The position numbers and the translations under genes are program-made. From Syntrophorhabdaceae bacterium (lineage in GTDB: Bacteria > Desulfobacterota > Syntrophorhabdia > Syntrophorhabdales > Syntrophorhabdaceae): 38,037 bases of DNA. Shown here in pieces: positions 1 through 38,037 of the stretch (positions are counted from its first letter, which is position 1; each line of letters begins with the position of its first letter). Below the pieces are notes generated by a model. It was not told the origin of the DNA. It was given only the letters and a program-made list of their open reading frames with translations, and made no database searches. The stretch lies in assembly GCA_036504895.1 (NCBI GenBank), contig DASXUJ010000107.1:1-38037 (forward strand), given 5' to 3'.

Positions 1-935
1 TTCATATAATCCGGTATTGCCGGAATGTCGTACCCCGTCCTGCCGAATCTACGCTGGTCGGCGATTGTTATAAAATGCCTGACTAGTGACTCGAATGCAT
101 ATCGTCTCGCCTCCGTCATATCTCCTGTATTTTCATATCCCAGAGACAGGGCAAATAATTTATGACGCACAATATGGTCAATAATCATCTGACATTTTTG
201 ATCAAGGTGGGAATATATAGCCTTGTAAAAAGGGATCAGCCTCTTCTCCAGCTCCTTCCAATCCTGATTGGCGCCGAACCATACACCGCCACGATGGATT
301 ACATAGACACCCATTACTTCGTTGATGTAGATCGCATTTCCATGACGCAAAGCAAGTATATATATCGGCCAGTCTCTCATCGGTAAATTATTGATCCAAT
401 CCGGCAGATGCCTGATTAGATCAGTTCTTATTACAACCGAGCATGTGGGAAAAAGATTGTCCAGGAGGAGGTCCTCAATGGTGAGACGTTCAGCCATATC
501 TGCCGGACACCAAAAAGATTTCCCGGAAATGTTTTCATCTTGAACTATCGAAACATTATGAGCACAGAGTACACACTCCGGATGAGCATCTAACAGATCG
601 ACCTGTTTTTGAAGCTTTCGAGGGGAAACCCAATAATCGTCTCCTTCAAGAAAAGCCACGTACTCCCCCCTGCAAGTTTTGAGCACCAGATCCATATTGC
701 GATGCATGCCTAAATTATGTTCATTCAACAGAAGCACAAATTTTTCAGGATACCGTTGTTTATATTTTATTAAAATATCCCTGGTATTATCGGTGGAGCA
801 GTCTTCGCCGACCACCACCTCATAGTCGAAATTCGTATTCTGCATGAGAATGCTATCGAGGGCTTTTTCGATAAATTCTTCATGATTGTAAGTTATCATG
901 GCTACGCTGAGTCTTATAGGTGATCGACTTGACAT
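1..935 (-). CDS. GT2 family glycosyltransferase, partial (3' end beyond window)
   Basis: The reading frame is open from an ATG at 935 to the left edge with no stop, giving about 311 residues. The N-terminal half is a GT-A fold of the GT2 type: an AMITYNHE strand near residue 15, GEDCSTDNTR about residue 50, and the metal/nucleotide motif LEGDDYW near residue 100. It would transfer a sugar from a nucleotide-sugar to a growing glycan at the cytoplasmic side. A GAGG lies about 10 bases before the ATG. It is the last visible gene of the long minus-strand polysaccharide operon, 47 bases after its paralogue at 983-2086. The first 130 residues match that paralogue closely, including the same start offset. 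Donor and acceptor cannot be read from the sequence. The C-terminus is missing. Confidence 0.85.
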   Translation of the reverse strand, partial: MSSRSPIRLSVAMITYNHEEFIEKALDSILMQNTNFDYEVVVGEDCSTDNTRDILIKYKQRYPEKFVLLLNEHNLGMHRNMDLVLKTCRGEYVAFLEGDDYWVSPRKLQKQVDLLDAHPECVLCAHNVSIVQDENISGKSFWCPADMAERLTIEDLLLDNLFPTCSVVIRTDLIRHLPDWINNLPMRDWPIYILALRHGNAIYINEVMGVYVIHRGGVWFGANQDWKELEKRLIPFYKAIYSHLDQKCQMIIDHIVRHKLFALSLGYENTGDMTEARRYAFESLVRHFITIADQRRFGRTGYDIPAIPDYM

Positions 936-982
936 GCGGGGCGGACCTCGTTAACTTTTTTTGACGGCAATAAGGAATTAAG

Positions 983-2086
983 CTAATCTAAATTTCTATA
1001 TTGATTGAAATACCGATACATTTTCGGAAACTGTAAACGCAAGAAATTCTTAGGCACCATCGTGCCTTTGAAGGTCCCTATGACATCCGGCAGTGAGGCG
1101 GTGACAACGGACCGTTCACCGGAGGTGAGCCCTTGGATCGTCATTCTCAGATGTTGCAGGAGAGCCCTCAGTGCGTAGGCCCTGGCATTACCCCAATCGC
1201 CCCTGTTCCCATAGGTTTGGGAAACGAGAAAAAGCTGGTATCGCAGAATCCGATCAATACTGCCCCTGTATTCCCGCCCTATATTTTTCCTGAGGGCGCG
1301 CCACAGATCAATCCGCGCTTCCTGTTCCTTTGCCCAGTGATTTCTATACCAGTTCCATTGACCTCCGGAATGAACGAAATAGACGCTCATTTTTTCATCC
1401 ATGTAAGCAATCCTGCCTCTACGGGCGGCGAGGATAATGGCAGGCCAATCCCTCATTTGGAGCGAGTCGACCCACTCCGGAAGGTCCACACACACTTCCC
1501 TTCTAAACATCGCTGAGGCGGTGGGAATAAACATATCGAGCGGCAACAAGCGCTCCATGTCGATCCATTCCACTTTTTCCAAAGTCGGGTTTGTGTTCCT
1601 TCCTGAAAGGTTATTCCAGCTAACCGGTGGGGCAACTGAATTCTTCTTCCTCTCGGGAAGAGCAAATTTCTCCCCCTCATATTCCGGGTCGAATTCTATT
1701 TCGGCATCATGAAAGCACATGGGGCATTCGGGGTGACTATCCATAAAATCAACCTGTTTCTGCAATTTTTCCGGAGAAGTCCAGTAGTCGTCACCTTCGA
1801 GGCATGTCACATACCGGCCTTCACAGGCCTTTAGCACCCCGGCCGCGTTCTTATGCATTCCAAGATTCCTATCATTCAATAAAACCATGAATTTATCCGG
1901 GTACCGCCTTTGGTAGTCGAGTACTATATTTCTGGTCCTGTCGGTGGAGCAGTCCTCACCGATCACCGCTTTGTAGGTGAAGTTCGTCTTTTGCATGATG
2001 ACGCCCTCAAGCGCCTTTTCGATAAACCTTTCATGATTGTACGTGATCATTGCGATACTTACCTTTATATTTGGCTCAGCTGGCAT
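983..2086 (-). CDS. GT2 family glycosyltransferase
   Basis: This 367-residue protein has the GT2 signature set: VSIAMITYNHE at the N-terminus, GEDCSTDRTRN, and LEGDDYW as the DXD-like metal site. I chose the ATG at 2086 over the in-frame ATG at 2104. It gives exactly the same N-terminal length as the neighbouring paralogue, and it has its own GAGGAG four bases upstream. The 2104 start also has an AGGAGG and cannot be excluded. The C-terminal third is rich in Trp, Arg and Tyr and is probably an acceptor-side helical region. It follows the DUF2341 gene by about 30 bases and precedes a second GT2 gene, so it is part of the same operon. The role is inferred as adding a sugar to the exopolysaccharide; specificity is unknown. 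Confidence 0.88.
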   Translation of the reverse strand: MPAEPNIKVSIAMITYNHERFIEKALEGVIMQKTNFTYKAVIGEDCSTDRTRNIVLDYQRRYPDKFMVLLNDRNLGMHKNAAGVLKACEGRYVTCLEGDDYWTSPEKLQKQVDFMDSHPECPMCFHDAEIEFDPEYEGEKFALPERKKNSVAPPVSWNNLSGRNTNPTLEKVEWIDMERLLPLDMFIPTASAMFRREVCVDLPEWVDSLQMRDWPAIILAARRGRIAYMDEKMSVYFVHSGGQWNWYRNHWAKEQEARIDLWRALRKNIGREYRGSIDRILRYQLFLVSQTYGNRGDWGNARAYALRALLQHLRMTIQGLTSGERSVVTASLPDVIGTFKGTMVPKNFLRLQFPKMYRYFNQYRNLD

Positions 2087-2118
2087 GGAGCTCCTCAAAA
2101 ACATTCTGCCTCCTCTTT

Positions 2119-5037
2119 CTACTTCACTATGTATAACGTCCTGTCGATAGTCACTCCATTATATGAGGCAGTGACGACATCGGACGTGTTGAAGTAAGGA
2201 GTGTGGGTTATTATTGTGAAGGTGGCGCTGCTGGCTCCTGCGGCCACGGTCACACTATTAGGCATGGAATCGGGCCAGAACAAGCTCAAACTACTCGTCA
2301 AGGATACTACGACTCCTCCGCCGGGCGCGGGCCCGCTGAGTGTTACCGTCCCCTCCGAGCTACTTCCCCCCACTAATGCAGATGGATTCAATGAAAGAGA
2401 GACGAGCGTTACAGAGGACTCCGTTACGGTAAGGGTCACATTCACGGTCTGAGGCGTATTCGTCGCACCTGTGGCCGCGATGGTGATCGCCTTCGTGTAA
2501 GTCCCGGCGGCGAGGCCCGAGATATTGGCGGAAGCCGTGAGGGTGCCTGCCCCTGTGCCGCTTGCGGGGGTCACGGAGAGCCAGGCGGGAGCGGTCTGGT
2601 CAGCGGTGGCGGTCCAGGTGAGCGTGCCTGCGCCGCCGTTCGAGATCGCAATTGTCTTGGACGTGGGATTGGAGCCTCCCTGGGTGGCACTGAAGGAGAG
2701 GGAGGCGGGGCTCAGGGTTATGGTAGGTGAGGACGCCGTTACGGTAAGGGTCACATTCACGGTCTGAGGCGTATTCGTCGCACCTGTGGCCGCGATGGTG
2801 ATCGCCTTCGTGTAAGTCCCGGCGGCGAGGCCCGTGATATTGGCGGAAGCAGTGAGAGTTCCTGCCCCTGTGCCGCTTGCGGGGGTCACGGAGAGCCAGG
2901 CGGGAGCGGTCTGGTCAGCCGTGGCGGTCCAGGTGAATCCGTTTTGGTTCATATCGGACAATGTTATACTAAGCGTTTTGGACGCGGGGTTGGAACCTCC
3001 CTGTATCCCGGTGAAACTCAAAGCTGCAGGCACGAGAACGAGTCCGGGCTGCGACCCAAGGGAAACAACCGGCTCGGGAAAAGCGAATTTTCGCACACGT
3101 ATCCAATCTACTATAAATTGATTCGAGGTCCCCTCCGTATAAGACATGAGGAAGGCGGGCAGATTAGAACCGGGTACATTGGAAGTTACCGTCTCGGTAT
3201 TACTCAATTCAAATTGGAAACCCGCGACGTTAGGGCTTGCTCGGAAAACTCCTAACGTGTGCCAATCGGAATCCGCTGCTTGTGCCATTGCATGCCAATG
3301 AATGTCGGCCTGGCCGCTCAGCTTTGCCTGACGGTTCCAAGTGGTGGTGGCGGTAGGCAGGCTCGGATGGAAATCATCCACTATTCGGACTACGTCCCCG
3401 AAAGCGGAGTCGGCCATCCCTATTTCCACCACGTTATTGAGAATACCTTGCTGAGGATGGGCGCCAAAAGCCTCTACTATGTAATTCATACCGAAAGTCT
3501 GTTTACTTCCGATTCTTACGAAAGAAGAACTGGTTGCATTGAGTGTCAAGAGCCCTCCCGACAGGGTCGCCTGACTCGCACTTCCATTCAATATGTTCCA
3601 TTTGGAGGTGTCAAGGCTCGTACCACTGAAACCGTCGTAAAAATCGAATACGAGCGACGGATCTCCATACATGGAACCACTCACTGCAGGCTGAGTAGCA
3701 ATACCCATCTGGAAAGTGTCTCCCGTATAGGACAACACGTAAGTATCGCCGACCCGCGTGAGGGCCCCCCGGAAGCTATTGACGGCATCCCATCCGGAGG
3801 AAGCCACGGGCAGGAGCAATCCATGCTTTGAGAAGGTTTCACCATCCGTCGTTGTGGCATAGGCAGTTTGCCATGGTGAATCTTTGGTTGAGCTCGCGGC
3901 GTAGCCTATGTAATAAGTTCCCTGATACTCGTAAACCCAGGGATCTGCGATAGTTCCTGCGTCATATGATCCCGGGCTTCCGAAGGAGAGAACCGGATTA
4001 CCCACATATTTTGTATATGGGCCGAGGATATTGTCAGCGTACGCATAACCGACCTGTTCGGTGGGAGGACCACTGCAAATACCTCCGTCATACTGTCCTC
4101 CGGTCGAGTCGGCCATATACATCATCCTCCATTTCCCATCAGCCGCTCGAGACACATAAGGCTCATCGACCCTGCAATTCTCCCATGAGCCGGGGGTAGG
4201 TTGCAGCACCGCAATGGGCGCACTGTAGGGACCGGTAACTGCCGTAGCGGTGATGACTGATATATTGATTGGCGGAGGCTGAGTAAAATCAGAGAAAAAG
4301 ATATACCACATCCCCTCGTGATGCACGAGGCAAGGTGCAAGAGAGCCTATAACCGGTGAGTTGAACACATTCCCATGCCAGTGCCATGAAGCGGGATCGG
4401 CAGGAGTGTCGGACCAGACCAACCCTATACCGGCATTCCGGTAATTTGCAAATATCAACCAATAGTGTCCGGTAACGCTGTCATATACCATATTCTCTGC
4501 TAACAAACCGACCCCGGCGCCGGAATCACCGATAGGCCTTATCGGGTTTCCTGCTGCTCTTGTAAAAGGTCCCGTCGGCGGAAGTGGAATGGTTGAAGGG
4601 GTTGCACTCGGATTTCCCCAATAGAGAAACAAAGTACTATTTCCCACAGGTAAAGAGGGAACTTTTGCCCAAATGGTAGCCTGCTGAGAAGAGGAATCCC
4701 AGGCTTCGATCCAGAACGGAATCAATGTCACCCCATCTGCCGCAGTAATGCGCAAATCGCTTCCGTCAGCTTTTGCACCCGCAAAATAGAAGGTAGAATC
4801 CAGTTGTATCCTCGTTTGATACTCACTGAGGGCTGATTGACCCGCATTGGAAATTGTGACGGAACGACGATACGACCAATCCGGGTCGAACCATGATTGC
4901 GCAGAAGCACATGCAGGCCATAGAAATCCCAGGACTGCGACAATAACCCACATGGTCCTCAAGTTTTTCGAGATGTGGCGCCATCCATTTTCTTTTGGGT
5001 CTCTTCTCCGATGAAAAGGTAAAACGGCTTTATTCAT
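2119..5037 (-). CDS. secreted DUF2341 / glycosidase-like protein with tandem Ig-like modules
   Basis: The 972-residue product has a late signal peptide: a basic N-terminus, a hydrophobic stretch at about 29-43, and an ACASAQ cleavage site near 46. The start at 5037 has GGGAGAGG just upstream; a longer frame reaches 5157 but has no good ribosome site. Modules in order are: a DUF2341 domain (about 48-150, starting WFDPDWSYRR); a repetitive region resembling a GH43/GH32-type beta-propeller (about 155-460); a LamG/concanavalin-like domain (about 470-655); two 105-residue Ig-like modules resembling the BACON type (about 662-875); and a different C-terminal beta module. It has no sortase or PEP-CTERM tail. 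It probably binds or trims extracellular polysaccharide made by this operon. Catalytic residues were not identified, so it could be purely adhesive. Confidence 0.8.
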   Translation of the reverse strand: MNKAVLPFHRRRDPKENGWRHISKNLRTMWVIVAVLGFLWPACASAQSWFDPDWSYRRSVTISNAGQSALSEYQTRIQLDSTFYFAGAKADGSDLRITAADGVTLIPFWIEAWDSSSQQATIWAKVPSLPVGNSTLFLYWGNPSATPSTIPLPPTGPFTRAAGNPIRPIGDSGAGVGLLAENMVYDSVTGHYWLIFANYRNAGIGLVWSDTPADPASWHWHGNVFNSPVIGSLAPCLVHHEGMWYIFFSDFTQPPPINISVITATAVTGPYSAPIAVLQPTPGSWENCRVDEPYVSRAADGKWRMMYMADSTGGQYDGGICSGPPTEQVGYAYADNILGPYTKYVGNPVLSFGSPGSYDAGTIADPWVYEYQGTYYIGYAASSTKDSPWQTAYATTTDGETFSKHGLLLPVASSGWDAVNSFRGALTRVGDTYVLSYTGDTFQMGIATQPAVSGSMYGDPSLVFDFYDGFSGTSLDTSKWNILNGSASQATLSGGLLTLNATSSSFVRIGSKQTFGMNYIVEAFGAHPQQGILNNVVEIGMADSAFGDVVRIVDDFHPSLPTATTTWNRQAKLSGQADIHWHAMAQAADSDWHTLGVFRASPNVAGFQFELSNTETVTSNVPGSNLPAFLMSYTEGTSNQFIVDWIRVRKFAFPEPVVSLGSQPGLVLVPAALSFTGIQGGSNPASKTLSITLSDMNQNGFTWTATADQTAPAWLSVTPASGTGAGTLTASANITGLAAGTYTKAITIAATGATNTPQTVNVTLTVTASSPTITLSPASLSFSATQGGSNPTSKTIAISNGGAGTLTWTATADQTAPAWLSVTPASGTGAGTLTASANISGLAAGTYTKAITIAATGATNTPQTVNVTLTVTESSVTLVSLSLNPSALVGGSSSEGTVTLSGPAPGGGVVVSLTSSLSLFWPDSMPNSVTVAAGASSATFTIITHTPYFNTSDVVTASYNGVTIDRTLYIVK
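2421..2936 (-). repeat. tandem in-gene repeat, two ~201-bp near-identical segments at 315-bp period
   Basis: Positions 2421-2621 and 2736-2936 are almost identical, with only a few substitutions over about 200 bases. The 315-base period equals 105 codons, so the repeat keeps frame and encodes two successive Ig-like modules. The intervening 114 bases have diverged more. This points to a recent duplication or ongoing gene conversion within the gene. Confidence 0.9.
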
Positions 5038-5081
5038 TCTGCCTCTCCCTAAACACGTAATATTTATAACAGGAGGACCCG

Positions 5082-5109
5082 TTATTATCGCCGGATGTGT
5101 GCCCTGTAA
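5082..5109 (-). promoter_or_regulatory. possible internal promoter before the DUF2341 gene
   Basis: On the minus strand TTACAG (5109-5104) is followed after 16 bases by TAATAA (5087-5082), in the 135-base gap between the aminotransferase and the DUF2341 gene. This is a sigma-70-like match only. The gap is the largest within the operon apart from 10210-10329, which makes an internal promoter plausible. Confidence 0.25.
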
Positions 5110-5172
5110 ATTTTTCCCGCCCGTCGATCGATCATTGAACAGGTTTTTCGCTATCACCGCACTTCTTGTTTG

Positions 5173-6444
5173 TCATTTATTAGAAGCTGAAATGGACTGG
5201 TAGTAGAACGGTCCCGGTTCGTGACCCCGGTTTTCCATTACTCCGGAAATCTCCTGAAGTTTCTCCGTTATTTGGTCGACATTGTTTACGATAAAGCGGA
5301 TAATTTGGCAAGTGCGTTTGATATCGTCAATAGTTACGGCAGTGCCCGTAGGGAGGGCAAGCACCCTATCCGCAAGCATTTCCGTAACAGGCAACACTAG
5401 TCCCGCATGAGGAAAATAGGACCGATACGGTTCCATCCGGTGGCAGCCGGGATAGAAATAGCGACGCGCTAAAATATTTTCGGAATGTAAGATCTCCGCT
5501 ACCCATTCTCTTGACACCCCGGTTATCGACTTATCTATTTCAAGGATTATATATTGATAATTAGATTTTTCCCAGGGATCATATTTAATGAGACTCACGC
5601 CGGGCAGGCCCTTTAATTCCTCCTCATAACATTGATAATTGCACCGGTTTACATTAATGAATTCATCTATGCTCTCGAGGTTGGTGAGGCCCATCGCCGC
5701 CGAAAGCTCATTCATCTTTCCGTTTGTTCCTACATAGATTACATTGTCATAACCGGAAAAGCCGAAATTCTTCATCAAGCGGATCCTTTCGGCCAGTTTA
5801 TCGTCATTGGTGGCGATAGCGCCCCCTTCGCAGGCATTAAATATTTTTGTGGCGTGGAAACTAAATATCTCCGCGTTTCCAAAACTGCCGATCATCTTTT
5901 GTTTATAAGAACATCCGAAACTATGAGCGGCATCAAAAATGATCTTCAGTTGGTGGATGGACGCTATTTTTTCCAAAGATTCTATATCGCATGAACGTCC
6001 CCACAGATGTACCCCTATAATTCCGGTTGTTCGGGGAGTAATCATCTTTTCGACACATAATGGGTCAAGAGTATGAGTGTGGGGGTCAATATCACAGAAA
6101 ACGGGGGTGATCTCCTGCCATTGTAGCGCATGTGCCGTGGCTACAAAAGTAAAGGAAGGCACGATCACCTCACCGCGCAATTCAAGAGCCCGTATGGCCA
6201 CCTCGAGCGCAACGGTGCCGTTACACATGACAATGCAATTTTTGACGCCTAATCTATCGGAAAGATGTTGTTCGAGCTCCTGCACGTAAGGTCCGTTATT
6301 GCTCAGCCATCTTCTGTCAAGCATGTCTTCTATTCGTTTTAGGAAACGCTCCCGATTGCCGATATTCGGACGTCCGACATGGAGTGGCTCCCGAAATTCA
6401 GGAAGGCCGCCAAAGAATGCAAGATCCTCAATATTTGCTTTCGT
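5173..6444 (-). CDS. DegT/DnrJ/EryC1/StrS-type sugar aminotransferase, apparent ACG start
   Basis: This is a PLP-dependent aminotransferase that would convert a nucleotide-linked keto-sugar to an amino-sugar. The PLP Asp sits in DAAHSFG (about residue 171 of the long form) and the Schiff-base Lys in SFHATK (about 200). The first ATG is at 6324 and gives 383 residues. The open frame continues 40 residues upstream with sequence typical of the family N-terminus (EPLHVGRPNIGNRERF). No ATG, GTG or TTG starts that extension, but an ACG at 6444-6442 lies six bases after AAGAGG. I therefore call a 423-residue protein from ACG, with moderate confidence. It follows two acyltransferase genes, so the amino group is probably acylated next. 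Its codons look more AT-rich than those of the hopanoid genes. Confidence 0.85.
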   Translation of the reverse strand, partial: TKANIEDLAFFGGLPEFREPLHVGRPNIGNRERFLKRIEDMLDRRWLSNNGPYVQELEQHLSDRLGVKNCIVMCNGTVALEVAIRALELRGEVIVPSFTFVATAHALQWQEITPVFCDIDPHTHTLDPLCVEKMITPRTTGIIGVHLWGRSCDIESLEKIASIHQLKIIFDAAHSFGCSYKQKMIGSFGNAEIFSFHATKIFNACEGGAIATNDDKLAERIRLMKNFGFSGYDNVIYVGTNGKMNELSAAMGLTNLESIDEFINVNRCNYQCYEEELKGLPGVSLIKYDPWEKSNYQYIILEIDKSITGVSREWVAEILHSENILARRYFYPGCHRMEPYRSYFPHAGLVLPVTEMLADRVLALPTGTAVTIDDIKRTCQIIRFIVNNVDQITEKLQEISGVMENRGHEPGPFYYQSISASNK

Positions 6445-6493
6445 ATTCGACCTCTTCTTTATTTATTTTGGAAATGACAGAAAAGCGGCTCAA

Positions 6494-7207
6494 TTAGGAG
6501 TAAAAATGTTTTGAAGTTCTTTCAGCACTCGAATGGGAAAGGGTATTGACAATTCTAGCCGGTACGCCATAAGCCAGGGTATTTTCCGGGATATCAGACA
6601 GAACTACCGCACCCGCCCCTATTATTGAGCCGGCACCAATCCGCACCTGGTCTTTTACGGTCGCACCGATCCCTATCCATGAGCCCCGGCCTACGATCAC
6701 ATTCCCCGCCATATGAACTCCCGGTGAAATGTGACACCCATCTTCAATCATGCACTCATGATCGATACTCGCACATGTATTGATAATGACGTTTTCTCCA
6801 ATCGTGGAGCAGGGATTAACAACCGCTCCTGCCGCAACGACAGTGCCTGCGCCTATTTGAACATCATTGGCGACAATAGAGCGGGGATGTATGGCGGAGA
6901 CCAGGGTAAAGCCTTTTTGCCGGACATGTGCGGAAATCAGGAGACGAGAAGCGCAGTCCCCAAACCCGAGAGTCATATTTTTTACACCCTTCTCGAGAAG
7001 GACGTCCAATTGTTCCTCTCCACCGATTATAGGAGCTCCACAGAAATTTGTGTGATGACTGAGATGATTTTCATTGTCGATAAAACCCAGGATTTCATAT
7101 CCACCCATCAGGCGCAGAATGTCGGCCACAACCATGGCATGACCGGAAGCGCCCCAGATTACAATCTCTTCCGATTTCTTGGAAATAGCATTTTTGACAC
7201 CATCCAT
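6494..7207 (-). CDS. PglD/NeuD-like sugar O/N-acyltransferase
   Basis: The 237-residue protein has the two-part architecture of the PglD/NeuD family. An N-terminal Rossmann-like domain (IVIWGASGHAMVVADIL, residues 15-31) is followed by a left-handed beta-helix of hexapeptide repeats from about 105 to 215. The likely catalytic base is His150 in SIDHEC, matching the family position, and the acyl-CoA loop is around HISPGVHMAG. It probably acetylates the amino group installed by the aminotransferase encoded 49 bases downstream. The start at 7207 is preceded by GGGGG about ten bases upstream. It sits 16 bases after another acyltransferase gene. The exact sugar is not deducible. Confidence 0.85.
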   Translation of the reverse strand: MDGVKNAISKKSEEIVIWGASGHAMVVADILRLMGGYEILGFIDNENHLSHHTNFCGAPIIGGEEQLDVLLEKGVKNMTLGFGDCASRLLISAHVRQKGFTLVSAIHPRSIVANDVQIGAGTVVAAGAVVNPCSTIGENVIINTCASIDHECMIEDGCHISPGVHMAGNVIVGRGSWIGIGATVKDQVRIGAGSIIGAGAVVLSDIPENTLAYGVPARIVNTLSHSSAERTSKHFYS

Positions 7208-7223
7208 TCTGATCGTACCCCCT

Positions 7224-8000
7224 TCAGATCCTGGTTCTTGAGCCGCCGGCCCCGCCTTGAGAGCGACTCCCGTGCATAGATGTGATATCGGAACGTGATT
7301 GCCTTAGTCCGGGAATTTGTCGGCCATCATCTCCTTTGAATAATTCCAACCCGCCCGGATTGGGTCCACTATGGCCCTTCGGCGGCCGGTTGAGATATAT
7401 TCCTCCCGGCTGAGTGTCCCTCGTGATTGACACACCCGAGCCAATCACGCATTCCCGCCCGATCCTGATGCCTTCTTTGATGGTGGCGTTTGCCGCTATA
7501 AAAGCATACGCTCCGATTACCACGCCGCCCAGGAGTACCGCGCCGGGACCCACGAAGGAATGATCTTCCAATACCGCATGATGACCTATAACTACCGAAG
7601 ATGTCACGATCACATTGTTGCCGATAGTGACGAAAGGCTGAACTGAGCTGTTTTCGCCTATTACGCTGTTTTTCCCGATTACCAGCCCGGGCCACGTGGA
7701 AGACCTTGAACTTATGAAGTTTATCAAGTCGTACCCTTTGGCTATTGACTGAAAGTATCTTTCTTCCCTCAGCCTGTTAAGACGTTGAAAGCTGACGGAG
7801 ACGATCATCTTGAAACGGGAAGGAGGGAAAACGTTTTCTATGATATCAAATGGCACCACCGGCAACCCGAGCAATTCGCCTTTATTTATATATTCGCGAT
7901 CAACGGTGAAGCACGCTACTTCATAGGGAGAATCGTGGGTAAAATAGAAACAGGCAAGTTCGGCAAACAAACCATCTCCAAAAATGACCAGTCCTTCCAT
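7224..8000 (-). CDS. hexapeptide-repeat acyltransferase (NeuD-like)
   Basis: The 258-residue product begins with a short Rossmann-like strand (LVIFGDGLFAEL). From about residue 100 to 205 it carries a left-handed beta-helix with repeated V/I-G-x-x hexads, including SVIGENSSV and FVGPGAVLLGGVV. An HH pair at about residue 140 (VVIGHHAVLED) occupies the usual catalytic position. The last ~40 residues are low-complexity, rich in Gly, Ser and Arg, and look poorly conserved. The ATG at 8000 has GAGGAG upstream. It starts 20 bases after the Wzt gene. Two acyltransferases in a row suggest two different acylations, or one inactive copy. Confidence 0.8.
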   Translation of the reverse strand: MEGLVIFGDGLFAELACFYFTHDSPYEVACFTVDREYINKGELLGLPVVPFDIIENVFPPSRFKMIVSVSFQRLNRLREERYFQSIAKGYDLINFISSRSSTWPGLVIGKNSVIGENSSVQPFVTIGNNVIVTSSVVIGHHAVLEDHSFVGPGAVLLGGVVIGAYAFIAANATIKEGIRIGRECVIGSGVSITRDTQPGGIYLNRPPKGHSGPNPGGLELFKGDDGRQIPGLRQSRSDITSMHGSRSQGGAGGSRTRI

Positions 8001-8020
8001 TTATGCGTCTCCTCGCTTTT

Positions 8021-9346
8021 TCATCCCTGAATCCGGCTGGACTCCTGTCCGGTGTTGACGGTCATAAACCTATCCCGCCCTGTTTCTTCCAAGACTTCCG
8101 TCTTCCAGTCGAGCATGGGCTGGACTACGCCGGGCTCGCGGCCAAACCATGCTCCGGGCCTTTCTTTGAAATCCGCGATATCAAAACAGACCGCACTCTT
8201 GTGCTCATAAATTACAGTACTTTTATCTTGCACGACCAAAAGCACGAATTTGTGCTGACCGCTATTCAGCAATTTACCCGGGAAATGACAGATACTACGG
8301 AGCAGGCCCGCAGGCATCGGCCGATCGGACCAGTCGGAATCAAATATGCTTGCCGTGGAGAATGCAATCAGCCCCTGATCGGTATATAGATGAAGAGTGA
8401 TATGCAACTGCGCGTCCGGAACAAGATTCCAGTATTCCACCTCAACCCGGAAAGGTGTCTCCATGGTCATGGGCTCAGAAAGAGAACTTTGTTCGGGCCT
8501 GACCCGCACGCGGTGGATACGTACCATATCGTTGCCGGGAGCTTGGGTTGGATCCTCCCACACTTCCTCCGATAGGTTCGAGCTCTCGCCCACTCCGGCT
8601 ACATAATCGGCCACCACTCTTCCGGCGGGACCATCATCGACTTTTTCCCCATTTTCAAGCCAAACGACCCGGCTGCACAGACTGTTCACCGCGATCATAT
8701 TGTGGCTTACGAAAAGAACCGTCCGTCCCCCTTTCGCTACGTCGCCCATTTTTCCCAGACACTTCCTCTGGAATGGGGCGTCGCCTACGGCAAGGACTTC
8801 ATCTACCAAAAGAATCTCCGGCTCAAGGTGAGCGGCTACGGCAAAGGCCAATCGGACATACATGCCGCTCGAATATCTTTTGACGGGGGTATCGATAAAT
8901 CTTCCCGTTTCGGCGAAGGCTACGATTTCATCAAATTTTCTCTTTATCTCTTCCCTGGGCATTCCCAGAATGGCGCCGTTGAGGAAGACGTTCTCCCTTC
9001 CCGATAATTCAGGGTGAAATCCGGTCCCGACCTCGAGGAGACTTGCCACCTTTCCCTGCACTTTCATATGACCGGAAGTCGGCTCCGTGATGCGGCTCAA
9101 TATTTTCAGTATCGTGCTTTTGCCCGCACCGTTGCGCCCTACAAACCCGACTATTTCCCCCTGCTTAACCTCAAAGGAGACGTCTTTCAGGGCCCAAACA
9201 ATCTCCTTAGTCCTTGCATGGTTGCCTCGCCGCCTGAATAAAGTTTTGGCGCCTTCAGTGAGATGATCTTTTAAGGAATCCTGATATTTCCCCACGGAAA
9301 TCTTGTACTGTTTTGAAAGATTTTCAACCTCTATAATAGTTTTCAT
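8021..9346 (-). CDS. wzt: polysaccharide ABC exporter ATP-binding protein (Wzt type)
   Basis: The 441-residue protein is the ATPase of an ABC-2 polysaccharide exporter. Walker A is GRNGAGKST at 70-78, the ABC signature YSSGM at 158-162, and Walker B EILLVDE at 177-183. The final ~180 residues form an extra domain in the position of the Wzt C-terminal carbohydrate-binding domain, which in O-antigen systems recognises the modified non-reducing end of the glycan. Its start codon overlaps the stop of the permease gene by one base (TGATG), so the two are translationally coupled. Together they would flip an undecaprenyl-linked glycan across the inner membrane. Confidence 0.93.
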   Translation of the reverse strand: MKTIIEVENLSKQYKISVGKYQDSLKDHLTEGAKTLFRRRGNHARTKEIVWALKDVSFEVKQGEIVGFVGRNGAGKSTILKILSRITEPTSGHMKVQGKVASLLEVGTGFHPELSGRENVFLNGAILGMPREEIKRKFDEIVAFAETGRFIDTPVKRYSSGMYVRLAFAVAAHLEPEILLVDEVLAVGDAPFQRKCLGKMGDVAKGGRTVLFVSHNMIAVNSLCSRVVWLENGEKVDDGPAGRVVADYVAGVGESSNLSEEVWEDPTQAPGNDMVRIHRVRVRPEQSSLSEPMTMETPFRVEVEYWNLVPDAQLHITLHLYTDQGLIAFSTASIFDSDWSDRPMPAGLLRSICHFPGKLLNSGQHKFVLLVVQDKSTVIYEHKSAVCFDIADFKERPGAWFGREPGVVQPMLDWKTEVLEETGRDRFMTVNTGQESSRIQG

Positions 9347-10173
9347 CAGATCACATCCGCAAAAGTAAGAGACATCTTTCTGAAGAATAGAATTCCGCCC
9401 AGGAGCAAAAGGAGCACAACGGTAGAACTCATCATGATTGCATTCAAGTCAGGATTGGCCTTCCCCAGCAATGCCCATCGAAAACCCTCGATGACCCCTG
9501 TCATGGGATTAAGATTATAGAAGGGCCGCCACTTTTCCGGCACCATGCTGACGGGATACACGATGGGTGACGCGTACATCCATATCTGTGTGATAAAAGG
9601 GAGGGTATAGGCTATATCCCGATATCTGACGTTGAGCGCCGTAAGCCATAGCCCCACTGACAGCGCCGTCATTGCGGCAAGGAACAGGAAAAGGGGGATG
9701 GCAAGGATCGACCAACTCCAGACTACCCCATACCAAATGATCAGTCCGATGAGAATGATGAATGAAAGAATAAATTCCACAAGCGGAGAAAGCACGGCCG
9801 AAAAAGGTATGATCAGCCTGGGGAAATAGACCTTCGTGATGAGACTGGATTCATTGACGAGACTTGTGCCGCTCCGGCCTAAGGCCTGGGCGAAATAGGT
9901 CCATGGGACCAGTGCCGCGTACGCAAAAACAGGATATGGCACACCATCCGAGGGTATCTTCACGAAGGTGCCGAAGACGACGGTGAAAATAGCCATTGTA
10001 GTAAGAGGCTGCAGAATCGCCCATAACCCGCCTATTACTGTTTGTTTGTACCGTATTTTTACATCACGCCACACGAGAAAGTAAAGGAGCTCCCTATAGC
10101 GCCAGATATCGGCGAAACTGTCGCCGAAGGTTTTTTTTGTTATTCCCGATAATGCACAAGACAAATGCGTCAT
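9346..10173 (-). CDS. wzm: polysaccharide ABC exporter permease (Wzm type)
   Basis: The 275-residue protein is an ABC-2 membrane permease with about six hydrophobic segments. It has the family's N-terminal amphipathic run RYRELLYFLVWRDVKIRYKQ just before the first membrane span (quoted at its limit of 20 residues), then GGLWAILQP. I chose the ATG at 10173 because AAGGTGG lies five bases upstream; a longer GTG-started frame reaches 10209. It pairs with the overlapping ATPase gene downstream to form the exporter. It follows the BY-kinase-like gene after a gap of about 155 bases. Confidence 0.92.
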   Translation of the reverse strand: MTHLSCALSGITKKTFGDSFADIWRYRELLYFLVWRDVKIRYKQTVIGGLWAILQPLTTMAIFTVVFGTFVKIPSDGVPYPVFAYAALVPWTYFAQALGRSGTSLVNESSLITKVYFPRLIIPFSAVLSPLVEFILSFIILIGLIIWYGVVWSWSILAIPLFLFLAAMTALSVGLWLTALNVRYRDIAYTLPFITQIWMYASPIVYPVSMVPEKWRPFYNLNPMTGVIEGFRWALLGKANPDLNAIMMSSTVVLLLLLGGILFFRKMSLTFADVI

Positions 10174-10329
10174 TTTCACCACCTTGATTCTTTTATTATG
10201 CTCCCGCACCGGCTATGCGACAATACGCATGTCGTGGGAGGGGCGCCTCATTCGGGGGAGGCGTTTCGTCCGACCCTGTTCCCTTCAATAGTGTAATCAT
10301 GAGGGCGCAGCAAAAGGGGCGGCTATTTT

Positions 10330-11070
10330 TTAGAGGTACTTATCGACAAAACGGGGTATATAGCTTCGTTGTTTATTAAAAACTATCCCAAGCAGGGTGC
10401 CTCCGCTTTCAAGGATGAGCTCCTTTGCTTCCCGAGCTACCTGCCAGCGTGTTTTTTCCGCTTCCACGACCAGAATTACCCCGTCTACCCTTGCCACGAT
10501 TGCGGGGCCGTCCGGAAGCGTAAGGGCCGGTGGAGAGTCAACGATGATCAAATCGAATTTTTCCTTAAGAGGCTTCCAGAACTCGCCGTCTGCTACCGCT
10601 TCAAGAATTTTTGGGGTACACATCGTCTGCTGGAAGAGGGGCAGCACGAAAAGGCTACTCTCCTCTACCTGGCACAGACATTTCTCGAGAGGTTCTTCCT
10701 GCTTTACCAGGGCCTCGACCTCCAATTCCGGCCTCAATCGCCGGAAGGCATTCAGTTCGGGGCGACTTCTGTCGAGGTCCACGAGTAGAACGGTTTTATC
10801 CATCCTCATGGCGGTTGTTCTTGCCAGTTCCCGGGCCACCGTCGATGCTCCCTCATTCGAGCGTGAGCCTACGACAAGGATGGACGGGTGCCTGACATCG
10901 GGCAAAGATGACCGGATCCTGTGGTAGAGAGTGACCATCTCCTCTTCCAATGGGCTTACCCCGGCTACGCTGTGGTGGCCATTCACCGGCCATTCAAAGA
11001 CCGAACTCTCCCTAACCGGCGGGTTATCCACTACCAGGCCGTGTTCGAGGGCGTCAAATATTCTGCTCAT
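10330..11070 (-). CDS. BY-kinase-like P-loop ATPase (CpsD/Wzc cytoplasmic domain type), altered Walker A
   Basis: The 246-residue protein resembles the cytoplasmic autokinase partner of Wzz-type proteins in exopolysaccharide loci. Walker A' is VLLVDLDRSRP (94-104) and Walker B is LIIVDSPP (174-181). The expected Walker A, usually with a GEGKST core, is GSRSNEGAST (68-77): the catalytic Lys is replaced by Ala, read directly from the GCA codon. Only two C-terminal tyrosines (237 and 245) are present, fewer than the usual cluster. It may bind nucleotide weakly or act as a non-catalytic partner. The start at 11070 has AGGAGG five bases upstream; a longer frame to 11127 lacks one. Confidence 0.85.
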   Translation of the reverse strand: MSRIFDALEHGLVVDNPPVRESSVFEWPVNGHHSVAGVSPLEEEMVTLYHRIRSSLPDVRHPSILVVGSRSNEGASTVARELARTTAMRMDKTVLLVDLDRSRPELNAFRRLRPELEVEALVKQEEPLEKCLCQVEESSLFVLPLFQQTMCTPKILEAVADGEFWKPLKEKFDLIIVDSPPALTLPDGPAIVARVDGVILVVEAEKTRWQVAREAKELILESGGTLLGIVFNKQRSYIPRFVDKYL

Positions 11071-11172
11071 TGAACCTCCTCTTATAAGCTTGCGGGCGGC
11101 CTGGATGCGGGTAGCCCTCGCGCTCATTCAAATTATTTTGATAAAGGTCCATATCGGCGCCTTTCAATTTCA

Positions 11173-12519
11173 TTAATCGTTATCCGGCTTCCTCTCCGGC
11201 ACAGTGACTTTTGGTAATGCTATAGTCGTGCCTGCGAGAATAAGGTTAGGATTCGTGATATGGGGGTTTTCCTTTCGAATCAGATTCATGATATCTGCAT
11301 TGAAGTTTCCATAGGTCTGCTGCGCCAGCTTGGAAAGGCTGTCGCCCCTGGCTACGGTCCTTTTGGTAAGGGAAGGCTTATTAGGGGCGCTTGAAGAGGC
11401 GGGCCCGTCGGCAGCCGTGTGAGGTTGAGCGGTTTCTTTAAGGCCCTTTCCCGTATACTTCGCTTTCTGATCGACGGTTTCGGGGGCTGGCGCGCCAGAA
11501 GCAGACCGATGGGCTGCAACTGTTCCTTTGGTCTCCTCTTCCTTAAGGTTTTGGTCCCCGCCGTTGATTGATCTTCCTTGCTCGGCCGATACGAGCGGCT
11601 TTATTCTGCCGAGCACGCTTTCCTGATATGGCATGAGCCACATAACTCCCAGGATAAGTAAGGCCAGAGCGGATGTTCCTATAAGCCACCGTCTGAACAA
11701 AGGCAAAGGCTTCACGCCCTTTAAGTCGCGGATAACCTCAGTTGCAATCTTCTTCGTTATGGGCTTTTGATGATAACCGAATCCCGTGATAAGCGCGTTG
11801 TCGCAAAGGATATTGATGATCCGGGGGATTCCCATCGAAGCATCGATAATTCGCTTCAATGCAGAGGCTTTAAAGGTCCGCTCGGGCGAAGAGCCGGCTT
11901 TCGAAAGCCTGAACTTCATATACTCCAGACTCTCCTTTTTTGTGAGGGGCAGGATAGTTGAACGGATCGCGAGGCGCTGCTTCAGCGGGCGAAGCCTGTC
12001 GCTATCCAGAAGTTCGGCAAATTCCGGTTGCCCTACCAGAACTATTTGAATCAATTTATCTGTCGGAGTTTCGAAATTGGAAAGCATGCGTAAATTTTCC
12101 AGCGTATCGACCGGCATGTTTTGGGCTTCGTCAATGACCAAAACCACCGAATTGCCTGCCTGATATTCGTCGATCAGGAACTCATACAGTCCGTTCGCCA
12201 TCTCCGTGGTGTCGTCACTTTCGAAGGTAAGCCCAAGCTCCCGGTAGACCGCTTTCAGAAGTTCCTGAAAAGTGAGCATGGCATTGAAAATGTAGATTAT
12301 TTTCAGTCGCTTTTTTTGAACCGACTGCAAGTATGACCGGAGGATGGTTGTTTTGCCGACCCCAACACCCCCGATAATGGCGACAAAGCCTTTTCTCTGT
12401 TCTATGCCGTATATGATCGCCGCCAGGGCCTCTTTGTGGCTCGGGCTGAGGTAGAGGAATTTCGGGTCCGGCGTTATATGAAAAGGCGGCACGGAAAGGT
12501 TGTAAAAAGTTAAGTACAT
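11173..12519 (-). CDS. ExeA/XrtA-type AAA ATPase with transmembrane helix and LysM domain
   Basis: The 448-residue protein begins with the family hallmark MYLTFYNLSVPPFHITPDP. Walker A is GGVGVGKTT (50-58) and Walker B LVIDEAQ (127-133). A transmembrane helix at about 278-297 leads to a Pro/Ser/Lys-rich linker, then a LysM domain at about 388-436 (TVARGDSLSKLAQQTYG). It is thus a cytoplasmic ATPase anchored in the inner membrane with a peptidoglycan-binding periplasmic tail. Similar ATPases occur in exosortase (XrtA) EPS loci and as GspA/ExeA in type II secretion, where they help assemble an outer-membrane channel through the cell wall. Here the likely client is the Wza-like exporter encoded two genes upstream. 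Confidence 0.88.
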   Translation of the reverse strand: MYLTFYNLSVPPFHITPDPKFLYLSPSHKEALAAIIYGIEQRKGFVAIIGGVGVGKTTILRSYLQSVQKKRLKIIYIFNAMLTFQELLKAVYRELGLTFESDDTTEMANGLYEFLIDEYQAGNSVVLVIDEAQNMPVDTLENLRMLSNFETPTDKLIQIVLVGQPEFAELLDSDRLRPLKQRLAIRSTILPLTKKESLEYMKFRLSKAGSSPERTFKASALKRIIDASMGIPRIINILCDNALITGFGYHQKPITKKIATEVIRDLKGVKPLPLFRRWLIGTSALALLILGVMWLMPYQESVLGRIKPLVSAEQGRSINGGDQNLKEEETKGTVAAHRSASGAPAPETVDQKAKYTGKGLKETAQPHTAADGPASSSAPNKPSLTKRTVARGDSLSKLAQQTYGNFNADIMNLIRKENPHITNPNLILAGTTIALPKVTVPERKPDND

Positions 12520-12604
12520 AAATCACCTTTTAACGGCACTATTCGAGTTACGGTTCGTTTTATACGGGTTTGCTCTTCAGATTTTTTAAAAATAGCAGCG
12601 GGCA

Positions 12605-14005
12605 TCAGGCCTCACCAAGTCTCTTGTTGGGAATCGCAACCAACACGGGTATGTCGAGACGCCGTTCGGCGCCGTGTGGCAGGGTCATGCCTGAAGCCAG
12701 CAGTTCGAGAAGAAACGCAAGGCCGACGCCTCCCGCAATGCCAGCCAAAATACCGAAACCCATCATTTGCTCCTGGGTAAACCGCTGCTTCTTTTTCGCC
12801 GATCCTGACCAGGCCTTCTCGACCACACTTATTGCTGCCATCTTTCGACGGTCCATATCGTCCATGATCTGGGACTCTTCGAGTTTTTTTACGTAGGCCT
12901 GATGGCTTTGCTCATTCTCCGCCACTTCCCGCTTCAGGTTCTGAACGGTACGCCCGTGGGTATCGAGGGTCTGAATATCGGCTTCCAATTGCCGCGTCTG
13001 TTTATTCAGTCCTTCGATTCGCGTGTTTACGACGCTCACCTCACCTTCTGCCTTTTGAAATTCCGCCTGCCGAAGCATTTCAATATTTCTTCCTATCGAA
13101 GCCTTCGTGTGCTCTATTTCCTGGCGGACCGCCTGTACAGCCCTACTGCCGCTGGTATACTTATCCAACAGTTCCCGCTCTTTCTGCTCAAGCACGAGCA
13201 AAGGCGCCCTTATCTCCACGATAGTGGTGGGAATCCACGCAGAACTCTTTATCCACGCCGCTCTTTGCTGCAATTCCCCCCTCTGGGTCTGGGCTGCTCT
13301 CAGGCTCGCCTCTAGAGCACTCCGTTGGGAAATCAAAGTCGATCGCTGCTCTTCAAAGGAAAAGACCCCATATTTTTTTCTAAAATCGGCAAACTCACCC
13401 TCCGCCGAGCTCAGCTTTGTCTGAGTCGCCTTCATCTTATTTTCGAGAAAAGGAGTGCCTGCGCCGCTAAATACCTCCAGATGTTTCTCCTTAAAATAGT
13501 CTACAAGAAGGTTCACGGTTTTTGCCGCCAGCGACGGGTCCTTGTGGGCAAAAACGATTTCGATGAGGCTGGTCCCGGGCAGGATCGTCACTTTAAGGTC
13601 TTTCTCAATTTTCGCTACGGCTGCTTGCGTTCGCCTCAATCCCTCCTTCGGCACATTCCCGAGCTCGGGGTAGAGGTTCTCCGGTCCCGCGTTCTCTGCT
13701 GCCCTTGTAAGAACATCGCGGCTGGTCAGAATATTCATTTCACCGTTAAGGATAGCTTGAGGCGGTATTGAAGGCGCCGATGCAGATTTAGGTTCTTCCG
13801 GTCGCTGAAGGAACTCCCGTCCGAACTTCACGAGCAAAACGCTCTTTGCCTCATAAAGGCGTGGGAGGCTCCTGGCGTAAATGGTAACTCCGATAAATAT
13901 CACGAGGAATGAAATGAGTATGATATATTTATGTTTGAAGATTATCGTAGCTACATCCCGTGCGTCCGTAAGGTCGACCGGTTTTCTTGAATGCTCTGTA
14001 TACAT
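12605..14005 (-). CDS. Wzz-type polysaccharide chain-length / co-polymerase protein
   Basis: The 466-residue protein has an N-terminal transmembrane helix (about 28-44) followed by a Wzz domain. A long periplasmic coiled-coil region spans roughly 180-400, and a second transmembrane helix is near the C-terminus (MGFGILAGIAGGVGLAFLL). This is the polysaccharide co-polymerase topology, which controls chain length and bridges to the outer-membrane exporter. The C-terminus lacks a kinase domain; the separate ATPase gene two positions downstream could supply that role. The ATG at 14005 has GGAGG five bases upstream, so it is preferred to the in-frame ATG at 14017. It starts 16 bases after the Wza-like gene. 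Confidence 0.9.
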   Translation of the reverse strand: MYTEHSRKPVDLTDARDVATIIFKHKYIILISFLVIFIGVTIYARSLPRLYEAKSVLLVKFGREFLQRPEEPKSASAPSIPPQAILNGEMNILTSRDVLTRAAENAGPENLYPELGNVPKEGLRRTQAAVAKIEKDLKVTILPGTSLIEIVFAHKDPSLAAKTVNLLVDYFKEKHLEVFSGAGTPFLENKMKATQTKLSSAEGEFADFRKKYGVFSFEEQRSTLISQRSALEASLRAAQTQRGELQQRAAWIKSSAWIPTTIVEIRAPLLVLEQKERELLDKYTSGSRAVQAVRQEIEHTKASIGRNIEMLRQAEFQKAEGEVSVVNTRIEGLNKQTRQLEADIQTLDTHGRTVQNLKREVAENEQSHQAYVKKLEESQIMDDMDRRKMAAISVVEKAWSGSAKKKQRFTQEQMMGFGILAGIAGGVGLAFLLELLASGMTLPHGAERRLDIPVLVAIPNKRLGEA

Positions 14006-14021
14006 ACAAACCTCCAATACC

Positions 14022-14756
14022 CTAATGATTATTAACCGATTGACCAGCCCAATAGTACGTGAGAGGACTCCCCAGTCCCGGGATAACCCTGGTTATATAT
14101 TCCTCCACCCATTTGTCGACCCTGGCGATATTCGATTTCGGCACATAAACGATGTCCATGGGCATAAGGGCGATATTCTGTTTGAAATCGCTCCCGTCTA
14201 TCACCTTCCTTAGATCAACCATTGTCGCTGCGGGTTTGCCGTCAAAGTCCTTACGAATAACGATCACGTTGCTCAACCGTGCCGTCTCCCGGAGCCCTCC
14301 CGCTTGAGTGATGGCCGTCATTACTGTCGTGGCGCCTTTCAGTTCTATAAAACGCGGCCCGCCTACTTCGCCATCGACAAATACCTTTTGCTCGGCGTAG
14401 GTTCTCACATTAATAGCTATTTCCGGTTTATTGAGTTCGGAAGCGATCACTCTCATAATCCTCTCTCTTAATTGCAGGGGAGTCAAACCGGCCGCATTTA
14501 CATCAGGTGCGAATTGCAATGAAACACGGCCATCGGGCCTTACCGGCAGGTTGAGCTCGTTGTATTCAGGGTGGAATGCAAATTTGACATCTATGACGTC
14601 ACCAGGCACAATTACATACTCCTTTAGCGGATATGCCAGTGCATGCTGGTTCAAACTTGCAAAAGGAGCCGGATCAATAACCGCATTTGGCGCGCATGCC
14701 GCCAGGCCAATTATGATCGCCAAGACACTTATCCCTTTCAGCTTCCCCAATCTCAT
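14022..14756 (-). CDS. Wza-like polysaccharide export lipoprotein
   Basis: The 244-residue protein carries a lipoprotein signal peptide with lipobox LAAC at about residues 18-21. A Poly_export domain follows (YVIVPGDVIDVKF), then at least one SLBB domain (KVFVDGEVGGPRFIELKG). It would form the outer-membrane channel for the polysaccharide. It is at the short end for Wza-type proteins and seems to have a single clear SLBB domain. It is the first gene of the long minus-strand operon; GAGGAGG lies about 8 bases before its ATG. The 282-base leader upstream may carry regulatory structure. Confidence 0.92.
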   Translation of the reverse strand: MRLGKLKGISVLAIIIGLAACAPNAVIDPAPFASLNQHALAYPLKEYVIVPGDVIDVKFAFHPEYNELNLPVRPDGRVSLQFAPDVNAAGLTPLQLRERIMRVIASELNKPEIAINVRTYAEQKVFVDGEVGGPRFIELKGATTVMTAITQAGGLRETARLSNVIVIRKDFDGKPAATMVDLRKVIDGSDFKQNIALMPMDIVYVPKSNIARVDKWVEEYITRVIPGLGSPLTYYWAGQSVNNH

Positions 14757-15038
14757 TTTTACTACCTCCTCATAAATGTTTATTTGCGGAATCTTCCGGG
14801 TGAATTGTTTAACTGGGATCCAAAAGATAGGCTACCGCCACTGGCCATGATGGCTTTGATTTGCTCTGCATCTGAATAACATCGTTGTAGTCATGTTTCG
14901 CTTTCATGAAGCTTCAAGTGCTTATGGTAAAAGTAACTGTTCCCGACTATCCTTTCTGTCCCCTAATATTGAATTGCTCCGTAAACACATTACCGAATCA
15001 CGCGTCATCATTTTGATGACAGGTAATCAAGGGGGATT
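14757..15038. other. leader region upstream of the export operon
   Basis: This 282-base gap lies between the response regulator end and the Wza-like gene start, both on the minus strand. It holds a perfect inverted repeat GTCATCA-TTT-TGATGAC (15004-15020). It also holds the motif AGGCTACCGCC (14829-14839, plus-strand reading), which recurs before the second EPS unit. A short minus-strand reading frame also ends here, but I do not call it a gene. No convincing promoter pair was found. Confidence 0.4.
15004..15020. promoter_or_regulatory. perfect 7-bp inverted repeat, possible operator
   Basis: GTCATCA (15004-15010) and TGATGAC (15014-15020) are exact reverse complements with a 3-base spacer. 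It lies just after the response regulator stop codon and about 250 bases before the export operon start. No T-run follows on either strand, so an intrinsic terminator is unlikely. A dimeric regulator binding site is possible. Confidence 0.3.
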
Positions 15039-15731
15039 CTAAGACTTGTCACAGAGAGAGTTCGACTCACCGTTACCGAGTCCATGGGCCGTCGCATACT
15101 GGATGAGCTCATTCGTTCTTTTAAGGCCTGTCTTTTCAAGAATCCTGAGCCTGTAGGTTCTCACCGAGTTCGTGCTCACGTGAATCGTCTCCGATATTTC
15201 TCTAACGGTTTTCCCCTTGCCGAGCATACACATTACCTGAAATTCCCGGTTGGACAGCCGCTCGTGGGGCGCCTTTTGAGTGTCCGACTCGAAATCGACG
15301 AGGATCTTCTCAGCCAGCGCCGGACTCACATATTTTCCGCCGGATAATATTTTCCGGGCCGCCTCAACCAATTCATTCACCACAGCCCGCTTGGTTACAT
15401 AGCCGCACGCCCCGCTCCTTAGCACGCGCATTCCGTATTCTTCTTCGGGATACATGCTGACGACAAGGACAGGGGTCTTTCGTTTGCCTTTTTTTACTTC
15501 CCCTAACACATCGAGCCCGTCCATGTCGGGAAGCGAAAGGTCAAGGATAATCAAATCAAAAGGGTTGTTACGGACCAATTCCAGAAGCTCGTGTCCTGTG
15601 GAGGCAAGGGCGATATTCACGGGAGCGAAATTCCTCAAAATAATCTCCTGCAGTCCCCTCAGCACCACCGGATGGTCATCGACGATCGCAACATTGATTA
15701 TAGATCCGGCACCTTCTCTTATGGCAGTCAC
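15039..15731 (-). CDS. NarL/LuxR-family response regulator
   Basis: The 230-residue protein has a receiver domain with acidic pocket D18/D19, phospho-acceptor Asp64 (IILDLSLPD), Ser92 and Lys114. A C-terminal LuxR-type helix-turn-helix spans about 160-220 (LSNREFQVMCML, then TVREISETIHVSTNSVRTY). It is a DNA-binding two-component output regulator and probably controls the flanking EPS operons. The GTG start at 15731 has AAGGAGG four bases upstream. No histidine kinase gene is in the window. It lies downstream of the deacetylase, separated by a 315-base stretch with two short frames. Confidence 0.93.
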   Translation of the reverse strand: MTAIREGAGSIINVAIVDDHPVVLRGLQEIILRNFAPVNIALASTGHELLELVRNNPFDLIILDLSLPDMDGLDVLGEVKKGKRKTPVLVVSMYPEEEYGMRVLRSGACGYVTKRAVVNELVEAARKILSGGKYVSPALAEKILVDFESDTQKAPHERLSNREFQVMCMLGKGKTVREISETIHVSTNSVRTYRLRILEKTGLKRTNELIQYATAHGLGNGESNSLCDKS

Positions 15732-15762
15732 GCGACCTCCTTCTTTCCGACAACCTTATCGC

Positions 15763-15879
15763 TTACCCCTGTGTCATAGAGAGCTTGACGAGGCTCCATG
15801 GGCCGGTAGTTACGGCAACCAGCTTCCCCTTCCGACCCTCCCCCACGAGCCGGTTCACTAAATCATCAGAACCATCCAT
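15763..15879 (-). CDS. possible 38-residue small ORF
   Basis: An ATG at 15879 opens a 38-codon frame ending in TAA at 15763, reading MDGSDDLVNRLVGEG and then a basic-hydrophobic tail. It fills the gap between the deacetylase and the response regulator on the same strand. There is no good ribosome site; the nearest GGAG is about 14 or more bases away. I do not recognise it. It may be a gene remnant or chance. Confidence 0.2.
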   Translation of the reverse strand: MDGSDDLVNRLVGEGRKGKLVAVTTGPWSLVKLSMTQG

Positions 15880-15951
15880 GGGATGCCGATACCTGTCTCC
15901 TGTCGCAGCACTCTACCCTCTTACAATAATCGGGATTACGGTCCTTGGCTG

Positions 15952-16050
15952 TCACGGAACTATGAATTGCTTTGTAGCTGTTATCACACACCCGATGTAC
16001 GCATTTTCGTTGAAGAGCCATTCGGTTACCGTTCTCACTAGGTCCGTCAC
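15952..16050 (-). CDS. possible 32-residue small ORF overlapping the deacetylase stop
   Basis: A GTG at 16050 overlaps the deacetylase TGA in a GTGA arrangement typical of translational coupling. It reads 32 residues (starting VTDLVRTVTEWLFNE) to a TGA at 15952. The composition is protein-like, with an amphipathic start and a hydrophobic middle. I do not recognise it. It could be a coupled micropeptide or a decayed C-terminal extension of the deacetylase. Confidence 0.25.
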   Translation of the reverse strand: MTDLVRTVTEWLFNENAYIGCVITATKQFIVP

Positions 16051-16925
16051 GCGCGAACGTCCGACGTAGGACATGATGGACCCTGAAGGTATTCATTGCA
16101 GCCGGTAAAGCGGAGACCTTGAAAACTGGACAAAAATAGATTCATTCGATGGAACGTGAGCTCAAGGTTACGGTAATGACGGAACCGGCTCAGAGGACTG
16201 ATCTGCCTCACGTGCGGTTGTACGGAGTCGAGCTCCCATGGATGAAAATAGAAGAGATAGAAACCGTGGTTCTTGATAATCCGGTTCACGCCCCACATAA
16301 AAAGGGACGAGGGCCAAAACCTGAAATACCCACCGCCTCCCCACGGAATTGTGAGACTCTTGAATTGGAGATTACTGATGGGAAGCTCCATCAATCCACT
16401 ATTCGAGACATAATGGCCGTTATCGGGGTCCTTGTGTATCAACTGCAATTGACCATACCGACTACTGACGGCCGCACGGTTCCAGCTTGAGTCATATCGA
16501 TACCCTTCCTCCTGCAAAAGGTCCATGACGCGATCGCTAATCGAGAAAGCGGGCGCCCTGTAGCCCTTGACCGGGGCGCCGGTAATGTCTTCGAGAAGCG
16601 CCTTGCTTCGGTGAAAATCCTCTTTAAGCTCTGTCTCCGAAAGGAATGGGCAAAGGCTGTGGGCATAGCCATGGGAAGCAATCTCATGGCCCCGGGAGTG
16701 AATCTCCCTCACCAGGTCAGGATGTCGCTCTCCAGTCCAGCCAAGGACGAAAAAGGTAGCCTGCACATCGTAATGATCAAAGAGCTCGAGAAGAATTCTC
16801 GTATTCATTTGAACTTTTTGGGCGCAGGAGTCCCATCTCTTCAGAGGGTACGCCTGCCGCAGGTTTTCCACCTGAAACCAATCTTCCACGTCGACGGTGA
16901 GGATGATGGTATTGGCCATATTCAT
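16047..16925 (-). CDS. polysaccharide deacetylase, XrtA/PEP-CTERM-associated type
   Basis: The ~292-residue protein is a NodB-fold deacetylase. Motif 1 is TVDVEDWFQ (about 10-18) with catalytic/metal Asp residues; the metal His pair is in HEIASHGYAH; RAPAFS is motif 3; and FYFHPWE is close to the C-terminus. The DVEDWF variant and C-terminal tail match the family found in XrtA EPS loci. It would remove N-acetyl groups from the glycan. The start is uncertain: ATG at 16925 or 16919, or a TTG at 17000 that would overlap the preceding gene. No strong ribosome site is visible. It follows the sugar transferase gene by about 40 bases. Confidence 0.9.
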   Translation of the reverse strand: MNMANTIILTVDVEDWFQVENLRQAYPLKRWDSCAQKVQMNTRILLELFDHYDVQATFFVLGWTGERHPDLVREIHSRGHEIASHGYAHSLCPFLSETELKEDFHRSKALLEDITGAPVKGYRAPAFSISDRVMDLLQEEGYRYDSSWNRAAVSSRYGQLQLIHKDPDNGHYVSNSGLMELPISNLQFKSLTIPWGGGGYFRFWPSSLFMWGVNRIIKNHGFYLFYFHPWELDSVQPHVRQISPLSRFRHYRNLELTFHRMNLFLSSFQGLRFTGCNEYLQGPSCPTSDVRA

Positions 16926-16965
16926 GGGATCAACGGTTGTTCCCGTTTCTCCTGCGGTTCCATGT

Positions 16966-18486
16966 CTATCTCGATCCTTGAGAAAGTATGACCACTCCAA
17001 CCGTTCTCAGCAGAATCTTCAGGTCGAGAAGGGGCGACATGTTCTTGATGTAGTAAAGATCTGCTTCCAGCTTATCCAGGGCATCATCCACCGATGCGCC
17101 GTACCTGAGGATAACCTGGGCCCAGCCCGTGACGCCGGGTTTGACCGTATGCCGCACCGAGTAATGGGGCACTTCTTTCTCGAGCACATTTACAAATTCA
17201 GGACGTTCAGGGCGAGGGCCTATGAAGCTCATTTCCCCTTTAAGGATGTTCCAGAGTTGAGGGAGCTCATCTATACGGAACTTTCTCAGGTAGTGACCTA
17301 TCCTGGTCACTCTGGGGTCGCCCTCTTCGGCCCAACGGGCGCCGTTTGCCTCGGCATCCTGCCGCATGGAGCGGAATTTTATGATAGTGAATACCTTGCC
17401 GTCCTTCCCCACCCTTGCTTGCCGGTAAAACACGGGACCTTGTGAATCACATTTTATGAAGGCGGCAATAAAGAAGAGTACCGGCAGGAGACAAAGGCCC
17501 AGAAGAGCAGAAAAAACGGTGTCGATAAGCCTTTTCATCCCCAGAAGGACATGATTATAAAGAAGAGAAAAACCGCGGGCGGATATAAACCAGGTGTCGT
17601 CTATGAATTTGACCGGGATGCGGCCTGTGATCTCTTCATATATCTCCGCGGCTTCCTTCACGATAAGACCGTTGAAGCGGGCATTCTTGAAAGTCCGGAG
17701 AGATTCCGGACTGCGATCATGGGACATGGCGACGATCACCTGCTTCGCCCCTGTTGAAGCTGCGACCCGGGCAACATCAAGACATGTTCCCATGACTGCC
17801 GGTGATCCACTACGGGAGGCAGCCTGAAGGTTATCATCAAGGAATCCCTCGACCCTAAGGGGGGAGTGGGGCGACTTGAGCATATGGTAGATGACCATAC
17901 CCCTTCTTCCCGCTCCCGCAATCAGAACTGATGATTTAGCTGCTTCGGAACGGGTGTACCTGTCATAGATGAATCTCCAGCACGAAATCGCAAAGCAGAT
18001 TATCAGGGATTGGGTGCCGAGAATCGACACAGGAAGGTAAAAGCCTGAATAATAGACTATAAGACATGAGGAAGCCATACCCAGGAGGGCGGCCAGGGCA
18101 ACCCTTCGGATGCTGTCGGCGATTTTTTCGTCGGGCCTCTGGTCATAGAGGCGAAGCACAAACATCCAGGGAGAATAGGTGCAGAGCGTTGAGACGAGGA
18201 AGACCCACAAGGGAAAGGGTGATTCGTTCCATGCGATAATTGCGCTTAGAGTCAGAAGGAAGAGATCGCCGGCGGCAAGCAGCTCACCGGGACGCCGGAA
18301 GCGCAAAACCGGAGGTATTCCTGAATGCACCGTTGCCTGTTCTGCCTCGGGCCACACCGCCTCATAAACCGGATGGCCATAGGTCTCCATACCCAAGCCT
18401 CCCGTGATGGCCGTCAATTTCCTCTTGTGCAATCTTCGTGTCGGAACTGCCTCAACACCTTTCATCACTTCACCGCCATTCATCAT
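16966..18486 (-). CDS. polyprenyl-phosphate sugar-1-phosphate transferase (WcaJ/EpsB type)
   Basis: The ~506-residue protein has four N-terminal membrane segments (from about residue 65 to 170). A CoA-binding-like Rossmann region follows (SSVLIAGAGRRGMVIYHML), then a fifth membrane segment and the catalytic Bac_transf domain. The hallmark motifs are FYRQARVGKDGKVFTIIKFR, KFRIDELPQLWNIL and SFIGPRPERPEF. It transfers a hexose-1-phosphate from a nucleotide-sugar to undecaprenyl phosphate, starting the exopolysaccharide repeat unit. It is full length for the family. ATG at 18486 is preceded by AAGGGGGTGG; ATGs at 18519 and 18510 are alternatives. It leads a minus-strand unit with the deacetylase and response regulator. 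Confidence 0.93.
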   Translation of the reverse strand: MMNGGEVMKGVEAVPTRRLHKRKLTAITGGLGMETYGHPVYEAVWPEAEQATVHSGIPPVLRFRRPGELLAAGDLFLLTLSAIIAWNESPFPLWVFLVSTLCTYSPWMFVLRLYDQRPDEKIADSIRRVALAALLGMASSCLIVYYSGFYLPVSILGTQSLIICFAISCWRFIYDRYTRSEAAKSSVLIAGAGRRGMVIYHMLKSPHSPLRVEGFLDDNLQAASRSGSPAVMGTCLDVARVAASTGAKQVIVAMSHDRSPESLRTFKNARFNGLIVKEAAEIYEEITGRIPVKFIDDTWFISARGFSLLYNHVLLGMKRLIDTVFSALLGLCLLPVLFFIAAFIKCDSQGPVFYRQARVGKDGKVFTIIKFRSMRQDAEANGARWAEEGDPRVTRIGHYLRKFRIDELPQLWNILKGEMSFIGPRPERPEFVNVLEKEVPHYSVRHTVKPGVTGWAQVILRYGASVDDALDKLEADLYYIKNMSPLLDLKILLRTVGVVILSQGSR

Positions 18487-18550
18487 GCCACCCCCTTCTA
18501 TTTTGTTCATTACCGTCAAAGGTCAGGAATAATGTTCCATTTATGTCCTT

Positions 18551-18627
18551 GGGCCGGACAGGCTACCGCCCCTGCACCGTCTGTTCATTCCTTGGTGCGC
18601 GAGGCCTTCACCCGGCCCGAGGCTTTG
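18551..18627 (-). promoter_or_regulatory. candidate structured mRNA leader before the sugar transferase
   Basis: On the minus strand CAAAGCC (18627-18621) is followed by GGGCCGG (18618-18612), a GCACC/GGTGC hairpin (18598-18594 with 18578-18574), GGCGGTAGCCT (18570-18560) and CCGGCCC (18557-18551). The outer 7-bp arms are exact complements. CAAAGCC and GGTAGCC resemble two conserved blocks of c-di-GMP class I riboswitches, but the rest of that consensus is missing. It lies about 65-140 bases before the start codon. Confidence 0.3.
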
Positions 18628-18930
18628 TAATCTAAGGTGCTGCTGCCCATAATCCTGACAAGGGATCCACGGCCAAAGAACTGTTTGCATAAACGTAAGC
18701 AAGGCAGGCAGGGACGTCTGTCCCGGAAGGCAGGATAGTTTTGTAGAATCTTCAAATCCACGGAAGTGACCATTTACATGACACGCACTATTCACCGAGA
18801 TTGGAGTTGCTATTCGGGCGAAATAAAGGACCTACCGTCTGACCGCGACAGTGTGTACGCGATTCTGCGACGCCCAATAGCCCAAGACGGTGACAGAGAA
18901 TTCGGATGACGGTAATTAGATTGGTATGAG

Positions 18931-19010
18931 GGGAGTGACGGGTTACCCGCTCCCGACCGGCTGACGGGTCGCTGAAGAACGAAACTTCGCAGGCCGGGTT
19001 TGATCACCGG
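18931..19010 (+). promoter_or_regulatory. candidate multi-hairpin leader before the response regulator
   Basis: Four short inverted repeats follow one another: GGGAGTG/CGCTCCC (18931-18937 with 18948-18954, one G-U pair), GACC/GGTC (18955-18958 with 18967-18970), CTGAAG/CTTCGCAG (18972-18977 with 18985-18992, one bulge) and CCGG/CCGG (18994-18997 with 19007-19010). No T-run follows. This could be a structured 5' leader; the individual stems are short. Confidence 0.3.
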
Positions 19011-19083
19011 GAAGAAGTGTGACCGGAATGGATTGGCCTATGGAAGAGAGGCAATATGACTAATGTGTGCCGGAGAGGTAATA

Positions 19084-19521
19084 ATGATCGATAATCGTGA
19101 GTTTATCTGCGAACAACAAGAGACGCTGTCGGGGGGACAATTGGTAGATTGCCTGAATGTTCTACTGGTGGACGACAGCGAGCCGATCTTAGCGGTTCTG
19201 AAGGAATTCCTCGATTTCAGCGGCTACCATGTAATTACGGTGGATAGCGGCTCCAAGGCGCTGGAAACAGTCTCCCGTGGAGGAATAGATTGCGTGATAT
19301 CAGATTACCACATGCCTGACATGGACGGCCTGGAGCTTCTGAAGATAATGAGGGCGCTGGGGTGTTCGGTTCCTTTTTTTCTTATGACCGGGTCTGCCCC
19401 TGAAGAGTTGGAAGACAAATTAGATGGTATAGGCATCGACGGTTTTATACCAAAGCCTGTTGATTTTTCGGAGATGTTGGGGTGCATCTCGCGGGTAACG
19501 GGGGCCAGGCAGACCGCGTGA
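19084..19521 (+). CDS. stand-alone response regulator receiver protein (CheY-like)
   Basis: The 145-residue protein is a single receiver domain. The acidic pocket is D30/D31 (LLVDDSEP), the phospho-acceptor Asp74 (VISDYHMPDMDG), then Thr102 and Lys124 (FIPKPVDF). All key residues are present, so it should accept phosphate. It has no output domain and would signal through protein contact, as CheY or Spo0F do. The ATG at 19084 has GGAGAGG five bases upstream; an ATG at 19063 is in frame but has no ribosome site. It diverges from the sugar transferase gene and may belong to the same phosphorelay as the LuxR-type regulator. Confidence 0.92.
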   Translation: MIDNREFICEQQETLSGGQLVDCLNVLLVDDSEPILAVLKEFLDFSGYHVITVDSGSKALETVSRGGIDCVISDYHMPDMDGLELLKIMRALGCSVPFFLMTGSAPEELEDKLDGIGIDGFIPKPVDFSEMLGCISRVTGARQTA

Positions 19522-19683
19522 CAAAAAAGCAGTGTGGGGCCGGAAATGCGATCTCATGCCCGCGGGTATTATAAGAAAGCGGCGACGAATAATGGGACCG
19601 CCAGGAGATATCGAGGATTTTCTACCATTTCTCGGATGGACCCCGCCAAAATAAAGGGGCATTCCAATATTCGACACTCTTTG

Positions 19684-19711
19684 TTGAAAATCGGTCACAC
19701 AAGAATAATAT
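19684..19711 (+). promoter_or_regulatory. candidate sigma-70-type promoter for the SYLF gene
   Basis: TTGAAA (19684-19689) and TAATAT (19706-19711) are separated by 16 bases, about 100 bases before the SYLF start codon. A perfect TATAAT also occurs at 19750-19755 but has no good -35 box at the usual distance. Confidence 0.4.
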
Positions 19712-19809
19712 TCAGATAGGGCTCCGGCTTCTGTAGGTCGGGTCTCGGGTATAATCCGGACCGGAATCGAACTAGGCATCATGAAAATCGCATAGGGAGG
19801 AGTTGAAGA

Positions 19810-20526
19810 ATGAACAGAACACGCCGTCACTCGCCGAACAGTACTATTTTATGTATGGTTATATGCCTTATTGCCGGCATCATGACCCTTCCCGCACTCG
19901 CGGATGACGCCGCTGAAAGCAGGCAGATAGTAGAGAAGGCGGTGATGACCTTCGATAATTTTTCGAAGGCACCGGAGATGGAGGGCTTTCGGCGCCTCAT
20001 GAAAGATGCGAGAGGCATCTTCATAGCGCCCCAGGTCCTCAAGGGCGCCTTTATTGTCGGAGCCGCCGGAGGCAGCGGTCTTTTTGTGGCAAGGGACGGC
20101 GGGGCAGGAAAATGGGCCGGCCCCGCGTTTTATACCATAGGCGAAGTAAGTTTTGGCCTTCAGGCGGGAGGCCAATCATCGGAAGTGATTTTTCTTGCCA
20201 TGTCCGAAAGGGGAGTTACTGCCCTTTTGAACAATTCGGTAAAACTCGGGGGCGACGTAGGCGTAGCTGCCGGACCGGTCGGAATCGGTGCAGCGGCTTC
20301 AACTGCTAATCTCAGCGCCGATATAATCAGTTTTTCCCGCTCAAAGGGACTTTTCGGAGGGATTTCTCTTGATGGGGCGGTGGTTGCAGTACGTGCCGGA
20401 TTGAATGAAGCTTACTACGGGGGAAAAAAATTAGGTCCCGTGGATATATTGATCCGGGGGACAGCATCGCCGACTCCCGGCGCCCGGATTCTTCTTGACG
20501 GAATCACGGAGGCCGCAAAGAAATAA
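19810..20526 (+). CDS. SYLF-domain (Ysc84-like) secreted lipid-binding protein
   Basis: The 238-residue protein has a signal peptide (hydrophobic core about 13-27, cleavage near PALA-DD). A SYLF domain follows, with the family features KDARGIFIAP and SGLFVARDG, the Gly-rich core, SRSKGLFGGISLDGAVV and NEAYYG. SYLF/Ysc84 domains bind phosphoinositides in eukaryotes; in bacteria they are periplasmic or outer-membrane proteins of unclear role. GGGAGGAG precedes the ATG. It is followed by the HpnL-like gene after about 160 bases on the same strand, so a lipid-related role next to hopanoid transport genes is plausible but unproven. Confidence 0.92.
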   Translation: MNRTRRHSPNSTILCMVICLIAGIMTLPALADDAAESRQIVEKAVMTFDNFSKAPEMEGFRRLMKDARGIFIAPQVLKGAFIVGAAGGSGLFVARDGGAGKWAGPAFYTIGEVSFGLQAGGQSSEVIFLAMSERGVTALLNNSVKLGGDVGVAAGPVGIGAAASTANLSADIISFSRSKGLFGGISLDGAVVAVRAGLNEAYYGGKKLGPVDILIRGTASPTPGARILLDGITEAAKK

Positions 20527-20688
20527 GGACGGAATCTTCATTTACAGGTAATTTCATATTTTTGAAAATGGTCTCACGGACCGGCCTGTAATCGCTACCC
20601 TACGGTGAGAACAGGTCACGGGAAGGTGCCCTCGCTCACAGAGCCGGGGTATTCGGGCAGAAGGGGCGGTCCCGGAGGTACGCGCGAC

Positions 20689-21702
20689 GTGAAGGTTTTT
20701 AATCTGATCATTCTGGCGGCAGGAGTACCCCTTCTGGCGCTCCTCGTGTACAGTGTGGGACCTCAGGCCCTCTGGCACGAATTCACTCTCCTGGGCTGGA
20801 AATTGGTGCCCCTCGTCCTTCTTGAGGGCGCCTCCAATCTTTTCAATACCCAGGGCTGGAGACATTGCCTTTCCGATTCTCATAAGCTGATCCCCTTCGG
20901 CAGAGTCCTTTGCCTCATGATGGCAGGCTCTTCCATTAATTACCTCACACCCACGGCAGGACTCGGAGGAGAGGTGGCCAAGGGACTCCTCCTTGCTGCC
21001 GGACGCGAAGGTCCATTAGCAGCTTCTGCCGTACTCCTCGACAAGCTTACATCGGCACTGGCGCAACTGATTTTTATTAATTGCGGTTACATAATCTTTT
21101 TAAACCAGGTTGAGATGCCGGCGGCCCTCCACTACTCCCTTATCTCGGCTACGGGTGTTTTGGGCGCAGGGATCGTGGGATTTCTGGTAGTACAGCGATA
21201 TGGGAAACTCGGCGCGCTGGTAAGGTGGGCCGTGCATCACCGTCTGGGCGGAGCGGCCCTTCGAAGAGTATCCGATTCGATGACAGAGGTGGATTACGAG
21301 CTTCGCCGGTTTCATCGCACCCGTTCAAGAGACCTTGCGCTTTCCGTCTTCTGGCACCTTATGGGAGTAACCTGGGGAATAATACCCCTCTTCTATTTTC
21401 TTATATTAACCCGGGACCTCGCTTCCTTACAGATATCCGGCGCCCTCGCCGTGCTCGGTAAGTGGTTTGATCTCGTATCCTTTGCCATTCCGACCGACAT
21501 AGGCATCCAGGAGGCAACAAGGGTACTGGCTTTTAAGATTATTGGTTTTCCCTCGGCCGTAGGACTGACTTATGCACTTACTCGCCGCCTCCAACAGGTT
21601 TTTTGGGCGGGAATAGGTCTCGCACTGTACGGCCTGGTCGTATCCACGCCCCATTTCCCTGTTCCCAGACCTGATGCTGAGGGTAAGGAGAGAATCCGAT
21701 GA
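20689..21702 (+). CDS. hpnL: HpnL-like integral membrane protein (UPF0104 / LPG synthase TM family)
   Basis: The 337-residue protein has about seven to eight hydrophobic segments and the family signatures YLTPTAGLGGEVAKG and KWFDLVSFAIPTDIGIQEA. It belongs to the flippase-like domain family shared with the membrane part of MprF; HpnL is the member found in hopanoid clusters, with an unproven lipid-flipping role. The GTG start at 20689 is preceded by GGAGG ten bases upstream; a GTG at 20605 is also in frame. It is the first of five closely spaced plus-strand genes leading to HpnN and HpnM. Confidence 0.85.
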   Translation: MKVFNLIILAAGVPLLALLVYSVGPQALWHEFTLLGWKLVPLVLLEGASNLFNTQGWRHCLSDSHKLIPFGRVLCLMMAGSSINYLTPTAGLGGEVAKGLLLAAGREGPLAASAVLLDKLTSALAQLIFINCGYIIFLNQVEMPAALHYSLISATGVLGAGIVGFLVVQRYGKLGALVRWAVHHRLGGAALRRVSDSMTEVDYELRRFHRTRSRDLALSVFWHLMGVTWGIIPLFYFLILTRDLASLQISGALAVLGKWFDLVSFAIPTDIGIQEATRVLAFKIIGFPSAVGLTYALTRRLQQVFWAGIGLALYGLVVSTPHFPVPRPDAEGKERIR

Positions 21703-21772
21703 GTTTTTGCTCCACCCACTCTGCCTGGAAGGTTTACAAAGGGAAGGCCGCACACAATTCCGGGAGGCATAT

Positions 21773-23143
21773 ATGAAGACTTCTTTCCGAGGTCTGAGAT
21801 ATGTTTCATTCGCCCTCATTGCGGTTTTGACCCTTGCCTGTGCAGATAGCGCGCAGGGAGGAGAAAAACGGGTTCTCAATCTGTCGCAGCTCATCGAGCT
21901 TGCAATTCGGTATAGTCCCGAGGTTAAGGAAACGTTGAGTGAGATTGAAGGTGCGAAGAGCGACCTCGCCCAGGCGGACGCCGCCTATTATCCACAGTTT
22001 GATACCCTCGCCCTCGCGGGTCCGATCAACAACACCAGGCGGCCTATGGTGGCAGGCACGCGTATTGTCGACCCTTCGCCAGACCTGAGCGTTGGAGTCT
22101 TCGGACGCATGGAGATGACCCTGACGCAACCGCTTTACACCTTCGGTAAAATCTCTAACCGGCGCGAAGCTGCCGCCCGAGGTGTGGCCGCAAGAGAGTC
22201 GAAGCTGCCCCATCGGAAGAATGAAATTGCCTTACGAATCAAACAGCTCTACTATGGCCTGGTTCTGGCAAAGGCGGGGACCGCTGCCGCGCGGGATGGT
22301 CTACAATATTTTGAGGAGGCCCGACGCCGCATGGATCGTCTGTTCAAATCAGGATCCGAAAACGTGACGGAGAGCGACCTGTACAGGATCGACGCCTATA
22401 GTGCCGACACTGTGCGCTCTCTTGCTGCGGCGGAAGAGGGAATGAAAACTGCCTATTTTGCGCTTAAATCAATGATCGGCTTTAGAGCTGAAGACGATTT
22501 TGACCCTGCAGATGAAATGCTGACCGTACGCAGTCAAGAGCTTCGGGGACTCGAAGATTACATCGGGAAGGCCCTTTCGGAGCGTCCTGAATTCAAGCAA
22601 TTGGAACACGCCATCGAGGCACAGAAATTCAGCGTCGAAGGCGCTATAAGCGATAGGTATCCTTCATTTTTCGCTGCCCTCGCGGGTTCGCTCGCGGGCG
22701 CGCCCGGTCGCGAGACATTTCACAATCCCTATATACCCGATCAGTTCAATCATGCGGTCGGGGGGATCGTGGGCGGCATGAAATGGCATTTCGATTTCGG
22801 AATATTAAAGGCCCGGGTAGAAAAGGAGAAAGCGGGTTACGAGAAGTTGCTGCACACCAAGGCTACCGCTAAAATGGGAATCCCCATCGAAGTGGCTCAA
22901 AGGTACCATGAGGTGAAGGAGTGGCGGGTGGCCCTCGATGCCTATGGCCGGGGCGTATCGTCTTCACGTAAATGGGTGATCGCAGCCCTTAGCGGTTTCG
23001 ATATGGGAGTGGGTGCTGCGGACGACCTGTTGAGGAGCATCGAGCGGTATGGTCAGAACCGGGGCAAATACCTCGAAGCTTTGTTTAATTACAACATATC
23101 CCTCGCCAGGCTCGAGTATGCGATGGGGGAACAAAGTTGGTGA
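21773..23143 (+). CDS. TolC-family outer-membrane efflux protein
   Basis: The 456-residue protein has an N-terminal signal (hydrophobic run to about residue 24; a Cys in LTLAC could be a weak lipobox). It then has the duplicated long-helix architecture of outer-membrane factors: LSQLIELAIRYSPEVKE, TLTQPLYTFGK, and LYYGLVLAKAGTAAARDG. TolC proteins form the outer-membrane and periplasmic duct of tripartite exporters. The start at 21773 has GGGAGG upstream, 70 bases after the HpnL gene. Its stop overlaps the start of hpnN, so the two are co-translated. No membrane-fusion protein gene is nearby. TolC genes are not standard members of hopanoid loci. Confidence 0.88.
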   Translation: MKTSFRGLRYVSFALIAVLTLACADSAQGGEKRVLNLSQLIELAIRYSPEVKETLSEIEGAKSDLAQADAAYYPQFDTLALAGPINNTRRPMVAGTRIVDPSPDLSVGVFGRMEMTLTQPLYTFGKISNRREAAARGVAARESKLPHRKNEIALRIKQLYYGLVLAKAGTAAARDGLQYFEEARRRMDRLFKSGSENVTESDLYRIDAYSADTVRSLAAAEEGMKTAYFALKSMIGFRAEDDFDPADEMLTVRSQELRGLEDYIGKALSERPEFKQLEHAIEAQKFSVEGAISDRYPSFFAALAGSLAGAPGRETFHNPYIPDQFNHAVGGIVGGMKWHFDFGILKARVEKEKAGYEKLLHTKATAKMGIPIEVAQRYHEVKEWRVALDAYGRGVSSSRKWVIAALSGFDMGVGAADDLLRSIERYGQNRGKYLEALFNYNISLARLEYAMGEQSW

Positions 23144-25923
23144 ACAACTTAAAATACCGTTTTGAAAATATGGGGCGGATTATTTTACGATTTCAGACCT
23201 CCCGTCCCGTCCTCACTCTCGCATGCGCCCTCATCCTTGCGGGCCTCGCCATCGTATATACCGCCGTCCGCCTCGAGTTCAAGACCAGCCAGCGTGCCCT
23301 GATATCCACGGACAACAGGTTGATGCAGTTATTGGACTTTGCCGAACTGTTTTCAGAACCTGACGGTTTTATCGTCGCCGTTGAAAACAAGAACGTCCAT
23401 CGATCCCTGGAGTTTGTCAATACCCTTACTTCCTGCCTTCAAAGAGACACGGAACATTTCGCCGAAGTCTTTTCCAGGGTGGACCCCCGCCTCTTCCGGC
23501 CCTGGGCTCTTCTCTACCTGACACCACGTGAGATCAATGAACTGCACGACAATCTCGCTGCACACGAGCCGTTTCTCAAGAAACTTTCTCGATCACCTGG
23601 TCTGGTGACCATCTTTGACGAAATCTCCCGGGAAATGAGATCAACCATGGTGGAGCACCTGTTCACGGGCTTTCTCGACTCCTCATCGGCAGAGGGGAAA
23701 ACCGGCGCACTGAACCTCGATTTCGTGGCGGCCATAATGAGAGAGATGAAGAAGAATCTGGAGGGGTCTTCAACCTTCAATTCCCCCTGGCGCTCCTTTT
23801 TTAAAGAAGGCACGGGGAATCAGGCGGAAGAAGGCTATTTCTGGACGGAAGGCAAGAAATATGTACTTATTTTGGTCGCGCCCAATTTGAAAAAAACGGG
23901 GGGTCCCAGTCAGGAGGAAGCACTGGTCTCGCTTCGCCGCAATCTACGGTCGATGAAAGAACTGTTCCCGGACGTGGAAGCGGGCGTTACCGGCCAAAAA
24001 GCGCTTGATGAGGATGAAAAATATCTCGCCTCCAAAGATATAGGCGTTGCAACTCTCGTCTCATTGGCAGGACTCGCCGTGCTGCTTCTTCTGTTCTGGA
24101 GGACGGTCCGGCGCCCCATGCTTCAGTTGACTACCCAGGCCGTAGGCCTTTCACTGACTTTCGGCCTTACCACTCTCTTTATCGGCCATCTTAACCTTTT
24201 GTCCATTACCTTCGCCCCCATGGTCCTCGGCCTCGGCATGGACTATGATATCCACTGGTTTTCCAGGTATAACGAGGAGCGCTTGCAACCGGGACGGACC
24301 ACGGGAGAGGCTCTCGCTGTAACTATGGAGAGTATGGGGCCCACCATACTGCTCGCTTCCCTGAGCACCTCCCTTGCCTTTCTGCCTCTTACGATCACCG
24401 GGTTCAAAGGACTTGCAGAACTGGGCGTCATTTGCGCCATCGGGCTCTTTGTATCATCAGTGACCACCCTGTGCCTTCTCCCGGCACTCATCATGCTTTT
24501 TGATAAACCTCCGGCTCGCGGCGCGCCTCGTTTCCCCACCCCGGCTGAGGCAAGACCCATGCTGCGGACCACAAAAAAGAAGGCCTTTGTGATTCTGGCC
24601 CTCACCGTCGCCGGCGCAGGCTTTTCCGCGTGGGGGGCCGGGAAGATTAAATTCGACCTCAATATGCTCCACCTCCAGTCAAAAACCGCTGAATCCGTAA
24701 TTTGGGAAACGAAGCTTATCAAAGACTCGAAATATCCCAGTATATATGGGGTCCTTTTTGCTCATTCGCTCACCGAGGTAGCCCGGAAGACGGAGACCCT
24801 GAAGAAACTTGATACGGTTTCGAATGTGAGGAGTGTACGGGATTTCCTCCCCCCCGATCAGGTAAGGACAATTCCTCTCGTGCGCAGGATGAAACCGATT
24901 CTCTCGGGCATCCCCAATCTCACCGCGAGTGAAGGTCCAATCGACGCGGAGGGGCTGAATAAGGGCCTTTCCCGCATCAGATTTATAATGGATGAAGGTC
25001 TTGGCAGAGAAGGGGATTTGACCGGCCGCCTTGAGGCACAGATGAAAGAGGTCCGCTCCCTGATTGACGGGATCACGCACGATCTTAAGACTATCGAAAC
25101 CAGGCTTGTGATACACCGCCTCAAGAAATTTGAATTAAAACTCTTGAATGATATGAACGAAAAGCTTTCTCTTATTCGCGAAAACACACATGCTCGTCCC
25201 ATGGAAGTTTCGGATCTGCCGGGGCCCGTGCTCAAACGTTTCGTCGGACCTGACGATATTTTTCTCATGCGGGTCTTCCCCTCATCCGATATCTGGGATC
25301 CGCGGTTTCTCGGAACATTTGTGCGGGATCTAAGAATAATAGATCCGGATGCGACAGGAGATCCCGTAACCCTTTATGTGTTTACCAGGGAATTCCGTGA
25401 TGCATCGATAAAGTCGGCTATCTACGCCCTCGTCCTTATCTTCTTGTTTCTTGCCCTTACATTAAGGAGTACGATTTTCGCCCTCGCCGCTATCTCGCCT
25501 CTCGTGCTCGGCGCCCTCCTCACCTTCGGTCTCATGCATATTTTTGGGGTCGATCTAAATCTCGCAAATACTATATTTCTGCCCCTTGTGATAGGGGCCG
25601 GAGTAGAATACGGAGTTATTATCATCGGCAGATGGCAGCAGAAAAAAAGCGGGCAAGAGCAGGCTCCCCTCCCCTTCAGCACGGGGATGGGTATAATTCT
25701 GGCCGGCTTATCGACCACCGTCGGTTTCGGAAGCCTTATGATTTCACGCCATCAGGGGATCTATAGCCTCGGCCTTCTCACCACCGTGGGAAGTGTAGTT
25801 GTGCTGGCCGTGGCGATTCTTTTTCTTCCCGCCTTACTCTCTTTTATGCCCCCTCGTCCAAAGGGCGACAGCAAAATTATCAAGGATAGAGATTTAAATC
25901 CAGACCACCGGGAGGAGTTATGA
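23137..25923 (+). CDS. hpnN: hopanoid-associated RND/MMPL transporter HpnN
   Basis: The 928-residue protein is an RND-superfamily transporter with two similar halves: a membrane helix near residue 30, a periplasmic domain (60-300), a helix bundle (about 305-450), a second periplasmic domain (490-740) and a second bundle (750-905). Hallmarks are GLGMDYDIHWFSRYNEE in the first half and VIGAGVEYGVIIIGRW in the second, placing proton-relay acids in helix 4 of each half. HpnN moves hopanoids from the inner to the outer membrane in Rhodopseudomonas and Burkholderia. The start is TTG 23137 or GTG 23140, both overlapping the tolC stop. Its TGA overlaps hpnM by four bases. Confidence 0.93.
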   Translation: MVNNLKYRFENMGRIILRFQTSRPVLTLACALILAGLAIVYTAVRLEFKTSQRALISTDNRLMQLLDFAELFSEPDGFIVAVENKNVHRSLEFVNTLTSCLQRDTEHFAEVFSRVDPRLFRPWALLYLTPREINELHDNLAAHEPFLKKLSRSPGLVTIFDEISREMRSTMVEHLFTGFLDSSSAEGKTGALNLDFVAAIMREMKKNLEGSSTFNSPWRSFFKEGTGNQAEEGYFWTEGKKYVLILVAPNLKKTGGPSQEEALVSLRRNLRSMKELFPDVEAGVTGQKALDEDEKYLASKDIGVATLVSLAGLAVLLLLFWRTVRRPMLQLTTQAVGLSLTFGLTTLFIGHLNLLSITFAPMVLGLGMDYDIHWFSRYNEERLQPGRTTGEALAVTMESMGPTILLASLSTSLAFLPLTITGFKGLAELGVICAIGLFVSSVTTLCLLPALIMLFDKPPARGAPRFPTPAEARPMLRTTKKKAFVILALTVAGAGFSAWGAGKIKFDLNMLHLQSKTAESVIWETKLIKDSKYPSIYGVLFAHSLTEVARKTETLKKLDTVSNVRSVRDFLPPDQVRTIPLVRRMKPILSGIPNLTASEGPIDAEGLNKGLSRIRFIMDEGLGREGDLTGRLEAQMKEVRSLIDGITHDLKTIETRLVIHRLKKFELKLLNDMNEKLSLIRENTHARPMEVSDLPGPVLKRFVGPDDIFLMRVFPSSDIWDPRFLGTFVRDLRIIDPDATGDPVTLYVFTREFRDASIKSAIYALVLIFLFLALTLRSTIFALAAISPLVLGALLTFGLMHIFGVDLNLANTIFLPLVIGAGVEYGVIIIGRWQQKKSGQEQAPLPFSTGMGIILAGLSTTVGFGSLMISRHQGIYSLGLLTTVGSVVVLAVAILFLPALLSFMPPRPKGDSKIIKDRDLNPDHREEL

Positions 25924-26543
25924 AACGACCGGCCATAATCCTCATCGTAATAGTACTTGCCCTGTATGCGTATACCTGTCACGCAGCCGCAGAAGCACGG
26001 AAGGCCACCGATTTTGTTCAGGCCATGTTAACAGAGATTATTGCGATTCAAAACGATCCGCGACTTCAAAATCCGGAGTCAAAAAATATGAGAAAAGATC
26101 TCGTCCGGAAGATTATCCTCAGGAGCTTTGATTTCAATACGATGGCGAAAGATGCCCTTGGGCCGCAACAATGGAACGGGATGACGAAGAGCCAACAGAC
26201 CGAATTCAAGTCGGTCTTCCAGGACCTTTTTGTCGAATCTTATTTGCGCCTGGTCCTCGATTTCCTGAAGAAGGAGAAAATAGAGTACGGGGAGGAGCGA
26301 CACTCTCAGGGCAAAAGGTTGGTGAAGACCATAATGCACCGGCAGGAGGATCGCATTCCGGTGGATTACTTCCTCATTATTTCCGGAGATCGGTGGACCA
26401 TAACCGATGTGACGATCGAGGGCGTGAGCATAATAGAAAACTACCGCAAGTCCTTTTCCCGCATCATCAGGCAGGACTCCCTAAACGGGCTCCTGAGGAA
26501 GATGCGTCTTCAGCAGAAGGCGGCACAGGGAAATGGCACTTAG
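25920..26543 (+). CDS. hpnM: periplasmic MlaC/Ttg2D-like protein HpnM
   Basis: The 207-residue protein has a signal peptide (MKRPAIILIVIVLALYAYTC, cleavage near AHA-type sites at about 23). It then has an MlaC fold: LVRKIILRSFDFNTMAKDALG, FQDLFVESYLRLVLDFL, and RIPVDYFLIISGDRWTITDV. MlaC-type proteins carry lipids across the periplasm, and HpnM is the form in hopanoid loci. The ATG overlaps the hpnN stop (ATGA) with GGGAGGAG just upstream. It lies next to its expected partner transporter. The hydrophobic lipid pocket is inferred from the family only. Confidence 0.92.
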   Translation: MKRPAIILIVIVLALYAYTCHAAAEARKATDFVQAMLTEIIAIQNDPRLQNPESKNMRKDLVRKIILRSFDFNTMAKDALGPQQWNGMTKSQQTEFKSVFQDLFVESYLRLVLDFLKKEKIEYGEERHSQGKRLVKTIMHRQEDRIPVDYFLIISGDRWTITDVTIEGVSIIENYRKSFSRIIRQDSLNGLLRKMRLQQKAAQGNGT

Positions 26544-26558
26544 AGAATGGAGGCGGCT

Positions 26559-27770
26559 ATGGAAAAAACAGCATTGATATGGGCGGAAGACGGAAGAGGT
26601 CTGCAGAAGGTATATGGGATAGGGGCGGCAAAAAGACTTATTCTCCTCGCACGCCTGATTGGATTCGACAAAATATTTGTAGCAGAACACGGCTCTGATC
26701 TTTTGCCCGTCCTTTCGGAATTCACCGGAATCGAGGGATTGGCCTATATACACGGTGAATCGTGGCAATCCATACTCGGGAAGCTCCCCTTTCATGAAGA
26801 CGAGTATGTGCTGCTCCTTAACGCCGGCCTTGTCGTCGATCGATGGTCTCTGAACCGGCTCTTACAGGCCGGCCGGGAGCGCGAGAGCGTTCTCTTAAGA
26901 AAAGGTGGCTCAGTAAAGGAAGCGGCCTTTTTCGTAAAGGCATCCCGCCTCTATTCCCTGATGTCTGTGTCGCAGGGTTGGCATGAAGTCTGCGCAGGAC
27001 TTGCGGCCGATGCCATTCATGTCGAAACCGACCGTAGATTACCTCTTCTTCTCGATCCTGACCGGGCAAATATACGAGAAGCGGAGGCCGCCCTTAGTGT
27101 CGCAGCCGGCGAGGCAACATGGGAAAGGGACAGCCTTCTCTACCGTCATGCAAGCCGCCATATCTCCCGGCTCATCAGTCCGTGGATTGCAAGAACAGGT
27201 ATAACGGCAAACATGGTGACCCTGTTCTGTACTCTAATAGGACTTGCAGGGGCCTTCGTTCTCACAATTGGGGGTTATCTATCCCAAATAACAGGGTCTT
27301 TGCTCTTTCTTTTTTCCACGATCATTGATCTGGTCGACGGCGAAGTCGCCCGTCTCAAACTGCAGGAGAGTAATTTCGGCCATTATTTCGATATAATTTG
27401 CGACAATATTGTGCATGTCGCGGTGTTTGTGGGGATTGCATTCGGCCTGTATCAGGAAACGGGCAATGGGCTTTTTCTGCGCCTCCTATGGTTCCTTCTC
27501 GGAGGTCTCGGCATTTGTGCGCTCATACTCAACCGCATACTTTCCGAGAACAGGACGGGTTTGCAGCCATCCCCTTCTGCAGTCCTCCTCGAAAGCCTAT
27601 TCAATAACAGGGATTTTGCTTATGTCATGACTGCTTTAGCCCTGTTCCACCGCCTTGACTGGTTTTTCGTAGCCAGTGCAATCGGCGCATATCTTTTGGC
27701 TCTTGTCCTTTGGGCGATCCGATTCTTCGTCTCACGTCCCGCCGGCCACAGGGGCGTCGCGGGCAGCTAA
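26559..27770 (+). CDS. CDP-alcohol phosphatidyltransferase with degenerate nucleotidyltransferase-like N-domain
   Basis: The 403-residue protein carries the complete CDP-alcohol phosphatidyltransferase motif, D260-G-x2-A-R265 ... G274-x3-D278-x3-D282, in a C-terminal bundle of about six membrane helices (215-395). The motif binds the CDP-lipid and metal. The first ~190 residues look like a sugar/inositol-phosphate nucleotidyltransferase (RLILLARLIGFDKIFV, LLLNAGLVVD) but lack the Gly-rich loop and metal aspartates. This recalls bifunctional IPCT/DIPPS enzymes with a decayed first domain. The ATG at 26559 has GGAGG five bases upstream. It follows hpnM by 15 bases, so it probably makes a phospholipid or a phosphate-linked head group associated with this locus. 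The substrate is unknown. Confidence 0.85.
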   Translation: MEKTALIWAEDGRGLQKVYGIGAAKRLILLARLIGFDKIFVAEHGSDLLPVLSEFTGIEGLAYIHGESWQSILGKLPFHEDEYVLLLNAGLVVDRWSLNRLLQAGRERESVLLRKGGSVKEAAFFVKASRLYSLMSVSQGWHEVCAGLAADAIHVETDRRLPLLLDPDRANIREAEAALSVAAGEATWERDSLLYRHASRHISRLISPWIARTGITANMVTLFCTLIGLAGAFVLTIGGYLSQITGSLLFLFSTIIDLVDGEVARLKLQESNFGHYFDIICDNIVHVAVFVGIAFGLYQETGNGLFLRLLWFLLGGLGICALILNRILSENRTGLQPSPSAVLLESLFNNRDFAYVMTALALFHRLDWFFVASAIGAYLLALVLWAIRFFVSRPAGHRGVAGS

Positions 27771-27806
27771 AGGCCGATTCGGGGGTGAGCCGACAGCCGT
27801 CCTTCA

Positions 27807-28946
27807 TTATAATTTTGTCAGCCGGCCGTCCCTCGATATCCGGTAGTCCGTTCCTCTCCATCGAACCCGGGAGCCGGCGAAACTCCACAGCCAGACCAGA
27901 AAAGCAGATATTTCTTTAAAGGGAAGGAGGAAAAGGCACAGCAGCCATCTCTTTCTCCTGATTACTTTCCGATAGAGGAGACAGGCGAGTATATATCTCA
28001 GGGTCAGGACGAACAGGAGGACTATGGCTGGGGCTGTGCCGGGCTTTACCAATAGAAATAGCAAGGAGAAGAAAAAGACGTGGGTGATGCCATACCCGAA
28101 GAATCCTAACGGCCGTGACGCACGGTACGTCCTTGCCCATCTCAACTGGTGGCTCAGGTGGTTCACGACACTCATCGGTCCTACCCGGTTCTCGATCACA
28201 CCCCGGCTGAGAATATTCGTATAACCTTTCTTCCATAGCCTGTAACCCAACTGGTAGTCGTCTGCAAGATAACCGGCTATATCGCCGAAGCCTCCTATCT
28301 CCCGGAGCGCCTCTTTCGATATGAGTATGGAGGCGCCCAGACCGAAAGTGACACCTTCAAGACGCCTCGCCACGAGGACGGAGGGGATGAAGTCAAGGGC
28401 AATGCTCAACGATTCTAAGGCACTTCCCACGGATAAAGGGCATGATATTTTGTAAAGGGAAGTGACGATCCCCGTTTTGTCGCTACCCTGGTATTCCCCG
28501 ACTATCCGCCGCAAATAACCGTGGTCCACATACATGTCGCTGTCACTTAATGCAAGCATTTGATAACGTGATCGGCAGGCCAGGGTTTCGAGATTCGCGA
28601 CCTTCTGATTTACGCCCGTGCCTCCCCCGTCTATTACGACCCGGGCGTTGCAGGAAGCCGAAGCCGCGATAGCCTCCGCGCACGCCACAGCGGGGTCGTC
28701 CCGCTCCTTAAAACCGAAAAGTACCTCGTAACTCGGGTAATCCTGAGCACAGAAACTTGAGAGATTTTCGGAACACGAAGAGTCGAGGCCTTTTATTGCC
28801 TTAAGCACGGATATGGAGGGCAGGCTACCCTTGGGCGAAGGCAGATCCTGATCCCTAAAAAACTCTTGCACGCAGGCAATGGAAAAAAGGGTATAGGAGC
28901 AACCCAGGAGAAGGACGATAAGGAAGAATAGGTCGAGGACGGTCAT
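27807..28946 (-). CDS. hpnI: hopanoid glycosyltransferase HpnI
   Basis: The 379-residue protein is a GT21-like membrane glycosyltransferase related to ceramide glucosyltransferases. It has an N-terminal membrane helix, SVLKAIKGLD, DSDMYVD (metal DXD), LADDYQLGYRLW and QLRWARTYR (the Q-x-x-R-W motif), plus C-terminal membrane helices. HpnI adds N-acetylglucosamine to bacteriohopanetetrol, the first step to the cyclitol ether head group. It is on the minus strand, convergent with the CDP-alcohol transferase (36 bases between stops) and divergent from hpnG (47 bases). No strong ribosome site precedes the ATG. Confidence 0.92.
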   Translation of the reverse strand: MTVLDLFFLIVLLLGCSYTLFSIACVQEFFRDQDLPSPKGSLPSISVLKAIKGLDSSCSENLSSFCAQDYPSYEVLFGFKERDDPAVACAEAIAASASCNARVVIDGGGTGVNQKVANLETLACRSRYQMLALSDSDMYVDHGYLRRIVGEYQGSDKTGIVTSLYKISCPLSVGSALESLSIALDFIPSVLVARRLEGVTFGLGASILISKEALREIGGFGDIAGYLADDYQLGYRLWKKGYTNILSRGVIENRVGPMSVVNHLSHQLRWARTYRASRPLGFFGYGITHVFFFSLLFLLVKPGTAPAIVLLFVLTLRYILACLLYRKVIRRKRWLLCLFLLPFKEISAFLVWLWSFAGSRVRWRGTDYRISRDGRLTKL

Positions 28947-28993
28947 AGTCGAAAAAGTGTGGTAAGCGGTGACGGGACAGGCTACAATAAAGA

Positions 28994-29728
28994 ATGAGGC
29001 TCCTTCTGCTTTTTGCGTTTCCCCGGGAGGTGCGGGAGGTACTGCGCTCGGCAGGCCGGAGGGAACGGATCGACGGCTTTCCCTTCACGGCATTTCGCAT
29101 CCTCCACCCCTCGCACAATCTTATAGCCGCCGATACGGGGTTGGGAGTAGAGAATTCAGCACGAGTGTGCCGTCATCTGGTCCGGCTGGAAAGGCCCGAT
29201 GCGGTGCTGTCTCTCGGATACTGTGGCGCCTTGTCGCCCGAGGCGTCCGTTGGAGATTTGATTTGGGGTACCGATGTCTGCCTCATCGACGGACAAACAA
29301 TTAAAACCCTTACGCTTCGTGAGGATCGAGGCCTCCTGGAAAAGCTCTCCCTTAGTCTTCCCCTCAGGGCAGGAACTATACTTACCATGCGGTATTGGAT
29401 GAAGAAGGGGGAAATTGCAAAGTTTGTCACCCCTTCAATGAGCCTGCCCGTATGTGACATGGAGACATTTGCCACGGCCTGGCTTTGCTCTCAGGAGAAC
29501 CTGCCTTTTTACGCGCTGAGGGCGGTAAGCGATGGGGCCGGTACCGATCTCGCCTTCGACCCATGGAAGGTGTGCGACAATAAAGGAACCTATCGGATTG
29601 CACGGGCGCTGCGGTTTTTTCTCACTCGTCCGCGCCTCTTGAGCCATGCGATGGAACTGCGCCGCAATTCAAGAATGGCGTCTCGTAGGCTGGATATGGC
29701 AGTGAACTCCCTTCTTCAGATACTGTAG
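28994..29728 (+). CDS. hpnG: hopanoid-associated nucleoside phosphorylase HpnG
   Basis: The 244-residue protein is a PNP/MTA-phosphorylase-fold enzyme: LLLFAFPREVREVL at the N-terminus, AADTGLGVENSA, VLSLGYCGAL, and VCDMETFATAWL with the nucleobase-binding Met-Glu pair. HpnG removes adenine from adenosylhopane to give a ribosyl or phosphoribosyl hopane, acting after HpnH. It is transcribed on the plus strand, away from hpnI and toward hpnH. It has a weak ribosome site. The start is the first in-frame ATG matching the conserved N-terminal strand. Confidence 0.9.
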   Translation: MRLLLLFAFPREVREVLRSAGRRERIDGFPFTAFRILHPSHNLIAADTGLGVENSARVCRHLVRLERPDAVLSLGYCGALSPEASVGDLIWGTDVCLIDGQTIKTLTLREDRGLLEKLSLSLPLRAGTILTMRYWMKKGEIAKFVTPSMSLPVCDMETFATAWLCSQENLPFYALRAVSDGAGTDLAFDPWKVCDNKGTYRIARALRFFLTRPRLLSHAMELRRNSRMASRRLDMAVNSLLQIL

Positions 29729-29871
29729 CCGACATCCCTTCCGTACAATTTTTCTGACGGCACCACCGCACCGGGAAAGTCATCAAGATGAGCTTTCACG
29801 GCCGGTCCGGGGTCTATTCCGCGCAGCCTCGTCCTCATATAACGCATCAATAGGGCGATCGGCAGAAGCAC
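29716..29871 (-). CDS. possible 51-residue small ORF after hpnH
   Basis: Downstream of hpnH on the same strand a GTG at 29871 opens 51 codons to a TGA at 29716, ending inside the 3' tip of hpnG. It begins MLLPIALLMRYMRTR, a hydrophobic then basic start, and has a protein-like tail (VVPSEKLYGRDVGYS). A separate frame begins with an ATG just upstream (near 29935) and would join it only after a frameshift. It may be a small membrane protein or a decayed gene. No good ribosome site is seen. Confidence 0.25.
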   Translation of the reverse strand: MLLPIALLMRYMRTRLRGIDPGPAVKAHLDDFPGAVVPSEKLYGRDVGYSI

Positions 29872-29964
29872 GATACGGATACCGGCCGAGAGGCCTCAAC
29901 ACTATTGTGGAAAAAAGAAGGGAAAAGAGCTCCATAAAAGATCAGTCCTGGTCCGGAATTTTCC

Positions 29965-30972
29965 TCACCGACCACCGCTCATGTTCCACCACATCATTTT
30001 GGCCATTTCTCCCGGATTGGAAAAACATTTTTCCATCGCGGCAGGCTCAAACCCGCTATGAACCATGCAATCCCTGCACCGCCCATCCCGGCCGGGACCG
30101 TATGCTTCCCACGGGGTCTTTTCCATCAGCTCGGAAAAAGAGCCATAATACCTGTCGGTAATAAGGTAACAGGGCGATTTCCAACCGAGGGGATTACGGG
30201 TCGGACTTCCCCACGGCACGCACGCCATATTTCCCTTCCCTTCAAGAAAATCAAAGTAAATGGGCGTGCCTGTCAGAGGAAACCCGCGGAGCCTGCGGCG
30301 CAGGCGACCGAATTTCAATGCCACCTCTTCCTTTCTTAAGAAGATATCATCCAAAACACTTGCATAACCAAACGCGGGGGAGACAAGGAGCCCCTCCACT
30401 CCCAGCTTTTTGAGGAGAGAGAAGAGCTCGACCAATTCCGCTTCATCGGTCCATTTGTACAGGGATGTATTTGTCCATACACGGAATCCATGTTTCGTCG
30501 CGCCTTTGATACCCTCTATCACCTTCTTGAAAGACCCCGGCCTTCCGGTGAGGCGGTCATGGGTTTCCTCCATGCCGTCAACATGAAAGCTCAGCGTCAG
30601 TCTCGGGTGGGGAAGATAGTCGTCCACAAAAGAGCCTGCGATGAGTCCGTTCGTGCAGAGATAGATATACCGTTTAAGATCGAGTAACCCGGAAACCAAC
30701 TCCTTCAGGTCCCGGTAAAGGAGCGGTTCTCCGCCGGTTATGGTGACAACCGGCGCCTTGGATTCGATTGCCGCCTCCAAGCATTCCATAAGAGTGAGGT
30801 CGGGCAGCCGCGCTTTTGAATCGAGTCTTATCCTGTCGCACCCTGCGCACGAGAGGTTGCAACGATGCGTCGGCTCGAGCATCAGCACTACGGGCGACCT
30901 CATGCAGCCCCTGAGTCTGTTTTTAATAAAGAATAAGGCAAGGGCAGCTGAAAGGCCCGGTGAGAAACGCAT
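29965..30972 (-). CDS. hpnH: hopanoid radical SAM enzyme HpnH
   Basis: The 335-residue protein is a radical SAM enzyme with the cluster motif C38-x3-C42-x2-C45 (CNLSCAGC), GGEPLLYRDL, and the HpnH-specific C-terminal region containing further cysteines (CVPWGSP, CRDCMVHSG). HpnH joins a 5'-deoxyadenosyl radical to diploptene to form adenosylhopane, the first C35 hopanoid. I start it at ATG 30972, which gives the usual length; the open frame runs to 31071 inside the upstream DUF116 gene. The start lies 11 bases after that gene's stop. It is the last confident gene of the minus-strand hopanoid operon. Confidence 0.94.
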   Translation of the reverse strand: MRFSPGLSAALALFFIKNRLRGCMRSPVVLMLEPTHRCNLSCAGCDRIRLDSKARLPDLTLMECLEAAIESKAPVVTITGGEPLLYRDLKELVSGLLDLKRYIYLCTNGLIAGSFVDDYLPHPRLTLSFHVDGMEETHDRLTGRPGSFKKVIEGIKGATKHGFRVWTNTSLYKWTDEAELVELFSLLKKLGVEGLLVSPAFGYASVLDDIFLRKEEVALKFGRLRRRLRGFPLTGTPIYFDFLEGKGNMACVPWGSPTRNPLGWKSPCYLITDRYYGSFSELMEKTPWEAYGPGRDGRCRDCMVHSGFEPAAMEKCFSNPGEMAKMMWWNMSGGR

Positions 30973-30983
30973 GCGCCGCCCGA

Positions 30984-31802
30984 TCAACGCGTCATACCCG
31001 GGGCTTCTCTTCCGTCGATGAACCGGAGGGCGTCGTCGAGGGTATCCAGCCGTAGATGGGTATTCTTGCAAGGCCCTTCAGGCCTCTCGTTGGGGATGGC
31101 GAGGACGTGTATCTTCTCCGCCACGTCTTTGATTCCGCTCAATAGATCTCTCTCGCAGGCAACGGCAAGGATAAGGGAGGGCCTGTATTGCCTGATCGCC
31201 TTCCTCGCCTCTTCTCCCCCTGCCACAGTCACGATCTGGGCGGCCTTTCCGTTGACCCTCTCTGCCACCTGCCGGCGGGCCTCTTTTTTCAGGCACCTGG
31301 GCAGGAGGATGAGGAGGGGGTCGGTCTTCACTTCACGGGCATGGCTTTTTACGAGCAGGTTATGGGCCTTGATAAAGGAGTTGCCTATCCTGTCCCTGTG
31401 GATGCCCAGCCTTCTCCCGAGCCAAATGCTTTTCGGCAGAAGGGCAAGGAGGAGCTTTTCGTCTATTTTATAGGGGATAAAGGACCGTTTGAACCTCAGC
31501 AGGAGCACGGCCTCGATGACGGCGAAAAGAAGGGAGGCGGCAATAAGCATAATAAGGCACGACCCAATAAGGTATGCAAGAAGGGGGCTCGCCTGATCGA
31601 GGCGGGGTTTGGCGAGATACCATCCCAGGGCAAGGAAGAAAATCAGGATGAAGAGGGAGGATGCGGCGAGGATGAGGAAGGTACTTATCCTCTCGTCGAC
31701 TCCCTTCTCTCCGTGGTCCGTTCCCCCGTCCCAGTCGAACCATTCGTCTCCGAGCTTTCTATCTCCGGTCCCTGTGCGGGTATAGGTCTCTTGCTCATTC
31801 AT
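30984..31802 (-). CDS. DUF116-family membrane protein within the hopanoid operon
   Basis: The ~272-residue protein has an acidic N-terminus, two membrane helices (about 43-70 and 75-105), then a cytoplasmic domain of DUF116 type: LLPRCLKKE, RPSLILAVACERDLLSGIKD, and IPNERPEGPCKN. DUF116 proteins usually also carry a Cys-rich block (CxxCGxC type) between the first and second of these motifs. Here that block seems absent or replaced (ERVNGKAAQ). The start at 31802 has GGAG upstream and overlaps the hpnA stop by 8 bases. It is followed by hpnH after 11 bases. Its function is unknown; its location suggests a role in hopanoid side-chain formation or its localisation. Confidence 0.82.
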   Translation of the reverse strand: MNEQETYTRTGTGDRKLGDEWFDWDGGTDHGEKGVDERISTFLILAASSLFILIFFLALGWYLAKPRLDQASPLLAYLIGSCLIMLIAASLLFAVIEAVLLLRFKRSFIPYKIDEKLLLALLPKSIWLGRRLGIHRDRIGNSFIKAHNLLVKSHAREVKTDPLLILLPRCLKKEARRQVAERVNGKAAQIVTVAGGEEARKAIRQYRPSLILAVACERDLLSGIKDVAEKIHVLAIPNERPEGPCKNTHLRLDTLDDALRFIDGREAPGMTR

Positions 31803-32811
31803 GACATTCTCCGGACAGACGAGGCACATAACCTTTCTCCCTGTACCAGGATATTGCCTTCCATGCCGCCGATTCGATGGAATTCTGCGCCATCCCCAGT
31901 TTTAGTACCGCCTTTGAGGTGTCGAAGAACATGTAATGGCGGGCCATGCGTACGCCGTCCACCGGGATCCGAGGCTCCTTTCCTCCACAAACTTTTGAGT
32001 ATGCCCGGTCCGCATAGGCTAAACAAAGCACGGGCCCGTAAGGAAGTCTCCACCGGGGCGGCTTCATTCCGGTCAGACGGGCCAGTAGGTGGAGAAACTG
32101 CTTAAGGGTCAGGTTCTCATTCCCCAATATATAGCTCTCACCCACGACCCCGGATTCTGCTGCCAATACATGCCCCTCCGCCACGTCCCCCACATCAACG
32201 AGATTAAGCCCTGTATTCACGTAGGCCGGCATCTTGCCATTAAGAAAATCGACTATCGTCTTACCCGTGGGCGTAGGTTTTCTGTCCATAGCGCCTATAG
32301 GGAATGTGGGATTGACGATTACCGCGGGCAGACCGACGCCGATACACCTGCGGACTTCCTTTTCCGCCAGAAACTTAGATATCTTATAATGTCCCGAGAG
32401 GTCCTGGAATCTTGCCCTGTTTTCCTCATTCCCCGGTTTACCGTCCGGAGTAACACGAAGTATTCCGACCGTGCTCGTATACACGACCCTTGTAACGCTC
32501 CTCTCCAGGGCCGCCTTCATCACATTTGCCGTCCCCCCGACATTTATTTCATACATCCTCTCAGGGTCCGGCACCCATAGCCGGTAATCGGCAGCCACAT
32601 GGAACACCCGGTCGCAGCCTCTCATTGCCTTCAGCACTGATTCATAGTCCCGGACGTCGCCGGCCACCGGCTTTGCGCCGCACCTTGAAATGAAACCGCT
32701 GTCCGATGCGTTTCTTACGAGGGCGAGAACTTCGAAACCCCTCTCGCTGAGTGCTTTTGCTACATGAAATCCGATGAAGCCGGAAGCGCCCGTTACCAGG
32801 ACCCTTGTCAT
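31795..32811 (-). CDS. hpnA: hopanoid-associated NAD-dependent epimerase/dehydratase HpnA
   Basis: The 338-residue protein is an extended short-chain dehydrogenase: NAD-binding TGASGFIG at 7-14, VFHVAADYRLW, and the catalytic YKISK (Tyr142, Lys146), with YTSTVGIL supplying the Ser/Thr. HpnA-type sugar epimerases occur in most hopanoid clusters, though their substrate is not settled. The ATG overlaps the shc stop by four bases (ATGA), and the stop overlaps the DUF116 start. These couplings make it part of the hpnJ-K-shc-A-DUF116-H unit. Confidence 0.93.
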   Translation of the reverse strand: MTRVLVTGASGFIGFHVAKALSERGFEVLALVRNASDSGFISRCGAKPVAGDVRDYESVLKAMRGCDRVFHVAADYRLWVPDPERMYEINVGGTANVMKAALERSVTRVVYTSTVGILRVTPDGKPGNEENRARFQDLSGHYKISKFLAEKEVRRCIGVGLPAVIVNPTFPIGAMDRKPTPTGKTIVDFLNGKMPAYVNTGLNLVDVGDVAEGHVLAAESGVVGESYILGNENLTLKQFLHLLARLTGMKPPRWRLPYGPVLCLAYADRAYSKVCGGKEPRIPVDGVRMARHYMFFDTSKAVLKLGMAQNSIESAAWKAISWYREKGYVPRLSGECHE

Positions 32812-34793
32812 GATGCCATCTCCCGTTCATCCTGTTTGTCTATATCGACTGTCTGGCGGAGAAATTTCCCAAGGGCCATTAAAGGGAAGCAGTTCCGATA
32901 GTTGTGATATTTGATCATAAAATATTTGGGAAAGCCGGTGGCGGTAAATTCTTCCTCTTCCCACGTACCGTGCGAGGACTGTTCGCGGAGGAGAAAATTT
33001 ATCGCCCTGATCGCTTCCCTTGACGCACCTTCTCCTGCGGCCATCAAACCCATGGCGCCCCACGCGGTCTGGGAAGGCGTGCTCCTCCCGCGAATTCTCA
33101 TATGTGGGTTTGTATAAGATTCGCAACTCTCCCCCCATCCGCCGTCGGGGTTCTGGTATCTCTTGAGCGCGGCGACCGCTTTTCGCACATACGGCTTTGT
33201 CATGTCTTCACCTATGGAGCGCAGCCCTACGAGTACCGACCAGGTGCCGTACACGTAATTGACGCCCCACCTGCCCCACCAGAGACCGTCTTTCTCCTGC
33301 GTCTTCTTCAGGAACTTGAACGCTTCTTTTACCGCTTTGCTATTTATAGGATATTGAATGCATCCGAGCATCTCAAGCACTCTCCCCGTAATATCGGGCG
33401 TACTGGGGTCGATCATTGCTTCAAGGTCGCCAAAAGGGATCTGGTTCAGCAGATCCATATCGTTATCCACGTCGAAGGCGCCCCATCCTCCGTCTCGCCC
33501 CTGCATACCCAGCACCCATCCGACCGCTTTTCTGAAATTCTGGGGCTGCAGAAAACCCTGATGACTGTGTCTGCTGAGGAGCATGAGCACTACGGCGGTA
33601 TCGTCTATGTCGGGATACCAGGTATTCACAAATTCGAATGCCCAGCCGCCGGGCTCGAGGTGAGGTCTCTTTACGCTCCAATCGCCCTTCTTCAGTATCT
33701 GCTTGCCTGCCAGCCAGTCACAGGCGGAGACCATTGAAACATGGGTCTCTCTCAGTCCGGAGCACGAAAGCGCAAGGGCCGTCAGGGCCGTGTCCCACAC
33801 GGGCGAGATACATGACTGGAGCAAGAGTTCATCCTCTCTCTCGATTGCAAACCGTTCCAGGGCTTCGAATCCTTTTTGTACAGGCTGGCTGGAAACAGGA
33901 GAACCCTCGATAAGCAAGGCCAAAATCGAATTTACCATGGCAGGTTGTATTCCTCCCCAATCACCCGCCTCTTCCTGATGCTCCCGGATCCACCGGAGGG
34001 CCTCTTCCAGGCCTTTTTTTCTGAAATATCTAAGCTGGCTATCTTCGGTTGCTTTGATCATTTTATCGAGGTGCATGAAAAACCGCTTCCACGAGAGCAG
34101 ACGTTCACGCGGCTTTTTCGACCTCTCCGCATGGTCCCGGCTGAAAAGTTCCCTCACTCCCCGGCTCTCCGGAATAACTTTGACAGGCCTCTTGTCGAGC
34201 ACAATTGAGAGCGGCACGAAGGTGGCTCTCGCCCAGCTGGAGAATCGATAGATACTGAAGGGAAACCAGGGAAGGAAAAGCATAATTTCCACGGGAACGG
34301 AAGGGATTGCCCTCCAATCGTATTGGCCGAAAAGGGCGAGAAATATTTTGGTGAATACCCTTGTTTCCGACAGGCCGCCATTCGCGAGAATGAACCTTCC
34401 GGCTTGTTGGAGACGATAATCTTCTGCGCCGTACCCGGCCAGCTTAAGGGCAAAGTAGGCTTCCACGGTCGTGCTGAGATCTCCTTTGCCGCCGGTATAT
34501 ATGGCCCATGTTCCGTCGGACCTTTGATGTTTTAGTATATGACGAGCCATTTTTGCCTGCTTCTCGTCGACTTCCACGCCCGCAAAAGCGAGGAGCATGA
34601 GATACTCCGCGGTGATGGTCACATTTGACTCCAGTTGAAAACACCAAAATCCGTCCGGGTGCTGATTGTGAACGAAAAAATTATGGCTCGCCCTGATGGC
34701 GTCCTGAACACGTTCGGCGAGATCGCGGCCGTACTCGTGCTTCATCCCCTGTTCGAACAGATTCGGCTCCAGTCGAAGAGTGTCAATGGCCAT
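32808..34793 (-). CDS. shc: squalene-hopene cyclase
   Basis: The ~661-residue protein cyclises squalene to hopene (and hopanol). The protonating DXDD motif is DIDD at 395-398 (WYPDIDDTAVVL). Several QW repeats are present (for example DGTWAIY, GRDGGWGAF, DGLWWGRWG, PDGGWGES, SHGTWEEEEF). This is full length for the bacterial family. ATG 34793 is the most likely start by overlap with hpnK, but TTG 34841 and an internal GTG are possible and no strong ribosome site marks any of them. It acts at the inner membrane. It overlaps hpnK upstream and hpnA downstream. Confidence 0.96.
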   Translation of the reverse strand: MAIDTLRLEPNLFEQGMKHEYGRDLAERVQDAIRASHNFFVHNQHPDGFWCFQLESNVTITAEYLMLLAFAGVEVDEKQAKMARHILKHQRSDGTWAIYTGGKGDLSTTVEAYFALKLAGYGAEDYRLQQAGRFILANGGLSETRVFTKIFLALFGQYDWRAIPSVPVEIMLFLPWFPFSIYRFSSWARATFVPLSIVLDKRPVKVIPESRGVRELFSRDHAERSKKPRERLLSWKRFFMHLDKMIKATEDSQLRYFRKKGLEEALRWIREHQEEAGDWGGIQPAMVNSILALLIEGSPVSSQPVQKGFEALERFAIEREDELLLQSCISPVWDTALTALALSCSGLRETHVSMVSACDWLAGKQILKKGDWSVKRPHLEPGGWAFEFVNTWYPDIDDTAVVLMLLSRHSHQGFLQPQNFRKAVGWVLGMQGRDGGWGAFDVDNDMDLLNQIPFGDLEAMIDPSTPDITGRVLEMLGCIQYPINSKAVKEAFKFLKKTQEKDGLWWGRWGVNYVYGTWSVLVGLRSIGEDMTKPYVRKAVAALKRYQNPDGGWGESCESYTNPHMRIRGRSTPSQTAWGAMGLMAAGEGASREAIRAINFLLREQSSHGTWEEEEFTATGFPKYFMIKYHNYRNCFPLMALGKFLRQTVDIDKQDEREMAS

Positions 34794-35694
34794 AAGCGAA
34801 TGAGTCGGCTGCCACACCGGTATGGGGCGCCGGAAATTCAAGGTCTTTAAAACCTACCGGTTGTATCCCTAATGCGGTAATAGAGTCCCCTACCCGTTTC
34901 GAAATGACCGCTTCCTTTTCTCTTTGGCCTGCCGCCGTACCTGAATCGGGATGGAGGTAAATCTCATGGATCCCATTTTTTATATAAGGTAGAACAGCCA
35001 GGAGGTATCTTTCGTCTATTCTACCCGTCCCGGAAGTCCCGTACACGGTATTCGCCACATGAAGGCCAAGGCCATAGGCTGCCTTCATATTCCTGCGGTT
35101 GAGGAGCTCGAAAACCAGACGTAAAAGGAAAGCCTTTGCGTCCAGAGTGGGCCCATGGAGGCGAAGCAGAAAAGGCCAGGGCTCCCGTGGGATTCGTATC
35201 CAGGCTATCCTGCGGCGAGCTGCTTCCCGGGAGATAATCGTAAAAAGAAGGGGATGGATGTGGAGATGATGGTGGCAATCCACATGGGAAGGATGGATAC
35301 CCGCATCTTCAACCTTATCAAACTGTGCCCTCACTTCAGCCTCGATTTGTTCCCCGATCCTTTCTTTCCGGCTCCAATACATTACGCCCGCCCGAAACGG
35401 GCTTGGGTCGAAGCGGCCCTCTTTATCGACCAGGTCGGGAATTCGGACGGGAGAAAGAACCGGGCGCCCCTGGGAAAGCACGACGTGGAGACCCACCGAA
35501 AGGCCGGGATGCCGTGCGGCCACATCGACCGCCCCATGGAAAGCCGCACCTCCAGCCATGACACTTGCGGCGGTCAGACAACCATGGTCTTTCGCGGCGG
35601 CCACTGCATTATTGACTGAAGGAGAACTGCCGAAATCATCAGCACCAATGACGACATATTTTTTCCTACTGCGGGCGCCCCTTTCCATGGTCAT
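34783..35694 (-). CDS. hpnK: hopanoid glycoside deacetylase HpnK (ChbG/YdjC family)
   Basis: The 303-residue protein has the YdjC/ChbG deacetylase fold: VIGADDFGSSPSVN at the N-terminus (metal Asp pair), SVGLHVVLSQG, HVDCHHHLHIHP (metal His), and EIYLHPD near the C-terminus. HpnK removes the acetyl group from N-acetylglucosaminyl bacteriohopanetetrol made by HpnI. Its ATG overlaps the hpnJ stop by four bases. It precedes shc with a short overlap. The start is supported by that coupling. Confidence 0.93.
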   Translation of the reverse strand: MTMERGARSRKKYVVIGADDFGSSPSVNNAVAAAKDHGCLTAASVMAGGAAFHGAVDVAARHPGLSVGLHVVLSQGRPVLSPVRIPDLVDKEGRFDPSPFRAGVMYWSRKERIGEQIEAEVRAQFDKVEDAGIHPSHVDCHHHLHIHPLLFTIISREAARRRIAWIRIPREPWPFLLRLHGPTLDAKAFLLRLVFELLNRRNMKAAYGLGLHVANTVYGTSGTGRIDERYLLAVLPYIKNGIHEIYLHPDSGTAAGQREKEAVISKRVGDSITALGIQPVGFKDLEFPAPHTGVAADSFAYGH

Positions 35695-37103
35695 GCCGTC
35701 GCTCCCTTACGCTTTGCCATGAATGAAAAGAACTCTCTCCCCTCCCTGATCCGCCTGCAGAATTCCTCCCTGTCAACCAGCATCTCTTTAAGAATTCTGA
35801 GGATGGGGGCAGGTCTCAAATAGAAGCGGCGGTAGAAAATTTCGACGGCCGCAAATATCTCGTCTTTTGATAACCAAGGATATGAGAGCACGGAGTTCTG
35901 AATCCCTTCCCGCACGAGAGCTCCCCCTTTGAGCCATCCCTGGCGCTTCGCCTCTTCATACAGCACGGTTCCCGGATAAGGAGCGGCGAGAGAAACCTGG
36001 ATGCTGTAGGGATCGATATCCCGGGCAAACCGAATCGTCTCTTCCATGGTCTCCCGCGTCTCTCCCGGCAGACCGAGTATGAATGTACCGTGGATGAGTA
36101 CACCGACTTCAGAAGCGGCCCGCGTAAATTTCCGTGCCCCTTCAAGGCGTACTCCTTTCCTGATGTTGTTCAGTACGTTCTGATTGCCCGACTCGAATCC
36201 CACCACGAGCAGCCTCAACCCATTATCTTTAAGCACCTCAAGCGTCCGCTTCGGCACGTCGGCCCTGGCATTGCACGACCATGTGATGCCGAGGGAACCC
36301 ATTCCGCGGGCGATCTCCTCCAGTTGCGGATGATCGGTGAAAGTATCGTCATCGAAAAAAAACTCCTTCACCTGAGGAAAGAGTGTTTTGGCGAGTTTCA
36401 TCTCTTCCAGGATATTTCCCGGGCTCCTGACCCGGTACCTGCCGCCCCCTATGGTCTGGGGCCAGAGACAATAAGTGCATCGGCCCCGGCAACCTCGACC
36501 TCCGTAGAGAGATACATAAGGGTGCTTCAGATAACCGATGTAGTAATCCTCCACACGCAGGTCCCTTGAATATACATCCGCCGCAAAAGCAAGACGGTCA
36601 AGGTCGCTAATCGGCGGTCTGGGCTCGGTTCTGCGAACAGCGCCGTTGAAGCGGAAGGCGATCCCTTTTACCTGATTAAGCGGTCGTCCCTCGGAAATTT
36701 CAACAACCGTATCGTCAAACTCGCCCAAAGCGACAAAATCAACAGCCGGCGACGACCGGAGGCTTTCTTCCGGACAGACGGTCACGTGAGAGCCGACCAT
36801 CCCTATCATCAGGCGCGGATAAGCTTCCTTGAGGGCGCCTGCCAACGCCGCATCGTTTTCGAAAGTGGGGGTGCCCGTATGGATAATCACCAGTTCGTAG
36901 CCTGCCGCCTGACGGAGGGTTTCTTCCGCAGTAATACCCTGGGCGGAGGCGTCCAGCAGTCTCGCCCCCTTAATCATGCCCGCGGGATAAGCGAGCCACG
37001 TGGGATACCAGAATGAACGGACTTCCCGGCATGCCTGATAACGTGAGCCCGCACTACCGTCGAAGCCCTTGAACGAGGGTGGGTTGAGAAGTAATGTCTC
37101 CAT
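35691..37103 (-). CDS. hpnJ: hopanoid B12-binding-type radical SAM enzyme HpnJ
   Basis: The 470-residue protein has a B12-binding-like N-terminal domain (about 1-140) and a radical SAM domain with C205-x3-C209-x2-C212 (CRGRCTYC). The expected GFESGNQNVL and GTFILGLPGET motifs follow, then a C-terminal tail. HpnJ contracts or converts the sugar of glucosaminyl bacteriohopanetetrol to the cyclitol ether. It is the first gene of the minus-strand hopanoid operon. ATG 37103 is preferred to an in-frame start at 37145 because it begins the conserved strand METLLLNPPS. A TTGACA lies about 37 bases upstream. Confidence 0.93.
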   Translation of the reverse strand: METLLLNPPSFKGFDGSAGSRYQACREVRSFWYPTWLAYPAGMIKGARLLDASAQGITAEETLRQAAGYELVIIHTGTPTFENDAALAGALKEAYPRLMIGMVGSHVTVCPEESLRSSPAVDFVALGEFDDTVVEISEGRPLNQVKGIAFRFNGAVRRTEPRPPISDLDRLAFAADVYSRDLRVEDYYIGYLKHPYVSLYGGRGCRGRCTYCLWPQTIGGGRYRVRSPGNILEEMKLAKTLFPQVKEFFFDDDTFTDHPQLEEIARGMGSLGITWSCNARADVPKRTLEVLKDNGLRLLVVGFESGNQNVLNNIRKGVRLEGARKFTRAASEVGVLIHGTFILGLPGETRETMEETIRFARDIDPYSIQVSLAAPYPGTVLYEEAKRQGWLKGGALVREGIQNSVLSYPWLSKDEIFAAVEIFYRRFYLRPAPILRILKEMLVDREEFCRRIREGREFFSFMAKRKGATA

Positions 37104-37139
37104 ACCGGCTATTCTAAAAATGTGCAGCACACCTAAGAA

Positions 37140-37145
37140 TGTCAA
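37140..37145 (-). promoter_or_regulatory. TTGACA box upstream of hpnJ
   Basis: A perfect -35 hexamer TTGACA reads toward hpnJ, ending about 37 bases before its ATG. The best -10-like hexamer, TAGAAT, is at 23 bases, longer than usual. It is therefore a weak promoter candidate for the hopanoid operon. Confidence 0.25.
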
Positions 37146-37273
37146 GCTGACGCGTCATCGGTTTTTCTGACTTATTATCCCTGTAATGTTGATACTATGG
37201 CTCCTCAACTCATACTTTTCCTCAGATCTTCTTTTCCGGAACATGCTTTTACGTCTTTCTTAGTAATTTATCC

Positions 37274-37302
37274 TTGTTTTTCATCCGGTCAGTATCTATA
37301 TT
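37274..37302 (+). promoter_or_regulatory. candidate promoter for the small ORF / PagL-like unit
   Basis: TTGTTT (37274-37279) and TATATT (37297-37302) are spaced by exactly 17 bases on the plus strand, about 147 bases before the small ORF start. This is the best sigma-70-type match in the intergenic region. Confidence 0.4.
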
Positions 37303-37448
37303 CGGAGAAATTGACAGACGATGGGCACCAGGAAGGCTTGAAAATCCCGTACAGAATAAGAACAGGCGACGGGCTCCCCAATTTTTGTGTTCATTGTCCT
37401 ACAGTAAAGGACTCAGGAAATGTATATCTTTCATGCAAAGGAGGTCCT

Positions 37449-37631
37449 ATGGCGTCAGGCACATCAGTTCAATCCCCCAACGAACCCCGCCACAAGTCGG
37501 CTTCCGGAGATTTTCACCGGAGGAATGTTGGATTGAAAAGGAAAGAGGCGCAAAAACTACTCGCCACAACCCCCCAGGAATTTGAAATACCGTCGAGACA
37601 TTTGAAAAAACAACCCGAGGTCCGGGCATGA
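37449..37631 (+). CDS. small hypothetical protein, 60 residues
   Basis: The ATG at 37449 follows a near-perfect ribosome site (AAAGGAGGTCCT), and the frame ends with a TGA that overlaps the next ATG (ATGA). The product is basic and hydrophilic, with Lys/Arg clusters (RRNVGLKRKEAQKLL) and no membrane helix or signal peptide. It is probably cytoplasmic and translated together with the lipid A hydrolase gene. I do not recognise a family. It could be a regulator or a leader ORF that sets translation of the next gene. Confidence 0.6.
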   Translation: MASGTSVQSPNEPRHKSASGDFHRRNVGLKRKEAQKLLATTPQEFEIPSRHLKKQPEVRA

Positions 37632-38037
37632 AGCGCGGCTTTTCCTCGATTACCATATTATTGGCCCTCCTGCTCTGCCTCGCGGTGTATTCAGCCCCTT
37701 GCCATGCCGAGCAGCAGACACTCTCCGTCGGATACGGTCTCGGAATCTTTAATAACAGTAGCCAGATCGGCCATCTGTGGCGCAATGATTATTACGACTT
37801 CGCGCAAGTCGCCTACGGGATTGAAAAACAATTAAGGGGAAAGTTCAATCTCCTTGCGGAACCCTTCGTCGCCTACGTGAACAGACCAAACGCGGGCGTC
37901 GACGTGGGATTGAGTCTGAACGGGAAATATTATCTTGGAGAAACAAATCATCGCGGCTTTTTTTTCGTTGTGGGCGCGGGTGTGGCGTATACCTCCGTCA
38001 AATTCGAAGAACAGGGGACTCACTTCCTCGGCATTCT
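37628..38037 (+). CDS. PagL-like lipid A acyloxyacyl hydrolase, partial (runs off right edge)
   Basis: The visible 136 residues start with a signal peptide (hydrophobic core about 8-22, cleavage near PCHA-EQ). Beta-barrel strands of the PagL family follow (LSVGYGLGIFNNSSQ, LLAEPFVAYVNRPNAGVDVG, VVGAGVAYTS). PagL-type enzymes sit in the outer membrane and remove the 3-O acyl chain from lipid A. The catalytic His-Ser pair would be in the missing C-terminal part. It overlaps the preceding small ORF by four bases and has GAGG upstream. The family call rests on the N-terminal half, so another outer-membrane barrel is possible. Confidence 0.72.
   Translation, partial: MKRGFSSITILLALLLCLAVYSAPCHAEQQTLSVGYGLGIFNNSSQIGHLWRNDYYDFAQVAYGIEKQLRGKFNLLAEPFVAYVNRPNAGVDVGLSLNGKYYLGETNHRGFFFVVGAGVAYTSVKFEEQGTHFLGI

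Follow-up and report, generated by a model that had tools for sequence, protein, structure and literature searches.

What does a TolC-like gene do among genes for the transport of hopanoids, which are sterol-like lipids? RND transporters usually pair with an outer membrane factor (OMF) in pumps, and TolC, an OMF, is a trimer. In a 38,037-nucleotide contig of a Syntrophorhabdaceae bacterium (hereafter the window), a TolC-like gene lies directly upstream of hpnN in a hopanoid cluster. The original prediction read this arrangement as a possible export module, in which either a continuous path crosses the envelope or the TolC has been adapted for transferring lipids.

The gene cluster and its products

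The predicted gene order and close coupling held up: hpnL, tolC, hpnN, hpnM and a CDP-alcohol transferase gene follow one another on the plus strand from 20689 to 27770, with overlaps of 4 nt at tolC/hpnN and at hpnN/hpnM. The genes for HpnI, HpnG, HpnH, HpnA, squalene-hopene cyclase, HpnK and HpnJ follow this set, to 37145.

20689..21702, plus strand: HpnL-like membrane protein (LPG_synthase_TM); Pfam PF03706, 81.6 bits; GTG start with GGAGG
21773..23143, plus strand: TolC-like OMF of the carrier-linked subfamily; OEP, PF02321, 131.8 bits against 22
22664..22807, plus strand: TolC residues 298-345, second beta-hairpin, signature ..AGAPGR..NPYIPDQFNH..DFGI
22958..23062, plus strand: TolC residues 396-430, second helical tip, RKW...GFDMGVG, where the model turns from helix 344-410 into helix 416-451
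23140..25923, plus strand: HpnN, HAE-3 RND hopanoid transporter; TIGR03480, 507 bits, E 8e-152; PDB 5KHN
25920..26543, plus strand: HpnM, MlaC-type periplasmic lipid carrier; Pfam MlaC PF05494, 134.9 bits against a cut-off of 26
26547 (or 26559)-27770, plus strand: CDP-alcohol phosphatidyltransferase family protein; PF01066
27807..28946, minus strand: HpnI glycosyltransferase; TIGR03472, 299.5 bits against a cut-off of 310
28994..29728, plus strand: HpnG-like phosphorylase; TIGR03468, 81 bits
29965..31071, minus strand: HpnH radical SAM enzyme; TIGR03470, 355 bits, above cut-off
31795..32811, minus strand: HpnA epimerase; TIGR03466, 430.6 bits, above cut-off
32808..34841, minus strand: squalene-hopene cyclase; TIGR01507, 778.6 bits, above cut-off
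34783-35694, minus strand: HpnK; TIGR03473, 214.7 bits against a cut-off of 232.6
35691-37145, minus strand: HpnJ; TIGR03471, 681 bits, above cut-off

The tolC-like reading frame is open from 21674, but its start was placed at ATG 21773, which is preceded by GGGAGG and agrees with relatives, so that tolC is clear of hpnL. The start of hpnN is probably GTG 23140, within a GTGA common to the tolC stop, and an ATGA is common to the end of hpnN and the start of hpnM. The PF01066 match of the CDP-alcohol transferase is confined to residues 220-336, and its N-terminal half has no assignment. HpnL scored 97.7 bits with TIGR03476 (cut-off 195.65), HpnM 70 bits with TIGR03481 (trusted cut-off 160.1), and HpnN fell short of the trusted cut-off of 751.85 for TIGR03480, its best-hit model. 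Because these scores lie below the trusted cut-offs, the three names were assigned from the best hit, the fold and the genomic context.

The predicted model of HpnN had PDB 5KHN as its first-ranked fold match (sequence match 1.8e-61). The solved hopanoid transporters 5KHN and 6WU0 fitted it best and the AcrB and MexB types more poorly. HpnN did not group with AcrB-type RND subunits, since HpnN and MmpL were the best matches and the MexB type came at rank 49 with a TM of 0.39; by fold and by its site within a hopanoid cluster, it belongs with the hopanoid transporters. It also fell below the BstA equivalog cut-off (300 bits against 1400). Hopanoid transporters of the 5KHN class have been reported as dimeric (PMC8277102). 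We considered and rejected a longer helical insert of HpnN as a replacement for a membrane-fusion protein (MFP); the insert measures ~110 residues in TolC-linked and unlinked HpnNs alike, and is longer only within one Syntrophobacteraceae group.

An AlphaFold2 model of the TolC-like protein (pLDDT 87.5) had TolC, OprN, OprM and CusC as its best PDB matches, with TM values of 0.70-0.78 to TolC, OprN, OprM and VceC, and showed the two beta-hairpins and paired long helices of the TolC fold. The two OEP repeats place it in the OMF/OEP family, while its score with the type I secretion TolC model TIGR01844 was 81 bits, below the cut-off of 225.15. A sequence search returned no solved close relative at E 0.001. 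The fold is that of an ordinary OMF and carries no lipid-specific trait. A cysteine in its signal region raised the idea of a lipoprotein, which we discarded, as the relatives that were inspected have none there.

Conservation and genomic settings of the TolC-like subfamily

We then counted TolC neighbors across hpnN loci. TolC adjoined HpnN in 42 out of 128 distinct HpnN loci, directly upstream and on the same strand in 39 of them, and in 33 of the TolC-HpnN loci no more than 300 bp separated HpnM from HpnN. These loci came from several Desulfobacterota orders and included Syntrophorhabdales, Syntrophobacteraceae, Desulfobacterales, Desulfarculales and Desulfobacca records; in several relatives the genes overlap as well, and in relatives as in the window the TolC-like gene lies inside a hopanoid cluster with hpnL and hpnN. 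The linkage is not due to chance, and because it recurs across several orders, it is no peculiarity of this genome. Among 395 genomes of the phylum, a subfamily profile had matches in 47; HpnN is present in 40 of these 47, against 62 of the 395 overall (Fisher p 1e-31, with counts inflated by shared ancestry).

The hpn-linked TolCs form one clade with support of 100/100, apart from a small outgroup of 24 other OMFs that included 16 other TolC-type proteins of this genome. The window protein falls in one clade with mla-linked TolCs too, and the subfamily also occurs in mlaE-mlaF-mlaD-TolC-mlaC operons of Desulfobacterota, Methylomirabilota and one Proteobacteria record, where TolC occupies the slot held by mlaA in the operons of other genomes (loci L334 and L335). 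Hpn-linked and mla-linked members share a signature that is absent from the other OMFs compared: mean column identity over residues 298-345 was 0.66 in both groups and 0.30 in other OMFs, and over residues 396-430 it was 0.67 in hpn-linked, 0.60 in mla-linked and 0.39 in other OMFs. Three hopanoid clusters (L356; L357, with the order hpnL-tolC-hpnM, from Desulfoferrobacter suflitae DRH4; and L358) keep TolC and hpnM together with HpnN far off or on another contig. These loci and the mla operons indicate that the MlaC-type carrier is the constant neighbor; HpnN is not, and an MFP never takes that place. About a dozen genomes, all from one family (f9), carry a subfamily TolC that has no link to HpnN or to MlaC.

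The absence of a fusion-protein gene from the module, claimed in the original prediction, was confirmed: none was found on the 38-kb contig, and the 19 PF16576 matches of the genome lie on other contigs. Neither here nor in related operons is there the MFP gene that marks a tripartite RND efflux pump (HAE-1). By coordinate comparison, 14 of the 17 OMF genes of this genome sit in MFP operons and the hpn-linked TolC is not among them, while several MFPs (for example on contigs C6 and C19) have no OMF alongside. Among the subfamily members seen, none adjoined an MFP, their settings being lipid trafficking or unlinked only. Nine MFPs were found within 9 kb of TolC-HpnN pairs, none in the operon and all at least 4.9 kb away; eight stood beside another RND or OMF gene, and the ninth belongs to a locus (L192) that is truncated at its end.

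The operon in the window lacks MlaE, MlaF and MlaD and is not an Mla pathway; the same genome has a separate mlaE-F-D-C-A operon on contig C5. We rejected the idea that MlaA is always missing where the subfamily occurs, since this genome has it. No MlaA was found in 29 of the 47 TolC-positive genomes; all 22 HpnN-positive, TolC-negative genomes have one, and the Methylomirabilota with mla-TolC operons also carry it. Because MlaA coexists with TolC here and in many other genomes, any replacement of MlaA by TolC is at best partial.

A candidate role in lipid transfer, and its alternatives

Since the subfamily accompanies a lipid-carrier gene and never an MFP, the TolC-like protein probably takes part in lipid transfer and not in drug efflux. 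We infer, with confidence a little above even, that this distinct OMF subfamily serves MlaC/HpnM lipid carriers as their partner in the outer membrane and is not the exit duct of RND drug pumps. HpnN, by analogy with its Rhodopseudomonas palustris counterpart, would lift hopanoids from the inner membrane to its periplasmic domain. HpnM, with its MlaC fold, would ferry the lipid through the periplasm and dock on the TolC-like trimer, which, in the role of MlaA, would pass it into the outer membrane. In relatives, the ABC/MCE engine MlaEFD would serve the OMF-MlaC pair in place of HpnN. A more tentative extension is that TolC trimers of the subfamily accept lipids at the outer membrane from MlaC-fold carriers in general, an efflux channel having become the equivalent of MlaA. 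One carrier-OMF pair would then work with proton-driven HpnN for hopanoids and with ATP-driven MlaEFD for phospholipids; the single copy in some genomes may serve both.

Genomic context thus sides with the lipid-adapted TolC of the original prediction and not with its continuous path. A duct in which HpnN docks onto TolC directly or via HpnM and pumps hopanoids through it would fit the usual RND-OMF pairing and the gene overlaps here and in several relatives. However, the HpnN model is closest to 5KHN and 6WU0, transporters reported as dimers against a trimeric TolC, and a poor match to AcrB and MexB types; no adaptor was found, the helical insert of TolC-linked HpnNs does not exceed that of unlinked ones in length, and TolC follows the carrier, staying with HpnM where HpnN is not in the operon. 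We regard such a duct as very improbable. It is unlikely, too, that the protein is an ordinary OMF for an unlinked MFP and pump, placed in lipid operons through co-regulation of envelope genes without any joint machine. The standard OMF model, the MFPs without an adjacent OMF and the unlinked members of family f9 speak for this view, but no member of the clade stands next to an MFP, the MFPs near TolC-HpnN pairs keep their distance and all but one have an RND or OMF neighbor of their own, and linkage to MlaC-type genes is seen again in a second phylum and with a second engine.

The direction and nature of the cargo might also differ. The OMF-carrier pair could move lipids in reverse, or move another lipid, as in the phospholipid retrieval proposed for Mla, and share only regulation with hopanoid synthesis. 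The subfamily does occur in mlaEFD-mlaC operons, and many hold Mla to be retrograde (PMC10665443), but in the window and its relatives TolC shares the hopanoid cluster with hpnL and hpnN, and R. palustris HpnN mutants have no hopanoids in the outer membrane, which indicates export (PMC4337730). We consider this explanation improbable.

Comparison with known systems and implications

The HpnN proteins of R. palustris and Burkholderia (HAE-3 RND; PDB 5KHN, 6WU0) share family, fold and hopanoid cluster with the window protein, which, unlike them, scores below the HpnN equivalog cut-off. They are described as functioning without co-transcribed periplasmic or outer-membrane partners (PMC6394551), whereas the operon in the window includes both an OMF and a carrier. 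The same paper has a passage on AmeABCD of Castellaniella defragrans, where an HAE-3 RND and outer-membrane and periplasmic partners form one cassette, as here, but the partners are not named there as TolC or MlaC and the substrates are monoterpenes. BstABC sterol transport in Methylococcus capsulatus likewise combines an HpnN-like RND with a periplasmic carrier; that carrier is PhnD-like, BstC is of TPR type, and the system has neither TolC nor MlaC (PMC10942540). Synteny of mlaEFD with tolC has already been published for Negativicutes, where the mlaEFD-tolC-tamB operon of Veillonella parvula puts TolC beside a lipid-transport engine (PMC10665443). That likeness is one of gene context, and the Negativicutes operon has no MlaC, a long MlaD bridging the envelope instead (PMC10665443), while here MlaC/HpnM is the constant neighbor. 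E. coli Mla (MlaA-OmpC, MlaC, MlaFEDB) also joins an MlaC-type carrier to an outer-membrane partner and an energized inner-membrane complex, and the gene slot of mlaA corresponds to that of TolC in relatives; E. coli uses the MlaA lipoprotein and an ABC/MCE complex where the window has an OMF and an RND, HpnN. The tripartite HAE-1 pumps AcrAB-TolC and MexAB-OprM have the OMF fold in common with the window system, which has an HAE-3 RND and no MFP.

A literature search for MlaC together with an outer membrane efflux protein and Geobacter returned nothing, and we found no published outer-membrane acceptor for hopanoids after HpnN. A dedicated OMF that accompanies an MlaC-type carrier, with or without HpnN, is a candidate for that acceptor and opens the last step to experiment. 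If the proposal is correct, it would provide an outer-membrane partner for the Mla systems of genomes where MlaA was not found, and would extend the functions of TolC-type channels to lipid delivery.

The tolC-like gene in the hopanoid operon

The contig, taken entire from a 4.35-Mb draft genome, carries the five-gene module of the original prediction, followed by the rest of the hopanoid cluster:

20689-27770, plus strand: hpnL, tolC-like gene, hpnN, hpnM and CDP-alcohol transferase gene, in that order
downstream of 27770, up to 37145: remainder of the hopanoid cluster

As predicted, the tolC-like gene overlaps the hpnN start; the 4 nt GTGA are common to both, and ATGA is common to hpnN and hpnM. 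The hpnL-tolC gap is 70 nt: tolC was taken to begin at ATG 21773, which agrees with the relatives, instead of at the earliest start in the reading frame. HpnL, HpnN and HpnM each score under their TIGRFAM trusted cut-offs, and their names therefore denote best match, fold and context. The closest relatives of this HpnN are in Syntrophorhabdales and other deltaproteobacterial MAGs.

Several neighbors were also observed. Directly upstream of hpnL lies a gene for a secreted SYLF/Ysc84-domain protein (19810-20526), which was not found in related neighborhoods. For the N-terminal half of the CDP-alcohol transferase (26547-27770), about 180 residues, Pfam gave no match. In its layout the protein resembles two-domain cytidylyltransferase/transferase enzymes, and it might synthesize a hopanoid or lipid head group. 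A DUF116 gene (30984-31829) overlaps hpnH and hpnA and recurs in a few related hopanoid clusters.

Distribution of the TolC subfamily

We gathered HpnN neighborhoods from the phylum and from named genomes, giving 128 distinct loci. The count of TolC neighbors bore out a conserved linkage: TolC lay within 700 bp of HpnN in 42 loci, directly upstream on the same strand in 39, across Syntrophorhabdales, Syntrophobacteraceae, Desulfobacterales, Desulfarculales and Desulfobacca records. At L088/L151, a complete MFP-RND-TolC pump operon with its own TolC sits just upstream of hpnL-tolC-hpnN-hpnM, placing two unlike TolCs within ~3 kb.

In a tree against 24 other outer-membrane factors (OMFs), including the 16 others of this genome, all hpn-linked TolCs fell on one side of a 100/100 branch. 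Fourteen of the 17 OMF genes in this genome sit in membrane-fusion protein (MFP) operons by coordinate comparison; the exceptions are this TolC, an isolated OMF gene, and a third at the edge of a contig, preceded by an RND fragment. The AlphaFold2 model of this TolC is a canonical OMF, and motifs in the second beta-hairpin and second helical tip are common to hpn- and mla-linked members and absent from other OMFs.

Searching 395 genomes from the phylum with a profile of the subfamily (A2) gave matches in 47. HpnN was present in 40 of these 47 versus 62 of 395 overall (Fisher p 1e-31, shared ancestry ignored). Our count of its 53 matches puts 23 next to HpnN and 13 next to MlaC or MlaD; the remaining 17, of which 12 are from genome family f9, have neither kind of neighbor. 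None has an MFP beside it. Where HpnN lacked an adjacent TolC, the subfamily occurred elsewhere in 15 of 27 genomes checked. These belonged almost entirely to Desulfobacterota and Methylomirabilota; the Nitrospinota/Nitrospirota set had none. Three of the genomes (L356, L357 of Desulfoferrobacter suflitae, and L358) pair TolC with HpnM inside the hopanoid cluster, without an intervening HpnN. In f9 (L300-L304, L320-L326), the subfamily TolC is a solitary gene, oriented divergently from one sugar-epimerase-like gene and one for an ABC ATPase; the same genomes have HpnN-HpnM and mlaE-F-D-C operons without an outer-membrane component.

Relation to MlaA

The mla-linked members show the Pfam-checked order mlaE-mlaF-mlaD-TolC-mlaC, with four further such operons from named genomes (three Methylomirabilota, one Proteobacteria record). 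Elsewhere the order is mlaE-F-D-mlaA-mlaC (L334, L335) or, in this genome and L331, mlaE-F-D-C-A; TolC thus occupies the MlaA gene slot. Of the 47 TolC-positive genomes, 29 lack MlaA; all 22 HpnN-positive, TolC-negative genomes have it. TolC may have replaced MlaA in some lineages, though not generally, because much of the pattern comes from f9 and both proteins coexist in this genome and in Methylomirabilota.

The TolC tree has mla-linked members diverging close to the base of the main group. Most hpn-linked forms occupy nested positions, though some of them also lie deep. The HpnMs cluster together in the MlaC tree. With moderate support, the MlaCs of TolC-containing operons have as their neighbors those from f9 and f53 operons, in which both MlaA and TolC are missing.

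Proposed lipid transfer and the inner-membrane partner

Precedents include mlaEFD-tolC-tamB in Negativicutes (PMC10665443), BstABC, in which other carriers accompany an HpnN-like RND (PMC10942540), and the HAE-3 transporter AmeD with outer-membrane and periplasmic partners (PMC6394551). Our search of largely open-access literature found no published description of TolC sharing an operon with HpnN or MlaC. BstABC-like cassettes (HpnN/BstA-like RND, PhnD-like BstB, TPR-type BstC) were seen in Desulfobacterota at L142:6884-8507 and L147:11206-12848, with L123 and L129 apparently similar, some inside hopanoid clusters, and may carry sterol or hopanoid; against NCBIfam cut-offs of 350 bits, L147 BstB scores 378 and BstC 279.

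The original prediction offered a continuous HpnN-TolC path or a TolC adapted to lipid transfer. A directly coupled duct is unlikely, because the window HpnN models as an R. palustris-type hopanoid transporter, a class reported as dimeric (PMC8277102). Nothing takes the place of the MFP; the helical insert of TolC-linked HpnNs does not exceed that of unlinked ones in length. Genomic context favors the lipid-adapted TolC. HpnN, assigned to export on the basis of R. palustris (PMC4337730), would pass hopanoid to HpnM, HpnM would pass lipid to the TolC-like trimer, and the trimer would deliver it to the outer membrane, conceivably by a lateral route between protomers. The invariant neighbor of this OMF subfamily is an MlaC-type carrier. 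The inner-membrane engine is not fixed; it can be HpnN, MlaEFD or one whose gene lies at another site.
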